64,000 bases of DNA. Origin: Streptomyces sp. V4I2 (GTDB taxonomy: Bacteria > Actinomycetota > Actinomycetes > Streptomycetales > Streptomycetaceae). Under the pieces are notes generated by a model that was not told where the DNA came from, searched no databases, and worked only from the letters and a program-made list of their open reading frames with translations. This document shows positions 1-64,000 of the stretch, one piece after another. The stretch lies in assembly GCF_030817655.1 (NCBI RefSeq), contig NZ_JAUSZM010000003.1, positions 8,866,001-8,930,000 on the forward strand, given 5' to 3'. How positions within the stretch are numbered: the stretch's first letter is position 1; the number at the start of each line of letters is the position of its first letter. The translations under genes and the position numbers were made by a program.

Positions 1-377
1 ATGCCGGTGATCAGCTTGCCGGGGACGGCCCAGTTGGCGAGGTCGCCCTTCTCGGAGACCTGCATGGCACCGAGCACCGCGACGTCGATGTGTCCGCCGC
101 GGATCATCCCGAAGGAGAGCGAGGAGTCGAAGAAGGAGGCGCCCGGCAGGACCGTCACCGTCTCCTTGCCCGCGTTGATCAGGTCGGGGTCGACCTGGTC
201 CTCGGTCGGGTAGGGGCCGGTGCCCAGGATGCCGTTCTCCGATTCGAGGATCACCTCGACGCCCGGCGGGAGGTAGTTGGGGATCAGGGTCGGCAGGCCG
301 ATGCCGAGATTGACGTACTGGCCGTCCTGGAGCTCGCGAGCGGCCCGGGCGGCCATCTCCTCACGCGTCCACGCCAT
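1..377 (-). CDS. pcaJ: 3-oxoadipate/3-oxoacid CoA-transferase subunit B, partial (3' end outside window)
   Basis: Beta subunit of a class I CoA-transferase that moves CoA from succinyl-CoA to a 3-oxoacid. Next to pcaI and pcaV the likely substrate is 3-oxoadipate from protocatechuate breakdown. Reading left from the ATG at 375-377 the protein begins [20 protein letters not shown] and continues through the family's [16 protein letters not shown] segment. The SENG motif at about residues 46-49 carries the catalytic glutamate. About 125 codons are present and the C-terminal half lies beyond base 1. Its start shares one base with the stop of the upstream alpha subunit (TGATG), so the two are translationally coupled and made in equal amounts. 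The family assignment is firm. The pca symbol rests on the neighbouring regulator; an acetoacetate (sco) role cannot be excluded. Confidence 0.88.
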
Positions 378-1132
378 CAGGAACTCACCGTCCGCTTCTC
401 GATGCCCTTGTTCGCCGCCTGCTCGGGGGTGAGCGCGACGACCCGCTGCACGAAGATCCCCGGCAGATGCACCGCGTCCGGATCGAGCTCGCCGGGCTCC
501 ACCAGCTCCTCCACCTCCGCGATCGTCACCCGGCCGGCCATCGCCGCGAGCGGGTTGAAGTTGCGGCTGGACTTGTTGAAGACCAGGTTGCCGTACCGGT
601 CGCCCTTCGCGGCCCTGACCAACGCGAAGTCCGTGCGGATCCCGTGCTCCAGCACGTACTCCGTGCCGTCGAACTCCCGCACCTCCTTCGGGGGCGAGGC
701 CAACGCGACGCCGCCGGAGCCGTCGTAGCGCCAGGGCAGTCCGCCGTCGGCGACCTGCGTGCCCACACCGGCCGGCGTGTAGAAGGCGGGGATCCCGGCG
801 CCACCCGCGCGCAGTCGCTCGGCGAGGGTGCCCTGCGGGATCATCTCCACCTCCAGCTCCCCGCCCAGGTACTGGCGGGCGAACTCCTTGTTCGCGCCGA
901 TGTAGGAACCGGTGACCCGGGCGATCCGCCCGGCCGACAGCAGCACCGCGAGGCCGGACTCCATCGCCCCGCAGTTGTTGGAGACGACACTCACGCCGGT
1001 GACCCCCCGCTCGTACAGCGCCTGGATCAGCACGTTCGGCACACCGCTGAGCCCGAAGCCGCCCACCGCGAGCGACGCACCGTCCGGCACATCGGCCACC
1101 GCCTCCAGGGCCGTGGCGACCACCTTGTCCAT
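377..1132 (-). CDS. pcaI: 3-oxoadipate/3-oxoacid CoA-transferase subunit A
   Basis: Alpha subunit (251 aa) of the two-subunit class I CoA-transferase, and first gene of the leftward operon. The glycine-rich CoA-binding stretch [13 protein letters not shown] lies at about residues 22-35, and the conserved GSYIGAN and YGNLVF segments are present. Length is normal for a free-standing subunit. The ATG at 1130-1132 is the first plausible start, with only a weak GGGG-type ribosome site. The stop overlaps the beta-subunit ATG. A palindrome at 1177-1188 lies between this gene and divergent pcaV, so the operon is probably repressed by PcaV and released by protocatechuate, as described for the S. coelicolor homologue. 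The pathway assignment is inference from context. Confidence 0.9.
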
Positions 1133-1170
1133 CCGTGAAGCCCCATCCCGTCCGAGCGCCCGTCCCGAGG

Positions 1171-1193
1171 AATTAGTCAGGGCACTGATTATT
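1171..1193. promoter_or_regulatory. Candidate PcaV operator
   Basis: The imperfect dyad TCAGGGCACTGA at 1177-1188 (TCAG and CTGA arms) sits in an AT-rich patch, AATTAG on the left and TTATT on the right. It lies in the 213-bp gap between divergent pcaI and pcaV. MarR proteins typically bind such 16-20 bp dyads over divergent promoters, so binding here could repress both genes. Confidence 0.6.
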
Positions 1194-1345
1194 TCAGCGA
1201 GGTGTCCCTCACGCTGCCACCGGAGCTGCGGGGCGTCAAGGCCCAGGAGAAATACAAGGTCAGCTCACCAGGTGGAGCCGCAGACAGGTGCCGTGCCGCG
1301 CCGGTATTGTTCAGTGCACCAACGAATCCGATCTGGGGAGCGCAC

Positions 1346-1810
1346 ATGGTCGCGGTGGACCTCACCACCCACCCCGGGCACCTGGCCCGGCGGCTCCAGC
1401 AGGCGCACTACCTGCTGTGGAACACGATGGTCTCCGAGGAGATCACCTCGCCACAGTTCGCGGTCCTCAACGCGCTCGTCGCCGAGCCCGGCCTCGATCA
1501 GCGCACGGTGGGGGAGCGGGTGGGGCTCGACCGGTCGACCATCGCCGAGGTGATCAGCCGGCTCGGCCGCCGCGGGCTCCTGGACAAGGTGCGCGACCCG
1601 CAGGACGGCCGCCGCTTCCTGCTGCGCCTCACCGACGAGGGCCTGCGCACCCACCGCAAGCTGACCGTGCGCACGGCCCGGATGAACCAGGTCTTCCTGG
1701 CCCCGCTCTCCGCCGAGGAGCAGTCCGTGTTCTTCGACCTCATCCGGCGGGTCTCGGACGCGGCCGAGGGGCTCCGCAACCCGACGGAACCCCTCGTCAC
1801 CCAGCCCTGA
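1346..1810 (+). CDS. pcaV: MarR-family repressor PcaV
   Basis: A 154-aa MarR-type winged-helix repressor. The DNA-binding region spans about residues 50-95, with the wing sequence DPQDGRRFLLRLT. The start MVAVDLTTHPGHLARRLQQA places an arginine at position 15. Arg15 is, as I recall, the residue that coordinates protocatechuate in the crystallised S. coelicolor PcaV. The ATG at 1346 follows GGGGAG at 1335-1340 with five-base spacing; in-frame codons back to 1202 lack a ribosome site. It is divergent from pcaIJ with a dyad between them, the standard layout for a MarR repressor controlling itself and the catabolic operon. The identification rests on strong remembered similarity to PcaV plus the adjacent CoA-transferase. 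Confidence 0.88.
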   Translation: MVAVDLTTHPGHLARRLQQAHYLLWNTMVSEEITSPQFAVLNALVAEPGLDQRTVGERVGLDRSTIAEVISRLGRRGLLDKVRDPQDGRRFLLRLTDEGLRTHRKLTVRTARMNQVFLAPLSAEEQSVFFDLIRRVSDAAEGLRNPTEPLVTQP

Positions 1811-1824
1811 GCCCGTTCAGCCGC

Positions 1825-2844
1825 TCATGACGCCTTCGCGAACACCACCCACACCTGCCCCTTGGCGAAGTTCACCGGCGTACCGTCGCCCGTCGTGAAC
1901 TCGGTGCCCTCGGTCGCCTTCGGGCGCGACCAGTTCACGTCGTAGGCACGCCCGCCGCGCAGCACCTCGGCGGTCCCCTCGCCGACCGTCTCGGTGTACG
2001 GCGTGTTGTTGCCGAGGAAGTCCTGGAAGCCGGACTTGCGCACGTTCACGTACTGCACGACGACCGTCGCCGGTGCCACCCGCTTCCCGTCCGTCGTCAC
2101 GGTCGGCGTCCCGTCCATCGAGACCAGCCAGCGGTCCCGGTCCGCGGACCAGGTGAAGGTGAAGCGCGCCGCCGGGAAGCGCACGGTCCGCGAGGTCTCC
2201 TTCTGCCCGCCGGAGGGTGCGGCGCCGTACCGGAAGCCGGTGGTCAGCGCGTCCGCGCCCGGCGCGGCGGACAGCAGCCGGTCCGGGCGCAGGTAGAGGT
2301 TGTGCGGGGAGGGCTTGTCGGTGCCGCGGTAGTAGGCGCCGGACACCTCGCCGGGGGTCTGCACGACCAGCGGCGCCTCGTTGATCAGCGGCATCAGCTT
2401 GCCCTGGGCCCCGGAGAAGGCGAGCGTGGGCCGGTCGAACTGCCGCAGCAGCTCCAGGTCCGACTCGCGGGCGCTGCGCACCGGACCGACGGCCTTCGGC
2501 AGCTTGGTCGCGTAGACCGCCATCAGCCGGCTCATCCCGCCCTCGACCTGCTCGGCGTACACGATGTCGGCGGAGTTCAGGCCCGTATGGGGCCGGGCCG
2601 CGCGGGCGTTGTCGATCTTCACGGCGAGCACGGAACCGGCGGCGGCGCTCTCGCTCGGGCTCTCGGCCTCGCCCTCGCTCCGGCTGTCTGCGGGCGTCCG
2701 CAACTGTCCGCGCCCGTCGTCCCCCGTGCCACGCCCGCCCGTGCAGCCCGCCGCCAGCGAGGCGGCCGCCGTGGCGGCGAGCAGCGCCACCGCCGTAGCG
2801 GCACGCCGCGTGCGCGCCCTGTGTCCCATGCCCACCGTGGCCAC
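1825..2844 (-). CDS. DUF3048 (YerB-like) lipoprotein
   Basis: Predicted lipoprotein of up to 339 aa. The N-terminus has arginines, a hydrophobic helix and the lipobox LAAG followed by Cys at about residue 34, so it is probably anchored on the outer face of the membrane. The mature protein starts with a Ser/Glu-rich linker and then carries the DUF3048 pattern: a VDNARAARPHTGL-like stretch, the conserved VEGGMSRLMA segment and PVRSARESD. The C-terminal half has the paired beta-rich domain typical of YerB. The biochemical function of the family is unknown. The GTG at 2844 is the longest start; the in-frame ATG at 2829 is equally possible. It is convergent with pcaV and divergent from the alcohol dehydrogenase across a palindrome-rich gap. 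Confidence 0.82.
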   Translation of the reverse strand: MATVGMGHRARTRRAATAVALLAATAAASLAAGCTGGRGTGDDGRGQLRTPADSRSEGEAESPSESAAAGSVLAVKIDNARAARPHTGLNSADIVYAEQVEGGMSRLMAVYATKLPKAVGPVRSARESDLELLRQFDRPTLAFSGAQGKLMPLINEAPLVVQTPGEVSGAYYRGTDKPSPHNLYLRPDRLLSAAPGADALTTGFRYGAAPSGGQKETSRTVRFPAARFTFTWSADRDRWLVSMDGTPTVTTDGKRVAPATVVVQYVNVRKSGFQDFLGNNTPYTETVGEGTAEVLRGGRAYDVNWSRPKATEGTEFTTGDGTPVNFAKGQVWVVFAKAS

Positions 2845-2898
2845 CTGTCTCTACTTATTGATTGTGCGCTTATAAGTTCATTGATGGCCATACCCGAT

Positions 2899-2981
2899 CG
2901 AATCTGATTCGCCGCGTTGAATAGGCCGATCGGCCCAGGTGCGGTGGTTCACCGAGTGGCGCCCGGGTACCCGGGCGCCAC
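2899..2981. promoter_or_regulatory. Three stacked perfect palindromes in a divergent intergenic region
   Basis: The gap between the divergent DUF3048 and dehydrogenase genes holds three perfect dyads in 83 bp: CGAATCTGATTCG (2899-2911), GGCCGATCGGCC (2924-2935) and a 26-bp palindrome at 2956-2981 centred on GGGTACCC. The flank at 2850-2885 is unusually AT-rich for this genome. The first two look like operators. The third can fold into a very stable hairpin in the dehydrogenase leader, 38 bases before its ATG. Function is inferred from position only. Confidence 0.55.
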
Positions 2982-3019
2982 CGCAGACCGGACACGCCGA
3001 CGCGAACTGGGAGCGTGCG

Positions 3020-4210
3020 ATGAAGGCAGTGACCTGGCAGGGCAAGCGGGACGTGCGGGTGGAGGACGTACCCGATCCGACGATCCAGGAGCCGACGGAC
3101 GCCGTCATCCGCGTCACCTCCACCGGGCTGTGCGGCTCCGACCTGCATCTGTACGAGGTGCTCACCGCGTTCATGACGCCGGGCGACATCCTCGGTCACG
3201 AGCCGATGGGCATCGTCGAGGAGGTGGGCGCCGGGGTGCCCGACCTCGCGGCCGGCGACCGGGTCGTGGTGCCGTTCCAGATCGCCTGCGGCGGCTGCTG
3301 GATGTGCATGACCGGACTGCCGACGCAGTGCGAGACCACCCAGGTCACCAGCGAGGGCATGGGCGCCGCCCTCTTCGGCTACACCCGCCTGTACGGCGCG
3401 GTCCCCGGCGCCCAGGCCGAGTACCTGCGCGTCCCGCAGGCGCAGTTCGGGCCGATCAAGGTCCCCGAGGGCCCGCCCGACGACCGGTTCGTCTACCTCT
3501 CCGACGTCCTGCCCACCGCCTGGCAGGCGGTCGCCTACGCGGACGTGCCCCAGGGCGGCAGCGTCGCCGTACTCGGCCTCGGGCCCATCGGTGACATGGC
3601 CTGTCGCATCGCCCAGCTGCGCGGCGCCGGGCGGGTGTTCGGCGTGGACCTGGTCGGCGAGCGGCTGCGCCGGGCGCGATCGCGGGGCGTGGAGACGTAC
3701 GACCTCAGGAGCTTCGACAACGAGAAGGAGCTGGTCCAGGCGATCCGCGACGAGACGGACGGCCGCGGCCCCGACGCCGTGATCGACGCCGTCGGCACCG
3801 AGGCCCACGGCAGTGCCGCCGCCAAGCTCGCCCAGCAGGCCTCGTCCCTGCTGCCGCGCAAGATCGGCGGACCGTTCGCGGAGCGCTTCAGCGTCGACCG
3901 GCTCGCCGCCCTCCACACCGCCATCGAGCTGGTGCGCCGGGGCGGCACGATCTCGCTGTCCGGCGTATACGGCGGCATGGCCGACCCGCTGCCCATGCTC
4001 ACCATGTTCGACAAGCAGATCCAGCTGCGGATGGGCCAGGCCAACGTACGCCGCTGGAGCGACGAGATCATCCCCTATCTCACCGACGAGGACCCGCTCG
4101 GCGTCGACGACTTCGCCACCCACCGGCTGCCGCTCAGCGAGGCACCGCACGCGTACGAGATGTTCCAGCGGAAGCGGGAGGGCGCGGTGAAGGTGCTGAT
4201 GACGCCGTGA
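3020..4210 (+). CDS. Zinc-dependent alcohol dehydrogenase (formaldehyde dehydrogenase-like subgroup)
   Basis: A 396-aa medium-chain zinc alcohol dehydrogenase. The catalytic zinc site shows as CGSDLHLYE (Cys near 36) and GHEPMG (His-Glu near 63-64). The structural zinc lobe is reduced to CGGCWMCMTG, with one cysteine-rich turn rather than four regular cysteines. The NAD(P) fold begins at about residue 175 with VAVLGLGPIGDMA. Overall layout is that of the glutathione-independent formaldehyde dehydrogenase-like group, which oxidises small alcohols or hydrated aldehydes; the real substrate is unknown. The ATG at 3020 follows GGGAG at 3009-3013; an upstream in-frame start at 2939 would run through the 26-bp palindrome and is rejected. 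Transcription probably starts among the palindromes. Confidence 0.88.
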   Translation: MKAVTWQGKRDVRVEDVPDPTIQEPTDAVIRVTSTGLCGSDLHLYEVLTAFMTPGDILGHEPMGIVEEVGAGVPDLAAGDRVVVPFQIACGGCWMCMTGLPTQCETTQVTSEGMGAALFGYTRLYGAVPGAQAEYLRVPQAQFGPIKVPEGPPDDRFVYLSDVLPTAWQAVAYADVPQGGSVAVLGLGPIGDMACRIAQLRGAGRVFGVDLVGERLRRARSRGVETYDLRSFDNEKELVQAIRDETDGRGPDAVIDAVGTEAHGSAAAKLAQQASSLLPRKIGGPFAERFSVDRLAALHTAIELVRRGGTISLSGVYGGMADPLPMLTMFDKQIQLRMGQANVRRWSDEIIPYLTDEDPLGVDDFATHRLPLSEAPHAYEMFQRKREGAVKVLMTP

Positions 4211-4239
4211 GCCAGGCGTAGGGAGTCGGGCCCCGTGAG

Positions 4240-5304
4240 TCAGGCGCCGAGGATCTCCTCCAGGTCGTAGCGGACCGGTTCCTCCAGCTGCGCGTACGTG
4301 CAGCTCTCCGGGGTCCGGTCCGGGCGCCAGCGGCGGAAGCGGGCCGTGTGCCGGAAGCGCGCGCCGTTCTCCATGTGGTCGTACGCCACCTCGGCCACCC
4401 GCTCCGGCCGCAGCGGCACCCAGGACAGGTCCTTCTTGCCGGACCAGCGGCTGGGCGCCCCCGGCAGCCGGGCCGTCTCGTGCGCCGCCTCCTCGGACCA
4501 GGCCGCCCACGGGTGTCCCGTGACGTCGTCCATGCGCAGCGGCTCCAGCTCCTCGACCAGTTCGGCGCGCCGCTTCATGGGGAAGGCGGCCGACACGCCC
4601 ACGTGCTGGAGGGCGCCCCGGTCGTCGTACAGGCCCAGCAGGAGCGAGCCGACCACCGGGCCGCTCTTGTGGAGGCGGTAGCCCGCGACCACCACGTCAG
4701 CCGTCCGCTCGTGCTTGACCTTGAACATGGCGCGCTCGTCCTGGAGGTAGCGCACGGTGAGCGGTTTGGCGATGACACCGTCCAGGCCCGCCCCCTCGTA
4801 CTGCTCGAACCACTGCCGTGCCACGTCGATGTCGGTCGTCGCCGGCGCCACGTGCACGGGGGTGGTCACCTCGGCCAGGGCCGTGGTCAGCAGCGACCGA
4901 CGCTCGGCGAGCGGCACGTCGAGCAGCGACTCGTCCGCCAGCGCCAGCAGGTCGAAGGCGACGAAGGAGGACGGCGTCCGCTCCGCCAGCATCCGCACCC
5001 GGGAGTCCGCCGGGTGGATGCGCTCGGTCAGCGCGTCGAAGTCCAGCCGTCCCTCCCGCGCGATGACGATCTCCCCGTCCACCACGCACCGCTGCGGCAA
5101 CCGCTCCCTGAGCGCCGCCACCAGCTCCGGGAAGTACCTGGTCAGCGGCTTTCCGGTACGGCTGCCCAGCTCGACTTCGGCCCCGTCGCGGAACACGATC
5201 GCCCGGAACCCGTCCCACTTCGCCTCGTACTGCATGTCCGGCGGAATCGTCGCCACCGACTTGGCGAGCATGGGCTTCACGGGCGGCATCACCGGCAGAT
5301 CCAT
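4240..5304 (-). CDS. ligC: ATP-dependent DNA ligase (LigC/LigD ligase-domain type)
   Basis: A 354-aa stand-alone ATP-dependent DNA ligase that seals nicks through a lysyl-AMP intermediate. Motif I is KWDGFR with adenylated Lys29. The family RTGKPLTRYFPE (motif Ia), DGEIV (III), DGVIAK (IV) and FKVKHERTADVVV (V) segments follow, then an OB-fold from about residue 205. Length matches actinobacterial LigC. It is divergent from a LigD-type polymerase gene, so the two parts that mycobacteria fuse in LigD are separate here. No Ku gene is in the window. The ATG at 5304 is six bases after CAGAAT, which suggests a leaderless mRNA; the GGAG just before it is too close to act as a normal ribosome site. 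Confidence 0.92.
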   Translation of the reverse strand: MDLPVMPPVKPMLAKSVATIPPDMQYEAKWDGFRAIVFRDGAEVELGSRTGKPLTRYFPELVAALRERLPQRCVVDGEIVIAREGRLDFDALTERIHPADSRVRMLAERTPSSFVAFDLLALADESLLDVPLAERRSLLTTALAEVTTPVHVAPATTDIDVARQWFEQYEGAGLDGVIAKPLTVRYLQDERAMFKVKHERTADVVVAGYRLHKSGPVVGSLLLGLYDDRGALQHVGVSAAFPMKRRAELVEELEPLRMDDVTGHPWAAWSEEAAHETARLPGAPSRWSGKKDLSWVPLRPERVAEVAYDHMENGARFRHTARFRRWRPDRTPESCTYAQLEEPVRYDLEEILGA

Positions 5305-5378
5305 GCTCCGATTCTGCCCTCGTATGCCGGGATACGCCCGGTGTGCAAGGTATGCGCGGTACGCCTACCGTGGCTCGC

Positions 5379-6416
5379 ATGGGCGAAGCGGTGGAACTGG
5401 AGGCGGGCGGCCGGACCGTACGGCTGTCCAGCCCGGACAAGATCTTCTTCCCGGAGCGCGGCTTCACCAAGCTGGACCTCGCCCGCTACTACCAGGCCGT
5501 CGGCCCCGGCATCCTGCGCGCCCTGCGCAACCGCCCCACCACCCTGGAGCGCTATCCGGAGGGCGTGAGCGGCGAGTCCTTCTTCCAGAAGCGGGCGCCC
5601 AAGAACATGCCCGACTGGATCCCGACCGCCCACATCACCTTCCCCAGCGGCCGCAGCGCCGACGAGATGTGCCCCACCGAGGAAGCCGCCGTGCTGTGGG
5701 CCGCCCAGTTCGGCACCCTCACCTTCCACCCCTGGCCGGTGCGCCGCGACGACGTCGACCGCCCCGACGAACTCCGCATCGACCTCGACCCGCAGCCCGG
5801 CACCGACTACGGCGACGCCGTCCGCGCCGCCCACGAACTGCGCGCGGTACTGGACGAGTTCGGCGGCCTGCGCGGCTGGCCGAAGACATCCGGCGGCCGG
5901 GGCCTGCACGTCTTCGTGCCGATCGAGCCGCGCTGGACCTTCACCCAGGTGAGGCGGGCCGCGATCGCGGTCGGGCGGGAGATGGAACGCCGGATGCCGG
6001 ACCACGTGACGATCAAGTGGTGGAAGGAGGAGCGGGGCGAGCGCATCTTCATCGACTACAACCAGACGGCACGGGATCGCACGATCGCCTCCGCCTACTC
6101 CGTACGGCCGCGCCCGCACGCCCCCGTCTCGGCGCCCCTGCGCTGGGAGGAGGTGGGCGAGGCACATCCCCAGGACTTCGACATCGCGTCCATGCCGGCC
6201 CGCTTCGCCGAACTCGGAGACGTGCACGCCGACATGGACGAGCACGCCTTCTCCCTCGAGCCACTCCTGGAGCTGGCGCGCCGCGACGAGCACGATCACG
6301 GGCTCGGTGACCTGCCGTACCCGCCCGAGTATCCGAAGATGCCGGGAGAGCCCAAGCGGGTCCAGCCGAGCAAGGCGAAGAAGGCGGCGCCCCCGCCGGA
6401 GGCGCCGCCTTCCTGA
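5379..6416 (+). CDS. LigD-type NHEJ primase-polymerase (PolDom)
   Basis: A 345-aa archaeo-eukaryotic-primase-fold polymerase that adds (ribo)nucleotides during end joining and gap repair. The metal-binding DLDP motif lies at about residues 132-135, and the nucleotide-binding SGGRGLHVFVP segment follows about 40 residues later. The N-terminal KIFFPERGFTKLDLARYY block is diagnostic of LigD polymerase domains. The C-terminus is a Lys/Pro/Ala tail. I chose the ATG at 5379 because TACCGT at 5366-5371 is a good -10 element seven bases upstream, implying a leaderless transcript; an upstream in-frame GTG at 5343 has no support. It is divergent from the ligase. The last codons contain a strong hairpin that probably terminates transcription. 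Confidence 0.92.
   Translation: MGEAVELEAGGRTVRLSSPDKIFFPERGFTKLDLARYYQAVGPGILRALRNRPTTLERYPEGVSGESFFQKRAPKNMPDWIPTAHITFPSGRSADEMCPTEEAAVLWAAQFGTLTFHPWPVRRDDVDRPDELRIDLDPQPGTDYGDAVRAAHELRAVLDEFGGLRGWPKTSGGRGLHVFVPIEPRWTFTQVRRAAIAVGREMERRMPDHVTIKWWKEERGERIFIDYNQTARDRTIASAYSVRPRPHAPVSAPLRWEEVGEAHPQDFDIASMPARFAELGDVHADMDEHAFSLEPLLELARRDEHDHGLGDLPYPPEYPKMPGEPKRVQPSKAKKAAPPPEAPPS
6381..6411 (+). terminator. Terminator hairpin inside the end of the polymerase gene
   Basis: An 11-bp perfect stem (6381-6391 with 6401-6411, arm AAGGCGGCGCC) and a nine-base loop overlap the last codons of the polymerase gene, ending three bases before its TGA. It has no U-tract, which is common in Streptomyces. It insulates the gene from the convergent cupredoxin gene 14 bases away. 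Confidence 0.7.
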
Positions 6417-6429
6417 CCTGCAGCCCTGA

Positions 6430-8664
6430 CTACAGCTCCTTGATCCTGATGTCCCGGTACGAGACCACGTCCGTCGTGCCGTGCACCTGGAGCCCGACGT
6501 AGCCGGAGGCGAACCGTCGCCCGTCCGTGCCCGGGTCGTCCGAGCGGGGCGGGGTGAAGTCCTGGCCGCCGATGTTGTCGAACTCGTTGATCAGCACGCC
6601 GTTGCGGTAGACCGAGTAGTGCTGGTCGACCACCCGGATCTCGTAGTCGTTCCAGGTGCCCTTCTGGGTGACGCCGGCCCCGGCGAGCCCGACCCGGTCG
6701 AAGCCGTACACCGAGCCCGTCTTGTACATGTCCCCGTCCGGCCGGTCGAGCACCTGCACCTCGTGCCCGTACTTGATGGCGACCCACTCCGGCCGCGGCT
6801 CCTCAGGGTGGTCGTGCACCCCCGGGAACCGCACGAACACACCGGAGTTGGCGTTGCCGGTGCCCGGAGCGTCGTCACGCCACTGCAGCCTGAGCGAGAA
6901 GTCGCCGTACTTGCGCTGCGGGTACCACAGCATCCCGAGCCCGGCCTTCGTGGTGCCCGAGGTGATCGACCCGTCGGCGTTCGGCGCGAACGAACCGCCG
7001 CCCACCTGCTGCCACTTGGCGAACGACTCCGTGCTGCCGTCGAGGATCGTGCGGTAGCCCTCGGTCTGGCCGGGCTTGCCGATCCCGGACTGGCGGGCGG
7101 CCTTCTGGATCGCGTTGTACTCGCGCTGGTCGACGACTCCTTCCTTCAGCAGCTTGTCGAGGACTGTCTTGACGTGCTTCAGGAACAGCGCGTGGGACGT
7201 CCACTCCTTCTCGTCCTCGATCAACTCGTTGATCCGGCACCGGTTGTTCGTGACCCGGTTCGGCACGCCCGAGTCGACCGTGCCGACGATGACCGTCAAC
7301 CGCTCGTCGTACTCCGAACAGTTGGGCGCGGGCACCCCGCCGCCGGCCACCACCGTGAAGCTGACGGTGCGTGCCGCGGAGGTGTTGCCCGCCTTGTCGA
7401 TCGCCCGGTACGCGAGGGTGTGTGCGCCGGCACGGTCGACCACCACCGGAATGCTGTATGCAATGTACGGTCCACCGTCGAGTGAATACTCGATCCGGTC
7501 GACACCCGACCCGCCGTGTTCGTCCGTCGCACTCACGGTCACCTTGGCGTTCCCGACGTACGCCCCGTCGGAGTTCCGTGTGCCGTCCAGGGTCACGCCG
7601 GTCACCGGCGGGGTCGTGTCCTGCGGTGGCGCCGCGACGACCGTGAACTGCACGCTCTTCTCGGCGGCCACGTTGCCTGCCTTGTCGGTGGCCCGGTAGC
7701 GCACGGTGTGGGTGCCGAGCTGGTGGACCATCACGGGGGAGGTGTACGGCTGCCACGCCCCGGACCCGACGGCGTACTCGATGGTGTTGACCCCGGAGCC
7801 GGTGTCGGAGGCGCTCACGGTGACCGTCGCCATGTCGATGTACGTCCCGTCGGCGTTCTGCTCGCCGCTCACCGTCGCCGAGGTGTCGGGCGGTGCGGTG
7901 TCGTCGGAGGCCGGCGGGACGACCGTGAACGCGGCACTCTTCTCCGCCGAGACGTTGCCCGCCTTGTCGAGGGCGCGGTAGCGGATCGTGTGGCTGCCGA
8001 CCTGGTCGACGACGACCGGTGCGGTATACGGAATCCAGTCGCCCGCGTCGCCGACCGCATACTGTATGCCGTCGACCCCGGACCCGCCATCTTCGTCGGT
8101 CGCGCTGATCGCGACACTCGCCGAGCCGACGTACTCGCCCTGCGCGTTCTGCGTGCCGGTCACCTGCGCGGCCGTCTCGGGCGGTGTCGTGTCCTCGCCG
8201 CCGCCCTCGGTGACCACGAGGATGCCCTGCATCTGGCCGTGGCCGGGAATCGTGCAGTGGTAGAAGTAGCGGCCCGGCGTGAGCGTGACCTCGGCGGTGT
8301 GACGGCCGCCCTGGTCGTCGCCCGGGTTGGCGAGGATGTTGAGCTGGACGTCGCTGTTGAACTCCGGGTCGCTCGTCACGAACGTCAACGTGTGCGGCAT
8401 TCCGATGGTGTTGCCGGTCGCCACACTGTTCTCGAAGACGATCGTCGCCGCGCCCGCCACGGCCGTCGCGGGCGCCGACGTGTACTTGTCGATGTCGTTG
8501 CCGGCGGTCCAGGTGAGCACCTGGGCCGCGGCCTGCTCCTGGGGCCGCTGGCTCTCCTGCTGGGCCTGCTGCTGGGTCTGCCCCGCCGCGGGCAGCGCCT
8601 GCAGCCCGAGGATGACGAGCAGCGCGGCCAGCAGGGCCGTCCAGATTCTTCGTTGCCGTGTCAC
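6430..8664 (-). CDS. Secreted cupredoxin / Ig-like repeats / DUF1080 fusion protein
   Basis: A 744-aa secreted multidomain protein. A signal peptide (RQRRIWTALLAALLVILGLQ) is followed by a blue-copper domain at about residues 45-155. Its type 1 copper ligands are visible: His in MPHTL, then Cys, His and Met in HCTIPGHGQM. Three tandem OmpL47/Ig-like repeats of about 95 residues follow, each opening with a TTPP- or TAPP-like motif and ending in YRA(L/T/I)DKAGN. A short helical linker leads to a C-terminal DUF1080 (3-keto-disaccharide hydrolase/concanavalin-like) domain. The GTG at 8664 overlaps the stop of the ThuA/dehydrogenase gene by four bases, so the two form one operon. A natural reading is sugar oxidation by the dehydrogenase, electron transfer to the cupredoxin and hydrolysis of the oxidised glycan. 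That chain is inference. Confidence 0.88.
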   Translation of the reverse strand: MTRQRRIWTALLAALLVILGLQALPAAGQTQQQAQQESQRPQEQAAAQVLTWTAGNDIDKYTSAPATAVAGAATIVFENSVATGNTIGMPHTLTFVTSDPEFNSDVQLNILANPGDDQGGRHTAEVTLTPGRYFYHCTIPGHGQMQGILVVTEGGGEDTTPPETAAQVTGTQNAQGEYVGSASVAISATDEDGGSGVDGIQYAVGDAGDWIPYTAPVVVDQVGSHTIRYRALDKAGNVSAEKSAAFTVVPPASDDTAPPDTSATVSGEQNADGTYIDMATVTVSASDTGSGVNTIEYAVGSGAWQPYTSPVMVHQLGTHTVRYRATDKAGNVAAEKSVQFTVVAAPPQDTTPPVTGVTLDGTRNSDGAYVGNAKVTVSATDEHGGSGVDRIEYSLDGGPYIAYSIPVVVDRAGAHTLAYRAIDKAGNTSAARTVSFTVVAGGGVPAPNCSEYDERLTVIVGTVDSGVPNRVTNNRCRINELIEDEKEWTSHALFLKHVKTVLDKLLKEGVVDQREYNAIQKAARQSGIGKPGQTEGYRTILDGSTESFAKWQQVGGGSFAPNADGSITSGTTKAGLGMLWYPQRKYGDFSLRLQWRDDAPGTGNANSGVFVRFPGVHDHPEEPRPEWVAIKYGHEVQVLDRPDGDMYKTGSVYGFDRVGLAGAGVTQKGTWNDYEIRVVDQHYSVYRNGVLINEFDNIGGQDFTPPRSDDPGTDGRRFASGYVGLQVHGTTDVVSYRDIRIKEL

Positions 8665-11156
8665 TGCGTCCCCCTCGCCAGCTGGTCGGCGGCCGGAGTC
8701 GCCCCGCCGCCCGTGTAAGTGACCCGCCACAGTGCCGACTTGGCGTCCGAGGTGAAGAAGCCACGGCCGTAGTCGAGGACGTACAGCGCGCCGTCCGGAC
8801 CGAACTTCCAGTCCATGAGGTTCCTGATGCCGTCGTTGCCGACCGGCACGATCTTCTTCAGGGACTCCGAGTGGACCGGCAGCCCGCCGGCGCCCTGGTT
8901 CTTCGGGTCGGTGATGACCGCGTTGCGCGGCTGGTCGGCGTCGTAGAAGTCGCCGACGAACCACTTGCCGTCCCAGTAGGAGGGCCACTTGGCCGCACTC
9001 GTGCTCGCCGCGTCGTACCGGTAGACGGGACCGTTCATCGCGGCCTGACCGCCGCCCTTCAGCCACGGCAGCAGGTAAGTGGCCTCCTCCTGCTTGTACG
9101 AGGGGATGCCGTTCGCGTCGCGCGGGTAGTCCGGGGCGCCGCCCTGGGGCGAGTACCAGATGTTGTTGCCGGTGACGGGCGGCAGGTTGACCAGGCCGTC
9201 GTTGTTGGGCGACTCGTTCTTCGGGTGGTCGCAGTCGTACCAGCCCAGCGGCTGGGTGGGGTCAGGCAGGTTGCGGTCCCGGTAGGGCTGTTTGTTGCCC
9301 ATGCAGTACGGCCAGCCGCGGTTGCCCGCCTCGGTGATGACGGCGAAGGTGTCGTACTTGGCGGGCCCCCAGGTCGTCGAGGGCGCACTCGCGTCGGGGC
9401 CGACCCAGCCGGCGTAGAGCGTGTCGGTCTGCTGGTCGACGAAGATGCGCGCCGGGTTGCGCACGCCCATCACATAGATCTCGCCGCGTGTCTTGCCGCC
9501 GCCCTCGTCGGTCTCCTTGCCGGTGAAGAGGTTGCCGTCCGGGAGCGTGTACGTCCCGTCGGGTTCCGGGTGGATGCGCAGGATCTTGCCGTTGAGGTTG
9601 TTGGTGTTGCCGGCGGTGCGGCGCGCGTCGGCGAAGGAGACGCCCTTGTAGTTGGGCTGCGGGTTGTTCCCGGAGTAACCCCCGCTGAATCCGCTGGAGT
9701 TGTTGTCGCCGGTGGCGATGTACAGGTTGCCCTGGGAGTCCCAGGCCATCCCGCCGCCCGCGTGGCAGCAACTGTGGATCTGCACCGGCCACTTGAGCAG
9801 CACCTTCTCGCTGCCCAGGTCCAGCTTGTCGGTGGCGCGGTCGAGGGTGAAGCGGGAGACGCGCCGCTCGGCCATCCGGGTGTCGCGGTTGATCTGCGCG
9901 TGCGGCGTGTAGTGCAGGTACACCCAGCCGTTCTGCTCGAAGCGCGGGTCGAGTTCGATGCCGAGCAGGCCCTCCTCGACCTTGACCAGCTCGTCGCCGC
10001 CGCCCTTGTTGCCGAAGACGGTCAACGCGCCCGCCAGGGTGACCTTCTTGGTCGCGGGGTCGTAGACGTGGATCTCGCCCCTGCCCTTGCCGATGTCGGG
10101 GTTGTTCCAGTCGGTGATCACGGGCTGGGAGGAGTCGGCGCCGCCCCGGCCGATGTAGAACACGCGGCCGTCGGGTGCGGTGACCAGGCCGTGCGGTTCG
10201 CCGATCTGGTCGTTCTGCCCGGGCTGGTTGGGCTGTGTGAGCCGCTCCGCCTTGTAGTTGCCGTTGATCGTCGCCTTGCAGTCCGCCTGCGCCAGCCGGG
10301 TGGTCCACAGCAGCGCGCCGCGCAGATGCGTGCGGAAGTCCGTCTCGTCGTAGGACGAGACCGTGCCGCCCATGCCGGTGTAGAAGGAACGTCCGCCGTC
10401 GTAGTCCCGGCACCAACTCACCGGGTGGTCCCAGCCGTTGGCGCTCGTACCCGGCTGGTAGGTCGACTCCCGTACACGGGCGACTGTATGCACGTCACCC
10501 GACGGGTTCTTCACCCAGTTGAGCCACTGGTCGGGCCGCTTCCACTGGAGCGGCAGGTCCTTGGTGGCCGGGTGCCGCCGGTCGCCGACCTCCACGGTCG
10601 CCCGCTGCACACCCGTCGGGCCGGCCGCGGCCGGACGAGCGCCGACGAGGCCGGTGAACCAGTCCGAGTACGGTTCCGCGCGGGCCGCGTCATGGATGCC
10701 GAGGAAACCGCCCCCGGCCTCCATGTAGGCCTCCAGGCCCGCTTCCTGCTCCGGGTCCAGGACGTCCCCGCCGCCGGTCAGGAAGACGATCGCGTTGAAG
10801 CGGCCCAGCTTCGTCTCGTTGGTGAAGACCGAGGGGTCACCCGTGGCCTCGACCTTGAAGCGCCCGCTCGCCGGTCCGGACAGGCCGATCTGCTCGATCG
10901 CCTCGATTCCGGCGTTCACGACCGGCGACTCGTCCCCGGCGGCCGCGGACCCGTGGAAGATCAGCACCCGTACGTTCGCGCCGCCCGGCGGCGACTTGAC
11001 GGACATCGTTGTCGGGGACGGCTCCGGGGCCTCACGCGCGTTCGCGGCGGGCCCCGACATCAGTCCGGCGGCGACGACCCCGGCGGCAACGCTCGCCGCC
11101 CAGGCCCGTCTTCTTCTGTTCCTCGTGCTTCTCGCGCTCAAGCCTCGTAAGTGCAT
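8661..11156 (-). CDS. Secreted ThuA-domain / PQQ-type glucose-sorbosone dehydrogenase fusion
   Basis: An 831-aa exported fusion. After a signal peptide with a four-arginine run (RNRRRRAWAASVAAG) comes a ThuA glutamine-amidotransferase-like domain (about 55-280, with GGGFLGIHDA), found in trehalose-utilisation proteins. The second part (about 300-830) is a soluble PQQ glucose/sorbosone-dehydrogenase beta-propeller with GEPHGL, LLGIELDP, HSCCHAGGGMAWD, LNGKILRIHP and NPARIFVD blocks. The ATG at 11156 has an ideal AGGAGGT at 11161-11167; further upstream codons are disfavoured. A promoter with -35 TTGGCG, a 17-bp spacer and -10 TAGCTT lies just upstream. It is first gene of an operon with the cupredoxin fusion and divergent from the small laccase. 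Domain calls are firm; the physiological substrate is unknown. Confidence 0.9.
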   Translation of the reverse strand: MHLRGLSARSTRNRRRRAWAASVAAGVVAAGLMSGPAANAREAPEPSPTTMSVKSPPGGANVRVLIFHGSAAAGDESPVVNAGIEAIEQIGLSGPASGRFKVEATGDPSVFTNETKLGRFNAIVFLTGGGDVLDPEQEAGLEAYMEAGGGFLGIHDAARAEPYSDWFTGLVGARPAAAGPTGVQRATVEVGDRRHPATKDLPLQWKRPDQWLNWVKNPSGDVHTVARVRESTYQPGTSANGWDHPVSWCRDYDGGRSFYTGMGGTVSSYDETDFRTHLRGALLWTTRLAQADCKATINGNYKAERLTQPNQPGQNDQIGEPHGLVTAPDGRVFYIGRGGADSSQPVITDWNNPDIGKGRGEIHVYDPATKKVTLAGALTVFGNKGGGDELVKVEEGLLGIELDPRFEQNGWVYLHYTPHAQINRDTRMAERRVSRFTLDRATDKLDLGSEKVLLKWPVQIHSCCHAGGGMAWDSQGNLYIATGDNNSSGFSGGYSGNNPQPNYKGVSFADARRTAGNTNNLNGKILRIHPEPDGTYTLPDGNLFTGKETDEGGGKTRGEIYVMGVRNPARIFVDQQTDTLYAGWVGPDASAPSTTWGPAKYDTFAVITEAGNRGWPYCMGNKQPYRDRNLPDPTQPLGWYDCDHPKNESPNNDGLVNLPPVTGNNIWYSPQGGAPDYPRDANGIPSYKQEEATYLLPWLKGGGQAAMNGPVYRYDAASTSAAKWPSYWDGKWFVGDFYDADQPRNAVITDPKNQGAGGLPVHSESLKKIVPVGNDGIRNLMDWKFGPDGALYVLDYGRGFFTSDAKSALWRVTYTGGGATPAADQLARGTQ

Positions 11157-11190
11157 GGGCACCTCCTCGGTCACAGCAACAGCGCGATGG

Positions 11191-11219
11191 AAGCTAGACC
11201 TCTTTGCGCAACTCGCCAA
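11191..11219 (-). promoter_or_regulatory. Promoter of the ThuA/dehydrogenase operon
   Basis: On the minus strand, TTGGCG (11214-11219) and TAGCTT (11191-11196) are separated by exactly 17 bp and precede the AGGAGGT ribosome site of the 8661-11156 gene. This is a housekeeping-type promoter with a short leader. Confidence 0.6.
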
Positions 11220-11345
11220 TACCTATGACCGAGTTACGACGAACTTTGTCCTGAGTGTGGATAAACGCCCGCACGGCCGGTACCGTCTCACCGGTTCATC
11301 ACAGGTACGTCTCCGCAAATTCCGTATCAGGGTGGGGAGTTCCGC

Positions 11346-12311
11346 ATGGACAGACGCGGGTTCAACCGACGAGTACTGCTGGGCGGCGCTGCTGTCGCGA
11401 CATCGTTGTCCCTGGGGCCCGAGGCCATGAGTGCCGAGGTGCCGGCGAGAACCGCCCCGGCCGGGGGCGAGGTGAAACGCATCAAGCTGTACGCCGAGAA
11501 GCTCGCCGACGGGCAGATGGGCTACGGCCTCGAGAAGGGGAAGGCGACGATCCCCGGACCGCTGATCGAACTCAACGAGGGCGACACCCTGCACATCGAG
11601 TTCGAGAACACCATGGACGTGGCGGCGAGCCTGCACGTGCACGGCCTGGACTACGAGATCTCCAGCGACGGCACGAAGCTGAACAAGAGCGATGTCGAGC
11701 CCGGCGGCATCCGCACCTACACCTGGCGCACCCACGCCCCCGGCCGCCGCAAGGACGGCACCTGGCGGGCGGGCAGCGCGGGCTACTGGCACTACCACGA
11801 CCACGTCGTGGGGACGGAGCACGGCACGGGCGGTATCCGCAAAGGCCTGTACGGGCCGGTGATCGTACGGCGCAAGGGAGATGTCCTGCCGGACCGGACC
11901 CACACCATCGTCTTCAACGACATGCTGATCAACAACAAGCCCGCGCACTCGGGCCCGAACTTCGAGGCCACGGTGGGCGATCGGGTCGAGTTCGTGGTGA
12001 TCACGCACGGCGAGTACTACCACACCTTCCATGTGCACGGTCATCGCTGGGCGGACAACCGCACGGGCATGCTCACCGGGCCCGACGACCCCAGTCAGGT
12101 CGTCGACAACAAGATCGTGGGCCCGGCGGACTCCTTCGGCTTCCAGGTGATCGCGGGGGAGGGGGTGGGCGCCGGGGCGTGGATGTACCACTGCCACGTG
12201 CAGAGCCACTCCGACATGGGGATGGTCGGCCTGTTCCTGGTGAAGAAGACGGACGGGACGATCCCGGGGTACGAGCCGCACGGGCCCCATGCGTCGCACG
12301 AGTCGCACTGA
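11346..12311 (+). CDS. Two-domain small laccase (multicopper oxidase)
   Basis: A 321-aa two-domain multicopper oxidase of the Streptomyces small-laccase (SLAC) type. It oxidises phenolics, reduces oxygen to water and works as a trimer outside the cell. The N-terminus [16 protein letters not shown] has the twin-arginine (RRxF) signature, so folded, copper-loaded export by Tat is expected. All four copper-binding blocks are present: [20 protein letters not shown] and the type 1 site [12 protein letters not shown]. The ATG at 11346 follows GGGGAG with good spacing. It is divergent from the dehydrogenase/cupredoxin operon, which also uses copper, so co-regulation is plausible. As I recall, the S. 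coelicolor orthologue (SCO6712) is a well-studied laccase. Confidence 0.95.
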
Positions 12312-12335
12312 GTCGATCGCGGGCTTTCGCGCTCC

Positions 12336-12347
12336 GAGAGCGCTCTC
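12336..12347. promoter_or_regulatory. LacI-type operator (GAGAGCGCTCTC)
   Basis: The perfect 12-bp palindrome GAGAGCGCTCTC has the central GCGC-type core favoured by Streptomyces LacI-family repressors (for example the CebR box). It lies 60 bases upstream of the LacI gene and 25 bases after the laccase stop, so autoregulation is the simplest role. Confidence 0.65.
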
Positions 12348-12406
12348 ACCCCCGCCCGATGCCCAGGGCTATCCTGATCGCCACCCCGCCGATGAGGAGC
12401 CCCGAA

Positions 12407-13441
12407 GTGACCGAGACAGCGCCGCGTCCCACGCTGGAGGCCGTGGCCGCGCGGGCGGGGGTCTCGCGGGCCACCGCCTCGCGGGTGGTCAACGGCGGGG
12501 ACGGGGTACGGGAGCCTCTCGTGGAACGAGTGCGGCGGGCGGTCGACGAACTCGGGTACGTGCCCAACCAGGCCGCCCGCAGCCTGGTGACGAAGCGGCA
12601 CGACGCCGTGGCCGTCGTGGTCGCCGAACCGGAGACCCGAGTCTTCGCCGACCCCTTCTTCGCCCTGCAACTTCGCGGCATCAGCAAGGAGTTGACGGCG
12701 CACGACAACCAGCTGGTGCTGCTGCTCACCGAGGGCCGCGACGACCACGCCCGGGTCGGCCGCTATCTCGCCGGCGGCCATGTCGACGGGGCGCTGGTGT
12801 TCTCGCTGCACCTCGACGACCCGCTGCCCGGCCTGATCCGCCGGGCCGGGATCCCGACCGTCTTCGGCGGCCGCCCCGGCTGGAGCGACGGCGACGGCGG
12901 TGACGTCGTGTACGTCGACAGCGACAACCGCGGCGGCGCCCGCGACGCCGTACGCCATCTCGTCGCCCTCGGCCGCACCCGCGTCGCGCACATCACCGGC
13001 CCGCTCGACCAGACCTCGGCGGCGGACCGGCTCGACGGATACCGGGACGTCATGGCCGACGCCGACCCGCGGCTGGTGGTGCCGGGCGACTTCACCCCGG
13101 CCGGCGGTGAGCGGGCGATGCGTGAACTCCTCGACCACCGCCCCGACGTGGACGCGGTGTTCGCGGCCAACGACCTCACCGCCGCCGGCGCCCTGCGCGT
13201 GCTGCGCGAGCACGGGCGGCGCGTGCCCGAGGACGTCGCCGTGATCGGCTTCGACGACATGCTGCCCGTCGCCGAGCAGACCGACCCACCCCTCACGACG
13301 GTCCGTCAGGACATAGAGGAAATGGGCCGGTTGATGGCCCGCCTGCTCCTGCGCGGCCCCGACGGCCCGCACACCGGCGAACAGGCGCCGCGGTCCGGTG
13401 TCGTCCTGCCGACGACCCTGGTCCGCCGCGCCTCGGCCTGA
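12407..13441 (+). CDS. LacI-family transcriptional regulator
   Basis: A 344-aa LacI/GalR repressor. The N-terminal helix-turn-helix and hinge read TLEAVAARAGVSRATASRVV, followed by the ARSLVTKR hinge. The sugar-binding periplasmic-binding-protein-like core runs from about residue 65 and includes the conserved DLTAAGALRVLREHGRRVPE and VIGFDDM segments. The GTG at 12407 has GAGGAG at 12394-12399, a better site than the ATG at 12392. No sugar transporter or hydrolase adjoins it on the same strand. The palindrome upstream suggests it controls itself; whether it also controls the laccase or the sugar-dehydrogenase operon is open. It is convergent with the VOC gene. Confidence 0.92.
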   Translation: MTETAPRPTLEAVAARAGVSRATASRVVNGGDGVREPLVERVRRAVDELGYVPNQAARSLVTKRHDAVAVVVAEPETRVFADPFFALQLRGISKELTAHDNQLVLLLTEGRDDHARVGRYLAGGHVDGALVFSLHLDDPLPGLIRRAGIPTVFGGRPGWSDGDGGDVVYVDSDNRGGARDAVRHLVALGRTRVAHITGPLDQTSAADRLDGYRDVMADADPRLVVPGDFTPAGGERAMRELLDHRPDVDAVFAANDLTAAGALRVLREHGRRVPEDVAVIGFDDMLPVAEQTDPPLTTVRQDIEEMGRLMARLLLRGPDGPHTGEQAPRSGVVLPTTLVRRASA

Positions 13442-13456
13442 CCCCGCTGCTCCCTC

Positions 13457-14251
13457 CTACGCCTGTTGCTGGGGCGGCGTGCTCTTGATCACCGCGAAGC
13501 GCGCCCCGTACGGGTCGGCGAGTTCGGCGATGCGGCCGACGTCCTCCAGGTCGGTCGCCGGGAGCCGGACCGTGCCGCCCCGCTCCTGCGCCGTGCTGAC
13601 GGCCGCGTCCGTGTCCGGGACCTCGAAGTACGGCAGCCAGGCCCCGGCCGCTGCCTTGGTCGGGTCGTCCTCCAGCGGGACGATGCCGCCGAACATGGCG
13701 TCCGGCTCGGTCCCCGACGGGTGGACGGTGGTGTAGGTGCCCCCGGCGAAGGTGAGCGCGGAGGTCTCCCAGCCGAACAGCCCGTTGTAGAACCCGGCGG
13801 CCGCGGGAAGGTCCGGCGTGTACAACTCCAGCCAGCACAGCGAGCCCTGCTCCTGCACCACGTCCAGGCCATTGTTGGCGGCGGGCTGCCAGATGCCGAA
13901 GGTCACGCCCGCATGGTCGGCGAGGATCGCCATCCGGCCCTGGTCCATGACGTCCATCGGCTGCATCAGCACCGAGCCGTGCGTGTGCTCGGCCGCCTTC
14001 GCGGTGCCGTCCGCGTCCGGGGTCTGGAAGTAGACGGTCCAGGACGGCGGACCCTGTTCCGGGGTGGTCTGCATGCCGCCCGCGGCCGTCCTGCCGTCGA
14101 GCTGGAAGAAGCCGTAGCCGCCGGCCTCGGGCCCGCCCGACCGGAACTGCCAGCCGAAGAGGCTGCCGTAGAAGGAGGAGGCGCCCTCGATGTCGGGTGT
14201 GCCGAGATCGAGCCAGTTCGGGGCGCCGGTGACATAACGGGTGGTGAGCAT
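13457..14251 (-). CDS. Two-domain VOC (glyoxalase/bleomycin-resistance fold) protein
   Basis: A 264-aa protein with two tandem vicinal-oxygen-chelate domains. Each opens with a (W/L)-x-(D/E)-L-x-(T)-PD motif: NWLDLGTPDIEGASSFYGSL at about residue 12 and CWLELYTPDLPAAAGFYNGL at about 142. This group is often annotated as hydroxylase-like or glyoxalase and its substrates are unknown. The ATG at 14251 follows an AAAGGAGTG ribosome site. The gene is convergent with the LacI gene, only 15 bases apart, and divergent from the WhiB-like gene. Nothing in the context indicates a substrate. Confidence 0.88.
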   Translation of the reverse strand: MLTTRYVTGAPNWLDLGTPDIEGASSFYGSLFGWQFRSGGPEAGGYGFFQLDGRTAAGGMQTTPEQGPPSWTVYFQTPDADGTAKAAEHTHGSVLMQPMDVMDQGRMAILADHAGVTFGIWQPAANNGLDVVQEQGSLCWLELYTPDLPAAAGFYNGLFGWETSALTFAGGTYTTVHPSGTEPDAMFGGIVPLEDDPTKAAAGAWLPYFEVPDTDAAVSTAQERGGTVRLPATDLEDVGRIAELADPYGARFAVIKSTPPQQQA

Positions 14252-14361
14252 CTCTGCCACTCCTTTGAAGGGTCCCGTTGCCTGCACTGCCGAGTCTCGC
14301 ACCGCCCACTGACAATCGCGCGGGCGTGACCGACGGAACCCGGTCACCCTGAGTGTCCGCA

Positions 14362-14386
14362 GGAACTCATCTTGTCGTACGACGTT
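14362..14386 (+). promoter_or_regulatory. Candidate ECF-sigma promoter before the WhiB-like gene
   Basis: GGAAC (14362-14366), a 16-bp spacer and CGTT (14383-14386) match the general pattern of ECF-sigma promoters. If used, the WhiB-like mRNA would have a leader of about 115 bases. A direct repeat CGCGTTGAT (period 11) lies further down at about 14455-14474. This is a pattern match only. Confidence 0.3.
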
Positions 14387-14508
14387 CCGCGCGCCGCCGT
14401 GCGTCAGGGTGTCCGGCCGCGTCATCATCGGCCGGGCGGAGGCCGTGCGGGCACCGCGTTGATCGCGCGTTGATGGAATGTTTTTCGCGCCCCGGCACGA
14501 TCTCGGGC

Positions 14509-14754
14509 ATGCACATCGACACCATCACCCCGGCCGACCTCGGCTGGCAGACGCAGGCCCTGTGCGCGCAGACCGGGGCGGACTTCTTCTTCCCCGAACC
14601 GGGCAGCTCGGTGCGCGAGGCGAAGCGCATCTGCGGCATGTGCGAGATGCGCACCGCGTGCCTGGAGTACGCACTGTCCAACGACGAGCGCTTCGGCGTC
14701 TGGGGCGGCCTGTCCGAGAAGGAACGGCTGCACCTGAGGCGGACGAACGACTAG
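14509..14754 (+). CDS. WhiB-like (Wbl) iron-sulfur regulator
   Basis: An 81-aa WhiB-family protein, close to the minimal size of the family. Four cysteines, C19, C42, C45 and C51 (C-x22-C-x2-C-x5-C), would hold a 4Fe-4S cluster. The turn motif GVWGG at 63-67 is followed by the basic helix KERLHLRR. Wbl proteins usually act by binding region 4 of the principal sigma factor. The ATG at 14509 begins MHIDTITPADLGWQTQALCA; a start at 14473 would add 12 unconserved residues. A 10-bp hairpin begins at the stop codon, so the gene is monocistronic. The particular Wbl subtype cannot be settled by eye. Confidence 0.93.
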   Translation: MHIDTITPADLGWQTQALCAQTGADFFFPEPGSSVREAKRICGMCEMRTACLEYALSNDERFGVWGGLSEKERLHLRRTND

Positions 14755-14777
14755 GGCCTGACCGGCGGGTCAGGCCC
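14754..14777 (+). terminator. Terminator of the WhiB-like gene
   Basis: GGGCCTGACC (14754-14763), loop GGCG, then GGTCAGGCCC (14768-14777) form a perfect 10-bp stem starting at the last base of the stop codon. There is no U-tract. Confidence 0.8.
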
Positions 14778-15007
14778 GAGGAAATCGGCGGTGCCTGACC
14801 GACGCGGGTGAGTGGGGCGTCGTGCGTCGGGTGCAAGGCGGAGGAGGGCGTCGATGTGGAGCGTCGGCGACCGACGACAACGCCGCCAACCGGCGTGCCA
14901 TGCCCCGCGTCCGCGAAGTGATCCGCCGGACGGGCACTGGAGGCTTCGGCCGCCCTTCCTCGCCGGGCGGGCCGTAAATTCGTGCGACCGGTCGTAGGGG
15001 GCGCGGT
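14778..15007. other. Intergenic stretch without a recognisable gene
   Basis: About 230 bases separate the WhiB terminator from the tRNA promoter. They contain no convincing start with ribosome site and no domain I recognise. The stretch has the look of a Streptomyces intergenic repeat or eroded coding sequence, but that cannot be decided without a genome comparison. Confidence 0.5.
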
Positions 15008-15013
15008 TAGGAT
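15008..15013 (+). promoter_or_regulatory. -10 element of the tRNA/SDR/LRR locus
   Basis: TAGGAT lies 12 bases before the 5' end of the first tRNA, the spacing expected for a bacterial tRNA promoter with a very short leader. The -35 region, near 14985-14990, is poor (CGACCG). Confidence 0.5.
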
Positions 15014-15025
15014 CCGGGGGCGCGG

Positions 15026-15096
15026 CCGGGCGTAGCGCAGAGGCAGTCGCGCCGCCTTGCCAGGCGGATACGCCGGTTCGAATCCGGTCGTCCGGG
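15026..15096 (+). tRNA. Atypical tRNA, anticodon GCC (Gly-type)
   Basis: A 71-nt cloverleaf found by hand folding. The acceptor CCGGGCG pairs with CGTCCGG (15089-15095, one G-U pair). The D arm is GCGC-AGAGGCAG-TCGC, the anticodon stem CCGCC/GGCGG, and the T arm GCCGG-TTCGAAT-CCGGT with the canonical T loop. The anticodon loop is TTGCCA, six bases instead of seven, and reads GCC after U33. The acceptor begins C1-G72 and the discriminator is G, unlike normal bacterial tRNA-Gly. CCA is not encoded. It is the first gene of a packed tRNA-tRNA-protein-protein-tRNA locus. It could be a functional specialised tRNA, a decoy or a degenerate copy. Confidence 0.72.
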
Positions 15097-15106
15097 CCCG
15101 CGCAGG

Positions 15107-15178
15107 TGGTCGGTCGCGCAGAGGCAGGCGCGCCGCCTTCTCAGGGCGGATACGCCGGTTCGAATCCGGCCCGGCCAC
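15107..15178 (+). tRNA. Atypical tRNA, anticodon CTC (Glu-type)
   Basis: A 72-nt cloverleaf. TGGTCGG pairs with CCGGCCA in a seven-pair acceptor. The D arm GCGC-AGAGGCAG-GCGC is perfectly paired. The anticodon stem CCGCC/GGCGG carries a seven-base TTCTCAG loop with anticodon CTC at 15140-15142, and the T arm is GCCGG-TTCGAAT-CCGGC. The discriminator is C and CCA is not encoded as such. It starts ten bases after the first tRNA and ends 30 bases before the SDR ATG, so co-transcription with the protein genes is likely. Its D loop is identical to those of the other two tRNAs here. Confidence 0.78.
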
Positions 15179-15208
15179 CACAGCACGGCACCGGACGGGC
15201 GGGGACAC

Positions 15209-16537
15209 ATGCGTGAGGCACTCGGCGAGGAGGAGCTGGCCGCCTTCCACCGCACGGTCGCCAGGCTGCGGGCGCTGCCCGTCGACGACCCGGTACGCCT
15301 GCACGCCGAGCAGGTCGCCGCGTCCTTCGCGAGGGACGGGCGCCTGCGCCGCCGCAGGACACGCGGTGCCGAACTGTCGGCCGCCGACGCCGAGGTGATG
15401 GCCGCGACCGCCACCGGCGCGCCCGACCGGCGCGAGGACGCCCCTCTGGCCGTCGCCGGTACCGGCGGAGTCTTCCGCAAGCCGCGCACCTGCTATGTCT
15501 GCAAGTCGCCCTACCGACAGGTCGATTCCTTCTACCACCGCCTGTGCCCGCGCTGCGCCGCCGACAACACCGCCCGCCGCGCCCTGAGCACCGACCTGAG
15601 CGGACGCCGGGTGCTGCTCACCGGTGGCCGGGTGAAGATCGGCTTCCAGCTGGCGCTGATGATGCTGCGCGACGGCGCGGAGCTGCTGGTCACCTCGCGC
15701 TTCCCGCACGACACAGTGCGCCGCTTCCGGGCCGAGCCGGGCAGCGGGAAATGGCTCGACCGGCTGACCGTCCTCGCCGTCGACCTGCGCGACCCGCGCC
15801 AAGTACTTGGCCTGTGCGAGGAGTTGCGGCGCAAGGGCGAGCCGCTGGACGTCCTCGTCAACAACGCCGCGCAGACCGTGCGCCGCCCGCCCGAGTCGTA
15901 CGCGCTGCTCACGGCCGGCGAGTACGACGCGCTGCCCGAGGGCGCCCGGCACGCGCCCGGCTTCACCCCGATGCGGATGCTGGGCGGCGGTGCCGCGTCC
16001 CTGCCGGCAGCGCTGCGAGAGGCCGACGAGGCCGGACTGCTGCCCGACCCCTCTCCGGAGAACTCCTGGTCGGCCCGGCTCGGTGCCCTCGACCCGGCCG
16101 AGGTCCTGGAGACCCAGCTGGTCAACGCGCTTGCCCCAGCCCTGCTGTGCGACCGGCTGCTGCCCCTGCTGCTCGCCTCGCCGCACCCGCGCCGGTACGT
16201 GGTCAACGTGACCGCCGTGGAGGGCCGGTTCGCCGTCCGCAACAAGATGCCCGGCCACCCGCACACCAACATGGCCAAAGCCGCCCTCAACATGCTCACC
16301 CGCACCAGCGCCGCCGAACTCGCCGAGCAGGGCGTGCACATGTGCGCCGTCGACACCGGCTGGATCACCGACGAGAACCCGGCGCCGAAGAAGGCCCGGA
16401 TGGCGGACGCGGGCTTCCGTACGCCCCTGGACATCGTGGACGGCGCGGCCCGCGTGTACGACCCGATCGTGCGCGGCGAGGCGGGGGACCCCGTGTCCGG
16501 GGTGTTCCTCAAGGACTACCGGGAGGCTCAGTGGTGA
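15209..16537 (+). CDS. Zinc-ribbon-containing SDR-like protein
   Basis: A 442-aa protein. An N-terminal helical region (1-80) is followed by a zinc ribbon with Cys95, Cys98, Cys113 and Cys116 (CYVC...CPRC), then a short-chain dehydrogenase/reductase Rossmann fold from about residue 132. The nucleotide loop is TGGRVKIG (138-145) and the NNAAQ motif is at 218-222. The catalytic YxxxK tyrosine is replaced: the segment reads PHTNMAKAAL, with Thr353 where Tyr should be and Lys357 retained. Classical SDR chemistry is therefore doubtful, although cofactor binding looks intact. An extra 60-70-residue insert (about 228-295) is present. It sits 30 bases after an atypical tRNA and overlaps the LRR gene by four bases (GTGA). 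The zinc ribbon and setting suggest RNA binding, but that is inference. Confidence 0.82.
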   Translation: MREALGEEELAAFHRTVARLRALPVDDPVRLHAEQVAASFARDGRLRRRRTRGAELSAADAEVMAATATGAPDRREDAPLAVAGTGGVFRKPRTCYVCKSPYRQVDSFYHRLCPRCAADNTARRALSTDLSGRRVLLTGGRVKIGFQLALMMLRDGAELLVTSRFPHDTVRRFRAEPGSGKWLDRLTVLAVDLRDPRQVLGLCEELRRKGEPLDVLVNNAAQTVRRPPESYALLTAGEYDALPEGARHAPGFTPMRMLGGGAASLPAALREADEAGLLPDPSPENSWSARLGALDPAEVLETQLVNALAPALLCDRLLPLLLASPHPRRYVVNVTAVEGRFAVRNKMPGHPHTNMAKAALNMLTRTSAAELAEQGVHMCAVDTGWITDENPAPKKARMADAGFRTPLDIVDGAARVYDPIVRGEAGDPVSGVFLKDYREAQW

Positions 16538-17721
16538 GCGAACAACCCGTGACGGGCTTCGCGGGTGTCCCGCACGTCGTGCCGCGCCCGCGCGCCGAAC
16601 TCGCCCCGCTCCTTGACTGGTTGCGGTCCGGCCGCCCGGCCGGGGAGCGCCTGGACTTCACGGCCGGTACGGCGCTGCCCGACGGCCGCCTCGACCTGTG
16701 CAAGCAGGGACTGGGTGCCCAGGGCGCCGCCCTGGTCGCCGAAGCGCTCTCCCAAGGCCCCTCTCCCGTACGGCACCTGCTGCTCGGCACCGACGCGCTC
16801 GGCGACGCCGGCGCCACCGCGGTGGCCGGCTCGCACACCAGTGTCGAGACGCTCTACCTCGGCTGCAACAACATCACCGCGGGCGGCGCCTGCCGCATCG
16901 CCGACCAGCTGCGCGCGTCCCCGCAGGTGGTCACCGGCGTCTGGCTGAAGCGCAACCCGCTGGGCGCCGGGGGCGGCCGGGCGGCGGCCGAACTCGTCGA
17001 GTCGGCCCGGTCGTTGCGCACCCTCGACCTCGTCCAGACCGGCCTCGACCCCGCGGGCACCGCCGTCCTCGCCGACGCCCTGCTCGCGGCCGCCGGCAAC
17101 GGACGCCGGATCGAGCGGCTCTTCGTCGGCGGCAACCCACTGGGGGAGGCCGGGGCGGTACCGCTGGCCGCCGTACTCGCGGCCGGGGCGATCGGCGAAC
17201 TGTACGTCTCCGCGGCCGGGTTGGGTGACGCGGGCGCCCAGCACCTTGCCCACGCGCTGGAGCGGGCACCGTACGGACGGCTCACCCGCCTGTCCGTCGC
17301 CGCCAACGGTATCGGTCCGCGGGCCGCGGCCCGGCTGGTGGCGGCGGCGACCATGGCCGGTGTCACCCTGCTCGACCTCGGCCGGGTCCGGGCGGCGGCG
17401 GTACTGGGCGCGGCGGACAACCACATCGACATGCCCGCCGCCGAGGCGATCGCCGAGGCCCTCGCGGGCACCGCCCACCGCCTCACCCACCTCGTCCTCA
17501 CCCACACCGGCATGCGCAGCCGCGAGGCCCACCGCCTCCTCGACACCGCACCCCGCGCGGGCACGGCCACCCGCTTCGTCCTCGGCCGGTCCATCGCCAC
17601 CAGCGTCAAACGCCGCCTGGAGGCCCTCAGCGCCCACGTCCCGCTCCCGGCGGTCCCGGCCGACGTGGCAGCCGTACGCAGCGTGCACAGAACAGCCCCC
17701 CGGCCGCAGCCGGGGGGCTAG
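16534..17721 (+). CDS. Ribonuclease-inhibitor-type leucine-rich-repeat protein
   Basis: A 395-aa cytoplasmic protein with no signal peptide. At least seven leucine-rich repeats of about 28 residues fill residues 60-340, alternating strand and helix as in eukaryotic ribonuclease inhibitor and RanGAP. Examples are LRTLDLVQTGLDPAGTAVLA, IERLFVGGNPLGEAGAVPLA and LTRLSVAANGIGPRAAARLV. Such horseshoes bind proteins or RNA. The GTG at 16534 overlaps the SDR stop (GTGA) and has GGGAGG seven bases upstream, so the two proteins are probably made together. The last codons (RPQPGG) are formed by a nine-pair hairpin. An atypical tRNA follows 16 bases after the stop. RI-type LRR proteins are uncommon in bacteria; function unknown. 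Confidence 0.85.
   Translation: MSEQPVTGFAGVPHVVPRPRAELAPLLDWLRSGRPAGERLDFTAGTALPDGRLDLCKQGLGAQGAALVAEALSQGPSPVRHLLLGTDALGDAGATAVAGSHTSVETLYLGCNNITAGGACRIADQLRASPQVVTGVWLKRNPLGAGGGRAAAELVESARSLRTLDLVQTGLDPAGTAVLADALLAAAGNGRRIERLFVGGNPLGEAGAVPLAAVLAAGAIGELYVSAAGLGDAGAQHLAHALERAPYGRLTRLSVAANGIGPRAAARLVAAATMAGVTLLDLGRVRAAAVLGAADNHIDMPAAEAIAEALAGTAHRLTHLVLTHTGMRSREAHRLLDTAPRAGTATRFVLGRSIATSVKRRLEALSAHVPLPAVPADVAAVRSVHRTAPRPQPGG
17696..17717 (+). terminator. Strong hairpin overlapping the LRR gene's last codons
   Basis: CCCCCCGGC (17696-17704), tetraloop CGCA and GCCGGGGGG (17709-17717) form a nine-pair GC stem just before the TAG stop. It may end the SDR-LRR mRNA or act as a processing or pausing signal before the third tRNA, which starts 21 bases later. 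There is no U-tract. Confidence 0.6.
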
Positions 17722-17737
17722 TGTCTGACGTCAAGGG

Positions 17738-17811
17738 CGGGGTCGTAGCGCAGAGGCAGACGCGCTGGTCTCCAGAACCGGAACACGCTGGTTCGAATCC
17801 AGCCGCCCCGC
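17738..17811 (+). tRNA. Atypical tRNA, anticodon CCA (Trp-type)
   Basis: About 74 nt. The acceptor CGGGGT pairs with GCCCCG (six pairs, with a C-C mismatch at the seventh). The D arm is GCGC-AGAGGCAG-ACGC with only three good pairs. The anticodon stem CTGGT/ACCGG carries the seven-base loop CTCCAGA with anticodon CCA at 17772-17774, and the T arm is GCTGG-TTCGAAT-CCAGC. The D loop is identical to that of the two upstream tRNAs. The weakened acceptor makes normal tryptophanylation uncertain. It lies 16 bases after the LRR gene and 25 bases before the convergent desaturase stop. A standard tRNA-Trp should exist elsewhere in the genome. Confidence 0.7.
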
Positions 17812-17835
17812 CCCCTCTGGAACGACGTGGCTGTG

Positions 17836-18813
17836 TCAGCCGGCCGCGCGGGCCGCCATGCGCGCCTTGCGCGCGGCGAGCTTCTCGTCGAACTTCGACG
17901 CCTCCGCGTCCAGGCCGCCCATGTACAGGCCGAGTTCCTCCTGGGCCTTGAGGCCCTCGGGGCCGAGACCGTCGATCTCCAGGACCCTCAGGAAGCGCAG
18001 GACGGGCTGGATGACGTCGTCGTGGTGGATGCGCATGTTGTAGACCTCGCCGATCGCCATCTGCGCGGCGGCCCGCTCGAAGCCGGGCATGCCGTGGCCG
18101 GGCATCCGGAAGTTCACGATCACGTCGCGCACCGCCTGCATCGTCTGGTCGGGCGCGAGGTCGAAGGCCGCCTTCAGCAGGTTGCGGTAGAAGACCATGT
18201 GCAGGTTCTCGTCGGTCGCGATGCGCGCCAGCATGCGGTCGCAGACCGGGTCGCCGGACTGGTGGCCGGTGTTGCGGTGCGAGACGCGGGTGGCCAGCTC
18301 CTGGAAGGCGACGTACGCGACCGAGTGCAGCATCGAGTGGCGGTTGTCCGACTCGAAGCCCTCCGCCATGTGGGCCATGCGGAACTGCTCCAGCTTGTCC
18401 GGGTCGACCGCGCGCGAGGCGAGCAGGTAGTCGCGCATCACGATGCCGTGCCGGCCCTCCTCCGCGGTCCAGCGGTGCACCCAGGTGCCCCAGGCGCCGT
18501 CACGGCCGAAGAGGGAGGCGATCTCGTGGTGGTAGCTGGGGAGGTTGTCCTCCGTGAGAAGGTTGACCACCAGTGCGATCCGGCCGAGCTCGGTGACCTT
18601 GGACTGCTGCTTGTCCCACGGCTCGCCGTCCTCGAAGAGGCCGGGGAAGTTGCGCGCGTCGCTCCACGGGACGTACTCGTGCGGCATCCAGTCCTTGGCG
18701 ACCTTCAGGTGCCGGTTGAGCTCCTGTTCGACGACTTCCTCCAGCGCGTACAGCAGGCGGGCGTCGGTCCAGGCGGAGGACGGGCTGCCGAGGTGAGGGG
18801 AAGTGATCGTCAC
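17836..18813 (-). CDS. desA: Acyl-ACP desaturase (soluble di-iron)
   Basis: A 325-aa soluble di-iron acyl-ACP desaturase that introduces a cis double bond into fatty acyl-ACP and so adjusts membrane fluidity. The carboxylate/histidine motifs are AEEGRHG (about residue 117) and DENLHM (about 203), and the family start TDARLLYALEEVVEQELNRH is well conserved. The GTG at 18813 has GGAG six bases upstream. The promoter region contains three tandem 15-bp palindromes (18877-18921), so a dedicated repressor, probably of TetR type, is expected. No candidate regulator is adjacent. The gene is monocistronic. Confidence 0.93.
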   Translation of the reverse strand: MTITSPHLGSPSSAWTDARLLYALEEVVEQELNRHLKVAKDWMPHEYVPWSDARNFPGLFEDGEPWDKQQSKVTELGRIALVVNLLTEDNLPSYHHEIASLFGRDGAWGTWVHRWTAEEGRHGIVMRDYLLASRAVDPDKLEQFRMAHMAEGFESDNRHSMLHSVAYVAFQELATRVSHRNTGHQSGDPVCDRMLARIATDENLHMVFYRNLLKAAFDLAPDQTMQAVRDVIVNFRMPGHGMPGFERAAAQMAIGEVYNMRIHHDDVIQPVLRFLRVLEIDGLGPEGLKAQEELGLYMGGLDAEASKFDEKLAARKARMAARAAG

Positions 18814-18876
18814 GGGTACTCCAGGGGGACGCGGAACAGTTATGAGGGTGGTCGGCGAGCGGTGCCGAACCGGTAC

Positions 18877-18921
18877 CTACGGAATCGTAGGCTACGTATC
18901 CGTAGGTTACGAGACCGTAGG
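18877..18921. promoter_or_regulatory. Three tandem 15-bp operators upstream of desA
   Basis: Three head-to-tail copies of (C/T)TACG-N4-CGTAGG begin at 18877, 18892 and 18907. Each is an inverted repeat (CTACG/CGTAG), and the CGTAGG half-site recurs every 15 bp exactly. They lie 64-108 bp upstream of the desaturase GTG, over the likely promoter. Such strict periodicity points to cooperative repressor binding along nearly one DNA face. Confidence 0.75.
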
Positions 18922-18940
18922 TTAAGAGCCGTGTAAAGAT

Positions 18941-18952
18941 CCCTGATCAGGG
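18941..18952 (-). terminator. Candidate terminator of the dimethylargininase gene
   Basis: The perfect palindrome CCCTGATCAGGG lies 73 bases downstream of the dimethylargininase stop (minus strand) and is followed by ATCTTTAC on that strand. The stem is short, so termination is only a suggestion. Confidence 0.4.
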
Positions 18953-19024
18953 GTGTTCCCCGAGCATGACAAAGGGCCCCGGGAAGCGCAGGTCCGGGGG
19001 CGGAAGGGCGAGTTGCTCACCCGG

Positions 19025-19801
19025 TCATGCATACAGTTCCCGCAGGCGCACCGAGAGGCAAGTCACACAGCCTTCGAGCTTCTCGAACTCGCTGATGTCG
19101 ACCAGGACTGGCTCGTGGCCGAGGTCGCCCAGGAGTTCGGCGGTCTTCGGCGCGCTCGCCGCCATCAGCAGCTTGTCGCCCCCGAGCAGCACCACGTGCG
19201 CCCCGGACTCCTCCGGTACCGGCAGGAAGCGCGGGAACAGCGAGGGCGCGTCCAACTGCGGGATGCGTCCGAGGACGGTCCCGTCGGGCAGCGCGGTGAC
19301 CGCGGTCTTCAGATGCAGCACCTTGCTCACCGGTACGGCGACGATCCGCGCCCCGAGCGGTTCGAAGGCGGCCCGCAGTTGCTGGACCCCCGCCGCGTTG
19401 GTGCGACCGCCCCGGCCGACGTAGATCGTGTCGCCGATCTTCAGCACGTCACCGCCGTCCAGCGTGCCGGGCTCCCAGATCCAGTTGACCGAACAGCCCA
19501 GGCGGGCCACGGCCTCCTCGACCCCTGTGGTCTCCTCGCGCCGCGACTCGGCGCCGGGCCGGGTGATCAGCGCGACGTTCTTGTACATGACGACCGTGTC
19601 CTCGACGAACACCGAGTCGGGGCAGTCGTCCTCCGGATCCACCTCGATGGTCTCCCAGCCGTGCGTGCGCAGGGCCTCGACGTACGCCTCCCACTGGTCG
19701 AGGGCGAGGTCGACATCGACCTTCTCGCGCTCGATGTGGGTCACCAGGCCTTCGGCGAGGCGCGGGCTGGGGCGGCGGACGAGGGCCTTCTTGCTGGGCA
19801 C
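19025..19801 (-). CDS. Dimethylargininase (DDAH-like amidinotransferase family)
   Basis: A 258-aa protein of the dimethylarginine dimethylaminohydrolase group, which converts methylated arginines to citrulline and methylamines through a cysteine adduct. Landmarks are RRPSPRLAEG at the start, the DCPDSVFVEDTVV strand, LDGGDVL, the catalytic His in VLHLKTAVT and the catalytic Cys near the C-terminus in EGCVTCLSVRLRE. Length matches bacterial DDAH. The GTG at 19801 has GGAG about seven bases upstream. It is on the same strand as the UvrA-like gene but 83 bases after that gene's stop, so probably separate. Ornithine- or arginine-directed activity is an alternative within the superfamily. Confidence 0.9.
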   Translation of the reverse strand: MPSKKALVRRPSPRLAEGLVTHIEREKVDVDLALDQWEAYVEALRTHGWETIEVDPEDDCPDSVFVEDTVVMYKNVALITRPGAESRREETTGVEEAVARLGCSVNWIWEPGTLDGGDVLKIGDTIYVGRGGRTNAAGVQQLRAAFEPLGARIVAVPVSKVLHLKTAVTALPDGTVLGRIPQLDAPSLFPRFLPVPEESGAHVVLLGGDKLLMAASAPKTAELLGDLGHEPVLVDISEFEKLEGCVTCLSVRLRELYA

Positions 19802-19884
19802 GAGGGATCTCCGGATCGGTGGGACAGGGGTGTGGCCTGTCCGCCATCATGCAGGGCCGGTGCGCGCGGGCAAAACCCCTGTCG

Positions 19885-22140
<2,256 letters not shown>

Positions 22141-22150
22141 GTACCCGACG

Positions 22151-23776
22151 CTAGGCGGGATACCCGACAGCTTCTGGCTTGATTTCCCTGAGTTCTCCTT
22201 CTTCCATCAGCAGCCAGCGGGTGATGCCGATCGACTCCAGGAACGGCAGGTCGTGACTGGCCACGATCAACGCCCCTTCGTACGACTCCAGGGCCGTCGT
22301 CAGCTGCCGCACGCTCGCCATGTCGAGGTTGTTGGTCGGCTCGTCCAGCATCAGCAGCTGCGGCGCGGGCTCGGCCAGCATCAGCGCGGCCAGGGCCGCC
22401 CGGAAGCGTTCGCCGCCGGACAGGGTCTGTGCCTTCTGGTCGGCGCGGGCGCCCCGGAACAGGAAGCGGGCCAGCCGCGCCCGGACCCGGTTGTTGGTGG
22501 CGCCCGGCGCGAACCGGGCCACGTTCTCGGCGACCGTCAGCTCGTCGTCGAGGACGTCGAGCCGCTGCGGCAGAAGCCGCATCGGCACGTGGGTCGTCGC
22601 CTCGCCCGACACCGGCTCCAGTTCCCCGGCGATCGTGCGCAGCAGCGTCGTCTTGCCCGCGCCGTTGCGCCCGATCAGCGCGATCCGCTCCGGACCGCGC
22701 AGGTCGAAGCCGCCCGCAACGCTCGCGCCGTAGGCGAGTCGGAGGTCCATGAGGGTGAGGACGGTACGGCCCGGCGGTACGGCCGTGTACGGCAGGTCGA
22801 CGCGGATCTCGTCGTCGTCCCGTACGGCCTCCACCGCCTCGTCGAGCCGCTCCTTGGCCTCGGCGAGCCGTTCCTCGTGCAGGATGCGGTGCTTGCCCGC
22901 GGACTCCTGTGCCGCCCGCTTGCGTGCCCCCATGACGATCTTCGGCTCGCGCTTCTGGTCCCACATCTTCTGCCCGTACCGCTTGCGCCGGGCCAACTTG
23001 ACCTGGGCCTCCGTCAGTTCACGCTTCTGCTTCTTCAGATCCGACTCGGCGACCCGCACCATCCGCTCGGCGGCCTCCTGTTCGGTGGCGAGCGCCTCCT
23101 CGTAGGCGGAGAAGTTGCCGCCGTACCAGGTGACCTCGCCGGAGTGCAGATCGGCGATCTGGTCGACCAGTTCGAGGAGTTCGCGGTCGTGGCTGACCAC
23201 CACCATGACGCCCGGCCAGGACTCGACGGCCGAGTACAGCCGCCTGCGGGCGTACAGGTCCAGGTTGTTGGTGGGCTCGTCGAGCAGCAGGACGTCCGGG
23301 CGGCGCAGCAGCAGCGCGGCCAGCCGCAGGAGCACCGACTCGCCGCCCGACACCTCGCCGATCGTCCGGTCCAGCTCGATGTGACCGAGTCCGAGTTCAC
23401 CGAGCGTGGCGAGCGCGCGCTCCTCCACGTCCCAGTCGTCGCCGACCGTCTCGAAGTGCTCCTCGGCCACGTCACCGGCCTCGATGGCGTGCAGCGCGGT
23501 CCGCTGTGCGGCGATGCCGAGTGCCTCGTCGACCCTCAGGCGGGTGTCGAGGGTGACGTTCTGCGGGAGGTAGCCGACCTCGCCGGCGACGCGGACGGTG
23601 CCGTCGGCAGGAGTGAGCTCGGCGGCGATCAGCTTCAACAGGGTCGACTTTCCGGACCCGTTGACGCCGACGAGGCCGGTGCGGCCGGGGCCGAAGGCCA
23701 CGTCGAGGTCCTCGAAGACGGGGGTGCCGTCGGGCCATGCGAAGGCGAGGGAGGTACAGGTGAGGGAAGTAGACAT
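22151..23776 (-). CDS. ABC-F ribosome-protection-type ATPase
   Basis: A 541-aa soluble ABC-F protein with two ATPase modules and no membrane segments. Walker A motifs are GVNGSGKSTLLK and GRNGAGKTTLLR; signature and Walker B are VSGGESVLL/LLLDEPTNNLD and LSGGERFRAAL/LMLDEPTNNLD. The charged P-site linker spans roughly 240-310. Members of this type displace antibiotics from the ribosome or adjust translation. The ATG at 23776 is preceded by a leader of about 225 bases with a near-consensus promoter and hairpins, as is usual for antibiotic-inducible ABC-F genes. It is first gene of an operon with the UvrA-like protein and divergent from the GPP34 gene. The resistance spectrum cannot be told from sequence by eye. 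Confidence 0.93.
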   Translation of the reverse strand: MSTSLTCTSLAFAWPDGTPVFEDLDVAFGPGRTGLVGVNGSGKSTLLKLIAAELTPADGTVRVAGEVGYLPQNVTLDTRLRVDEALGIAAQRTALHAIEAGDVAEEHFETVGDDWDVEERALATLGELGLGHIELDRTIGEVSGGESVLLRLAALLLRRPDVLLLDEPTNNLDLYARRRLYSAVESWPGVMVVVSHDRELLELVDQIADLHSGEVTWYGGNFSAYEEALATEQEAAERMVRVAESDLKKQKRELTEAQVKLARRKRYGQKMWDQKREPKIVMGARKRAAQESAGKHRILHEERLAEAKERLDEAVEAVRDDDEIRVDLPYTAVPPGRTVLTLMDLRLAYGASVAGGFDLRGPERIALIGRNGAGKTTLLRTIAGELEPVSGEATTHVPMRLLPQRLDVLDDELTVAENVARFAPGATNNRVRARLARFLFRGARADQKAQTLSGGERFRAALAALMLAEPAPQLLMLDEPTNNLDMASVRQLTTALESYEGALIVASHDLPFLESIGITRWLLMEEGELREIKPEAVGYPA

Positions 23777-24008
23777 ACGGGGTCTCCGCGGTTGCTTGAG
23801 GTGGTCGGGGGCAAACGCGTATCGAGACACCTGCGACCAAGGGGGAGAGGCCCCGGAGACCCAGGGGCATGAGAAAAGCCCTGTTCCGGAGGACGGCTCG
23901 GACGCCGAGGTCGCACGCAACGCACACACTTCACGTGTGTGACGCGGTGTCCCAGAACCTCAGACGAGCAACGTCCTTCTCCAATCGACGGCAACAGGAC
24001 CGCTGTAC
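23777..24008 (-). promoter_or_regulatory. Long structured leader of the ABC-F operon (candidate attenuator)
   Basis: About 230 bases separate the promoter from the ABC-F ATG. On the minus strand there is GGAGAAGGACG followed by TTG-CTC-GTC-TGA (a possible three-codon leader peptide), then a perfect seven-pair hairpin CACACAC-GTGAA-GTGTGTG (23923-23941), then a CAGGG/CCCTG hairpin with TTTT in its loop. Longer open frames also cross the region. The arrangement fits ribosome-mediated attenuation, in which drug-stalled ribosomes on a short peptide open the downstream gene. This is inferred from layout. Confidence 0.5.
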
Positions 24009-24037
24009 ACCGTATGAGCGGCCCTGGGGGCTGTCAA
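24009..24037 (-). promoter_or_regulatory. Near-consensus promoter of the ABC-F/UvrA operon
   Basis: TTGACA (24032-24037, perfect -35) and TACGGT (24009-24014) are exactly 17 bp apart on the minus strand. The bases before the -35 read CAGTTAATGCG and are AT-rich, as in WhiB7/WblC-activated promoters. This is the best sigma-70-type promoter in the window. Confidence 0.75.
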
Positions 24038-24079
24038 CGCATTAACTGAGCCCCGATCCCACCGCCCGAAGGAGACCCC

Positions 24080-24727
24080 GTGCACCTCGTGCCCCATGGC
24101 TCGCTCTCGCTCCCGGCCCAGCTGTGCCTGCTGGCCTGGGACAGCACGGAGACCGAGGTCGCCGACGCCGGCCGGCTGCCCGCTCTGGTCCGGGCCGGCG
24201 CCCTGGTCGAGCTGGTCCGGCGCGGCCTGCTCGTCGACGAGGACGGCGTCGCCACGCCGGCCGACATGGACTCCGACACCGGGGACCCCGTCCTCGACGG
24301 CCTGCTCGAACTGGTCCGGGAGTCCCGGCCGCACCGGTGGCGGACCTGGGTGACCCTGCGGGCGCGGATCACTCTGGACGCCGTACGGGAGCAGTTGGCC
24401 GCCGGGGGCTTCCTGCACGCCGAGAAGCGACGGGTCCTCGGGGTCTTCCCGACCGTCGAGTACGCCTTGGAGGGCGTCGCCGTGGTGGACGCGCTGCGTG
24501 CGCAGGCGCGGGCGGTCGTGCTGGGGCCGGTGCCGGTCGCGGAGGTCTCCGAGCGGGACGCGGCCCTCGCCGTGCTCGCGGACGCCGCGGGGCTGGTGTC
24601 CGACGACGCGCACGGCCGGGGGCGCCTCGAAGAACTCACCGAGCGGGGCGGGGTGGCGGCACCCGTGCTGCGGACGGTCGGCCGGGAGGTGCGGACGGCG
24701 AGGGCGGCGGCCTCCGCCCTCGACTGA
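24080..24727 (+). CDS. GPP34 (GOLPH3/Vps74-like) domain protein
   Basis: A 215-aa protein of the GOLPH3/VPS74 (GPP34) family. It shows the family start LPAQLCLLAWD, the LVRAGALVELVRRGLL segment and a helical C-terminal region. In eukaryotes these proteins bind phosphatidylinositol-4-phosphate at the Golgi; Streptomyces encode several paralogues whose role is not known. There is no signal peptide or membrane segment. The GTG at 24080 follows AAGGAG at 24069-24074. It is divergent from the ABC-F operon, whose -35 lies 43 bases before this start. Confidence 0.88.
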   Translation: MHLVPHGSLSLPAQLCLLAWDSTETEVADAGRLPALVRAGALVELVRRGLLVDEDGVATPADMDSDTGDPVLDGLLELVRESRPHRWRTWVTLRARITLDAVREQLAAGGFLHAEKRRVLGVFPTVEYALEGVAVVDALRAQARAVVLGPVPVAEVSERDAALAVLADAAGLVSDDAHGRGRLEELTERGGVAAPVLRTVGREVRTARAAASALD

Positions 24728-24793
24728 CCCGCGGCACGTCCCTGTCGGATTCCGGCCAGACCGCCCTGCACGGCCGCTGGTTGAGTGAGGCGC

Positions 24794-25673
24794 ATGACGA
24801 ACGAGGCCATCCTGCGCGACCGCGCTCTCGCCTTCCGCGCCCTGTGCCGGGCCGCCCGCTCGTCCTGCCCAACGCCTGGGACGCCGCGAGCGCGGGCATC
24901 GTCAAGGACGCGGGCGCGGCCGCGGTGGCGACCACCAGCGCGGGTCTCGCCTGGGCCCTGGGTGCGGCGGACGGCGACACGCTGGACCGCGACCGGGCCC
25001 TGGCGGCCGTGGCGGACATCGCCGCCGCGGCCGACGTGCCCGTCAGCGCGGACGTCGAGAGCGGTTACGCGAAGGACCCGGCCGGGGTGGCCGACACGAT
25101 CCGCGCCGTGCTCGCCGCGGGCGTGGTCGGCGTGAACATCGAGGACGCGCTGTACGAGGGCGACGGCGGCCCGCTGCGGGCGGTGGCCGAACAGGCCGAG
25201 CGAAGCGAGATGGGGGTCCCCCCGGACGGAGTCTGGGGGAGGATCGCCGCCGCGGATCGCCGCCGCCCGCGGGGCCGCCGACGCGGCGGGCGTGCCGCTG
25301 TTCGTCAGCGCACGCATCGACCCACGTTCCTGCGCGGCGCCGGGGGAGTCGACCTCACCCTGGAGCGGGCCGCCGCCTTCCTCGCCGCGGGCGCCGACGG
25401 AATCTTCGTTCCCGGGGCCGTCGACCCGGAGACCGTGAAACTGCTCGCCGACGGCGTGGACGGACCGCTGAACGTGCTGGCCGGTCCCGGTGCGCCGCCG
25501 GTCGCGGAGCCGGCCGCGCTCGGCGTCGCGCGCGTGAGCGTCGGCTCGGGCATCGCCCAGGCCGCGCACGCCCTGGTCCGGCGGGCCGCCCGGGAACTGC
25601 TGGGCACGGGACGTACGACGCGCTGGCGGACGGGCTCGGCTACGGCGAGCTCAACACGCTGCTCGGCCGCTGA
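24794..25673 (+). pseudogene. Decayed PEP mutase/isocitrate lyase-family gene
   Basis: The remains of a gene of about 260 codons in the phosphoenolpyruvate mutase/isocitrate lyase superfamily. Frame 2 from the ATG at 24794 gives MTNEAILRDRALAFRAL. After a one-base loss near 24845, frame 1 gives LVLPNAWDAASAGIVKDAGA, then DVESGYAKDPAG (metal-site region) and VNIED. A 53-bp insertion at 25201-25253 breaks it again. Frame 2 then reads RIAAARGAADAAGVPLFVSA. Two extra C at about 25322 return to frame 1 (TFLRGAGGVDLTLERAAAFL). A one-base loss at about 25613 leads to DALADGLGYGELNTLLGR and the TGA at 25671. At least four independent lesions make this a true pseudogene rather than a sequencing slip. 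Confidence 0.9.
25201..25253 (+). repeat. Small palindromic repeat inserted in a pseudogene
   Basis: An extra 53-bp segment within the PEP mutase-like pseudogene. It begins CGAAGCGAGATGGGGG and contains the inverted arms GGGGGTCCCCCC and GTCTGGGGGAG, the style of the small hairpin repeats scattered in Streptomyces genomes. Its right end duplicates 13 bp of the gene (GGATCGCCGCCGC at 25241-25253 and 25254-25266), as expected for a target duplication or slippage. It shifts the reading frame by two. Confidence 0.7.
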
Positions 25674-25685
25674 CGCCGGCCGGGC

Positions 25686-26102
25686 TCAGCAGGCGTCCCG
25701 CATCAACTCCGCCAAGTCGTGGTCCAGATCCAGCTGGAGATGTTCCAGACCGACCGGCACCAGCTCGCTGGTCGCCTCCAGGAACCGGCGCAGCTCGCCC
25801 GAGCGGACGTGCACGACGGCGGTGCCCTCGGGAGCGTGGAACTCCAGGACGGTGCGGTCGTAGCCGTACGGCCGCACCCGCACGTCGCCGTGCCCCTCGG
25901 GCTCCTGGAGACCGGCCGTGAGGAGTTCGCGGCTGAAGGTCCAGCAGACCTCCACGCCCTCCAGGGTGGCCGGGGCCGGGAAGGTCATGCGGACGGCGAA
26001 CGGGTCGCGCCGGTCGTAGTGCAGCGTGGCGGGAATGCTCGGCATCCGCGGCGCGGCGGCGACGAGCCGGGCCTCGACGGGCTGCTCGATGACGATGGAC
26101 AA
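25686..26102 (-). CDS. ssgD: SsgA-like sporulation/cell-division protein (SsgD type)
   Basis: A 138-aa SsgA-like protein (SALP), a family restricted to morphologically complex actinomycetes that steers septum and cell-wall events during growth and sporulation. Hallmarks are LHYDRRDPFAVRMTF, VCWTFSRELL, DVRVRPYG and the acidic C-terminal LQLDLDHDLAELM. The TTG at 26102 (reading MSIVIEQPVEARL) follows GGGAG with eight-base spacing and matches the usual SALP beginning; an upstream start at 26189 would add an unconserved arginine/histidine-rich stretch. The sequence resembles what I remember of S. coelicolor SsgD (SCO6722). It is monocistronic, between a pseudogene and a secreted protein. Confidence 0.88.
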   Translation of the reverse strand: MSIVIEQPVEARLVAAAPRMPSIPATLHYDRRDPFAVRMTFPAPATLEGVEVCWTFSRELLTAGLQEPEGHGDVRVRPYGYDRTVLEFHAPEGTAVVHVRSGELRRFLEATSELVPVGLEHLQLDLDHDLAELMRDAC

Positions 26103-26345
26103 CGCCTTGCTCCCTTGTGACGGCTGAACGGACTTCCGGGGATGAGGCCGGGCATGAAAAGAGACGACGGAATGAGCCAATCCGTGCACACCGATGTCGA
26201 GTGACCTCTGTCACCGTCTTCATTCACGGAAGTGACCAGGCTCTTCTCCCGGGGTGTGAAAGGCACTTGTGGCAAACGCAGCCTCCGGGGAGGACGGTCG
26301 GGGCCCTCTGGACGGCACCCGGGCGGTGGGCTAGCTTCGCCCGCC

Positions 26346-27458
26346 ATGAGGCGCTTGGGGATCACGCGACGCACGAGACGGTCCGGACGGACGAGGCGAG
26401 CGGTGGGCGCGGGGGTGGCGTGCGCGGCGGCGCTGGCCGCCCTGACCGCCGTACCCGCACAGGCGCAGGAGTCCGGACAGCGGACACCGCACTGGCAGGT
26501 GAAGGACACCGGCAGCACCGGTGTGCGGTTCCGGGGGCTCGCGGCCGTCGGCCGGGACACCGCCTGGGTGTCCGGCACCCAGGGCACCGTCCTGCGCACC
26601 ACGGACGGCGGGGCGAGCTGGCGGAACGCCTCGCCGCCCGGCGCCGAAGAGCTGCAGTTCCGGGACATCGAGGCCTTCGACGCGCGGCGCGCGGTGGTGC
26701 TGGCCATCGGCGAGGGCGAGGCGTCCCGCGTCTACCGCACCGACGACGGCGGCGCGACCTGGACCGAGTCCTTCCGCAACACCGACGCGCGGGCCTTCTA
26801 CGACTGCCTCACCTTCTTCGACCGCCGCCACGGCCTCGCGATGAGCGACCCGGTCGACGGGAAGTTCCGCATCCTGTCGACGAGCGACGGCGGCCGCTCC
26901 TGGACGGTGCTGCCCAGCGCCGGCATGCCGGCCGCGCTGCCCGGCGAGGCCGGCTTCGCGGCCGGCGGCCAGTGCCTGGTCTCCGCCGGGTCCCGGGACG
27001 TCTGGCTGGCCACCGGCGGGGCCGCACGCGCGCGCGTGCTGCACTCCGCCGACCGGGGCCTGACCTGGACGGCCTCCGACACGCCGATCCCGGCGGGCGA
27101 CCCGGCCCGCGGCGTCTTCGCGCTCGCCTTCCGGGACCGTACGCACGGCCTCGCGGTCGGCGGCGACTACCGCCCGGACCAGACCTCACCGCAGCCGGCG
27201 GCCCGCACCGCCGACGGCGGCCGCGACTGGCGGCCCGCCGCCCAGCCGCCGCCCGCCTACCGCTCGGGCGTCGCCTGGCTCCCGTACAGCCGCACGGCCG
27301 CCCTCGCGGTCGGACCCACCGGCACGGACCTGACGACGGACGGCGGCCGCACCTGGCGGACGGTGGACACGGGCTCGTACGACACCGTGGACTGCACGCC
27401 CGACCTGGGGTGCTGGGCGGCCGGGGAACAGGGGCGCGTGGCCCGTCTGGAGAGCTGA
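26346..27458 (+). CDS. Secreted Asp-box (YCF48/BNR-like) beta-propeller protein
   Basis: A 370-aa exported protein. A basic N-terminus and hydrophobic helix ending ...AVPAQA-QE form the signal peptide. The rest is a six- or seven-bladed propeller with repeated Asp-boxes of the form S/T-x-D-G-G-x-x-W: TTDGGASWRN, TDDGGATWTE, TSDGGRSWTV, SADRGLTWTA, TADGGRDWRP and TTDGGRTWRT. It is often annotated as an oxidoreductase or photosystem-stability-like protein. Catalytic residues of sialidases are not evident, so a ligand-binding role is as likely as an enzyme. TAGCTT at 26332-26337 lies eight bases before the ATG, indicating a leaderless mRNA and fixing the start. Confidence 0.87.
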   Translation: MRRLGITRRTRRSGRTRRAVGAGVACAAALAALTAVPAQAQESGQRTPHWQVKDTGSTGVRFRGLAAVGRDTAWVSGTQGTVLRTTDGGASWRNASPPGAEELQFRDIEAFDARRAVVLAIGEGEASRVYRTDDGGATWTESFRNTDARAFYDCLTFFDRRHGLAMSDPVDGKFRILSTSDGGRSWTVLPSAGMPAALPGEAGFAAGGQCLVSAGSRDVWLATGGAARARVLHSADRGLTWTASDTPIPAGDPARGVFALAFRDRTHGLAVGGDYRPDQTSPQPAARTADGGRDWRPAAQPPPAYRSGVAWLPYSRTAALAVGPTGTDLTTDGGRTWRTVDTGSYDTVDCTPDLGCWAAGEQGRVARLES

Positions 27459-27529
27459 GTCCGCAGGGCGTGCCGCATAGGTCCGGAATGCGGGTACCCG
27501 TTCCCCGAACGGGAAAGGAGTGAGCGGAC

Positions 27530-27859
27530 ATGCCACGTGGTTCGAGCTCCAAGCGGGAGCGCCAGTACGAGCACATCAAGGAGAGCGCCGAGGACCGGGG
27601 CGAGAACAAGGGACGCGCCAAGGAGATCGCCGCTCGGACGGTGAACAAGGAACGCGCCCGGTCCGGCGAGTCGAAGACCGCCAGCCGCACCTCGACCCAG
27701 GACATGTCGTCCGGCAAGCGGGGCGGCCAGCGGTCCGGCAAGGGCTCCGAGGGGCCCACCTACGACCAGCTCTACCAGGAGGCCAAGCAGCGGGGCATCA
27801 AGGGCCGTTCGGACATGAACAAGAGCCAGCTGCAGCGGGCGCTGGGAGGCAAGAGCTGA
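27530..27859 (+). CDS. Small basic 'plasmid stabilisation'-type protein
   Basis: A 109-aa, very charged, low-complexity protein beginning MPRGSSSKRERQYEHIKESA. The first 75 residues are mostly Lys, Arg, Glu, Ser and Gly and likely disordered. The C-terminal 30 residues (YDQLYQEAKQRGIKGRSDMN) resemble a Rho-N/SAP-like helical DNA-binding motif. Database entries often call this family 'plasmid stabilisation protein' without experimental basis. The ATG at 27530 follows AAAGGAG. Its neighbours give no functional hint; its gene ends three bases before the convergent YciI gene. Confidence 0.82.
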   Translation: MPRGSSSKRERQYEHIKESAEDRGENKGRAKEIAARTVNKERARSGESKTASRTSTQDMSSGKRGGQRSGKGSEGPTYDQLYQEAKQRGIKGRSDMNKSQLQRALGGKS

Positions 27860-27862
27860 GCC

Positions 27863-28159
27863 TCAGACCGGCGTCTGACGGAACCGCTCCAGCCCTGGTG
27901 CCGTCTTCGTAGCGGCGAACTCGGCGATGCGGTACTCGCACACCCCGGCGGTGACGAAGGGATCGCCCGCGGCGATCCCCTCGATCCACGCCCGGTCCCC
28001 CGCGACGGCGAGGATCACCCCGCCCTCGCGGGGATTCTTGGGCCCGGACGCCAGGAAGACACCCTGCTCGTACAACTCGTCGAGCCAGGCGACATGCGCC
28101 TCCAGCACGGCGTCGACGGCATCGAGCGGGGCGGTGTAGGTCAGCTCCAGTACGAACAT
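27863..28159 (-). CDS. YciI-family protein
   Basis: A 98-aa ferredoxin-like alpha-beta barrel protein of the YciI/YCII group. The core motif LASGPKNPREGG and the following DPF segment (AAGDPFVTAGV) match the family, whose conserved His/Asp pair is thought to be catalytic; the position usually His appears here in the N-terminal VLEAHVAWLDELYEQG. The ATG at 28159 gives a normal-length member; in-frame codons up to 28324 overlap endonuclease V and are rejected. It is divergent from the endonuclease V gene with 49 bases between. Function is unknown for most of the family. Confidence 0.85.
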   Translation of the reverse strand: MFVLELTYTAPLDAVDAVLEAHVAWLDELYEQGVFLASGPKNPREGGVILAVAGDRAWIEGIAAGDPFVTAGVCEYRIAEFAATKTAPGLERFRQTPV

Positions 28160-28208
28160 GATCGCGAGGCTACGCCGTCCGGGGGACGGGCCGTAGGCTC
28201 GTCCCATC

Positions 28209-28898
28209 ATGACGACGGTAAGAACTCCCCCCGACTGGCCCGCGACCGAGGAGCAGGCCCGCGCGGTCCAGGACGAGTTGCGCGGGCGCGTGGTGCTCGA
28301 CGAGCCGGGACCGCCGCCCGGCACGGGCCGGGTGACCGGTGTCGACGTGGCCTACGACGACGAGCACGACGTCGTCGCGGCCGCCGCCGTGGTGCTGGAC
28401 GCGACGAGTCTCGAAGTCGTCGCCGAGGCCACGGCCGTCGGCCGGATCTCTTTCCCGTACGTGCCCGGCCTGCTCGCCTTCCGCGAGATCCCCACGGTCC
28501 TCGCGGCCCTCGACGCCCTGACCTGCCCGCCCGGCCTGGTCGTGTGCGACGGCTACGGCCTCGCCCATCCGCGCCGCTTCGGCCTCGCCAGCCACCTCGG
28601 CGTCCTCACCGGGCTGCCCACCATCGGGGTCGCCAAGAACCCCTTCACCTTCACGTACGACGACCCGGGCACCGCACGCGGCAGTACGGCCCCCCTGCTT
28701 GCCGGCACCGAGGAGGTCGGCCGCGCCCTGCGCACCCGGGCGGCCGTCAAGCCGGTCTTCGTCTCGGTCGGTCACCGCGTGGGTCTCGACAACGCCTGCG
28801 CCCACACCCTCGCGCTGACCCCCGAGTACCGGCTGCCGGAGACCACGCGCAGGGCGGACGCGCTGTGCCGACGGGCGCTGCGGGAAGCAACTCCCTGA
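28209..28898 (+). CDS. nfi: Endonuclease V (deoxyinosine 3' endonuclease)
   Basis: A 229-aa endonuclease V, which nicks DNA (and RNA) one base 3' of inosine arising from adenine deamination. Motifs in order: GVDVAYDDEHD with the first metal Asp at about residue 46, FPYVPGLLAFREIP (the PYIPG wedge region), LVVCDGYGLAHPRRFGLASH with the second Asp and the His, TIGVAKNPF with the catalytic-site Lys, and SVGHRVGLDNA. Length is normal. The ATG at 28209 is nine bases after TAGGCT (28194-28199), suggesting a leaderless transcript. It shares an intergenic region with the divergent YciI gene. Confidence 0.94.
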   Translation: MTTVRTPPDWPATEEQARAVQDELRGRVVLDEPGPPPGTGRVTGVDVAYDDEHDVVAAAAVVLDATSLEVVAEATAVGRISFPYVPGLLAFREIPTVLAALDALTCPPGLVVCDGYGLAHPRRFGLASHLGVLTGLPTIGVAKNPFTFTYDDPGTARGSTAPLLAGTEEVGRALRTRAAVKPVFVSVGHRVGLDNACAHTLALTPEYRLPETTRRADALCRRALREATP

Positions 28899-28917
28899 GG
28901 GGGCGCGAGGACTGCGT

Positions 28918-28963
28918 CTGCGTACTGCTCTGAGTACTGCTCCTGAGTACGTCGTCTGAGTAC
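28918..28963. repeat. Tandem CTGAGTAC repeats, period 13
   Basis: CTGAGTAC occurs at 28930, 28943 and 28956, a strict 13-bp period, with a variant CTGCGTAC at 28918. The array lies 46-91 bp before a small membrane-protein gene and directly after endonuclease V. It may be a multi-site operator or simple slippage repeat; each unit contains the half-palindrome AGTAC. Confidence 0.65.
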
Positions 28964-29008
28964 CTGTACGGATGCGGGGCCGGCGGTCCGCTCGGCAGGC
29001 TGTGGCGC

Positions 29009-29155
29009 ATGACCTCGCACCGTTCCCCCAAGCCCCTCGCCGACCCCGACCGCCCCGTCGAGCGTGCCGTGACCGCCGCGCTCGTCCTCGCCACCCTCGC
29101 GGGGCTCGGCTGGATCGTCGGCATGATCTACACCGTCGCCCAGTGGCCGCTGTAG
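29009..29155 (+). CDS. Small single-pass membrane protein (48 aa)
   Basis: A 48-residue protein beginning MTSHRSPKPLADPDRPVERA, followed by one hydrophobic helix (VTAALVLATLAGLGWIVGMI) and a short YTVAQWPL end. The cytoplasmic part is basic and proline-rich. Codon use (third-position GC) is typical of real genes here. The protein resembles short membrane proteins seen next to this region in other streptomycetes, from memory. The ATG at 29009 has no strong ribosome site. The gene ends six bases before the convergent saccharopine-dehydrogenase-like gene. Function unknown. Confidence 0.65.
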   Translation: MTSHRSPKPLADPDRPVERAVTAALVLATLAGLGWIVGMIYTVAQWPL

Positions 29156-29161
29156 GGCCGC

Positions 29162-30340
29162 TCACCGGCTCCCGGCCACCCGGAAGGTGATCCCGGCCCG
29201 CCGCAGCCGCTCGGTCAGCGCGTCGCCCATCGCGACCGCCGTGGTGACCTGACCGGCGGTCGGCGGGAGGTCGTCGAAGGCCAGGCACAGCGCCGCCTCG
29301 GCGAAGATCTTCGCCGTCTCGTCGTACCCGGGGTCGCCGCCCGCGACCTCCGTGTACACCCGCCGGCCGCCGCCCTCGCCGACGAAACGGACCTTGAACC
29401 AGCTCTTCGCGCGCTTCTCCGGGCCGGGCCCCTCCCCGGGCTTGAGCCGGTCGGACAACCAGCGCCGCGCGGGCGGCAGTTGGGCCGCCGCGATCAGCGC
29501 GCCCACGGCCGCCACCCCGCCCACCGCGACCGGCAGGTGCCGTACCGCCGCGTACTCGCGGTAGCGGAAGTCCGGGCCGTACCGCTCCAGCGCCTGCGCG
29601 GACCGCCGGACGATCTGCGCGTCGATCGTCGGCAGGGGCAGCGCCCAGGCGCCGACCTCCGGGGCGAACCGTGGTGCGCCGGTCGGTGCGCAGACGCGCC
29701 GGCCCACCAGGCGGGGCTCGTGCCGGCCGCGGTCCCGGGCGGCGGCCAGCAGCTGCCGTCCGCGCGCGAACTGGTTGAGCGCCGAGGCGAAGGTGCCGCC
29801 CGAGAAGGTCGCGTCCGCGGTCACGAACCCGTCGACCCGCAGGGGCACGCCCTCGGGGAGCTGCCGGACGGTGAAGTACGCCCCCAGGTCGTGCGGCACC
29901 GAGTCGAAGCCGCACGCGTGCACCAGCCGGGCGCCCGTCTCACGCGCGCGTGCGTCGTGGTGGACGTACATCAGGTCCACGAACTCCGGCTCACCGGTGA
30001 GGTCCAGGTAGTCCGCTCCGGAGTCCGCGCAGGCGGCGACGAGTTCCTCGCCGTGGGTCACGTAGGGGCCGACCGTGGTGGCCACCACGCGCGCGTGCTC
30101 CGCGAGTTCACGCAGCGAGGCCGGATCCGACACGTCGGCCCTCAGCACCCCGACCTCCGAGCCGCCGGGCAGCCCCTCCCGCAGCCGGTGGAGCTTCTCC
30201 TCGCTGCGACCGGCGATCGCCCAGCGCAGCCCCTCGGGAGCGTGCGCGGCCAGGTACTCGGCGGTGAGCGTGCCCACGAAGCCGGTGGCTCCGAAGAGCA
30301 CGATGTCGTAGGGACGATCCGTCCTGTTCAGCCTGCTCAT
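29162..30340 (-). CDS. Saccharopine dehydrogenase-like NAD(P)-binding protein (trans-acting enoyl reductase type)
   Basis: A 392-aa protein with an N-terminal NAD(P) fold (YDIVLFGATGFVGTLTAEYL, GxTGFxG). The SDH-family segments YVTHGEELVAACADSGADYL and HACGFDSVPHDLGAYF follow, and a hydrophobic helix at about 270-290 suggests peripheral membrane contact. The sequence is closest to mycobacterial trans-acting enoyl reductases and human SCCPDH rather than true lysine-pathway enzymes. The ATG at 30340 follows AGAGGTG; longer in-frame extensions run into the YjbR gene and are rejected. It is divergent from the YjbR gene. The substrate is probably a lipid or polyketide intermediate, by family only. 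Confidence 0.88.
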   Translation of the reverse strand: MSRLNRTDRPYDIVLFGATGFVGTLTAEYLAAHAPEGLRWAIAGRSEEKLHRLREGLPGGSEVGVLRADVSDPASLRELAEHARVVATTVGPYVTHGEELVAACADSGADYLDLTGEPEFVDLMYVHHDARARETGARLVHACGFDSVPHDLGAYFTVRQLPEGVPLRVDGFVTADATFSGGTFASALNQFARGRQLLAAARDRGRHEPRLVGRRVCAPTGAPRFAPEVGAWALPLPTIDAQIVRRSAQALERYGPDFRYREYAAVRHLPVAVGGVAAVGALIAAAQLPPARRWLSDRLKPGEGPGPEKRAKSWFKVRFVGEGGGRRVYTEVAGGDPGYDETAKIFAEAALCLAFDDLPPTAGQVTTAVAMGDALTERLRRAGITFRVAGSR

Positions 30341-30433
30341 GACACCTCTTCGGTTTCGCCGCACGCGCCGTTGTCGGTGGCCGAGGCTAGCGTGAGGAGT
30401 GCGGAGCCCGCCGACGAGGCCGGAGGTGTGCAG

Positions 30434-30814
30434 GTGGCCGTGCCGAAGAACGCTCTGAAGAAGTGGGGGAAAGTGCGCGAGTTCGCTCTCGGGATGCCGG
30501 GTGCCACGGAGGAGTTTCCCTGGGGCGAGACCGTCGCCAAGGTCAACAAGAAGGTGTTCGTCTTCCTCGGTGTCGACGACGGCAGCTATCCGCTGGGCGT
30601 CACGCTGAAGCTCAAGGACGAGGCCGCCCACGCCCACGCGCTGACCTGCCCCGGCGCCGAACCCGCCGGGTACGGCCTCGGGAAGTCCGGCTGGGTGAGC
30701 GTTCCGCTGGAGCCGCGGGGCGCCCCGGCCGCCGAACTGCTGTGCGACTGGGTGGAGGAGAGCTACCGCACGATTGCACCGAAGCGGCTGACAGTCGAGC
30801 TCGATGGTCGCTGA
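30434..30814 (+). CDS. MmcQ/YjbR-family DNA-binding-fold protein
   Basis: A 126-aa CyaY-like-fold protein of the MmcQ/YjbR group. It has the family motifs ALGMPGATEEFPWGE, the KVFVFLG strand, KLKDEAA and YGLGKSGWVSV, ending with a helical EESYRTIAPKRL. Some members bind DNA, but most are uncharacterised. The GTG at 30434 has GGAGG seven bases upstream. It is divergent from the saccharopine-dehydrogenase-like gene and followed, after a 128-bp regulatory gap, by the beta-oxidation operon on the same strand. Confidence 0.85.
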   Translation: MAVPKNALKKWGKVREFALGMPGATEEFPWGETVAKVNKKVFVFLGVDDGSYPLGVTLKLKDEAAHAHALTCPGAEPAGYGLGKSGWVSVPLEPRGAPAAELLCDWVEESYRTIAPKRLTVELDGR

Positions 30815-30840
30815 GCCGGTCGACGGGGCACAATCCGACT

Positions 30841-30930
30841 AAGCGCTTGCTCTTCAGGTCTTGTGCCCGTAGGAAGGCATTCTTAGCATCGCTGGTGTTA
30901 CATCAGTTGTGTCATACCTTGTGTCATACC
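30841..30930 (+). promoter_or_regulatory. Regulatory region of the beta-oxidation operon with direct and inverted repeats
   Basis: The 128-bp gap holds the palindrome AAGCGCTT (30841-30848, in the context CTAAGCGCTTGC) seen before many actinobacterial acyl-CoA genes. Further down are two perfect 12-bp tandem repeats, TTGTGTCATACC at 30907-30918 and 30919-30930, directly before the CaiB/BaiF gene. The first could bind a TetR-type fatty-acid regulator. The second may be an operator pair or part of the promoter. Confidence 0.5.
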
Positions 30931-30942
30931 TCTGGGGGCTGA

Positions 30943-32073
30943 ATGGCAACGACGCCAAGGCCGGGCCCGCTCTCCGGCGTACGCGTGGTCGAGCTGGCCG
31001 GGATCGGGCCCGGGCCGTTCGCCGCCATGCTCCTGGCCGACCTGGGCGCCGATGTGGTGTGTGTGGACCGGCCCGGTGGTTCCGGGCTCGCCATCGACCC
31101 GGAGTTCGACGTCACCAACCGCAACAAGCGCTCGGTGATCGTCGACCTCAAGGCGCCCGACGGCGCCGCTCGTGTCCTCGACCTCGCCGCCCGCGCCGAC
31201 GTCCTCGTCGAGGGCTACCGCCCCGGGGTCGCGGAGCGCCTCGGCGTCGGCCCCGAGGACTGCCACGCCCGCAACCCGAAGCTCGTCTACGGCCGGATGA
31301 CCGGCTGGGGCCAGGAAGGCCCCCTCGCCCCGCGCGCCGGACACGACATCGCGTACATCGCGCTCACCGGCACCCTCGGCATGATCGGCGAACCATCCCG
31401 GCCGCCCGCCGTCCCGGCCAACCTGCTCGGGGACTACGCGGGCGGCTCCCTGTACCTCGTCGTCGGCGTCCTCGCCGCCCTGCACCACGCCCGCGCGACC
31501 GGCACCGGCCAGGTCGTCGACGCCGCCATCGTCGACGGCACGGCCCACCTCTCCGCGATGATCCACGGCATGCTCGCCGCCGGCGGCTGGCAGGACCGGC
31601 GCGGCGCCAACCTCCTCGACGGCGGCTGCCCCTACTACGGCACCTACGAGACCGCCGACGGGAAGTACATGGCCGTGGGCGCCCTGGAGCGGCAGTTCTA
31701 CGAGGAGTTCCTGAGCCTGCTGGGCCTCGAGGAGCACACCGGGGCCCGCAAGGACTGGACCCGCTGGGGAGAGCTGCGCGAGGCCGTCGCCGCCCGCTTC
31801 GCATCCGGCACCCGCGACGAGTGGACGGCCGTCTTCGAGGGCTCCGACGCCTGCGTGGCACCCGTACTGACCCTGCGCGAGGCCCCGCGGCACCCGCACC
31901 TCGCCGCCCGCGGCACCTTCACCGACCACGGCGGCATCACCCAGCCCGCCCCCGCACCCCGCTTCTCCGCCACTCCGACCCAGGTCCGCACCGGCCCTGC
32001 TCGGCCGGGCGCCGACACCGCGGACGTGGCACGCGACTGGGACGTACCCGACCTCCTGAAGGGCCTCGGATGA
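30943..32073 (+). CDS. CaiB/BaiF CoA-transferase family protein (alpha-methylacyl-CoA racemase-like)
   Basis: A 376-aa class III CoA-transferase-fold protein. The sequence favours the alpha-methylacyl-CoA racemase branch: GVRVVELAGIGPGPFAAMLL at the start, the GHDIAYIALTG segment with the racemase His, and the LLGDYAGGS segment with the partner Asp. Racemases let 2-methyl-branched acyl-CoAs enter beta-oxidation, which suits streptomycetes with branched fatty acids. The ATG at 30943 is preceded by GGGGG. Its stop overlaps the acyl-CoA dehydrogenase start by four bases (ATGA). It is first gene of a four-gene beta-oxidation operon. A CoA-transferase activity is the alternative. Confidence 0.9.
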   Translation: MATTPRPGPLSGVRVVELAGIGPGPFAAMLLADLGADVVCVDRPGGSGLAIDPEFDVTNRNKRSVIVDLKAPDGAARVLDLAARADVLVEGYRPGVAERLGVGPEDCHARNPKLVYGRMTGWGQEGPLAPRAGHDIAYIALTGTLGMIGEPSRPPAVPANLLGDYAGGSLYLVVGVLAALHHARATGTGQVVDAAIVDGTAHLSAMIHGMLAAGGWQDRRGANLLDGGCPYYGTYETADGKYMAVGALERQFYEEFLSLLGLEEHTGARKDWTRWGELREAVAARFASGTRDEWTAVFEGSDACVAPVLTLREAPRHPHLAARGTFTDHGGITQPAPAPRFSATPTQVRTGPARPGADTADVARDWDVPDLLKGLG

Positions 32074-33212
32074 AGCGGCAGATCTTCGCCCCCGAGCACG
32101 ACGCGTTCCGTGAGACCGTGCGCAGCTTCCTGGCCAGGGAGGTGCTGCCGTACTACGAACAGTGGGAGCAGGACGGCATCGTCTCCCGCGAGGCCTGGCG
32201 GGCGGCCGGCAAGCAGGGCCTGCTCGGGCTCGCCGCGGACGAGGAGTACGGAGGCGGCGGCACCGCCGACTTCCGCTACAGCGCCGTCCTCGCAGAGGAG
32301 TTCACCCGCGCGGGCGCCCCAGGGCTCGCCCTCGGCCTGCACAACGACATCATCGGCCCGTACCTGACCGGCCTGGCCACCGAGGAGCAGAAGCGGCGCT
32401 GGCTGCCCGGCTTCTGCGACGGCTCGCTCATCACCGCCATCGCCATGACCGAGCCGGGCGCCGGATCCGACCTCCAGGGCATCCGCACCCACGCCGAGGA
32501 CCGGGGCGACCACTGGCTGCTCAACGGCTCGAAGACGTTCATCTCGAACGGGATCCTCGCCGACCTGGTGATCGTCGTCGCGAAGACGACACCGGAGGGC
32601 GGCGCGCACGGCCTGTCGCTGCTCGTCGTCGAACGCGGCACGGAGGGCTTCGAGCGCGGCCGCAACCTCGACAAGATCGGCCAGAAGGCCCAGGACACCG
32701 CCGAGTTGTTCTTCCACGACGTGCACGTACCCAAGGAGAACCTTCTTGGCGAGCTCCACGGCGCCTTCGTCCACCTGATGACGAACCTCGCCCAGGAGCG
32801 CCTGAGCATCGCCGTCGCCGCGATCGCCGCCGCCGAGCACCTCCTGGAGATCACCACGGAGTACGTCAAGGAACGCGAGGCCTTCGGCCGGCCCCTGGCG
32901 ACCAAACAGCACATCCGCTTCGAGATCGCCGAGATGGCCACCGAGTGTGCCGTCACGCGGGCGTTCCTCGACCGCTGCATCGAGGACCACTCCAGCGGCG
33001 GACTCGACGCCGTGCACGCCTCCATGGCCAAGTGGTGGGCGACCGAACTGCAGAAGCGGGTCGCCGACCGCTGCCTCCAACTCCACGGCGGCTACGGCTA
33101 CATGACCGACTACCCCGTCGCCCGGGCCTTCACCGACGGGCGTATCCAGACCATCTACGGCGGGACCACCGAGATCATGAAGGAGATCATCGGCCGTTCC
33201 CTGCTGGGCTGA
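32070..33212 (+). CDS. Acyl-CoA dehydrogenase
   Basis: A 380-aa FAD-dependent acyl-CoA dehydrogenase catalysing the first step of beta-oxidation. Conserved blocks are [14 protein letters not shown] (flavin contact), [30 protein letters not shown] and the C-terminal [17 protein letters not shown] and [19 protein letters not shown]. The usual catalytic glutamate position near the C-terminal IYGGTTE segment is retained, as in long-chain or isovaleryl-type enzymes. The ATG at 32070 overlaps the preceding stop, indicating translational coupling to the racemase-like protein, which fits a role in oxidising branched acyl-CoA. Confidence 0.93.
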
Positions 33213-33231
33213 CCTCCCCGAAAGGCTTGAT

Positions 33232-34446
33232 GTGAGCACCGAAGCGTACGTGTACGACGCGATCCGCACCCCCCGCGGCCGCGGCAAGGCGAACGGCGCC
33301 CTGCACGGCACGAAGCCCGTCGACCTGGTCGTCGGGCTCATCCACGAGATCCGCGACCGCTTCCCGGGCCTCGACCCGGCCGCGGTCGACGACATCGTGC
33401 TCGGCGTCGTCGGCCCGGTCGGCGACCAGGGCTCCGACATCGCCCGGATCGCCGCCGTCGCCGCGGGACTGCCGGACACGGTGGCGGGCGTCCAGGAGAA
33501 CCGCTTCTGTGCCTCGGGTCTGGAGGCCGTCAACATGGCCGCCGCCAAGGTGCGTTCCGGCTGGGAGGACCTCGTCCTCGCGGGCGGCGTCGAGTCGATG
33601 TCCCGGGTGCCGATGGCCTCGGACGGCGGCGCCTGGTTCAACGACCCGATGACGAACCTCGCCACCAACTTCGTGCCGCAGGGCATCGGCGCGGACCTCA
33701 TCGCCACCATCGAGGGCTTCTCCCGGCGGGACGTCGACGAGTACGCGGCGCTCTCGCAGGAGCGGGCGGCGACCGCCTGGAAGGAGGGCCGCTTCGACCG
33801 GTCCGTCGTCCCGGTCAGGGACCGCAGCGGCCTCGTCGTCCTCGACCACGACGAGCACCTGCGCCCGGGGACGACCGCCGACTCCCTCGGCAGGCTGAAG
33901 CCGTCCTTCGCCGACATCGGCGACCTCGGCGGCTTCGACGCCGTGGCCCTGCAGAAGTACCACTGGGTGGAGAAGATCGACCACGTCCACCACGCGGGCA
34001 ACTCCTCCGGCATCGTGGACGGCGCGTCGCTGGTCGCGATCGGCTCCAAGGAGGTCGGTGACCGCTACGGGCTCACCCCGCGCGCGCGGATCGTCTCCGC
34101 CGCCGTCTCCGGCTCCGAGCCCACCATCATGCTCACCGGCCCCGCCCCCGCCACCCGCAAGGCCCTCGCGAAGGCCGGGCTGACCATCGACGACATCGAC
34201 CTCGTCGAGATCAACGAGGCCTTCGCGGCCGTCGTCCTGCGCTTCGCGCGGGACATGGGCCTGTCCCTCGACAAGGTCAACGTCAACGGCGGCGCCATCG
34301 CGCTGGGTCACCCGCTCGGCGCCACCGGCGCCATGATCCTCGGCTCGCTCGTCGACGAACTGGAGCGCCAGGACAAGCGGTACGGCCTCGCCACGCTGTG
34401 CGTCGGCGGCGGCATGGGCATCGCCACGATCGTCGAACGCGTCTGA
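33232..34446 (+). CDS. fadA: Acetyl-CoA C-acyltransferase (3-ketoacyl-CoA thiolase)
   Basis: A 404-aa thiolase that cleaves 3-ketoacyl-CoA in the last step of beta-oxidation. The nucleophilic cysteine is in [15 protein letters not shown] (about residue 88). The second active-site region [20 protein letters not shown] contains the His, and [15 protein letters not shown] holds the second Cys at the end. The GTG at 33232 follows a weak GAAAGG. It is third in the operon, 19 bases after the acyl-CoA dehydrogenase, and probably forms the trifunctional complex with the FadB-type protein encoded 70 bases downstream. Confidence 0.93.
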
Positions 34447-34460
34447 ATCCCCGGCGGAAA

Positions 34461-34502
34461 TCCGGACCCAGGAGACCTCTGATCCGGATCCAAGAGACCT
34501 CT
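34461..34502 (+). repeat. 22-bp imperfect tandem repeat between fadA and fadB
   Basis: TCCGGACCCAGGAGACCTCT at 34461 and TCCGGATCCAAGAGACCTCT at 34483 are identical at 18 of 20 positions, a 22-bp duplication just before the FadB ribosome site. Each copy includes a GGAGAC- or AGAGAC-like element, so it probably duplicated an earlier ribosome-binding region. Confidence 0.6.
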
Positions 34503-34516
34503 ACGGAGACCCTGTC

Positions 34517-36691
34517 ATGACACAGAGCACCACCATCCGCTGGGAACAGGACCGCACCGGCGTCGTCACCCTCGTCCTCGACGACCCGGACCAGTCCGCG
34601 AACACCATGAACCAGGCGTTCCGCGACTCCCTCGCGGTGATCACCGACCGCCTGGAGGCCGAGAAGGACACCATCCGCGGCATCATCATCACCTCCGCCA
34701 AGAAGACCTTCTTCGCCGGCGGCGACCTGCGCGACCTCATCCGCGTCACGCCCGAGACCGCGCAGGAACTGTTCGACGGCGGCATGGCCATCAAGCGCGA
34801 CCTGCGCCGCATCGAGACCCTCGGCAAGCCGGTCGTCGCCGCCATGAACGGCGCGGCCCTGGGCGGCGGCTACGAGATCGCCCTGGCCTGCCACCACCGC
34901 ATCGCCCTCGACGCGCCCGGCTCCAAGATCGGCTGCCCCGAGGTCACCCTCGGCCTGCTCCCCGGAGGCGGCGGCGTCGTCCGCACCGTCCGCCTGCTCG
35001 GCATCGCCGACGCGCTCCTCAAAGTCCTCCTCCAGGGCACCCAGTACAGCCCCCAGCGCGCCCTGGAGAACGGCCTCGTCGACGACGTGGCCGCCACCCA
35101 GGAGGAACTCCTCGCCAAGGCCCGCGCCTTCATCGAGGCCAACCCCGCCTCGCAGCAGCCCTGGGACAAGCCGGGCTACCGGATCCCCGGCGGTACGCCC
35201 GCCCACCCCAAGTTCGCGGCGAACCTGCCCGCCTTCCCCGCCACCCTGCGCAAGCAGACGGCCGGCGCGCCCTACCCGGCGCCGCGCAACATCCTCGCCG
35301 CCGCCGTCGAGAGCTCCCAGGTCGACTTCGAGACCGCCCAGGTCATCGAGGCCCGCTACTTCGTGGAGCTGGCCGCCGGGCAGACCTCGAAGAACATGAT
35401 CCAGGCGTTCTTCTTCGACCTCCAGGCCGTCAACTCCGGCGCGAACCGCCCCAAGGGCATCGAGCCGCGCCCGGTCCGCAAGGTCGCCGTCCTCGGCGCC
35501 GGGATGATGGGTGCGGGCATCGCCTACTCGTGCGCCCGCGCCGGCATCGACGTCGTCCTCAAGGACGTCTCCCCCGAAGCGGCCCTCAAGGGCAAGGCCT
35601 ACTCCGAGAAGCTGTGCGCCAAGGCCGTCTCCCGTGGCCGTACGACGCAGGACAAGGCGGACGCGCTGCTCGCCCGCATCACGCCCACCGCCGACCCTTC
35701 CGACCTCGCGGGCTGCGACGCCGTCATCGAGGCCGTCTTCGAGGACACCTCGCTCAAGCACAAGGTGTTCCAGGAGATCCAGCACCTCGTCGAGCCGGAC
35801 GCGCTGCTGTGCTCCAACACCTCCACCCTCCCCATCACCGCCCTCGCCGAAGGCGTCGAGCGCCAGGCCGACTTCATCGGGCTGCACTTCTTCTCGCCCG
35901 TCGACAAGATGCCGCTCGTCGAGATCATCAAGGGCGAGCGCACCGGCGACGAAGCCCTCGCCCGCGCCTTCGACCTGGTCCGGCAGATCAAGAAGACGCC
36001 GATCGTCGTCAACGACTCGCGCGGCTTCTTCACCTCACGCGTCATCGGGCACTTCCTCAACGAGGGCGTGGCCATGGTCGGCGAGGGCATCGAGCCCGCA
36101 TCGGTCGAACAGGCGGCGGCGCAGGCCGGCTACCCGGCCAAGGTGCTGTCCCTGATGGACGAGCTGACGCTCACGCTCCCGCGCAAGATCCGTAACGAGA
36201 CGAAGCAGGCCGTGGAGGAGGCGGGCGGCACCTGGACGGCCCACCCCGCCGAGGCCGTCATCGACCGCATGATCGACGAGTTCGGCCGCACCGGTCGCAG
36301 TGGGGGAGCGGGCTTCTACGAGTACCGGGAGGACGGTGCGCGGACCGGCCTGTGGCCGGGGCTGCGGGAGCACTTCACGCGCAAGGACGCGGAGATTCCC
36401 TTCGAGGACATGCAGGAACGCATGCTCTTCTCCGAGGCGCTCGACACGGTGAAGCTCCTGGAGGAGGGCGTCCTGACGTCCGTCGCGGACGCCAACATCG
36501 GTTCGATCTTCGGCATCGGCTTCCCGGGATGGACGGGGGGTGTCCTGCAGTACATCAACGGCTACGAGGGCGGGCTGCCGGGCTTCGTGGCACGCGCGCG
36601 TGAGCTGGCCGAGCGGTACGGGGAGCGGTTTGCACCGCCCGCGCTGCTGGTGGAGAAGGCGGAGAAGGGGGAGCGGTTCGGGGACGCGTGA
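34517..36691 (+). CDS. fadB: FadB-type multifunctional 3-hydroxyacyl-CoA dehydrogenase / enoyl-CoA hydratase
   Basis: A 724-aa fusion. The N-terminal crotonase domain (1-190) has the oxyanion-hole segment FFAGGDLRDL and the catalytic glutamates in GGGYEIALACH and GCPEVTLGLLPGGGG. The NAD-dependent 3-hydroxyacyl-CoA dehydrogenase starts at about residue 325 with VAVLGAGMMGAGIAYSCARA, followed by the catalytic His region FIGLHFFSPVDKMPLVEII and the C-terminal helical domain. It performs hydration and oxidation steps of beta-oxidation and is expected to pair with the thiolase encoded upstream. The ATG at 34517 is the only good start, with CGGAGA about ten bases upstream. It is the last gene of the operon. 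Confidence 0.94.
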   Translation: MTQSTTIRWEQDRTGVVTLVLDDPDQSANTMNQAFRDSLAVITDRLEAEKDTIRGIIITSAKKTFFAGGDLRDLIRVTPETAQELFDGGMAIKRDLRRIETLGKPVVAAMNGAALGGGYEIALACHHRIALDAPGSKIGCPEVTLGLLPGGGGVVRTVRLLGIADALLKVLLQGTQYSPQRALENGLVDDVAATQEELLAKARAFIEANPASQQPWDKPGYRIPGGTPAHPKFAANLPAFPATLRKQTAGAPYPAPRNILAAAVESSQVDFETAQVIEARYFVELAAGQTSKNMIQAFFFDLQAVNSGANRPKGIEPRPVRKVAVLGAGMMGAGIAYSCARAGIDVVLKDVSPEAALKGKAYSEKLCAKAVSRGRTTQDKADALLARITPTADPSDLAGCDAVIEAVFEDTSLKHKVFQEIQHLVEPDALLCSNTSTLPITALAEGVERQADFIGLHFFSPVDKMPLVEIIKGERTGDEALARAFDLVRQIKKTPIVVNDSRGFFTSRVIGHFLNEGVAMVGEGIEPASVEQAAAQAGYPAKVLSLMDELTLTLPRKIRNETKQAVEEAGGTWTAHPAEAVIDRMIDEFGRTGRSGGAGFYEYREDGARTGLWPGLREHFTRKDAEIPFEDMQERMLFSEALDTVKLLEEGVLTSVADANIGSIFGIGFPGWTGGVLQYINGYEGGLPGFVARARELAERYGERFAPPALLVEKAEKGERFGDA

Positions 36692-36749
36692 CCCCCAGGG
36701 ACGGGACGGGTAGGGGCGGCGGGGGCGAGAACCGCCGTTGAACGGACGG

Positions 36750-37451
36750 TCACTGCGTGAGCGACTCGCGCAGCTCTTCCCTCAACGACCGCTGGAAGGT
36801 GGTCAGCAGCGCCTGCACGACCAGCGGATGCATGTGCGCGGACAGCGACCGCACATCCTCCGCGTCGCGCTCCGACACCTCGCTGCGGAAGAGCTCCGCC
36901 AGCTCGTGGGCCGCCGCGCGCGAGTGCTCGACGAGGACGTTCCGGGACGCCAGGATCGCCTCCTGCGACAGCGGTACGTCGAGCAGCTGCACGCCGAGCC
37001 GGAGCAGGCCCAGGTCGACACGGTACGAGCCGCCGTCCGCCCGGACCACGCCCATCGCGGTGAGCCGCGCGACGTCCCCGTCGTCCAGCTCCCGCCCCGC
37101 CCGCCGCCGAAGTTCCTCCCGCGACAGCGTCTCCACCGTGTCCGGCGCCCAGGAGGTGACCACGGCCCGGTGGATGGCGAGGTCGTGCGCGCTCAGGTCC
37201 GGCGGCAGCTGCTGCAGATAGCGCTCGATGGCCGCCAGCGTCATGCCCTGTTGCTGCAACTCCTCGATCAGCGCGAGCCGCGCGAGGTGCTCCCGGCCGT
37301 AGTGACCGACCCGCCGCGCACCGATCACCGGCGGGGGCAGCAGGCCCTTGGTGCCGTAGAAGCGGACCGTGCGGACCGTGACACCCGCCCGCGCGGCCAG
37401 TTCGTCGATGGTGAGGGTCGGCTCCCCGGCAGCTGTGGTGTCGGTCGTCAT
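36750..37451 (-). CDS. MerR-family transcriptional regulator
   Basis: A 233-aa regulator. The MerR winged helix occupies about residues 14-85 (TIDELAARAGVTVRTVRFYG, then GYYG-like VGHYGREHLARL and a coiled dimerisation helix). The C-terminal 140-residue helical domain is not one of the small metal-binding loops and lacks Cys pairs, so an organic ligand is likelier than a metal. The ATG at 37451 reads MTTDTTAAGEP; upstream codons are rejected because they cover the palindrome. It is convergent with the beta-oxidation operon and divergent from a small membrane-protein gene, with a dyad between. Its target may be that gene or the neighbouring fatty-acid operon. Confidence 0.9.
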   Translation of the reverse strand: MTTDTTAAGEPTLTIDELAARAGVTVRTVRFYGTKGLLPPPVIGARRVGHYGREHLARLALIEELQQQGMTLAAIERYLQQLPPDLSAHDLAIHRAVVTSWAPDTVETLSREELRRRAGRELDDGDVARLTAMGVVRADGGSYRVDLGLLRLGVQLLDVPLSQEAILASRNVLVEHSRAAAHELAELFRSEVSERDAEDVRSLSAHMHPLVVQALLTTFQRSLREELRESLTQ

Positions 37452-37471
37452 GTCCAGCAGTATCGCTGTCT

Positions 37472-37482
37472 CACCAATGGTG
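37472..37482. promoter_or_regulatory. Candidate MerR operator
   Basis: CACCAATGGTG is a perfect odd palindrome (within TCTCACCAATGGTGTGA) in the 43-bp gap between the MerR gene and the divergent small membrane-protein gene. Dyads of this type between -35 and -10 are the hallmark of MerR control. Confidence 0.55.
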
Positions 37483-37494
37483 TGAAACCTCGGC

Positions 37495-37638
37495 ATGATG
37501 GCGAACGACCCCGAGGTCGGCCGCAGGACGCTGCTGCTCATCCCGGTGATCGCGGTCCTGCTGGTGGGCGGCTGGTTCGGGATCCGGCGCAGGGTCGCCA
37601 GGGCGGCCGACCAGGAGCCGGCTGGGGTCACCGAATAA
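37495..37638 (+). CDS. Small single-pass membrane protein (47 aa), divergent from MerR
   Basis: A 47-residue frame beginning MMANDPEVGRRTLLLIPVIA, with a single hydrophobic helix (LLLIPVIAVLLVGGWFG) followed by a positive IRRRVARAADQ tail, as in short N-out or tail-anchored peptides. There is no clear ribosome site before either ATG (37495 or 37498). It lies divergent from MerR with a dyad between, and 39 bases upstream of the macrodomain gene, whose own promoter begins just after this stop. It may be a real MerR target; function unknown. Confidence 0.5.
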   Translation: MMANDPEVGRRTLLLIPVIAVLLVGGWFGIRRRVARAADQEPAGVTE

Positions 37639-37648
37639 CGAGGGGCCA

Positions 37649-37671
37649 CTGTCAGTGGCGGCCTCTACGGT
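37649..37671 (+). promoter_or_regulatory. RecA-NDp/PafBC-type DNA-damage promoter
   Basis: CTGTCAGTGGC (37649-37659), six bases, then TACGGT (37666-37671). This matches the actinobacterial LexA-independent damage promoter consensus TTGTCAGTGGC-N6-TAGggT at nearly every informative position. The predicted start of transcription coincides with the macrodomain ATG. Confidence 0.82.
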
Positions 37672-37677
37672 GGCGTC

Positions 37678-38157
37678 ATGTCGGAGATCACGTTCGTCCG
37701 GGGTGACGCCACCGTTCCGTCGGTCAAGGGCGTCAAGCTGATCGCCCACGTCTGCAACGACCTCGGGGGCTGGGGGAAGGGTTTCGTCCTGGCCCTCTCG
37801 CGGCGCTGGCCGGAGCCGGAGGCGGCGTTCCGGGCCTGGCACCGTGACCGCGCGGCGAACGACTTCGGTCTGGGTGCGGTCCAGTTCGTGCAGGTGGAAC
37901 GGTATGTGTGGGTGGCCAACATGGTCGGTCAGCGGGGGACACGCACGGGCAGCAAGGGCGTGCCCGTGCGGTACGAGGCGATCGACGCGGCCCTGGGCAG
38001 GGTGGCCGACAAGGCGGCCGAGCTCGGCGCCTCCGTGCACATGCCCCGCATAGGGTGCGGCCTGGCCGGCGGCAAGTGGTCCCGGGTCGAGCCGCTGGTC
38101 ACCGAGCGGCTGGCGAAGCGGGACATCGCGGTGACCGTGTACGACCACGGAGACTGA
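37678..38157 (+). CDS. Macrodomain (ADP-ribose hydrolase-type) protein
   Basis: A 159-aa single macrodomain, Poa1/ALC1-like. It has the ligand-binding pieces VRGDATVP, the HVCNDLGGWGKGF loop with Asn and the glycine-rich turn, and MPRIGCGLAGGKWSRVEPL. Such proteins remove ADP-ribose from modified targets. From memory, the S. coelicolor counterpart SCO6735 hydrolyses protein ADP-ribose, is induced by DNA damage and affects actinorhodin production. The ATG at 37678 is about seven bases after the -10 element, so the mRNA is leaderless. The nearby damage-type promoter agrees with that biology. It is convergent with the arginase-family gene. Confidence 0.93.
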   Translation: MSEITFVRGDATVPSVKGVKLIAHVCNDLGGWGKGFVLALSRRWPEPEAAFRAWHRDRAANDFGLGAVQFVQVERYVWVANMVGQRGTRTGSKGVPVRYEAIDAALGRVADKAAELGASVHMPRIGCGLAGGKWSRVEPLVTERLAKRDIAVTVYDHGD

Positions 38158-38169
38158 CCGAGCCCTCTG

Positions 38170-39060
38170 TCAGGCGGCCCGGAACGCCCGTACCAGACAC
38201 TCGGTGAGGCGTGCCGCGATGATCCCGTCCGGATCCAGCCGGGGATTGAAGATCGTGACGTCGAAGCCGACGGCTCCCGGGCCGGACAGCGCGGTCCGCA
38301 GCACGGTCTCCAGCTCCCGCCAGGTCAGCCCGTCGGGCAGGCGGTAGTCGACCGCCGGCATGATCGCGTCGTCCAGCACGTCGGCGTCGAGGTGGATCCA
38401 GTAGCCGTCGGCACCGCCCGGGCGGTCCACCGCGAGCAGGTCGACCGCACTGCCCGCCGCGCGGTCCACGCCGAGGGCCCGCACGTCGTACAGGTCCATG
38501 GCGTGCAGTTCGGCCGGCAGCGGCTGCATCCCGGCCGCCGCGGACTCCTCCTCGTCCCGGAAGCCGAGGGCGACCACGTCCTCGTCCCGCACCAGCGGCC
38601 CCCGGCCCTCCAGATCGGCCAGGACGTCCGGCCCGCGGCCGGTGGCCAGGGCGAGCTCCATGGAGGCCACCTCGCCGGCCGGCTCCGCCGCGGGCTGGTA
38701 GAAGTCGGTGTGCCCGTCGAGGAACAGCAGACCGTGGCGACCCCGGCGGTGCACCGCGGGCAGACTGCCGAGCAGGACACTGCAGTCACCGCCCAGGACC
38801 ACCGGGAACCGGCCGTGGTCGAGGACACCGCCCACCGCGTCGGCCAGCGCGAGGGAGTACGCCGCGATGCCGTCCGGGTTGAGGACCCCGGTGTCCGGGT
38901 CCCGACGCGCGTCGTACGCGGGCGGCTCGACCCGGCCCGCCCGCACCGCCCCCAGCCCCTCGGCCAGCCCGGCCCCGAGCAGCGCCCGGGGCAGCTCCTC
39001 GACACCGGTCGGCCGCAGCCCCAGCACGGACGGCGCCTCGATGACCGCCACGTCCCGCAC
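38170..39060 (-). CDS. Arginase/agmatinase-family protein with altered metal motif
   Basis: A 296-aa ureohydrolase-fold protein. Two of the three classical manganese motifs are intact: FLDGHTDF and HLDADVLDD. The first, normally GGDHS, reads GGDCS (about residue 95), so the His ligand of one manganese is Cys. Binuclear chemistry could be changed, or the protein may use another metal or substrate (a guanidino acid, formimino compound or related amide). I prefer the GTG at 39060 because GGAGGT precedes it by seven bases; the GTG at 39069 is almost on top of that site. It is convergent with the macrodomain gene and separate from the peptidase genes. Confidence 0.85.
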   Translation of the reverse strand: MRDVAVIEAPSVLGLRPTGVEELPRALLGAGLAEGLGAVRAGRVEPPAYDARRDPDTGVLNPDGIAAYSLALADAVGGVLDHGRFPVVLGGDCSVLLGSLPAVHRRGRHGLLFLDGHTDFYQPAAEPAGEVASMELALATGRGPDVLADLEGRGPLVRDEDVVALGFRDEEESAAAGMQPLPAELHAMDLYDVRALGVDRAAGSAVDLLAVDRPGGADGYWIHLDADVLDDAIMPAVDYRLPDGLTWRELETVLRTALSGPGAVGFDVTIFNPRLDPDGIIAARLTECLVRAFRAA

Positions 39061-39150
39061 GTCCGACACCTCCGTCAGTCCGGCGGCGCCGGCCGGCTCA
39101 CGCGTCCGGCGTATGAGCCAACCGTAGACCGCCGGGCAGAACGGGGCCCC

Positions 39151-40656
39151 TCAGCGAGCGTGCTCGTGTTCGTGCACGTCGTTCGTCGCCGCGATCTTCT
39201 TCCACGACCTCGGCTGTACGGGAGCCGCCGCGGACCGGGCGGGCAAGGCGTCCCGCGCCGCGGGCACCGCCGGCTTCACCGGCTGGAACAGCCACGTGTC
39301 GAACAACGCGGCCAACGGCTTCCCGGACACCTGCTCGGCGTACTTCTGGAAGTCGGCGACCGACGCGTTGCCGTGCGCGTACTTCTGCGGCCAGCCCTTC
39401 AGGATCGCGAAGAACGCCTCGTCACCGATCTCGTTGCGCAAGGCCTGCAGGGCCAGCGCACCACGGTCGTAGACGGCGAGGTGGAACTGGTTCTCCGGCC
39501 CCGGATCCCCGGGCTTCACCGTCCAGAACGGGTCGTCGGCCGGATGCGAGGCGTACACGTAGTCGGCGAGTTCCTGTGCTGTCCCCTCGCCCTCGTGCTC
39601 GGACCACAGCCACTGGGCGTACCGCGCGAAGCCCTCGTTGACCCAGATGTCCTTCCAGCCGGCGACGGACACGAGGTCGCCGTACCACTGGTGGGCCAGC
39701 TCGTGCACGACCACGGAGGTGTTCGTCCCAGCCGCGAACTGGCGCGGGCTGTAGAAGGGCCGGGTCTGTGTCTCCAGCGCGTACCCGGTGTCGGTGTTCG
39801 GCACGTACCCGCCGAGCGCGTTGAACGGATACGGCCCGAAATACCCGGTCAGCCAGTCCGCGATCTCCCCGGTCCGCTCGATGCTCGCCCGCGCCGCACC
39901 GTAGTTGTCGCCGAGGTCCTTGCTGTAGGCGTTGACGACCGGGATGCCGCTCTCGGTCGTACCGGTCGTGACGTCGAACCTGCCGACCGCCAGTGTCGCG
40001 AGATAGGTGGCCTGCGGCTTGTTGGACCGCCAGTTGGAGCGGGTCCAGCCGACGCGTGAACTCGTCGACTGGAGGGTGCCGTTGGAGATGGCCTGGGTGC
40101 CGTCCGGCACCAGCACGGACACGTCGTAGGTGGCTTTGTCGAGCGGGTGGTCGTTGCTGGGGAACCACCACCAGGCCGCTTCGGGTTCGTTCGCCGCGAC
40201 ACCGCCGTCCGGAGTGCGGTGCCAGCTGGTGAAGCCGTACGCCTGCTTCGACGACGGCACACCGCTGTAGCGCACCACGACGGTGATGTCGGTGCCCTTC
40301 GCCAGCGGGGTCTTCGGGGTGATCTCCAGCTCGTGCTCGCCGGAGGTCGCCAGCGACGCCTTCGCGCCGTTGACCCGCACCTCGCTCACGTCCAGCAGAA
40401 AGTCCAGATTGAACCGCGACAGGTCCTGCGTGGTGCGGGCCAGCAGGGTTGCCGTGCCCTCCAACTCGTCCGTGGACGGCTGGTACTTCAGCCGCAGGTC
40501 GTAGTGGGAGACGTCGTATCCGCCGTTGCCGTAGTCCGGGTAGTAGGGGTCGCCGATGCCCGGCGCACCAGGGGAGTGACTTGCGGCCGATGCCGGGATC
40601 GCCAGCAACAGGGTGGCCGCCGCGAGTGCGCCCGGCGCGGTGATTCTGCGGTGCAC
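39151..40656 (-). CDS. Secreted M1-family metallopeptidase (aminopeptidase N-like)
   Basis: A 501-aa exported zinc aminopeptidase. The signal peptide (HRRITAPGALAAATLLLAIP, cleavage near ASA-AS) is followed by the M1 beta-domain and the catalytic thermolysin-like domain with HELAHQWYG and the third zinc ligand in WVNEGFARY 18 residues later. The usual GAMEN exopeptidase motif reads GGYVPN here, so N-terminal amine recognition is changed. The large C-terminal helical domain of full-length aminopeptidase N is reduced. The tail ends in HEHEH. I chose the GTG at 40656 with GGAG five bases before it; a GTG at 40680 would spoil the signal peptide. TAGGCT at 40694-40699 is a likely -10. It is divergent from the S15 peptidase gene. 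Confidence 0.92.
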   Translation of the reverse strand: MHRRITAPGALAAATLLLAIPASAASHSPGAPGIGDPYYPDYGNGGYDVSHYDLRLKYQPSTDELEGTATLLARTTQDLSRFNLDFLLDVSEVRVNGAKASLATSGEHELEITPKTPLAKGTDITVVVRYSGVPSSKQAYGFTSWHRTPDGGVAANEPEAAWWWFPSNDHPLDKATYDVSVLVPDGTQAISNGTLQSTSSRVGWTRSNWRSNKPQATYLATLAVGRFDVTTGTTESGIPVVNAYSKDLGDNYGAARASIERTGEIADWLTGYFGPYPFNALGGYVPNTDTGYALETQTRPFYSPRQFAAGTNTSVVVHELAHQWYGDLVSVAGWKDIWVNEGFARYAQWLWSEHEGEGTAQELADYVYASHPADDPFWTVKPGDPGPENQFHLAVYDRGALALQALRNEIGDEAFFAILKGWPQKYAHGNASVADFQKYAEQVSGKPLAALFDTWLFQPVKPAVPAARDALPARSAAAPVQPRSWKKIAATNDVHEHEHAR

Positions 40657-40854
40657 AAAAGCTCCAAGTCGTAGGGGCACGAAGTCTGTTCGGAGCCTAT
40701 TGATTCCCTGTGGGTCCGAGTCTGTCCACGGCCACCGCTGTCACATGAATGCCATTCGGCCGTCATGAACCCACCATCCCGCAAAGCATCACTGGCCCCG
40801 TACGTGTCCGATCGCCCTCTTCTGCACGGGAGTTGACCGATGTACCGTCCGCGC

Positions 40855-42807
40855 ATGCCGATACGCATGCGCTTCACGACCTGGAGATCGCTCGCCACGG
40901 CCGCCGTCGCCGCCCTGGTGGCAGTCCTCGTCACCCCGATGGCCGCCCACCCCGCCCCGCAGGAGAGCAGACCTGTCTACTCGTACGAGAACGCCGTCCG
41001 CGAGGCCGTCTGGGTGGACACCGGACTCGACGGCGACAGTGACGGAACGTCGGACCGCGTCGCCGTCGACATCGTCCGGCCGCGCGAACCCGCCCAACAG
41101 GGCCGCAAGATACCCGTGATCATGGACGCCAGCCCGTACTACTCCTGCTGCGGGCGCGGCAACGAGAGCCAGAAGAAGACGTACGACGCCGCGGGCAACG
41201 TCGTCCGGATGCCGCTGTTCTACGACAACTACTTCGTGCCCCGCGGCTACGCCTTCGTCGGCGTCGACCTCGCCGGAACCAACCGCTCCGACGGTTGTGT
41301 GGACGTCGGCGGACGCTCCGACATCCAGTCCGCGAAGGCCGTCGTCGACTGGCTGAACGGCCGCGCCAGGGCCTACACCAGCCGCACCGGCACCACCACC
41401 GCCAAGGCGAGCTGGACGAACGGCAAGACCGGCATGATCGGCAAGAGCTGGGACGGCACCATCGCCAACGGCGTCGCCGCCACCGGAGTCAGGGGACTCA
41501 AGACCATCGTCCCGATCAGCGCCATCTCCACCTGGTACGACTACTACTTCTCCAAGGGCGCCCCGCTCTACGACTCGGGCCCCGACTGGCTGTCCAACTA
41601 CGTCGACAGCCCCGACGCCCGCGCCAAGTGCGCCGCCGTCCAGCAGGAACTCGTCGCCGGAGCCCCGCGCACCGGCGACCGGACCCCGCTGTGGAGCGAG
41701 CGCGACTATGTGAAGGCCGCGAGCAAGGTGAAGGCGAGCGTCTTCCTCATCCACGGCATGCAGGACCTCAACGTCCGTATGCAGCACGTCGGTCCGTGGT
41801 GGGACGTCCTCGCGAAGAACGGCGTCGAGCGCAAGATCTGGCTCTCCCAGACCGGCCACGTCGACCCCTTCGACTTCCGCCGCACCGCCTGGGTCGACAC
41901 CCTGCACCGCTGGTTCGACCACGAACTCCTCGGCTACGACAACGGCATCGACCGCGAGCCCATGGCCGACATCGAACGCCACCCCGACCAGTGGGTCACC
42001 TCGAAGGCCTGGCCGCCGCGCGGCACCGACACCACCACCCTGCGCCCCGCCGAGGGCAGCCAGGAGGGCGTCGGCACGCTGGGCCTGCGCAAGGGCAGCG
42101 GCACGGAGACGTTCACCGACAACCCGCAGCTGAGCGAGACCGACTGGGCGGCGCAGATCGACACGTCGACCCCCGACAAGGCGGGCTTCGTGACCGGGCC
42201 GCTCACCCGCGACCTGCGCGTATCCGGCTCCTCCAAGGTCACCGTCACCGCGACCCCGACCACGTCGACGGCCCACCTGTCCGCCGTCCTGGTCGACCTG
42301 GGCCCCGACACGATCCGCGACTACGCGGCGAGCGGCGAGGGCATCAGCACGCTCACCGACCGCACCTGCTGGGGCGTGAGCACCACGGGCGACAGCTCCT
42401 GCTTCAGGGAGACGCAGGCGAAGACCACCGATGTGGACTACACCGTCGTCAGCCGCGGCTGGGCCGACCTCGGCAACCACGCCTCCGGCACCGGCGTCCC
42501 GCTCACCCCGGGCAAGGCGTACACCATCACCCTCGACCTCGGGGCCACCGACCATGTCGTCCCGGCCGGACACCGCCTCGCACTGGTCGTCGCGGGCACC
42601 GACAAGGACCTCATCGACCCGCCGTCCACCACCCCCACCCTGACGGTCGACCTGTCCCGTACGTCCGCCCGCGTCCCGCTCGTCGGCGGCGCGGCCGCGT
42701 TCGCGCGCGCCACCGCGGGCTCCGCGTCCGCCGCCCCCGAGATCACGCCCCTCGACGGGGTCCAGGCACCGCGCACCGCCCAGCGCGTCCCGGAGGGAGC
42801 CCGGTGA
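40855..42807 (+). CDS. Secreted X-Pro dipeptidyl-peptidase (S15 family)
   Basis: A 650-aa secreted serine peptidase that removes N-terminal X-Pro dipeptides. After the signal peptide ([20 protein letters not shown]) comes an alpha/beta-hydrolase core with nucleophile Ser in GKSWDG, acid Asp in HGMQDLNV and His in QTGHVDPF. The C-terminal jelly-roll typical of CocE/PepX starts at about residue 400. The ATG at 40855 is preferred because TACCGT lies six bases upstream, a leaderless arrangement; the ATG at 40840 would add five residues. It overlaps the M14 gene by four bases (GTGA), so the two secreted peptidases are made together and would act in sequence on peptides. Confidence 0.92.
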
Positions 42808-44048
42808 TCCGCACCCTGACCCTCGTGACGGCCGCCCTGGCCGCATCCCTGATCGCGACCCCGGCCGACGCCACCCAAACCCCGCCCCGCACCGGCTTCG
42901 AGGAGTCGAACGGCGCCCGCTGGACCCGGGAGTCCGAGGAACAGGACTTCCTGGCGGCCGTCGACCGGACGAGCAGCCGCGTCTCGGTCGCCTCCATCGG
43001 TACGACGAAACAGGGCCGCCCGCTCCAACTCGTCCAGGTCGGCGCACGAAACGCCCCGAACCAGGTGCTGCTCGTGTGCAGCCAGCACGGCGACGAACCG
43101 TCCGGCCGCGAGGCCTGCCTCACCACGGTCCGCGACCTGGCGTACGCGCAGGACGGGCCGACCCGCCGCTACCTGGACCGCACCACGGTCCTCGTCGTCC
43201 CCACCGCCAACCCCGACGGCCGCGCCGCCGACACCCGCGGCAACAGCGACGGCGTCGACATCAACCGCGACCACCTCGCCCTGCAGACGGCCGAGGGCCG
43301 CGCCATGGCCGCCGTCATCCGCGACCGACGCCCCGACGTCATCTACGACCTGCACGAGTACGGCGCCACGCCGCCGTACTACGACAAGGACCTCTTCGAC
43401 TTGTGGCCGCGCAACCTCAACACCGCCGCGGCCGTCCACGACGAGGCCGAGACCCTGTCCCGGGCGTACGTACGGCCCGCCGCACAGCGCGCCGGCTACA
43501 CCACCGGCACGTACGGCATCTGGACCGACCCCGTCACCGGTGAACCGATCCGCCAGGTCGCCGGCGACGGTCAGGAACGCATCCTGCGGAACATGTCCGG
43601 AATCAAGCACTCGCTCGGCCTGCTCATCGAAAGCCGGGTCGAGCCGCTGACCGACGTCGGGGAGGCCGTCAACAACAAGCGCCGGGTGGACTCCCAACGC
43701 GCCGCCCTGAAGGGGCTGTTCGGGTTCACCGGCGAGCGCCGGGCGCAGGTCGAGGCGGCGACGGACACGGCCCGGCTCGCGGGCTACGCCGACACCGGCC
43801 CCGTCTACGTCGGCGGCGCCGACAACGACCCGCCCGAACCGGCCGAGGTGATCCCGGACCCGCCCTGCGGCTACCGGCTCACCACCGACCAGTACGCGGA
43901 GGTGCGCGACGAACTCGCCCTGCACGGGGTGAGAACGAAGGGCACCTACGTCCCGCTCCGCCAGCCCCTGCGCGCCCTCGTCCCGCTGCTCCTCGACGAA
44001 CGCGCCGCGTACCACCTCACGGTCGGGGAGCCCGACACCGACTGCTGA
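42804..44048 (+). CDS. Secreted M14-family zinc carboxypeptidase
   Basis: A 414-aa exported zinc carboxypeptidase-like protein. A signal peptide ([20 protein letters not shown]) leads to an M14 fold with the zinc pair in [11 protein letters not shown] (HxxE). The substrate-binding NPDGR region is followed by DINRDHLAL, the third zinc His in YDLHEYG, and the probable catalytic Glu in LLIESRVE. Extra C-terminal sequence of about 150 residues is present. The GTG at 42804 overlaps the S15 stop, so translation is coupled. Together with the S15 and M1 enzymes it forms a peptide-scavenging set. A short dyad CACACGGCACGTGTG (44060-44074) follows and may terminate transcription. Confidence 0.9.
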
Positions 44049-44127
44049 AGCGAGGAAGGCACACGGCACGTGTGGTAGGTCCTTGGGCGCGTGCGGAACA
44101 TGCGTACCCACGGGCTTACAGGGGAAG

Positions 44128-45837
44128 ATGCCGCAAATGACGGAAGACCTGAAGAAGAGGGGAGGCCGGGAAGGTCCTTCGGACGTTTCCGGCCACTCAA
44201 CGGACCGAGTGGTGTTCGGCGTCGCCGCTGTCATCACTGTGGCCTTCGTGCTCTGGGGCGCGGTGGCGACGGACTCGCTGGAGAGCGCCTCCACGAAGAT
44301 GCTCAACAGCCTGATCCACAACGGCGGCTGGGCCTTCATGCTGGCGGCCTCGTGCTTCGTCGTCTTCGCGCTGTGGCTCGCGGTCAGCCGCTACGGCCGG
44401 ATCCACCTCGGCGCGGAGGGCGAGGAACCCGAGTTCCGCACGGTGTCCTGGGTCGCGATGATGTTCAGCGCCGGCATGGGCATCGGCCTGATGTTCTACG
44501 GCGTGAGCGAACCTCTCTCGCATTACACGACCCCACCGCCGGGCACCAGCCCAGCCGACTCCGCCGAACGGATGGAGACGGCGATGGCCACCACGCTGTT
44601 CCACTGGACGCTGCACCCCTGGGCGATCTACGCGGTGGTCGGTCTCGGTATCGCCTACAGCACCTTCCGCAAACGCCGGCGCCAGACCATCAGCGCGGTC
44701 TTCACACCGCTCATCGGCGAGAAGCACGCGAACGGCATCCCGGGCCGGGTGATCGACATCCTCGCGATCATCGCCACCGTCTTCGGATCCGCGGCCTCGC
44801 TGGGCCTGGGCGCGCTCCAGATCGGTTCCGGTTTCCAGGAGCTGGACTGGATGGACGACGTGAGTACCGGCCTGCTCGTCGCGATCATCGCCGTGCTGAC
44901 CCTGGCCTTCGTCGCCTCGGCGGTCTCCGGCATCGAGCGGGGCATCCAGTGGCTGTCCAACATCAACATGGTGCTCGCCCTCGTGCTCGCCCTCTTCGTG
45001 TTCGTCGCGGGCCCCACGATCATCGTTCTCGACCTGCTGCCCACCTCCGTCTTCTCCTACCTCGGTGACCTGCCGCAACTCGCCGGCCGCACCGAGGCCA
45101 GTGCCGGCGCGGGCGTCGCGGACTGGCTCGGCAGCTGGACCGTCTTCTACTGGGCGTGGTGGATCTCCTGGACGCCCTTCGTCGGCATGTTCATCGCCCG
45201 CATCAGCCGGGGCCGCACCATCCGGCAGTTCGTCGGCGGCGTCATCCTGGTGCCCAGCACCGTCAGCCTCGTCTGGTTCGCGGTCTTCGGCGGTACGGCG
45301 ATGAAGCTGAAGGAGGGCGGCGCGCTCGGCGGCGAGTCGACCCCCGAGGGACAGCTTTTCGGCGTCCTGCAGGAGTTCCCGATCGCGACCGTCACCAGCC
45401 TGCTCGTGATGATCCTCGTCGGCATCTTCTTCGTCTCCGGCGCCGACGCCGCGTCCATCGTGATGGGTACGCTCTCCCAGAAGGGCGCCCTGGAGCCGGG
45501 CCGACTGGTCGTGGTGTTCTGGGGTGTGGTGACCGGAGCGGTCGCCGCCATCATGCTGCTCGTCGGCAGCGGTCAGGGCGACGCGCTCACCGGGCTGCAG
45601 AACCTCACGATCCTGGCCGCCGCGCCCTTCGTGCTCGTGATGATCGGCATGTGCGTCGCCCTCATGCGCGATCTGCGCCAGGACCCGGTCATCGTGCGCG
45701 GCGAGATGGGCTCCGAGGCCGTCGAACTCGCCGTGATCGAGGGCCACAAGAGGTACGACGGCGAGTTCGAGATCAGGGTCGGCCCCGGGTCGGGCACCGA
45801 GAGGGTGGGCGACCCACTCGGCCACGACCACGGCTGA
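44128..45837 (+). CDS. BCCT-family betaine/carnitine/choline transporter
   Basis: A 569-aa inner-membrane transporter of the betaine-choline-carnitine family with 12 predicted helices. Family hallmarks are GMGIGLMFYGVSEPL in helix 3 and the tryptophan-rich WAWWISWTPFVGMFIARISR in helix 8, whose Trp residues form the quaternary-amine box. The C-terminal cytosolic tail is acidic and His-rich at the end. Uptake of glycine betaine or a related compatible solute in osmotic stress is likely, driven by sodium or protons. The ATG at 44128 is only about two bases from GGGGAAG; the in-frame ATG at 44137 may be the real start. It is monocistronic and convergent with the D-amino-acid oxidase. Confidence 0.93.
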   Translation: MPQMTEDLKKRGGREGPSDVSGHSTDRVVFGVAAVITVAFVLWGAVATDSLESASTKMLNSLIHNGGWAFMLAASCFVVFALWLAVSRYGRIHLGAEGEEPEFRTVSWVAMMFSAGMGIGLMFYGVSEPLSHYTTPPPGTSPADSAERMETAMATTLFHWTLHPWAIYAVVGLGIAYSTFRKRRRQTISAVFTPLIGEKHANGIPGRVIDILAIIATVFGSAASLGLGALQIGSGFQELDWMDDVSTGLLVAIIAVLTLAFVASAVSGIERGIQWLSNINMVLALVLALFVFVAGPTIIVLDLLPTSVFSYLGDLPQLAGRTEASAGAGVADWLGSWTVFYWAWWISWTPFVGMFIARISRGRTIRQFVGGVILVPSTVSLVWFAVFGGTAMKLKEGGALGGESTPEGQLFGVLQEFPIATVTSLLVMILVGIFFVSGADAASIVMGTLSQKGALEPGRLVVVFWGVVTGAVAAIMLLVGSGQGDALTGLQNLTILAAAPFVLVMIGMCVALMRDLRQDPVIVRGEMGSEAVELAVIEGHKRYDGEFEIRVGPGSGTERVGDPLGHDHG

Positions 45838-45857
45838 GCACGCTCGCGCAGAGGCTC

Positions 45858-46823
45858 TCAGGGGGCGGCCAGCCCGGCCGCCTCCTCCGCGCACCCCCAG
45901 GCCACGGTCACACCGCCACCGCCGTGACCGTAGTTGTGCACCAACACCCGTCCATCGGGCAGGAGTTCACGCTCCAGCCGGACCGCGTCCCGGGAGGGCC
46001 TGAGCCCCACCAGGTGCCCCAGCACGCGCGCCCCGGCGATCTCGGGCCGCAGCGCCGCACACCGCCGTACGATCGCCTCCGCCACCGCGGGATCGGGTTC
46101 GAGAGACCACTGGTCCTCGTCCGTGGTGCCGCCCAGCACGAGCCGGCCGGGCTGCGGGAAGAAGTACGCCGTCTCCCCGGCCGCGTTCGTGGAGACGAGC
46201 CAGGTGCGGATGCCGGGGTTCTCCACGACAACCAGCTGCCCGCGCACGGGACGCACGGAAGCGTCCGGCACCAGCTCGCGTGCGGCCAGTCCCGTGCAGT
46301 TGACCACGACGGGCGCGTCGACCTCCGCCAGGTCGGCCACCGCCAGGTCGGCCACCGTACGCGTCTCGATCACCCCGCCCGCGGCGAGGAAACGCTCCCG
46401 CAGCCACGGCAGATGAGTCGACATGTCGATGAGCGGGAGGCGGGCCCACATCCCCGTCCCGGCGTACTCCTCGGCCGTCGCGGCCCGCAGCCCCGGCAGC
46501 CGCGCGCCCGCCCAGGCCACGGCCTGGTCCAGGTCCGCCTCGCCCTGTACCCCTTCGACCATGCGTACGCCGGTCAGCTCGGGGGAGGCCGCCAGCTTCT
46601 CGTAGACGTCCAGCGAGCGCAGCGCCCACGTGCGGGCGAGCTCGACCGGCTCGATCGCGTACGGCCACCACAGCGCCCCGGCCACCGCCGAGGTGGTCCG
46701 CTCGACCGGATCCCGCGTCCACACCCGCACCCGCCGGCCGCGCTCGGCGAGCACGAGGGCCGTCGTCAGGCCGATGACACCGCCGCCGACCACGACGACG
46801 GCGTCCTGCCGTTCGCTTTCCAT
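45858..46823 (-). CDS. D-amino-acid oxidase
   Basis: A 321-aa FAD flavoprotein that oxidises D-amino acids to 2-oxoacids, ammonia and hydrogen peroxide. The FAD fold begins VVVVGGGVIGLTTALVLAER. The PROSITE-type DAO signature appears as VHNYGHGGGGVTVAWGCA near the C-terminus, and ALWWPY, GQLVVVE and YFFPQPGRLVLGG are typical. Length is slightly shorter than eukaryotic enzymes. TACTGT on the minus strand (46830-46835) lies six bases before the ATG at 46823, so the mRNA is leaderless. It is divergent from the uncharacterised 340-aa gene. It may recycle D-amino acids from peptidoglycan. Confidence 0.92.
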   Translation of the reverse strand: MESERQDAVVVVGGGVIGLTTALVLAERGRRVRVWTRDPVERTTSAVAGALWWPYAIEPVELARTWALRSLDVYEKLAASPELTGVRMVEGVQGEADLDQAVAWAGARLPGLRAATAEEYAGTGMWARLPLIDMSTHLPWLRERFLAAGGVIETRTVADLAVADLAEVDAPVVVNCTGLAARELVPDASVRPVRGQLVVVENPGIRTWLVSTNAAGETAYFFPQPGRLVLGGTTDEDQWSLEPDPAVAEAIVRRCAALRPEIAGARVLGHLVGLRPSRDAVRLERELLPDGRVLVHNYGHGGGGVTVAWGCAEEAAGLAAP

Positions 46824-46889
46824 CGGCGGACAGTAGCGGAATATGTCATGCCGTGCTCAGACAGAGCCCGCTCTGGGGATACTCACAGC

Positions 46890-47912
46890 ATGTCTGCCGA
46901 GTACGCGACCTTCGGCCTGGCACCGGCGATGCGTGCCGGTGAAGTCCTCGCCAACGGTGAATACCACATCCACCGGGACTTCGTGGACTTCATCGTCGAC
47001 GGACGCCCGCTCCTCTTCCAGCTCTCCGACCTCGACGCCGTCTCCCCGCTCGCCTCGGACATCCCGCCCGCGATCTTCACCGCCCAGGTCCGCAGCCTGC
47101 TCCGGGAGACGGACGCACCGCTGCCCGACGGCCGCTACGTCGTCTACGGCTGCCCCGACTGCGAGGACCTGGCCTGCGGCGCGGTCACCGCCGTGATCGA
47201 CCGGGACGACGACGACTACATCTGGCGGGACTTCGCCTGGCAGACCGACGAACACGCCGACCTGGAGCTCAACGGCTACCACGGCATCGGTCCGTTCCGC
47301 TTCCACGGCGCCGAGTACCGGGCGGCGCTGAGCTCACTCCTGGACACCTCCGCCGACACCCGCCGGCGCCGCGTGCTGCTGATCGGCGCCCGCGTCGCCC
47401 TCCTCGCCAAGCTCGCCGCCGCCCTGCGCACCATCGGCATCGGCGCCGACATCACCCGGGACGCGCAGGACGTCCCCGCCGACGAACTGCGCACCTACGG
47501 CGCCGTAGCCTTCGGCCGAGCGGTCACCGAGGAGGAACGTGCCTCCGTGCGCCACTCCTTCGAACGCGCGGGAGTCGACGTGGCCTACGTCGACGGCCTC
47601 GCCCCGATCGTCCCCCTCCTCGTCGCCCAGATCGAGAACGCCCTGGACCGCAGTCCCGTGGAACGGCGCCGCCTCACCCGCCTGGTGGCCGCGGACGGCG
47701 AGGCGGGCGTCGAGGTCACCTCCCCGTGCCGGGTCCGCCTCACCGCGTACCGCCTCGACCGCCTCTACCGCACCCACGCCCACGAGCTCTTCGACGGCAT
47801 CCTGGAACCGGGCCGCCACCGCATCGCCCTGGACACCAAAGCGGTCAAGGGGGAGTCCTTCGTGGTGGCGCGCACCTCGGGGAGTGTGCTGGTGGAGGCG
47901 ATGGCGCACTGA
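46890..47912 (+). CDS. Uncharacterised 340-aa protein with CPDCEDLAC motif
   Basis: I do not recognise a named family. The first 150 residues are beta-rich and contain GEYHIHRDFVDFIVDGRPL, then CPDCEDLACG (three cysteines, possible metal or disulfide site) and a very acidic DRDDDDYIW segment with many aromatic residues. The second half starts near RRRRVLLIGARVALLAKLAA, which looks like a Rossmann-type strand-turn-helix, and ends in an all-beta region. There is no signal peptide or membrane helix. GATACT (46878-46883) sits six bases before the ATG, so the mRNA is probably leaderless. It is divergent from D-amino-acid oxidase and 49 bases upstream of an ABC-F gene on the same strand. Confidence 0.78.
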   Translation: MSAEYATFGLAPAMRAGEVLANGEYHIHRDFVDFIVDGRPLLFQLSDLDAVSPLASDIPPAIFTAQVRSLLRETDAPLPDGRYVVYGCPDCEDLACGAVTAVIDRDDDDYIWRDFAWQTDEHADLELNGYHGIGPFRFHGAEYRAALSSLLDTSADTRRRRVLLIGARVALLAKLAAALRTIGIGADITRDAQDVPADELRTYGAVAFGRAVTEEERASVRHSFERAGVDVAYVDGLAPIVPLLVAQIENALDRSPVERRRLTRLVAADGEAGVEVTSPCRVRLTAYRLDRLYRTHAHELFDGILEPGRHRIALDTKAVKGESFVVARTSGSVLVEAMAH

Positions 47913-47961
47913 AAAACCCGGACGCGGGCCGCCGCGCCGGGCCACTATCATCGGCGGTCTG

Positions 47962-49602
47962 ATGACTGCCACCCTCGTCGCCAAGAATCTCGCCGCCGGC
48001 CACGGCGACCGCCCCCTGTTCTCCGGGCTCGACCTCGTCGTCGCGCCCGGAGACGTCATCGGGCTGGTCGGAGCCAACGGCGCGGGCAAGTCCACGCTGC
48101 TCACGCTGCTCGCCGGCCTCACCGCCCCGGAGGAGGGCGAGCTGCGGCTGTCCCCGCCGACGGCGACCGTCGGCCATCTGCCGCAGGAGCCGGAGCGACG
48201 GCCCGGCGAGTCCGTCCGGGACTTCCTCGCCCGCCGCACCGGCGTCGCCGAGGCCCAGCGCACGATGGACGAGGCCACCCAGGCCCTGGTCGACGGCGCA
48301 CCGGGCGCCGACGACGCCTACGCGACGAGCCTGGAGCGCTGGCTCGACCTCGGCGGCGCCGACCTGGACGAGCGGGCGGAAGAGGTCGCCGACTCGCTCG
48401 GCCTGGCGGTCGACCTGGACCAGCCGATGACCTCGCTGTCGGGCGGCCAGGCGGCCCGGGCCGGCCTCGCCTCCCTGCTCCTGTCCCGGTACGACGTCTT
48501 CCTCCTCGACGAGCCGACGAACGACCTCGACCTGGACGGCCTGGAGCGCCTCGAACGCTTCGTGAGCGGCCTGCGCGCCGGCACGGTCGTCGTCAGCCAC
48601 GACCGCGAGTTCCTCACCCGCACGGTCACCAAGGTCCTCGAACTCGACCTCGCCCAGCAGCAGATCACCCTCTACGGCGGCGGCTACGAGGCCTACCTGG
48701 AGGAGCGGGAGGTCGCCCGCCGGCACGCCCGCGGCGACTTCGAGGAGTACGCCGACAAGAAGGCCGCCCTCCAGGAGCGGGCCCAGACCCAGCGCTCCTG
48801 GATGGACAAGGGCGTGAAGAACGCGCGCCGCAAGGCGGCCAACGACAACGACAAGATCGGCCGCAAGTTCCGCAGCGAGGCCAGCGAGAAGCAGGCCGCC
48901 AAGGCCCGCCAGACCCAGCGCATGATCGAACGCCTCGACGTCGTCGAGGAGCCCCGCAAGGAGTGGGACCTGCGCATGGAGATCGCGTCCGCCCCGCGCT
49001 CGGGCGCGGTCGTCGCGACCCTGCGGGACGCCGAGGTCCGGCGCGGCGACTTCGTGCTCGGCCCGGTGTCCCTCCAGATCGACTGGGCGGACCGGGTGGC
49101 GGTGACGGGAGCGAACGGCGCGGGCAAGTCGACGCTCCTCGCCGTCCTCCTGGGCCGCCTCCAGCCGGACGCGGGCAGCGCCTCACTCGGCTCGGGCGTC
49201 CTGATCGGCGAGGTCGACCAGGCCCGCAAGCTGTTCCACGGCCCGGAAGCCCTGCTGGACGCCTTCGGCGCGGCCGTCCCGGACACCGAACCGGCCGAGG
49301 TCCGCACCCTCCTGGCCAAGTTCGGCCTCAAGGCGGACCACGTCCTGCGCCCGGCCGCCACGCTCTCCCCGGGCGAACGCACCAGGGCCGCGCTGGCCCT
49401 GCTCCAGGGCCGGGGGGTGAACCTCCTGGTCCTCGACGAGCCGACCAACCACCTGGACCTGCCGGCCATCGAACAACTGGAGTCGGCGCTGGACGCCTAC
49501 GAGGGCACACTTCTCCTGGTCACCCACGACCGGCGGATGCTGGACGCGGTCCACGTGAGCCGCCGCCTGGAGGTGGCGGACGGCAAGGTGACCGAGCGCT
49601 AA
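47962..49602 (+). CDS. ABC-F-family ATPase (second in window)
   Basis: A 546-aa soluble ABC-F protein with two nucleotide-binding domains. Walker A is GANGAGKSTLLTL in the first and GANGAGKSTLLAV in the second. Signature/Walker B pairs are LSGGQAARAGL/FLLDEPTNDLD and LSPGERTRAAL/LVLDEPTNHLD. Signature 2 has Pro for the usual Gly. The linker between domains (about 240-320) is long and very basic, as in translation-factor-like ABC-Fs. TATCAT at 47946-47951 lies ten bases before the ATG. Unlike the 22-kb ABC-F gene it lacks a long leader, so a housekeeping role (EttA/Uup-like) is more likely than inducible resistance. Its stop shares bases with the convergent gene (CTAA). Confidence 0.92.
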   Translation: MTATLVAKNLAAGHGDRPLFSGLDLVVAPGDVIGLVGANGAGKSTLLTLLAGLTAPEEGELRLSPPTATVGHLPQEPERRPGESVRDFLARRTGVAEAQRTMDEATQALVDGAPGADDAYATSLERWLDLGGADLDERAEEVADSLGLAVDLDQPMTSLSGGQAARAGLASLLLSRYDVFLLDEPTNDLDLDGLERLERFVSGLRAGTVVVSHDREFLTRTVTKVLELDLAQQQITLYGGGYEAYLEEREVARRHARGDFEEYADKKAALQERAQTQRSWMDKGVKNARRKAANDNDKIGRKFRSEASEKQAAKARQTQRMIERLDVVEEPRKEWDLRMEIASAPRSGAVVATLRDAEVRRGDFVLGPVSLQIDWADRVAVTGANGAGKSTLLAVLLGRLQPDAGSASLGSGVLIGEVDQARKLFHGPEALLDAFGAAVPDTEPAEVRTLLAKFGLKADHVLRPAATLSPGERTRAALALLQGRGVNLLVLDEPTNHLDLPAIEQLESALDAYEGTLLLVTHDRRMLDAVHVSRRLEVADGKVTER

Positions 49603-50156
49603 CGTGAGGTGAGACGCCGCGCCAGGCCCGGATAGTCGACCACGCAGCCGTCCTCGTCGAACTCCAGGTCGCTGCGGAAGTCGCCGGAGGCGAAGCGCAC
49701 CCGTCCCTGGCCGAGGTGCGTGTAGGTCTGCCGGGACGGCTCCACGGTCAGCTCGGGGACCCGCACCCACGCCATCAGGAACTCGCGCTCCCCGGGCTCT
49801 CGATGAAGGCCGTGCCGCAGCACCGGCATGGTGTTGGTGAGCGGGCACAGCCCGAGGTCGCAGTCGAGGGCGCCGTCGACCTGGGGGATCCGCTCGCCGT
49901 TCATGGTCCAGTGGCCCCCGTCGTCGCGGCGCAGGTCGAGGAAGCGGGTGCCGTGCGGCGTGGCGGCCTCCACCAGCAGACGGCGGGTGACGAAGCCGTC
50001 GGCCGTGTCGAGCGCGTACGAGATCCAGTGCGTCTCGGGCACGGTGCCGACCGCCCGGCCACGGGCCCGCAGCACCTTTTCGTCGAGGTCGACCCAGGCC
50101 GTCTCGTAGCCCCCGCTTTCGGACACGTCCCAGGTGAGCACACGTGAGGTCCGCAT
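49599..50156 (-). CDS. Putative glycolipid-binding-domain protein (DUF1089)
   Basis: A 185-aa protein with the putative glycolipid-binding fold (DUF1089). It is built of antiparallel strands with the markers LTWDVSESGGYETAWVDLDE, the WTMNGERIPQVDGALDCDLG segment and LCPLTNTMPVLRHGL, ending with RFASGDF and a VVDYPGLA tail. The family is known mainly from structural genomics, and glycolipid binding is suggested from structure. There is no signal peptide. The ATG at 50156 is preceded by a long hairpin that ends the Tex transcript. It overlaps the convergent ABC-F stop codon. Confidence 0.82.
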   Translation of the reverse strand: MRTSRVLTWDVSESGGYETAWVDLDEKVLRARGRAVGTVPETHWISYALDTADGFVTRRLLVEAATPHGTRFLDLRRDDGGHWTMNGERIPQVDGALDCDLGLCPLTNTMPVLRHGLHREPGEREFLMAWVRVPELTVEPSRQTYTHLGQGRVRFASGDFRSDLEFDEDGCVVDYPGLARRLTSR

Positions 50157-50176
50157 GGCGCCACCCTACGGACGAA

Positions 50177-50218
50177 CCGGCCCGGACTCTCCGTGGCATA
50201 CCGGAGAATCCGGGCCGG
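50177..50218 (-). terminator. Terminator of the tex gene
   Basis: The outer arms CCGGCCCGGA (50177-50186) and TCCGGGCCGG (50209-50218) pair perfectly. Inner arms CTCTCCG and CGGAGAA extend the stem through one mismatch around an eight-base loop. It lies 21 bases after the tex stop on the minus strand. Confidence 0.8.
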
Positions 50219-50238
50219 ACCGCTCGGACGCCGCCTTG

Positions 50239-52623
50239 TCAGCGCCTGCCCTTCTTCGGGTCGACGAGACCCGCCTTGCGCAGGGCGTCGGCCATCGCGC
50301 TGTTGGAAGGCGGCGGAGCCTGACGCGAGGCACCGCCACCGCCACCACTGCCGCCGCCCCGGTTCTGCCGCTGCTGCGGCGGACGTCCGCCCCGCTGCCG
50401 GCGCTCGCCGCCGCCCGAGGCGGGCTGCCGGTCCTGCGGTGCCGCCTCGTCGTCGAGGCGCAGCGTCAGCGAGATCCGCTTGCGCGGGATGTCGATGTCC
50501 AGCACCTTCACCTTGACGATGTCGCCCGGCTTCACCACGTCCCGCGGGTCCTTGACGAACGTCTTCGACATCGCGGACACGTGCACCAGGCCGTCCTGGT
50601 GGACGCCGACGTCGACGAACGCCCCGAAGGCCGCCACGTTCGTGACCACCCCCTCCAGGATCATCCCGGAGGACAGGTCGCCGATCTTCTCGACGCCCTC
50701 CTTGAAGGTGGCCGTCTTGAACGCGGGCCGCGGGTCGCGCCCCGGCTTCTCCAGCTCCTTGAGGATGTCGGTCACCGTCGGCAGACCGAAGGTCTCGTTG
50801 ACGAAGTCCTGCGGATTCAGGGAGCGCAGCACACCGGTGTTGCCGACGAGCGAGGCCACCTCCTGCCCGGCGGTCTTCACCATCCGCCGTACGACGGGAT
50901 ACGCCTCCGGGTGCACGCTGGACGCGTCCAGCGGGTCGTCGCCCTCGCGGATCCTGAGGAAGCCCGCGCACTGCTCGTACGCCTTGGGGCCCAGCCGCGC
51001 CACGCCCTTGAGCTGCGCGCGGGACTTGAACGGCCCGTTCGCGTCGCGGTGCGCCACGATGTTCTCGGCGAGCCCCGAGGAGATGCCGGAGACCCGGGCG
51101 AGCAGCGGTGCCGAGGCGGTGTTCACGTCGACCCCCACGCCGTTCACGCAGTCCTCCACCACCGCGTCCAGCGAACGCGACAGCTTCACCTCGGACAGGT
51201 CGTGCTGGTACTGGCCGACCCCGATCGACTTCGGGTCGATCTTCACCAGCTCGGCCAGCGGGTCCTGGAGCCGGCGCGCGATCGACACGGCGCCGCGCAG
51301 CGACACGTCCATGTCGGGCAGCTCCTGGGAGGCGAACGCGGAGGCCGAGTACACGGAGGCGCCCGCCTCCGACACCATCACCTTGGTGAGGTTCAACTCC
51401 GGATGCTTGGCGATCAGTTCACCGGCGAGCTTGTCGGTCTCCCGGGACGCCGTGCCGTTGCCGATCGAGACCAGCTCGACCGCGTGCTCCTTCGCGAGGC
51501 GGGCCAGCTTGGCGATCGCCTCGTCCCACCTGTTCGCCGGGACATGCGGGTAAATGACGTCCGTCGCCACCACCTTGCCGGTCGCGTCGACCACGGCGAC
51601 CTTGACGCCCGTACGGAACCCGGGGTCCAGCCCCAGCGTCGCGCGGGTGCCGGCCGGGGCGGCGAGCAGCAGGTCGCGCAGGTTCGCCGCGAACACGTTG
51701 ACGGCCTCGTCCTCGGCGGCCGTCCGCAGCCGCAGCCTGAGGTCAAGGCCGAGATGCACGAGGAGACGGGTGCGCCAGGCCCAGCGGACCGTGTCCTGCA
51801 GCCACTTGTCGCCCGGTCGGCCCCGGTCGGTGATCCCGAACCGGTGCGCCACCATCCCCTCGTACGACGAAGGGCCCTCCGTCGGCTCCTCCGGCTCCAG
51901 GACGAGGTCGAGGACGTCCTCCTTCTCGCCGCGCAGCATCGCCAGGATGCGGTGCGAGGGCAGTGCGGTGAACGGTTCGGCGAAGTCGAAGTAGTCGGAG
52001 AACTTGGCGCCCGCCTCCTCCTTGCCCTCCCGCACCTTGGCGACCAGCCGTCCGCGCACCCACATGCGCTCGCGCAGCTCACCGATCAGGTCGGCGTCCT
52101 CCGAGAACCGTTCGGTGAGGATCGCCCGGGCGCCGTCGAGAGCCGCCTGCGGATCGGCGACACCCTTGTCGGCGTCGACGAACGCGGCGGCCGCGGCGAG
52201 GGGCTCCACGCCCGGGTCACCGAGCAGCCCCTGCGCCAGCGGCTCGAGACCGGCCTCGCGGGCGATCTGCGCCTTGGTGCGCCGCTTCGGCTTGAACGGC
52301 AGGTAGATGTCCTCCAGCCGCGCCTTGGTCTCGGCGCCGCGGATCTGCGCCTCGAGCTCGGGCGTCAGCTTGTCCTGCTCGCGCACCGACTCCAGGATCG
52401 CCGTCCGCCGCTCCTCCAGCTCCCGCAGATAGCGCAGCCGCTCCTCGAGCGTGCGCAGCTGCGCGTCGTCGAGCATCTCGGTCGCTTCCTTGCGGTAGCG
52501 GGCGATGAAGGGCACCGTCGAACCGCCGTCGAGCAGTTCCACGGCAGCCCTGACCTGCCGCTCCCGTACGCCGAGTTCCTCGGCGATCCTGCCTTCGATG
52601 GACCCTACGAGGGGTGTCGTCAC
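50239..52623 (-). CDS. tex: Tex-family RNA-binding transcription factor
   Basis: A 794-aa Tex protein: N-terminal helical core, YqgF/RuvC-like nuclease-fold domain (about 320-460, with [17 protein letters not shown]), helix-hairpin-helix repeats (about 480-570, with [15 protein letters not shown] and [10 protein letters not shown]), and an S1 RNA-binding domain at about 650-720 ([20 protein letters not shown]). The tail is a Gly/Arg/Gln-rich low-complexity region with KKGRR at the end. Tex proteins act on transcription and RNA stability and are conserved in bacteria. The GTG at 52623 is chosen because the family begins with the [11 protein letters not shown] segment just after it. It is monocistronic, with a strong terminator. 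Confidence 0.93.
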
Positions 52624-52719
52624 GATGCCGTACCGCCTTCTCCACTGAGGTTGCGCGGCAATTGTGGCAGGTGGCACCGACAGTCGGGGTCCAGGGCGGA
52701 ATCCCGGCGGGCCGGGCGG

Positions 52720-52851
52720 TCAGACCCTGCGGCTGCGCGTCGAACTCGAGGCGCCTCCGAAGAGCCGGGCCAGTGCCCGGAAGGGCAGCGTCACGACGGT
52801 GGCGATGGCCCCACCGATCTGGCGCAGTACGTCTGCGATCGCACGGAACAC
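52720..52851 (-). CDS. LPFR-motif small protein (43 aa)
   Basis: A 43-residue basic, amphipathic peptide beginning MFRAIADVLRQIGGAIATVV, followed by TLPFRALARLFGGASS and an Arg-rich end. The LPFR motif defines a family of tiny proteins common in streptomycetes, function unknown. The GTG at 52851 follows AAAGGGGA with six-base spacing, a convincing ribosome site. The gene lies between tex (same strand, downstream) and the divergent GlxA-type regulator. Because it is short it is easily missed. Confidence 0.75.
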   Translation of the reverse strand: MFRAIADVLRQIGGAIATVVTLPFRALARLFGGASSSTRSRRV

Positions 52852-53034
52852 GTCATTCCCCTTTCGACTCCCGGCCACTGCGGCCGGGATCACCGAGTAC
52901 CTCGGCGATCGCGGGCCATGCTCACCGTCCCAGCGGTCCCGGCAGCCCGCCCGGCGGCCATGGCAGGCCGCATGGCAGAAAAGGTGGGGTACTCGTCATT
53001 GCCGCCACGCCGCCCTCGGCGAAGAATCGGCCCC

Positions 53035-53994
53035 ATGCCGCAGCGATCCGTTCTCGTCGTCCTCTTCGACGGCGTCCAGAGCCTGGACGTCTCCGGCCCC
53101 GTCGAGGTCTTCGCCGGGGCCGAGAAGCACACCCCGGGCACGTACCGCGTGCGCACGGCCTCCCTGGACGGCGCTCCCGTGCGCACCTCCAGCGGCCTGA
53201 CCCTGGTACCGGACGCGACCCTCGCCGACACACCGGGCCCGCACACCCTCCTCGTCCCGGGCGGCCAGGGCACCCGGACCCCCGACCCGCGGCTGACCGG
53301 ATGGCTGCGCGAGCACGGCCCCCGAGCGCGGCGCCTCGTCTCCGTGTGCACCGGCGCGATCCTGCTCGCCGAGGCGGGCCTGCTGGACGGCCGCCGCGCC
53401 ACTACCCACTGGGCGTACTGCGACAGACTCGCCCGCGACCACCCCGCCATCGACGTCGACCCGGCCCCCATCTACATACGGGACGGGCAGGTCTCCACCT
53501 CGGCGGGCGTCACCTCGGGCATCGACCTGGCCCTGGCCCTCGTCGAGGAGGACCTGGACCGGGAAGCGGCGCTCACCGTCGCCCGCCACCTGGTCGTCTT
53601 CCTGCGCAGGCCCGGAAACCAGGCCCAGTTCAGCGCCCAGCTGGCTGCCCAGACCGCTCAGCGCGAACCGCTGCGGGAGGTCCAGCAGTGGATCACCGAG
53701 CATCCCGCCGGAGACCTGAGCGTCGAGTCGCTCGCCGAACGCGCCCGGCTGTCACCCCGCCACTTCGCCCGCGCCTTCCGCACCGAGACCGGCATGACAC
53801 CCGGCCGCTACGTCGACCGGGTCCGCCTCGAACACGCCCGCCGCCTCCTGGAGGACACCGGCGACGGAGTCGAGGAGATCTCCCGCGCCAGCGGCTACGG
53901 CACCCCCGAGGCCATGCGCCGCGCCTTCCTCAAGACGCTCGGCGCGGCCCCGGCCGAGTACCGCCGCCGGTTCCGCCCCGCACCCGCCCGCTGA
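53035..53994 (+). CDS. GlxA-type transcriptional regulator (DJ-1/PfpI + AraC HTH)
   Basis: A 319-aa regulator combining an N-terminal DJ-1/PfpI amidotransferase-like domain (1-185) and a C-terminal AraC double helix-turn-helix (about 215-315, LSVESLAERARLSPRHFARA and the second HTH ending ASGYGTPEAMRRAF). The nucleophile-elbow Cys is retained in SVCTGAILLAEAG, so a ligand or redox role is possible. The final residues RPAPAR and the stop codon lie in the first unit of a minisatellite. AAGAAT eight bases before the ATG suggests a leaderless mRNA. It is directly upstream of another DJ-1/PfpI gene on the same strand, probably its target. Confidence 0.92.
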   Translation: MPQRSVLVVLFDGVQSLDVSGPVEVFAGAEKHTPGTYRVRTASLDGAPVRTSSGLTLVPDATLADTPGPHTLLVPGGQGTRTPDPRLTGWLREHGPRARRLVSVCTGAILLAEAGLLDGRRATTHWAYCDRLARDHPAIDVDPAPIYIRDGQVSTSAGVTSGIDLALALVEEDLDREAALTVARHLVVFLRRPGNQAQFSAQLAAQTAQREPLREVQQWITEHPAGDLSVESLAERARLSPRHFARAFRTETGMTPGRYVDRVRLEHARRLLEDTGDGVEEISRASGYGTPEAMRRAFLKTLGAAPAEYRRRFRPAPAR

Positions 53995-54300
53995 CGCCCG
54001 CACCCGCCCCCTTGCCCGCACTCGCCCCCTGCCCCGCATCCGCCCGCTGACGCCCGCACCTGTCCCCTTGCCTGCATCCGCCCGCTGCCCTGCATCCGCC
54101 CGCTGACGCCCGCACTCGCCCCCTTGCCGCCCGCTGCCCTGCACCCGCCTGCTGTTCCGCGTCCGCCCGCTGACGCTCGCACCCGCCTGCTGTTCCGCAC
54201 CCGCCCGCTGACGCCCGCACCCGCCACCTGCTCCGCGTCCGCCCGCTGACGCCCGCACCCGCCACCTGCCGCACCCGCCCCCTACCCCTCACCCGCCCGC
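53981..54300 (+). repeat. C-rich minisatellite continuing from the GlxA stop codon
   Basis: About 320 bp of degenerate tandem repeats built around CGCTGACGCCCGCACCCGCC. The block CGCTGACGC(C/T)CGCAC occurs six times, with its TGA at 53992, 54048, 54104, 54171, 54209 and 54247 (spacings 56, 56, 67, 38 and 38). The first TGA is the stop codon of the GlxA gene, so the array was seeded by the gene's 3' end. The strand is almost free of A and very C-rich. No gene lies in it; the next ribosome site is at about 54305. Confidence 0.85.
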
Positions 54301-54317
54301 CCGCCGAAAGGAAGCAG

Positions 54318-54953
54318 ATGCAGATCGCCATCGTCCTCTTCGACCGCTTCACCGCCCTGGACGCCGTCGGCGCGTACGAGACCCTGGGCCGCCTCCCGGA
54401 CGCGGAGACCGTCTTCGTGGCCGAGCGGACCGGCCCGGTGCGCACCGACACCGGGAACCTCGCCCTCACCGCCGACCGGACGCTCGCCGACGTGCCGGAC
54501 CCCGACATCGTGGTCGTGCCCGGCGGCCCCGGCCAGACCCCGCAGATGGAGAACGAGACCCTCCTGGACTGGCTGCGCACCGCCGACGCCACCAGCACCT
54601 GGACGACCTCCGTGTGCACCGGCTCCCTGCTGCTCGCCGCGGCCGGCCTGCTCACCGGGCGCCGAGCGACCTCGCACTGGCTGGCGCTCGACTTCCTGAA
54701 GCGGTTCGGCGCCGAACCGACCGAGGAGCGGGTCGTCTTCGACGGCAAGTACGTCACCGCGGCCGGCGTCTCCTCCGGCATCGACATGGGCCTGACCCTG
54801 CTCGGCAGGATCGCGGGCGACGAACACGCCCAGGCGGTCCAGCTGTTGACGGAGTACGACCCGCAGCCGCCCTACGACGCCGGATCCCCGCACAAGGCCC
54901 CGGCGCACCTCGTCGAGGAGTTCCGCGCCAAGAGCCGCTTCACTCCGACGTAG
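54318..54953 (+). CDS. DJ-1/PfpI-family protein (isonitrile hydratase-like)
   Basis: A 211-aa DJ-1/PfpI protein. It has the N-terminal Rossmann-like IAIVLFDRFTALDAVGAYE, DIVVVPGGPG, the nucleophile elbow TTSVCTGSLLLAAAGLL with Cys at about 100, and the THW-like segment RRATSHWLAL. Closest relatives include isonitrile hydratase and GlxA N-domains; enzymatic activity is not known. The ATG at 54318 follows AAAGGAAG. It is probably controlled by the GlxA-type regulator just upstream, from which it is separated only by the minisatellite. Its 3' end overlaps the convergent enoyl-CoA hydratase by 14 bases. Confidence 0.9.
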   Translation: MQIAIVLFDRFTALDAVGAYETLGRLPDAETVFVAERTGPVRTDTGNLALTADRTLADVPDPDIVVVPGGPGQTPQMENETLLDWLRTADATSTWTTSVCTGSLLLAAAGLLTGRRATSHWLALDFLKRFGAEPTEERVVFDGKYVTAAGVSSGIDMGLTLLGRIAGDEHAQAVQLLTEYDPQPPYDAGSPHKAPAHLVEEFRAKSRFTPT

Positions 54954-55695
54954 ACACGCTCCAGGTGAAGCGCGGCTGTCTGCGCTCCAGGAACGCGGCG
55001 ACCCCCTCCGCGGTGTCGCCGCTGCCGCGCGCCTGCCCGGCCCAGAACGCGTCGCGGTCCGTGCACCCGTCCGCGAACTCCTTCGCCGCGGCCTGTGTCA
55101 GCTGCGAGCGGGACACCAGGATCCGGCCGAACTCCGCCACCCGCTCGGCGAGTCCGCCCTCGGGCAGCACCTCGTCCACCAGACCCGTGCGCAGCGCTCG
55201 CTCGGTGTCGATCAATTCACCCGAGAACAGCAGGTACTTGGCCGCGGCCGGCCCCACCAGCGACACCAACCGCCGGGTGGAGGACGCCAGATACACGATT
55301 CCGAGCTTCGCCGGCGTCACCCCGAACAGCGCGCCCTCCTCGGCGAACCGCAGATCACAGGCCGCCGCGAGCTGCGACCCGCCGCCCACACAGTGACCGC
55401 GGACCGCCGCGAGCGTCGGCTTCGGGAAGGCGGCGAGGGCCTCCTCGGCACGCACGGCCAACCCCTGCGCCTCGTCCGGCGACCCCCGCAGCGTGGAGAT
55501 GTCGGCTCCCGCGCAGAACGTCGAGCCCTCACCGGTCAGCACCAGCGCCCGTACGTCCGGGTCGGCGGCCAGCGTGTCGAGGAGCGGCGGCAGGGCCCGC
55601 CACATCGCGGCCGTCATCGCGTTGCGCTTGGCCGGATGGTGGATGACGACGGTGGCGACCGAGTCGGCGACGGTGTGCAACAGCTGCGGCTCCAT
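54940..55695 (-). CDS. Enoyl-CoA hydratase/isomerase-family protein
   Basis: A 251-aa crotonase-fold protein. Oxyanion-hole segments are STFCAGADISTLRG and GHCVGGGSQLAAACDLRFA. The first catalytic glutamate of true hydratases, normally in the GGGxE position, is replaced by Gln (GGGSQ), and the second position reads TPAKLG rather than a PE motif. Hydration of enoyl-CoA may therefore be lost and an isomerase or thioesterase-like reaction is possible. The ATG at 55695 is seven bases after TAGCAT, so the transcript is probably leaderless. Convergent overlap with the DJ-1 gene is 14 bases. Confidence 0.88.
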   Translation of the reverse strand: MEPQLLHTVADSVATVVIHHPAKRNAMTAAMWRALPPLLDTLAADPDVRALVLTGEGSTFCAGADISTLRGSPDEAQGLAVRAEEALAAFPKPTLAAVRGHCVGGGSQLAAACDLRFAEEGALFGVTPAKLGIVYLASSTRRLVSLVGPAAAKYLLFSGELIDTERALRTGLVDEVLPEGGLAERVAEFGRILVSRSQLTQAAAKEFADGCTDRDAFWAGQARGSGDTAEGVAAFLERRQPRFTWSVSTSE

Positions 55696-55942
55696 GCGCC
55701 GGATGCTATCCGCCCCGTCCGCGCCGGCGATCAAGAGGTCCGATGAGAGCGACAGGCGGAACGAATCGGACGAGGGGGCGGTCAAACCCGTACAACCCGA
55801 ATAGTCCGCGAAGGCGGTGAGAGGCGGACAAGAGCGGTCCCACAACTGACGCTGTCATACGCCAACGGTCAGAACCGCTCGATAGGCGCTGACTTGTGTT
55901 CAGTTCTTCGGGGTGGAGGGGCTCGTTACCAACACTCGAGAT

Positions 55943-56488
55943 GTGGTGACAATCGAGCGCAAGGATGGCGACCGGACGATGGAAGACCATGGGCGCGGGT
56001 CCGGCCCACGCCCAGCAGACGGCACGGACGAGCCCGGCGCCCCGAGGCCGCCGGAACCGCTGCCGTACGAAGGGGTGTGGCGGTTCACCGCTCCCGCCGT
56101 CGACGCCTCGGTCCCGCAGGCGCGGCATGCCGTACGGGACCTGCTGCACCGCCAGGGAGTGCCGGTCTCGGACGACCTCGTCCAGGGGCTGCTGCTGATC
56201 GTCTCGGAGCTGGTCACGAACGCGGTGCGGCACGCGGCGCTGCTGTCGCCGATGCTCGCCGTGGAGATCGCCGTCGGCGCGGAGTGGGTGCGGGTGTCCG
56301 TGGAGGACAACCATCCCTACCGCCCGACCGCCCTGGAGGCCGACCACGGCCGGACCGGCGGCCGCGGACTCCTCCTGGTGAGCGAGATCACCCGGGAGGC
56401 GGGTGGGGTGTGCGACGTCGAGCACACGGCGAGCGGCGGCAAGGTGATCTGGGCCGCCCTGCCGCTCAAGCCCGCGAGCGTGCCGTAA
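55943..56488 (+). CDS. HATPase_c anti-sigma-factor-like (RsbW-type) protein
   Basis: A protein of about 181 aa with a histidine-kinase-like ATPase domain of the anti-sigma type at about residues 40-175. The N box is LLLIVSELVTNAVRHAA (Asn contacting Mg-ATP), then VSVEDNHPY (D-x-x-x) and GRGLLLVSEI (G2 box). The N-terminal 40 residues are Gly/Pro-rich and look disordered. Streptomycetes have dozens of these orphan proteins that bind sigma factors or anti-anti-sigma factors. The start is uncertain: GTG at 55943 or 55946, GTG at 55913 or ATG at 55979. No partner sigma gene is adjacent. It is convergent with idi, six bases apart. Confidence 0.85.
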   Translation: MVTIERKDGDRTMEDHGRGSGPRPADGTDEPGAPRPPEPLPYEGVWRFTAPAVDASVPQARHAVRDLLHRQGVPVSDDLVQGLLLIVSELVTNAVRHAALLSPMLAVEIAVGAEWVRVSVEDNHPYRPTALEADHGRTGGRGLLLVSEITREAGGVCDVEHTASGGKVIWAALPLKPASVP

Positions 56489-56494
56489 GGCGGC

Positions 56495-57088
56495 TTACCA
56501 GCCGGCGGACGTGTCCGTCAGCTCCCGGACGGCGGGGCGGGCCGCGTCCAGGACGGTCATGAACCAGGCGGAGAAGGTGTCCTTCGCGTGCCGCTCCGCC
56601 AGCTCGGCGGGAGACACGAAGGCGGTCGCGCCGACCTCCTCCGGGTCCGGCCGCAGTGGGGACTGCACCAGCCCGACGAAGAGGTGGTTGTACTCCTGCT
56701 CGACCAGGCCCGAGGCCGGGTCGGGGTGGTTGTAGCGGACCGTGCCCGCCTCGGCGAGCAGCGAGGGGGAGACGCCGAGCTCCTCGTACGTCCGCCGGGC
56801 GGCCGCCGCGAAGGGCGCCTCGCCGGGATAGGGGTGGCCGCAGCAGGTGTTGGACCAGACGCCGGGGGAGTGGTACTTGCCCAGCGCCCGCTGCTGGAGC
56901 AGCAGCCGGCCGTGCTCGTCGAACAGGAACACCGAGAAGGCGCGGTGCAGCCGCCCCGGCGGCTGATGGGCGGCGAGCTTCTCCGCGGTGCCGATCGTCA
57001 CACCGTTCTCGTCGACCAGTTCCAGCAAAATCGCGTCCACGGTGCCGTTCGACGAACTGTGCGTCGCGGTGGCAGGTGTGATCGGCAT
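56495..57088 (-). CDS. idi: Isopentenyl-diphosphate delta-isomerase (type I)
   Basis: A 197-aa type I IPP isomerase that interconverts isopentenyl and dimethylallyl diphosphate. It has the Nudix-like fold with RAFSVFLFDEHGRLLLQQRA, the active-site cysteine in SNTCCGHPYPGE, the metal/His motifs, and the catalytic glutamates in YEELGV and VEQEYNHLFVG. The ATG at 57088 follows AAGGATG with good spacing; upstream in-frame codons to 57142 are rejected. As I remember, the S. coelicolor hopanoid cluster lies about ten genes further on, so this gene probably supports hopanoid and other isoprenoid supply. It is convergent with the anti-sigma-like gene. Confidence 0.95.
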   Translation of the reverse strand: MPITPATATHSSSNGTVDAILLELVDENGVTIGTAEKLAAHQPPGRLHRAFSVFLFDEHGRLLLQQRALGKYHSPGVWSNTCCGHPYPGEAPFAAAARRTYEELGVSPSLLAEAGTVRYNHPDPASGLVEQEYNHLFVGLVQSPLRPDPEEVGATAFVSPAELAERHAKDTFSAWFMTVLDAARPAVRELTDTSAGW

Positions 57089-57241
57089 ACCCATCCTTCG
57101 CATTGGTCTTCGCGCCCCAAGTGTGCCGTACGAATCCGGCACTCCCGGCAGCTGATCGTGCCCGGCGCGGCGGCCGAGGAACCGTCCGGGGCGGGGCTGT
57201 GAGTATGAGGACGCAGCCGTCCACCGGACCGATGCGTTCCG

Positions 57242-57281
57242 TCCGAACCCGGGTTTCAGTGCCCGAACCCGTGTGTCAGTG
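57242..57281. repeat. 20-bp tandem duplication spanning the efflux-gene stop codon
   Basis: TCCGAACCCGGGTTTCAGTG (57242-57261) and CCCGAACCCGTGTGTCAGTG (57262-57281) match at 17 of 20 positions. The second copy contains the TCA (stop on the minus strand) of the cation-efflux gene, so the gene's 3' end has been duplicated just beyond its stop. Confidence 0.6.
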
Positions 57282-58211
57282 GCACAGCCGCGCCTCGTGC
57301 TCCGCGTGCCCGCTCGGCTCCAGCTGGAAGGTGCAGTGCTCCACGTCGAAGTGGTCGCCGAGGCAGCCCTGGAGCTCGTGCAGCATCTTCTCGTGGCCGA
57401 TCGCGCTCAGGACGTCCGAGCGCACCACCACGTGCGCGGACAGGACCGGCATCCCGGAGGTGATCGTCCAGGCGTGCAGGTCGTGGACGTCCTCGACACC
57501 GTCCAGGGCCAGTATGTGGGCCCGCACGTCCGCGATGTCCACGTCCTTGGGAGCCGCCTCCAGCAGCACGTCCAGGGTCTCGCGCAGCAGCTTCCAGGTG
57601 CGCGGCACGATCATCAGGCCGATGACGAGCGAGGCGATCGGGTCGGCGGCCTGCCAGCCGGTGGTCAGGATCACCACCGCGGAGATCAGCACCGCGACCG
57701 AGCCCAACGCGTCCGCGGCCACCTCCAGGAACGCGCCGCGCACGTTCAGGCTGTCCTTCTGGCCGCGCATCAGCAGCGACAGCGAGACCATGTTGGCGAC
57801 CAGGCCGATCGCGCCGAACACGATGGTCAGCCCGCCCTCGGTGCCGGCGGGTGTGACGAACCGCTGGATCGCCTCGTACAGGACGTATCCGCCGACCCCG
57901 AGCAGCAGCAGGCAGTTGGCGAGGGCGGCGAGGATCTCGGCGCGGGCCAGCCCGAAGGTGCGCCGGTCGCTGGGCGGGAGGCTCCCGAAGTGGATCGCGA
58001 GGAGCGCCATGCCGAGGCCCAGCGCGTCGGTCGCCATGTGCGCCGCGTCGGCGACCAGCGCCAGCGAGTCGGCGACCACGCCGCCGATGATCTCGACCAC
58101 CATGACGCCGAGCGTGATGGACAGCGCGACCCGCAGCCTCCCGCGGTACGCGGCGGTCGCCGTACCCGCCGGCGGACCGTGCGTATGCCCGTGATCGTGC
58201 CCAGCCCCCAT
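57276..58211 (-). CDS. Cation diffusion facilitator (CDF) metal-efflux protein
   Basis: A 311-aa CDF transporter of the zinc/cobalt/cadmium type with six membrane helices. The N-terminus is His-rich (GAGHDHGHTHG). Metal-site motifs are the HxxxD of helix 2 (ADAAHMATDALGLG) and DALGS of helix 5 (AADALGSVAVL). The C-terminal cytosolic domain has LHAWTITSGMPVLSAHVVV and ends His/Glu-rich (SGHAEHEARLCH). The ATG at 58211 follows GGAGG with eight-base spacing. A G-tract dyad at 58252-58267 lies 40 bases upstream and may bind a CsoR/RcnR-type metal sensor. It is downstream of galE on the same strand but separated by a terminator. Confidence 0.93.
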   Translation of the reverse strand: MGAGHDHGHTHGPPAGTATAAYRGRLRVALSITLGVMVVEIIGGVVADSLALVADAAHMATDALGLGMALLAIHFGSLPPSDRRTFGLARAEILAALANCLLLLGVGGYVLYEAIQRFVTPAGTEGGLTIVFGAIGLVANMVSLSLLMRGQKDSLNVRGAFLEVAADALGSVAVLISAVVILTTGWQAADPIASLVIGLMIVPRTWKLLRETLDVLLEAAPKDVDIADVRAHILALDGVEDVHDLHAWTITSGMPVLSAHVVVRSDVLSAIGHEKMLHELQGCLGDHFDVEHCTFQLEPSGHAEHEARLCH

Positions 58212-58251
58212 GAAAAGCGCCTCCTGTTTTCCGCCCGGGACCCCAGTGAAC

Positions 58252-58267
58252 TACGGGTGGGGGGTAT
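58252..58267. promoter_or_regulatory. Candidate CsoR/RcnR-type metal-sensor site
   Basis: TACGGGTGGGGGGTAT resembles the G-tract sites flanked by TAC and GTA used by CsoR/RcnR-family repressors. It is just upstream of the CDF efflux gene, a natural target. Pattern match only. Confidence 0.35.
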
Positions 58268-58300
58268 GGGGCAACGCGGCACTGAACACCGTTGTCATGT

Positions 58301-58335
58301 GCCCTGACCTGCAGAAACGATCCGCAGGTCAGGGC
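58301..58335 (-). terminator. Terminator of galE
   Basis: GCCCTGACCTGC (58301-58312) and GCAGGTCAGGGC (58324-58335) form a perfect 12-bp stem around an 11-base A-rich loop, 21 bases beyond the galE stop on the minus strand. Confidence 0.85.
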
Positions 58336-58356
58336 GGCGGCCAACTCCCGCCCGGC

Positions 58357-59328
58357 TCACCCGCCGTGGTGCCGCAGCCACCCCTGCCACGCCGACCCGA
58401 CCATCTCGCGCACCCCGCGCCGGGCCGTCCAGCCCAACTGCTCGGCGGCCCGGGCGGCCGAGGCGACCGCGCGGGGCGCGTCCCCGGGACGCCTGGCCTC
58501 CACGAGGGCAGGCCGCCGGTCGCCGCTCACCTCACCGATGACCGTGATCAGTTCGCGTACGGAGACGCCCTCTCCGCGACCGATGTTGACCGTCAGGTCG
58601 CCGGGCGTGGTGTCCTCGGTCAGCCGACGGGCCGCCGCGAGGTGGGCCTCGGCGAGATCGGCGACATGAATGTAGTCACGGATGCACGTCCCGTCCGGTG
58701 TCGGATAGTCGTCGCCGAAGATCCGCGGTGCCTCGTCGCGGGTGAGCCGGTCGAAGACCATGGGGACGATGTTGAAGACCCCGGTGTCCGCCAGCTCGGG
58801 CGCGGCCGCCCCGGCCACGTTGAAGTAGCGCAGGCACACGGTCGAGATGCCGTGCGCCCGGCCCGCCGCCCGCACCAGCCACTCCCCGGCGAGCTTGGTC
58901 TCGCCGTACGGGTTCACCGGAACACACGGAGTGTCCTCCGTGATCAGGTCCACATCGGGGTTGCCGTACACGGCCGCCGAGGAGGAGAAGACGAAGCGCT
59001 TGATCCCGGCCTCGGCGACCGCTTCCAGAAGCGTGGTGAGGCCGCCGACGTTCTCCCGGTAGTAGCGCGTCGGCTGCGCCACGGACTCGGCGACCTGTTT
59101 GCGTGCGGCGAGATGCACCACGCCCGTCACCCCGTGCTCGGCGCACACCCGCTTCAGCAGGCCCGCGTCCAGCGACGAGCCGTGGACGAGCGGAACGCCC
59201 GCCGGCAGCCGTGCTGGCATCCCGGCCGAGAGGTCGTCGAGGACGAGGACGCGCTCCCCGGCGTCGGTCATGGCCCGCGCCACATGGGCCCCGATGTATC
59301 CGGCACCGCCGGTGATCAGCCATGTCAT
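58357..59328 (-). CDS. galE: UDP-glucose 4-epimerase
   Basis: A 323-aa extended SDR of the GalE group that interconverts UDP-glucose and UDP-galactose (or the N-acetyl forms). The NAD loop is TGGAGYIGAHVARAM. The SSSAAVYG segment gives Ser/Thr, and the catalytic YxxxK pair is in NPYGETKLAGEW. LRYFNVAGA and the RDYIHVADLA segment are classic GalE. The ATG at 59328 follows AGGTGGG. It is divergent from the DUF5941/CDP-alcohol-phosphotransferase operon across 287 bp, so it may supply sugar nucleotides for the same envelope pathway. Confidence 0.93.
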   Translation of the reverse strand: MTWLITGGAGYIGAHVARAMTDAGERVLVLDDLSAGMPARLPAGVPLVHGSSLDAGLLKRVCAEHGVTGVVHLAARKQVAESVAQPTRYYRENVGGLTTLLEAVAEAGIKRFVFSSSAAVYGNPDVDLITEDTPCVPVNPYGETKLAGEWLVRAAGRAHGISTVCLRYFNVAGAAAPELADTGVFNIVPMVFDRLTRDEAPRIFGDDYPTPDGTCIRDYIHVADLAEAHLAAARRLTEDTTPGDLTVNIGRGEGVSVRELITVIGEVSGDRRPALVEARRPGDAPRAVASAARAAEQLGWTARRGVREMVGSAWQGWLRHHGG

Positions 59329-59615
59329 GGTCGCCCACCTTATGCGCACGCCCCGACACTCCGCGCAATGTCCGGGATGCCCGGTCTGGGAGGGCAGGTT
59401 TGTGGGCGGGGCACGTGATCACCGATGATGATCGTGGCAAAGGCCGGTGGAGACGGTGTTGATCTGCCCGTGAACGGGCGGTGAACACCAGCTTCCGGGG
59501 ATCCGATAGCCTCTGCCGACACGCCGCCCGGCTGGTGCAGTCCCACCACGCCAAGGGGCGCCCCACCATGCACATGCCCGGCGCCCACACGTCGGAGTTC
59601 AGGGAGTGAGTTCGG
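59329..59615 (+). promoter_or_regulatory. Divergent region with promoter and upstream mini-frame
   Basis: The 287-bp gap holds a small dyad GCCCGTGAACGGGC (59466-59479), a likely -10 TAGCCT at 59507-59512 and then a leader of about 100 bases. The leader contains a possible 13-codon frame (ATG 59568 to TGA 59607-59609) with AAGGGG before it, ending seven bases before the TTG start of the DUF5941 gene. It might couple translation. No gene of normal size is present. Confidence 0.4.
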
Positions 59616-61439
59616 TTGTCGACCGCCATCCTCACCGGTCAGCCGGTCCCCGGATCGTCGATCGAGGGTGATCTGCGGTCCCTCGGCTTCGACGTCCGGA
59701 CCGCCGCCGACGCCGCCGACGCCGAGGCGCTCCTCGCCCGGGTGCCGGGTGACCAGCGGGTCGCCGTGGTCGACGCCCGGTTGGTGGGGCACGTCCACGC
59801 GCTGCGCCTCGGCCTCACCGACCCCCGCTTCCCGCTCGCCGCGGTGCCGGGAGCGGTGACCGCCCAGCCGGCCGGCCGCCAGGCCCTGACCCGGGCAGTG
59901 GCCCGCGAGAACTCCGCGGGCGGCGGTACGGCCCTCGCCGTCGACAGCCTCGCCGACCGCGTCGTCGCCGCCCTGGCCGCCGACGGCACCGAGGTGCACC
60001 GCCCCGAGCTCGGCAGCCTGGTCGCCGAGGTCCCGGCCGACCCGCAGGCCCGCAACGAGGCACGGCAGGCCGTGGCCGCCGTCGACGACGAGGCCGTACG
60101 CCTGAAGTCGGCTGTGAAGGCCCGCGACGGCTTCTTCACCACTTACTGCATCAGCCCGTACTCCCGCTACCTCGCCCGCTGGTGTGCCCGCCGGGGCCTG
60201 ACCCCGAACCAGGTCACCACCGCCTCCCTGATCACCGCGCTGATAGCGGCGGGCTGCGCGGCCACCGGAACGCGCGGCGGTTTCATCGCCGCGGGCATCC
60301 TGCTGATCTTCTCCTTCGTCCTCGACTGCACCGACGGACAGCTCGCCCGCTACTCCCTGCAGTACTCGACGCTCGGCGCCTGGCTGGACGCCACCTTCGA
60401 CCGGGCCAAGGAGTACGCCTACTACGCGGGCCTGGCCCTCGGAGCCGCCCGCGGCGGCGGCAGTGACGATGTCTGGGCCCTCGCGCTCGGCGCGATGGTC
60501 CTGCAGAGCTGCCGGCACATCGTGGACTTCTCCTTCAACGAGGCCAACCACGACGCCACCGCCAACACCAGCCCCACGGCTGCCCTTTCCGACAAGCTGG
60601 ACAGCGTCGGGTGGACGGTGTGGGTGCGCCGGATGATCGTCCTGCCGATCGGTGAACGGTGGGCGATGATCGCCGTCCTCACGGCGGTGACCACTCCGCG
60701 TATCACCTTCTACGCGCTGCTCATCGGGTGCGCGTTCGCCGCGACGTACACGACGGCGGGCCGGGTGCTGCGGTCGCTGACGCGGAAGGCCACGCGGACC
60801 GACCGGGCGGCGCAGGCGCTGGCGGACCTGGCGGACAGCGGGCCGCTCGCCGAGGGAGTGGCCGCACTCCTTCGCAAGCTGCCCACCTACGGCCCGCTCG
60901 GCTCCCGCGCCTTCCTCGTGCTGCCTGCCGCCGCGCTGATGGTCGGCGTCGCGGCGCTGGAGCCGTACGGCAGCGCGTGGCCCGTTGTCCTGGCCGCGCT
61001 GTACGTGCTCACCTCGGGCGCTGCTGTCGTGCAGCCCCTCAAGGGCGCCCTCGACTGGCTCGTCCCCCCGCTCTTCCGCGCCGCCGAATACGGCACCGTC
61101 CTGGTACTGGCGGCCCAAGCGGACGTGAACGGGGCCCTTCCTGCAGCTTTCGGCCTGGTGGGGGCAGTCGCCTACCATCACTACGACACGGTGTACCGCA
61201 TCCGCGGCAACGCCGGGGCGCCCCCGGCCTGGCTGGTGCGCGCCATCGGGGGGCACGAAGGGCGGACGCTGCTCGTCACCGTCCTGGCCGCGGTGCTCTC
61301 CGCCTCGCAGTTCAAGGTCGCGCTCACGGCCCTCGCCGTGGCCGTCGCCCTGGTGGTGCTCTTCGAGAGCATCCGCTTCTGGGTGTCCGCCCACAAGGGT
61401 GGCGCGCCCGCCGTACACGATGAAGGAGAACCCGCATGA
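59616..61439 (+). CDS. DUF5941-containing CDP-alcohol phosphatidyltransferase fusion
   Basis: A 607-aa protein. The first 150 residues form a soluble alpha/beta domain (STAILTGQPVPGSSIEGDLR at the start, with nucleotidyltransferase-like features). A CDP-alcohol phosphatidyltransferase domain follows at about 170-380 with the complete motif DCTDGQLAR and GAWLDATFD, that is D-x2-D-G-x2-A-R-x8-G-x3-D-x3-D. Several further membrane helices (DUF5941) complete the protein. Such enzymes displace CMP from a CDP-alcohol with a second alcohol. The TTG at 59616 has GGGAGTGAG upstream. It is first gene of an operon whose members overlap by 4, 13 and 23 bases, so product and stoichiometry are closely linked. 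Confidence 0.88.
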   Translation: MSTAILTGQPVPGSSIEGDLRSLGFDVRTAADAADAEALLARVPGDQRVAVVDARLVGHVHALRLGLTDPRFPLAAVPGAVTAQPAGRQALTRAVARENSAGGGTALAVDSLADRVVAALAADGTEVHRPELGSLVAEVPADPQARNEARQAVAAVDDEAVRLKSAVKARDGFFTTYCISPYSRYLARWCARRGLTPNQVTTASLITALIAAGCAATGTRGGFIAAGILLIFSFVLDCTDGQLARYSLQYSTLGAWLDATFDRAKEYAYYAGLALGAARGGGSDDVWALALGAMVLQSCRHIVDFSFNEANHDATANTSPTAALSDKLDSVGWTVWVRRMIVLPIGERWAMIAVLTAVTTPRITFYALLIGCAFAATYTTAGRVLRSLTRKATRTDRAAQALADLADSGPLAEGVAALLRKLPTYGPLGSRAFLVLPAAALMVGVAALEPYGSAWPVVLAALYVLTSGAAVVQPLKGALDWLVPPLFRAAEYGTVLVLAAQADVNGALPAAFGLVGAVAYHHYDTVYRIRGNAGAPPAWLVRAIGGHEGRTLLVTVLAAVLSASQFKVALTALAVAVALVVLFESIRFWVSAHKGGAPAVHDEGEPA

Positions 61440-62188
61440 TCGGCCTCGTGCTGGCGGCCGGCGCCGGACGGCGTCTGCGCCCCTACACCGACAGCCTTCC
61501 CAAGGCGCTGGTGCCGGTGGGGCCCGCGGGCATAGAGGGCGAACCGACGGTCCTGGACCTGACCCTCGGCAACTTCGCCGAGATCGGTCTGACCGAGGTC
61601 GCGATCATCGTCGGCTACCGCAAGGAAGCCGTGTACGAGCGCCGGGCGGCCCTGGAGCAGAAGTACGGCCTCAAGCTCACGCTCATCGACAACGACAAGG
61701 CCGAGGAGTGGAACAACGCCTACTCCCTGTGGTGCGGCCGTGACGCCCTCAAGGACGGCGTGATCCTCGCCAACGGCGACACCGTCCACCCGGTCTCCGT
61801 CGAGAAGACGCTGCTCGCCGCCCGCGGCGACGGCAAGAAGATCATCCTCGCCCTGGACACGGTGAAGTCCCTGGCGGACGAGGAGATGAAGGTCGTCGTC
61901 GACCCCGCCAAGGGCATGACGAAGATCACCAAGCTGATGGACCCGGCCGAGGCCACCGGCGAGTACATCGGCGTCACCCTCATCGAGGGCGACGCCGCCC
62001 CGGAGCTGGCCGACGCGCTGAAGACGGTGTGGGAGACGGACCCGCAGCAGTTCTACGAGCACGGCTACCAGGAGCTCGTGAACCGCGGCTTCCGGATCGA
62101 CGTGGCGCCGATCGGCGACGTCAAGTGGGTCGAGATCGACAACCACGACGATCTCGCCCGTGGACGGGAGATCGCGTGCCTCTACTGA
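61436..62188 (+). CDS. Sugar/polyol-phosphate nucleotidyltransferase (cytidylyltransferase-like)
   Basis: A 250-aa nucleotidyltransferase. The signature LAAGAGRRLRPYTDSLPKAL (G-x-G-x-R-x-x-P-x-T-x-x-x-P-K) is at the N-terminus. NGDTVH holds the metal Asp, and the second metal region is near VEIDNHDDL at the C-terminus. The motif WNNAYSLWCGRDAL resembles CTP:phosphocholine/inositol-1-phosphate cytidylyltransferases, which hand a CDP-activated polyol to CDP-alcohol phosphotransferases. That fits the neighbours on both sides. It overlaps the preceding gene by four bases (ATGA) and the following one by 13. The nucleotide (CTP) and substrate are inferred. Confidence 0.9.
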   Translation: MIGLVLAAGAGRRLRPYTDSLPKALVPVGPAGIEGEPTVLDLTLGNFAEIGLTEVAIIVGYRKEAVYERRAALEQKYGLKLTLIDNDKAEEWNNAYSLWCGRDALKDGVILANGDTVHPVSVEKTLLAARGDGKKIILALDTVKSLADEEMKVVVDPAKGMTKITKLMDPAEATGEYIGVTLIEGDAAPELADALKTVWETDPQQFYEHGYQELVNRGFRIDVAPIGDVKWVEIDNHDDLARGREIACLY

Positions 62189-63237
62189 CCCGGCTCATCC
62201 CCTCGCCGGTCGTCGTGGACATCCGCCCGGGTGCCCTGGACGACCTGGTCGGGGTCCTCGCCGACGAGCGCATCTCGCACTCCGGCCGGCTCGCCATCGC
62301 CGTCAGCGGCGGCTCCGGCGCCAAGCTGCGTGAGCGCCTCGCCCCCTCGCTGCCCGGCGCGACCTGGTACGAGGTCGGCGGCGGCACCCTCGACGACGCG
62401 GTCCGGCTGGCCGGCGACATAAAGGCCGGCCACTACGACGCGGTCGTGGGCCTCGGCGGCGGCAAGATCATCGACTGCGCCAAGTTCGCCGCGGCACGCG
62501 TCGGCCTCCCGCTGGTCGCCGTACCGACGAACCTCGCGCACGACGGCCTGTGCTCGCCGGTCGCCACCCTCGACAACGACGCGGGCCGCGGCTCCTACGG
62601 CGTCCCGAACCCGATCGCGGTCGTCATCGACCTCGACGTCATCCGCGAGGCCCCGGTCCGCTTCGTACGCGCTGGAATCGGCGACGCCGTCTCCAACATC
62701 TCCGCGATCGCCGACTGGGAGCTCGCCAACCGCGTCAAGGGCGAGAAGATCGACGGCCTTGCCGCCGCGATCGCCCGGCAGGCCGGCGAGGCGGTCCTCA
62801 GGCACCCGGGCGGCATCGGGGACACCGACTTCCTCCAGGTGCTCGCCGAGGCGCTGGTCCTCAGCGGTATCGCGATGTCGGTGTCCGGCGACTCCCGCCC
62901 CTCCTCCGGGGCATGCCACGAGATCAACCACGCCTTCGACCTGCTCTTCCCCAAGCGGGCGGCCGCCCACGGAGAGCAGTGCGGACTGGGCGCCGCCTTC
63001 GCGATGTACCTGCGCGGAGCCCACGAGGAGTCGGCCTACATGGCCGAGGTGCTGCGTCGGCACGGGCTTCCGGTGCTCCCGGAGGAGATCGGCTTCACGG
63101 TGGACGAGTTCGTCCGGGTCGTGGAGTTCGCTCCGGAGACCAGGCCCGGCCGCTACACGATCCTCGAACACCTCGACCTCAAGACCGAACAGATCAAGGA
63201 CATCTACGCCGACTATGTCAAGGCCATCGGTAGCTGA
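62176..63237 (+). CDS. Iron-containing alcohol dehydrogenase / sn-glycerol-1-phosphate dehydrogenase-like
   Basis: A 353-aa member of the G1P-dehydrogenase/AraM/EgsA group. The NAD(P)-binding run is GLGGGKIIDCAKFAA. Metal ligands are Asp in TNLAHDG and His in CHEINHAFD and AAHGEQCG. In archaea and some bacilli this enzyme makes sn-glycerol-1-phosphate from dihydroxyacetone phosphate. The GTG at 62176 follows GGGAG and lies inside the previous gene's 3' end (13-base overlap). Between a cytidylyltransferase-like gene and a CDP-alcohol phosphotransferase gene, its polyol phosphate would be activated with CTP and then transferred. No geranylgeranylglyceryl-phosphate synthase is in the window, so an archaeal ether-lipid route is not indicated. 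Confidence 0.88.
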   Translation: MPLLTRLIPSPVVVDIRPGALDDLVGVLADERISHSGRLAIAVSGGSGAKLRERLAPSLPGATWYEVGGGTLDDAVRLAGDIKAGHYDAVVGLGGGKIIDCAKFAAARVGLPLVAVPTNLAHDGLCSPVATLDNDAGRGSYGVPNPIAVVIDLDVIREAPVRFVRAGIGDAVSNISAIADWELANRVKGEKIDGLAAAIARQAGEAVLRHPGGIGDTDFLQVLAEALVLSGIAMSVSGDSRPSSGACHEINHAFDLLFPKRAAAHGEQCGLGAAFAMYLRGAHEESAYMAEVLRRHGLPVLPEEIGFTVDEFVRVVEFAPETRPGRYTILEHLDLKTEQIKDIYADYVKAIGS

Positions 63238-63994
63238 ACTCCGGCCGGTCGTCCACCCCGCGGGGGTGAAGGACCGGCGCAGCGGTGAGCACTGGATGGG
63301 GCGCCTCTACATGCGCGAGGTGTCCCTGCGGGTCGACCGCTACCTGGTCAACACCAGGGTCACGCCCAACCAGCTCACGTACCTGATGACCGTCTTCGGC
63401 GTCCTGGCGGCCCCGGCACTCCTGGTGCCGGGGATCCCGGGCGCCGTGCTCGGCGTGGTGTGCGTCCAGCTGTACCTGCTGCTGGACTGCGTCGACGGCG
63501 AGATCGCCCGCTGGAAGCAGCAGTTCTCGCTCGGCGGGGTCTACCTGGACCGGGTCGGCGCCTACCTGACCGACGCGGCCGTGCTCGTCGGCTTCGGCCT
63601 GCGCGCCGCCGACCTGTGGGGCAGCGGGCGCATCGACTGGCTGTGGGCCTTCCTCGGCACGCTCGCCGCGCTCGGCGCGATCCTGATCAAGGCCGAGACC
63701 GACCTCGTCGGCGTCGCCCGCCACCAGGGCGGCCTGCCACCGGTCAAGGAGTCGGCCGCCGAGCCGCGCTCGTCCGGCATGGCGCTGGCCCGCAGGGCCG
63801 CCGCGGCACTGAAGTTCCACCGCCTGGTGCTCGGCATCGAGGCGTCCCTGCTGATCCTGGTCCTGGCGGTCCTGGACACGGTGCGGGACGACCTGTTCTT
63901 CTCCCGCCTCGGCGTCGCGGTCCTGGCCGGCATCGCGCTCCTGCAGACCCTGCTGCACCTCGTGTCCATCCTCGCGTCGAGCAGGCTGCGATGA
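63215..63994 (+). CDS. CDP-alcohol phosphatidyltransferase-family protein with altered catalytic motif
   Basis: A 259-aa membrane protein with about six helices. The CDP-alcohol motif begins normally, LDCVDGEIARW, and continues GVYLDRVGAYLTD. The third Asp is present, but the fourth (four residues later, the expected catalytic base) is Ala, with Asp only further on. The protein may therefore use a different base or be a non-catalytic partner of the first phosphotransferase. The ATG at 63215 lies 23 bases inside the dehydrogenase gene, with AAGGA some distance upstream. The TGA at 63992-63994 overlaps an ATG at 63991, the start of the next gene. Confidence 0.85.
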   Translation: MSRPSVAELRPVVHPAGVKDRRSGEHWMGRLYMREVSLRVDRYLVNTRVTPNQLTYLMTVFGVLAAPALLVPGIPGAVLGVVCVQLYLLLDCVDGEIARWKQQFSLGGVYLDRVGAYLTDAAVLVGFGLRAADLWGSGRIDWLWAFLGTLAALGAILIKAETDLVGVARHQGGLPPVKESAAEPRSSGMALARRAAAALKFHRLVLGIEASLLILVLAVLDTVRDDLFFSRLGVAVLAGIALLQTLLHLVSILASSRLR

Positions 63995-64000
63995 GTGGCA
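63991..64000 (+). CDS. Start of next gene in the operon, partial
   Basis: ATG at 63991 overlaps the preceding stop (ATGA) and reads ATG-AGT-GGC before the window ends. The overlap style is the same as elsewhere in this operon. The product cannot be told from three codons. Confidence 0.5.

Follow-up and report, generated by a model that had tools for sequence, protein, structure and literature searches.

A conserved Streptomyces cassette couples a tRNA-shaped RNA family with changing anticodons to a ribonuclease-inhibitor-type LRR protein

The tRNA-Asp-AUC cluster of Streptomyces sp. SPC6, reported in 32 genomes, joins one tRNA to four neighbouring genes and has been interpreted as a possible relic of an integrative element (Chen et al. 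2022, PMC9262613). The anticodon arm of this tRNA is described as having 3 G:C pairs and two unpaired, a purine at position 32 and C33 (PMC9262613). Another unusual tRNA, tRNA-ProX of Streptomyces and Kitasatospora, has A33 and A34 and adjoins ProRSx (PMC10365949, PMC11415595). On the protein side, MoxR-vWA ternary conflict systems combine a MoxR-type AAA protein, a VWA protein and a variable third component (PMC7159879). Finally, the trn operon of Anabaena PCC 7120 holds extra tRNA genes beside the housekeeping set, there linked to translational stress (PMC10272220).

Here we describe a conserved chromosomal cassette in which a tRNA-shaped RNA family is genetically coupled to a ribonuclease-inhibitor-type LRR protein. 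In many relatives it is also coupled to an AAA ATPase of the MoxR type and to a metallopeptidase/VWA protein of the DUF2201 type. Few features of life are as conserved as tRNA identity; this one family has swapped anticodons across amino acids repeatedly within one genus, and it does so in the company of a defined protein cassette. We infer that a minority of Streptomyces carry a novel type of RNA-protein system, of as yet unassigned function.

The window, that is the whole stretch of 64,000 nucleotides analysed from Streptomyces sp. V4I2, carries three atypical tRNAs, a zinc-ribbon SDR-like protein and the LRR protein head to tail at 15026-17814:

15007..15013, + strand: -10-like element TTAGGAT, read by eye
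15026..15098, + strand: slot 1, atypical tRNA (ARAGORN, Rfam RF00005), body CCGGGCG/CGTCCGG
15107..15179, + strand: slot 2, atypical tRNA with anticodon CTC, Glu-like (ARAGORN Glu CTC, RF00005)
15209..16537, + strand: zinc-ribbon SDR-like protein, 442 aa (open reading frame; Pfam adh_short/adh_short_C2)
16534..17721, + strand: ribonuclease-inhibitor-type LRR protein, 395 aa, group A (open reading frame; Pfam LRR_6)
17737..17814, + strand: slot 3, atypical tRNA, Trp-like (CCA), acceptor stem irregular (ARAGORN, RF00005)

A preliminary description, made from the sequence alone, had proposed this tRNA-tRNA-SDR-LRR-tRNA composition and order, with gaps of 10, 30, -4 and 16 bases; the former held under ARAGORN, RF00005, open reading frames and Pfam, and the gaps held within two bases. 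Slots 1, 2 and 3 score 44.7, 51.6 and 41.4 bits against RF00005 (gathering score 29), ranking among the lowest of the 74 tRNA matches in their own genome. The Gly-type GCC call for the first tRNA has to be qualified: its Gly-like loop, TTGCCA, has 6 nt, one base fewer than in the close relatives L069 and L070, and ARAGORN labels it '??? gc'. Relatives of slot 1 carry the loops TTGCCCA and TTGCTCA. The slot 2 tRNA has a short variable loop and a single bulged base in its D stem. As to the promoter described as correctly placed for the first tRNA, TTAGGAT lies 12 bases ahead of this tRNA when read by eye; a sigma-70 consensus scan of 14900-17900 found no promoter and did not call this element. 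By eye, a similar motif precedes the array in L040, L041 and L042, and one lies just ahead of the SDR start in some tRNA-less loci (L045, L048).

Across 392 Streptomyces genomes the tRNA family was found in 41, at 91 places, and in none of 354 genomes from other genera of the class. For 89 of these places an SDR gene, intact or as a remnant, is present at the same locus or elsewhere in the genome: 84 lie within 7 kb of an SDR gene (counted by script), four more adjoin an SDR gene that is truncated or below the search threshold, and one is on a separate contig of an SDR-bearing genome. The remaining two lie about 9 kb (9.2 kb) from an SDR gene and alone, respectively. At least one family tRNA is found within 700 bp upstream of the SDR gene in 63 of the 80 named loci, and a Trp-like tRNA is on the 3' side in 54. 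All 24 genomes with a group A LRR fall within the 41 that have the tRNA pattern, and every named LRR locus with sufficient flank (38/38) has at least one family tRNA, upstream in 37. For the sister group B LRR, one such tRNA lies upstream in all 35 fetched loci, a count that leaves out 3 unfetched places. Homologous loci normally without tRNAs would have refuted the preliminary description, and this is not what we find. One qualification is that SDR genes without a group A LRR are often tRNA-less, the strict tRNA pattern being missing in 17 of 32 such genomes.

The wider gene content follows two architectures built from one component set. MoxR-like AAA and DUF2201 genes are present in 35 of the 80 named group A loci. 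The group A VWA part falls under the Pfam cut-off, and bpMoxR falls under its own. The group B LRR heads a tRNA-LRR-Ank-MoxR-DUF2201 operon, with ankyrin, MoxR and DUF2201 all downstream in 33 of the 34 loci with room. The preliminary description is qualified in that the wider system often adds the MoxR-type AAA and DUF2201 genes; both are missing from the window genome, which has no AAA match. Two or more upstream tRNAs occur in 43 of 47 loci with the LRR or AAA+DUF2201 versus 7 of 28 with neither, and decayed upstream copies, counted by eye, in 1 of 47 versus 5 of 28. A phylogeny-aware co-occurrence test pointed in the same direction without reaching significance, there being too few independent pairs. 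The AAA/DUF2201 genes are not obligate partners of the tRNAs; in four genomes the pair is present while tRNA, LRR and SDR are all absent.

The RNAs keep the cloverleaf, the bulged D stem and the D/T elbow while the anticodon and discriminator base change freely. In an alignment of 28 gap-free sequences, hand-chosen from 94 unique upstream sequences, 96.6 % of cells are paired, and both sides have changed in 90 cells versus 30 in shuffles. The C13-G21 pair is present in 28/28 group A sequences and the D-arm signature in 35/35 group B loci. Eight tRNA pairs, representing four distinct bodies, are identical outside the anticodon and differ within it (for example Asp/Glu and Gly/Ala); the closest canonical pair in the window's own genome is 9 edits apart. 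Position 73 changes 13 times in slot 1 and 11 times in slot 2. The anticodon changes at a rate no higher than positions 26, 73 and the variable loop, so that diversifying selection on it cannot be separated from relaxed constraint. Anticodon change counts rest on an SDR protein tree and would be too high if tRNAs had moved from one locus or genome to another; in loci with one or three tRNAs, the 'nearest tRNA' count also pools different slots. The acceptor type tracks the slot in the array, not the anticodon: CC is found in 49 of the 50 first tRNAs, and all 50 second tRNAs have G.

Identity rules for tRNAs include G3:U70 for Ala, a long arm for Ser and U73 for Cys and Gly, and the canonical tRNAs of the same genome agree with them. 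Among the upstream copies, G3:U70 is present in 1 of 29 Ala-like, the long arm in 0 of 15 Ser-like, and T73 in 0 of 6 Cys-like and 1 of 28 Gly-like tRNAs; canonical A73 is found in 17 of 26 Glu-like and G73 in 13 of 25 Asp-like copies. T33 is present in 126 of 137 upstream tRNAs, A33 in 3, A34 in 3 and the pyrimidine C37 in 33. Anticodon arms resemble the arms of canonical tRNAs that share their anticodon, more closely than shuffles do (0/1000). This canonical tRNA is the best arm match most often for Trp (47/49) and Glu (17/20), then Ala-GGC (9/22), Asp (5/17), Ser (1/13) and Cys (1/7), and never for Ala-CGC (0/5) or Gly-like copies (0/27). The acceptor stem of canonical tRNA-Asp recurs, identical or similar, in some slot-2 tRNAs. 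In group B the anticodon arms are misshapen and ATC is kept in 28 of 35. Judged on eight window genes, six array anticodons read six of the seven commonest codons, and Ser-, Cys- and Trp-like anticodons read uncommon ones. The window tRNAs pass the RF00005 cloverleaf score; the family fails canonical anticodon constancy, and the fit to identity elements mostly fails in the upstream copies. A second refuting outcome, tRNAs neither transcribed nor conserved, did not come about either: the structures are conserved, and the expression on record is that of a sister tRNA from group B (PMC9262613).

The Ser-Tyr-Lys active site is the motif of classical short-chain dehydrogenases. In the SDR-like protein Lys357 is retained, and Ala336 and Thr353 stand in place of the catalytic Ser and Tyr in all 27 proteins, the long paralogue among them. 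The protein thus fails the classical active-site criterion, and the SDR-like label holds with this correction. Four cysteines (95, 98, 113 and 116) are invariant across 27 aligned proteins. SDR relatives of either kind are present in 91 of 101 genomes, and the long paralogue of the window's own genome has no tRNA close by. The LRR protein is predicted by structure modelling to form a horseshoe, with bovine ribonuclease inhibitor as the top PDB match and a fold closest to ribonuclease inhibitor and NLR LRRs; its naming as ribonuclease-inhibitor-type held. The group A and group B families are 42 % identical over the length. An in-frame TGA that seemed to be conserved among LRR family members (many of them scored '1 TGA') was rejected, being the ordinary terminal stop in the ten loci examined.

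The conserved association supports the functional link that had been suggested; which of the proposed functions applies remains inference. We tentatively propose that the RNAs are the bait or guard of an LRR-centred surveillance machine, a reading that we place slightly ahead of its rivals but below even odds, and one inferred without data on RNA-protein contact, cleavage or signalling. In this view decoding would not be the main task of the RNAs, which would be excised from the leader of the transcript encoding the SDR and LRR proteins. The LRR protein, or else the zinc-ribbon SDR, whose active site is altered, would grip the constant elbow. The anticodon loop and 3' end, partly modelled on the arms of common cellular tRNAs, would stay exposed to tRNA-attacking enzymes such as anticodon nucleases and tRNA-modifying toxins from phages or competing bacteria. 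If the bait were lost or captured, the LRR protein would relay this to the AAA/DUF2201 pair in loci that have it. An array whose slots differ in anticodon could watch several tRNA species, and the window would be a reduced form without the pair.

This reading is favoured by the tight linkage of the tRNAs to the SDR and LRR genes, by one component set recurring in two architectures, by the more frequent multiple upstream tRNAs and rarer decayed copies in loci with the LRR or AAA+DUF2201, by free ends on a fixed body, by the absent identity elements, by the likeness of anticodon arms to canonical ones and by the LRR fold resembling ribonuclease inhibitor and NLRs; since several anticodons read the commonest codons, frequent mischarged use is disfavoured. 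Against it, seven loci without the LRR or AAA/DUF2201 still hold at least two upstream tRNAs, the AAA/DUF2201 pair is also found without tRNAs, and the phylogeny-aware test is not significant. The mimicry of canonical arms is uneven, with the group B arms misshapen and mostly ATC; Ser-, Cys- and Trp-like anticodons read uncommon codons, and Glu A73 and Asp G73 are often kept. Because the anticodon does not outpace positions 26 and 73 or the variable loop, relaxed constraint fits as well as an arms race. PADLOC has no model for SDR, LRR or DUF2201, and the remaining proteins match its ATPase and ankyrin models only partly. The published group B-type tRNA is expressed like an ordinary tRNA and boosts a GAT-rich reporter, which favours decoding (PMC9262613); for this one tRNA, the published support for aminoacylation and ribosomal use comes solely from the reporter. 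A bolder version, which we regard as no more than possible, is that baits with exchangeable anticodons on a constant LRR-bound scaffold watch the busiest tRNAs of the cell and would report damage via the LRR protein to the MoxR/metallopeptidase-VWA pair. If true, this would amount to a guard system for translation in bacteria, with an RNA sensor that diversifies.

The main rival, which remains possible, is that the array supplies dedicated decoding tRNAs that are charged and used by the ribosome. They would provide reserve capacity for heavily used codons during stress, or else be mistranslating tRNAs of dual identity, the slot-specific acceptor stem setting the amino acid and the anticodon selecting the codon. 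In its favour, the group B-type tRNA is expressed with A34 unmodified and, with its native promoter in S. coelicolor, a GAT6-eGFP reporter was expressed (PMC9262613), and tRNA-ProX provides a precedent for one body with several anticodons (PMC10365949, PMC11415595). The prevalence of T33, the retention of G73 and A73 in many Asp- and Glu-like copies and the Asp-like acceptor stems of slot 2 also fit, and several anticodons read the commonest codons, as expected of spare capacity. However, the scan of cassette proteins found no synthetase, required elements are missing from the Ala- and Ser-like copies, C37 is present in 33/137, mistranslation would strike the commonest codons, anticodon and discriminator base vary freely, and the coupling to LRR, MoxR and DUF2201 is left unexplained. 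If the RNAs are baits, they represent a new sensing principle; if they decode, they form a large natural tRNA set whose identity elements and anticodons disagree. Either answer would bear on the already published antibiotic-boosting tRNA-Asp-AUC.

Less likely is a tRNA-dependent chemistry, in which the aminoacyl group of the charged RNAs is used off the ribosome by the cassette proteins for biosynthesis or protein tagging. A zinc-ribbon Rossmann-fold protein and a metallopeptidase-like protein do share the cassette, and several anticodons fit small or acidic residues, plus Trp. However, the usual catalytic Ser and Tyr are missing from the SDR, SDR relatives of one kind or another are widespread (91/101 genomes), the long paralogue in the window's own genome stands without a nearby tRNA, no transferase or ligase was found among the proteins scanned, and identity elements are missing from the array tRNAs. 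Similarly unlikely is hitch-hiking or punctuation, whereby old tRNA copies, perhaps relics of integrative elements as interpreted in PMC9262613, are kept in the leader as processing sites or by chance. The tRNAs do lie in the leader, after the -10-like element and ahead of the SDR start. In some tRNA-less loci the SDR begins close behind such an element (by eye), and decayed copies and module loss are common. Against this are the strong compensatory change, the conserved slots, LRR linkage persisting across 42 % identity, the Trp-like tRNA on the 3' side in 54/80 loci, and the mobile-element searches: the LRR has no relative in viral contigs and no match among plasmids or phages in the collections searched, and SDR relatives in plasmids occur at only four places, at 45-53 % identity. 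Of the alternatives raised at the outset, chance neighbours are rejected on the tRNA-SDR linkage across 392 genomes together with the group B LRR-tRNA linkage, and phage or plasmid cargo is rejected as the main setting by the lack of LRR matches in the collections searched and the few distant SDR relatives in plasmids, though not excluded as ancestry.

The whole arrangement is undescribed in the literature searched, which did not cover most subscription journals or bioRxiv preprints; the SPC6 paper and tRNA-ProX were found, and the claim that no such system is described must be qualified, the sister cluster being in print as one tRNA with four neighbours. The Anabaena trn operon differs in holding 26 tRNA genes on a megaplasmid, and its abstract is silent on LRR, MoxR, DUF2201 and anticodon swapping. 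Compared with the MoxR-vWA ternary systems, the cassette has a VWA protein of DUF2201 type with a metallopeptidase part, a ribonuclease-inhibitor-type LRR and tRNA genes; no comparable LRR/tRNA set was found in the relevant passages of PMC7159879, and the window lacks the AAA/DUF2201 pair. tRNA-ProX likewise offers a single body with anticodons for different amino acids in the same genera, but A33 and A34 are each found in only 3/137 array tRNAs and the cassette proteins scanned include no synthetase. For the SPC6 cluster, the anticodon arm as described agrees with the form most common in group B, and the genes follow the order of the group B operon (LRR, ankyrin, MoxR, DUF2201), without direct comparison of the tRNA sequences. 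Arrays, anticodon swapping, the SDR branch and the Trp-like 3' tRNA do not appear in the relevant sections of PMC9262613. The window, belonging to group A, has the SDR and is without the ankyrin-MoxR-DUF2201 operon typical of group B; what it shares with the SPC6-type cluster is a bulged-D-arm tRNA upstream of a homologous LRR protein (42 % identity).

The leucine-rich repeat (LRR) protein is the closest partner of the family tRNAs, and together they form a conserved tRNA-LRR unit that occurs in two architectures, to which nearly all group B loci and many group A loci add MoxR and DUF2201 genes. An LRR match was found in 61 of 392 genomes, 24 of them with group A, the LRR family of SDR loci such as that in the window, and 37 with group B, a sister LRR heading a tRNA-LRR-Ank-MoxR-DUF2201 operon. 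All 24 group A genomes lie within the 41 that carry the tRNA-family pattern; another 15 genomes with an SDR have the pattern and no group A LRR match. The group B LRR (40-50% identity) occupies 38 places in its 37 genomes, and at each of the 35 places fetched a single family tRNA with a nearly invariant body precedes the LRR match by 168-271 bp. In 33 of the 34 group B loci with room for them, genes for ankyrin, MoxR and DUF2201 follow on the same strand. The window genome contains no match to the AAA protein, and an AAA/DUF2201 pair without LRR, SDR or tRNA is present in four other genomes (L158-L161; 61-84% identical).

The window (G000:C3:8866001-8930000), from a Streptomyces-like chromosome, contains the following features.

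15026-17814: three atypical tRNAs around the SDR-like and LRR genes
15026-15098: tRNA 1, with an anticodon loop of 6 nt, one base less than in its close relatives L069 and L070
17694-17719: 11-bp GC-rich hairpin with loop CGCA, seen by eye, spanning the final LRR codons
18392-18459 (+): antisense match inside the desaturase gene to ASdes sRNA (Rfam RF01781, 68.3 bits)

The short loop of tRNA 1 could be early decay or another loop variant. The hairpin stands directly before the Trp-like tRNA and is not followed by a T run. The RF01781 match, seen also at L042, L045, L047 and L050, might merely mirror the conserved coding sequence of the desaturase.

The cassette is flanked by a WhiB gene upstream and an acyl-desaturase gene on the opposite strand downstream. 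Because the WhiB gene recurs in 62 and the desaturase gene, at least in part, in 54 of 80 named related loci (L069-L148, the best 80 of 137 relatives), many of these loci share one chromosomal position. Of the 80, 63 have at least one tRNA and 54 at least two in the 700 bp preceding the SDR; a Trp-like tRNA lies 3′ of the SDR in 54, and MoxR-like AAA and DUF2201 genes are present in 35. Once 5 loci with too little flank were dropped, 75 remained, and two or more upstream tRNAs stand in 43 of the 47 that have LRR or AAA plus DUF2201, compared with 7 of the 28 that have neither (p 4e-9, uncorrected for kinship); a tree-based test pointed in the same direction and was unable to reach significance. 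Degenerate upstream copies, scoring below 50 bits with model R1 and tallied by eye, were noted in 5 of the 28 loci lacking both partners versus 1 of the 47 with either.

Several loci depart from the common layout. At L080 the AAA/DUF2201 genes lie between LRR and Trp-like tRNA on the opposite strand. A conserved 291-aa protein without a Pfam match (L080 11897-12772, minus strand) mostly accompanies AAA/DUF2201 and is possibly part of that module; in the window, it was not seen in the interval separating the Trp-like tRNA from the desaturase gene. Longer arrays of 3 to 5 upstream tRNAs occur in Kitasatospora/Actinacidiphila (L134, L142, L147); L142 and L147 include unusual anticodons, AAC for example, and L142 and L148 have non-Trp tRNAs 3′ of the SDR.

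The tRNA-family pattern, a D arm plus a T arm, is strict and overlooks diverged relatives. It occurs at 91 places in 41 of 392 genomes of the genus, the reversed-pattern control giving no match in the rows shown of that search. With an E-value limit of 1e-150, the short SDR is found in 54 of the 392, and the two coincide in 37 (Fisher 3.5e-34, kinship uncorrected). An SDR lies within 7 kb at 84 of the 91 places; three of the other seven are at L181, an SDR locus below threshold, and one each adjoins a truncated SDR (L179), sits on a different contig of an SDR-bearing genome, precedes its SDR by 9.2 kb (L280) or stands alone (L178). This lone tRNA, an Asp GTC (6715-6791, minus strand), has none of the cassette genes near it in the 14 kb retrieved; its source genome, G227, has a group B LRR locus as well. 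Class-wide, the strict pattern was present in 7 of 394 genomes, all Streptomyces, and in none of the 354 outside the genus; in G638, the sole newcomer, the SDR adjoins the tRNAs. Family-type tRNAs that the strict pattern misses are present in named Kitasatospora, Actinacidiphila and Allokutzneria loci. Most counts come from related species and lack independence, and the named and unnamed collections overlap.

In 28 gap-free group A sequences 96.6% of cells are paired, and both sides have changed in 90 cells versus 30 in shuffles. Pairing column 13 with 21 rather than 22 raises the figure to 98.6%, so the D stem has one bulged base; all 35 fetched group B loci show this signature too. The D and T loops of group A are nearly invariant. 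Where an array has two tRNAs, acceptor type tracks slot: without de-duplication of loci, 49 of 50 first tRNAs have CC and 50 of 50 second tRNAs have G. Eight tRNA pairs (4 distinct bodies) are identical except for the anticodon (CTC/GTC, GCC/GGC and CCC/GCC), while the closest own-genome canonical tRNAs with different anticodons are 9 edits apart. On the SDR tree the anticodon changes at least 30 times for the nearest tRNA (63 loci) and at least 23 times for the first (53 loci). The most changeable single anticodon position shows 13 changes across the 44 loci of slot 1 and 15 across the 55 loci of slot 2; means over the three positions are 11 and 10 versus 3.1 and 2.4 at other unpaired positions. 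Since positions 26, 32, 38 and 73 and the variable loop change at a similar pace, the anticodon rate alone is no proof of positive selection. A third-slot swap was also observed: an otherwise Trp-like 3′ tRNA at L185 10239-10316 (genome G388) has a GCA anticodon.

In Ala-, Ser-, Cys- and Gly-like copies the identity elements mismatch the anticodons, and roughly half of the Asp-like copies and two thirds of the Glu-like ones have the fitting element at position 73. Anticodon arms are closer than shuffles to canonical arms of the same anticodon; the excess is strong in Trp- and Glu-like copies and almost nil in those of Gly-, Ser- and Cys-like type. Acceptor arms likewise exceed shuffles; the T arm of upstream copies shows no such excess. 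C37 occurs in 33 of 137 upstream tRNAs. In eight window genes, array anticodons read six of the seven commonest codons, and Ser-, Cys- and Trp-like anticodons read uncommon ones.

The zinc-ribbon SDR-like protein keeps the active-site Lys, with Ala and Thr replacing the Ser and Tyr of SDRs in 27 of 27 aligned sequences, and its model (mean pLDDT 75) matches SDR structures. A longer paralogue elsewhere in the genome (L009 6113-7669) has no tRNAs beside it, an altered active site as well, and surrounding ORFs that resemble, judged from their sequence, glycogen-metabolism genes. An SDR relative of either kind is present in 91 of 101 genomes of the genus. The best structural match of the LRR model (pLDDT 86.5) is ribonuclease inhibitor, and NLR proteins also rank near the top.

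Function is inferred, no source consulted here reporting an experiment on the window's RNAs or proteins. The array RNAs may serve as bait or guard RNAs, a tentative reading that we hold at less than even odds. It is favoured because a free anticodon and discriminator base and missing identity elements are taken together with the coverage of common codons, the ribonuclease inhibitor-type LRR and the MoxR/VWA-like pair. The rival, that these are dedicated decoding tRNAs, is likewise inferred and only slightly less likely: T33 is kept and the Asp and Glu elements fit in part. Bait/guard and decoding could conceivably combine in a working tRNA that is guarded too. Decoding is also supported by published reporter data on a known tRNA of group B type, tRNA-Asp-AUC of Streptomyces sp. 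SPC6 (PMC9262613), whose described anticodon arm and gene order fit those of group B; the inserted amino acid is not shown in the sections consulted, and the tRNA is expressed, with A34 unmodified, and improved a GAT-rich reporter.
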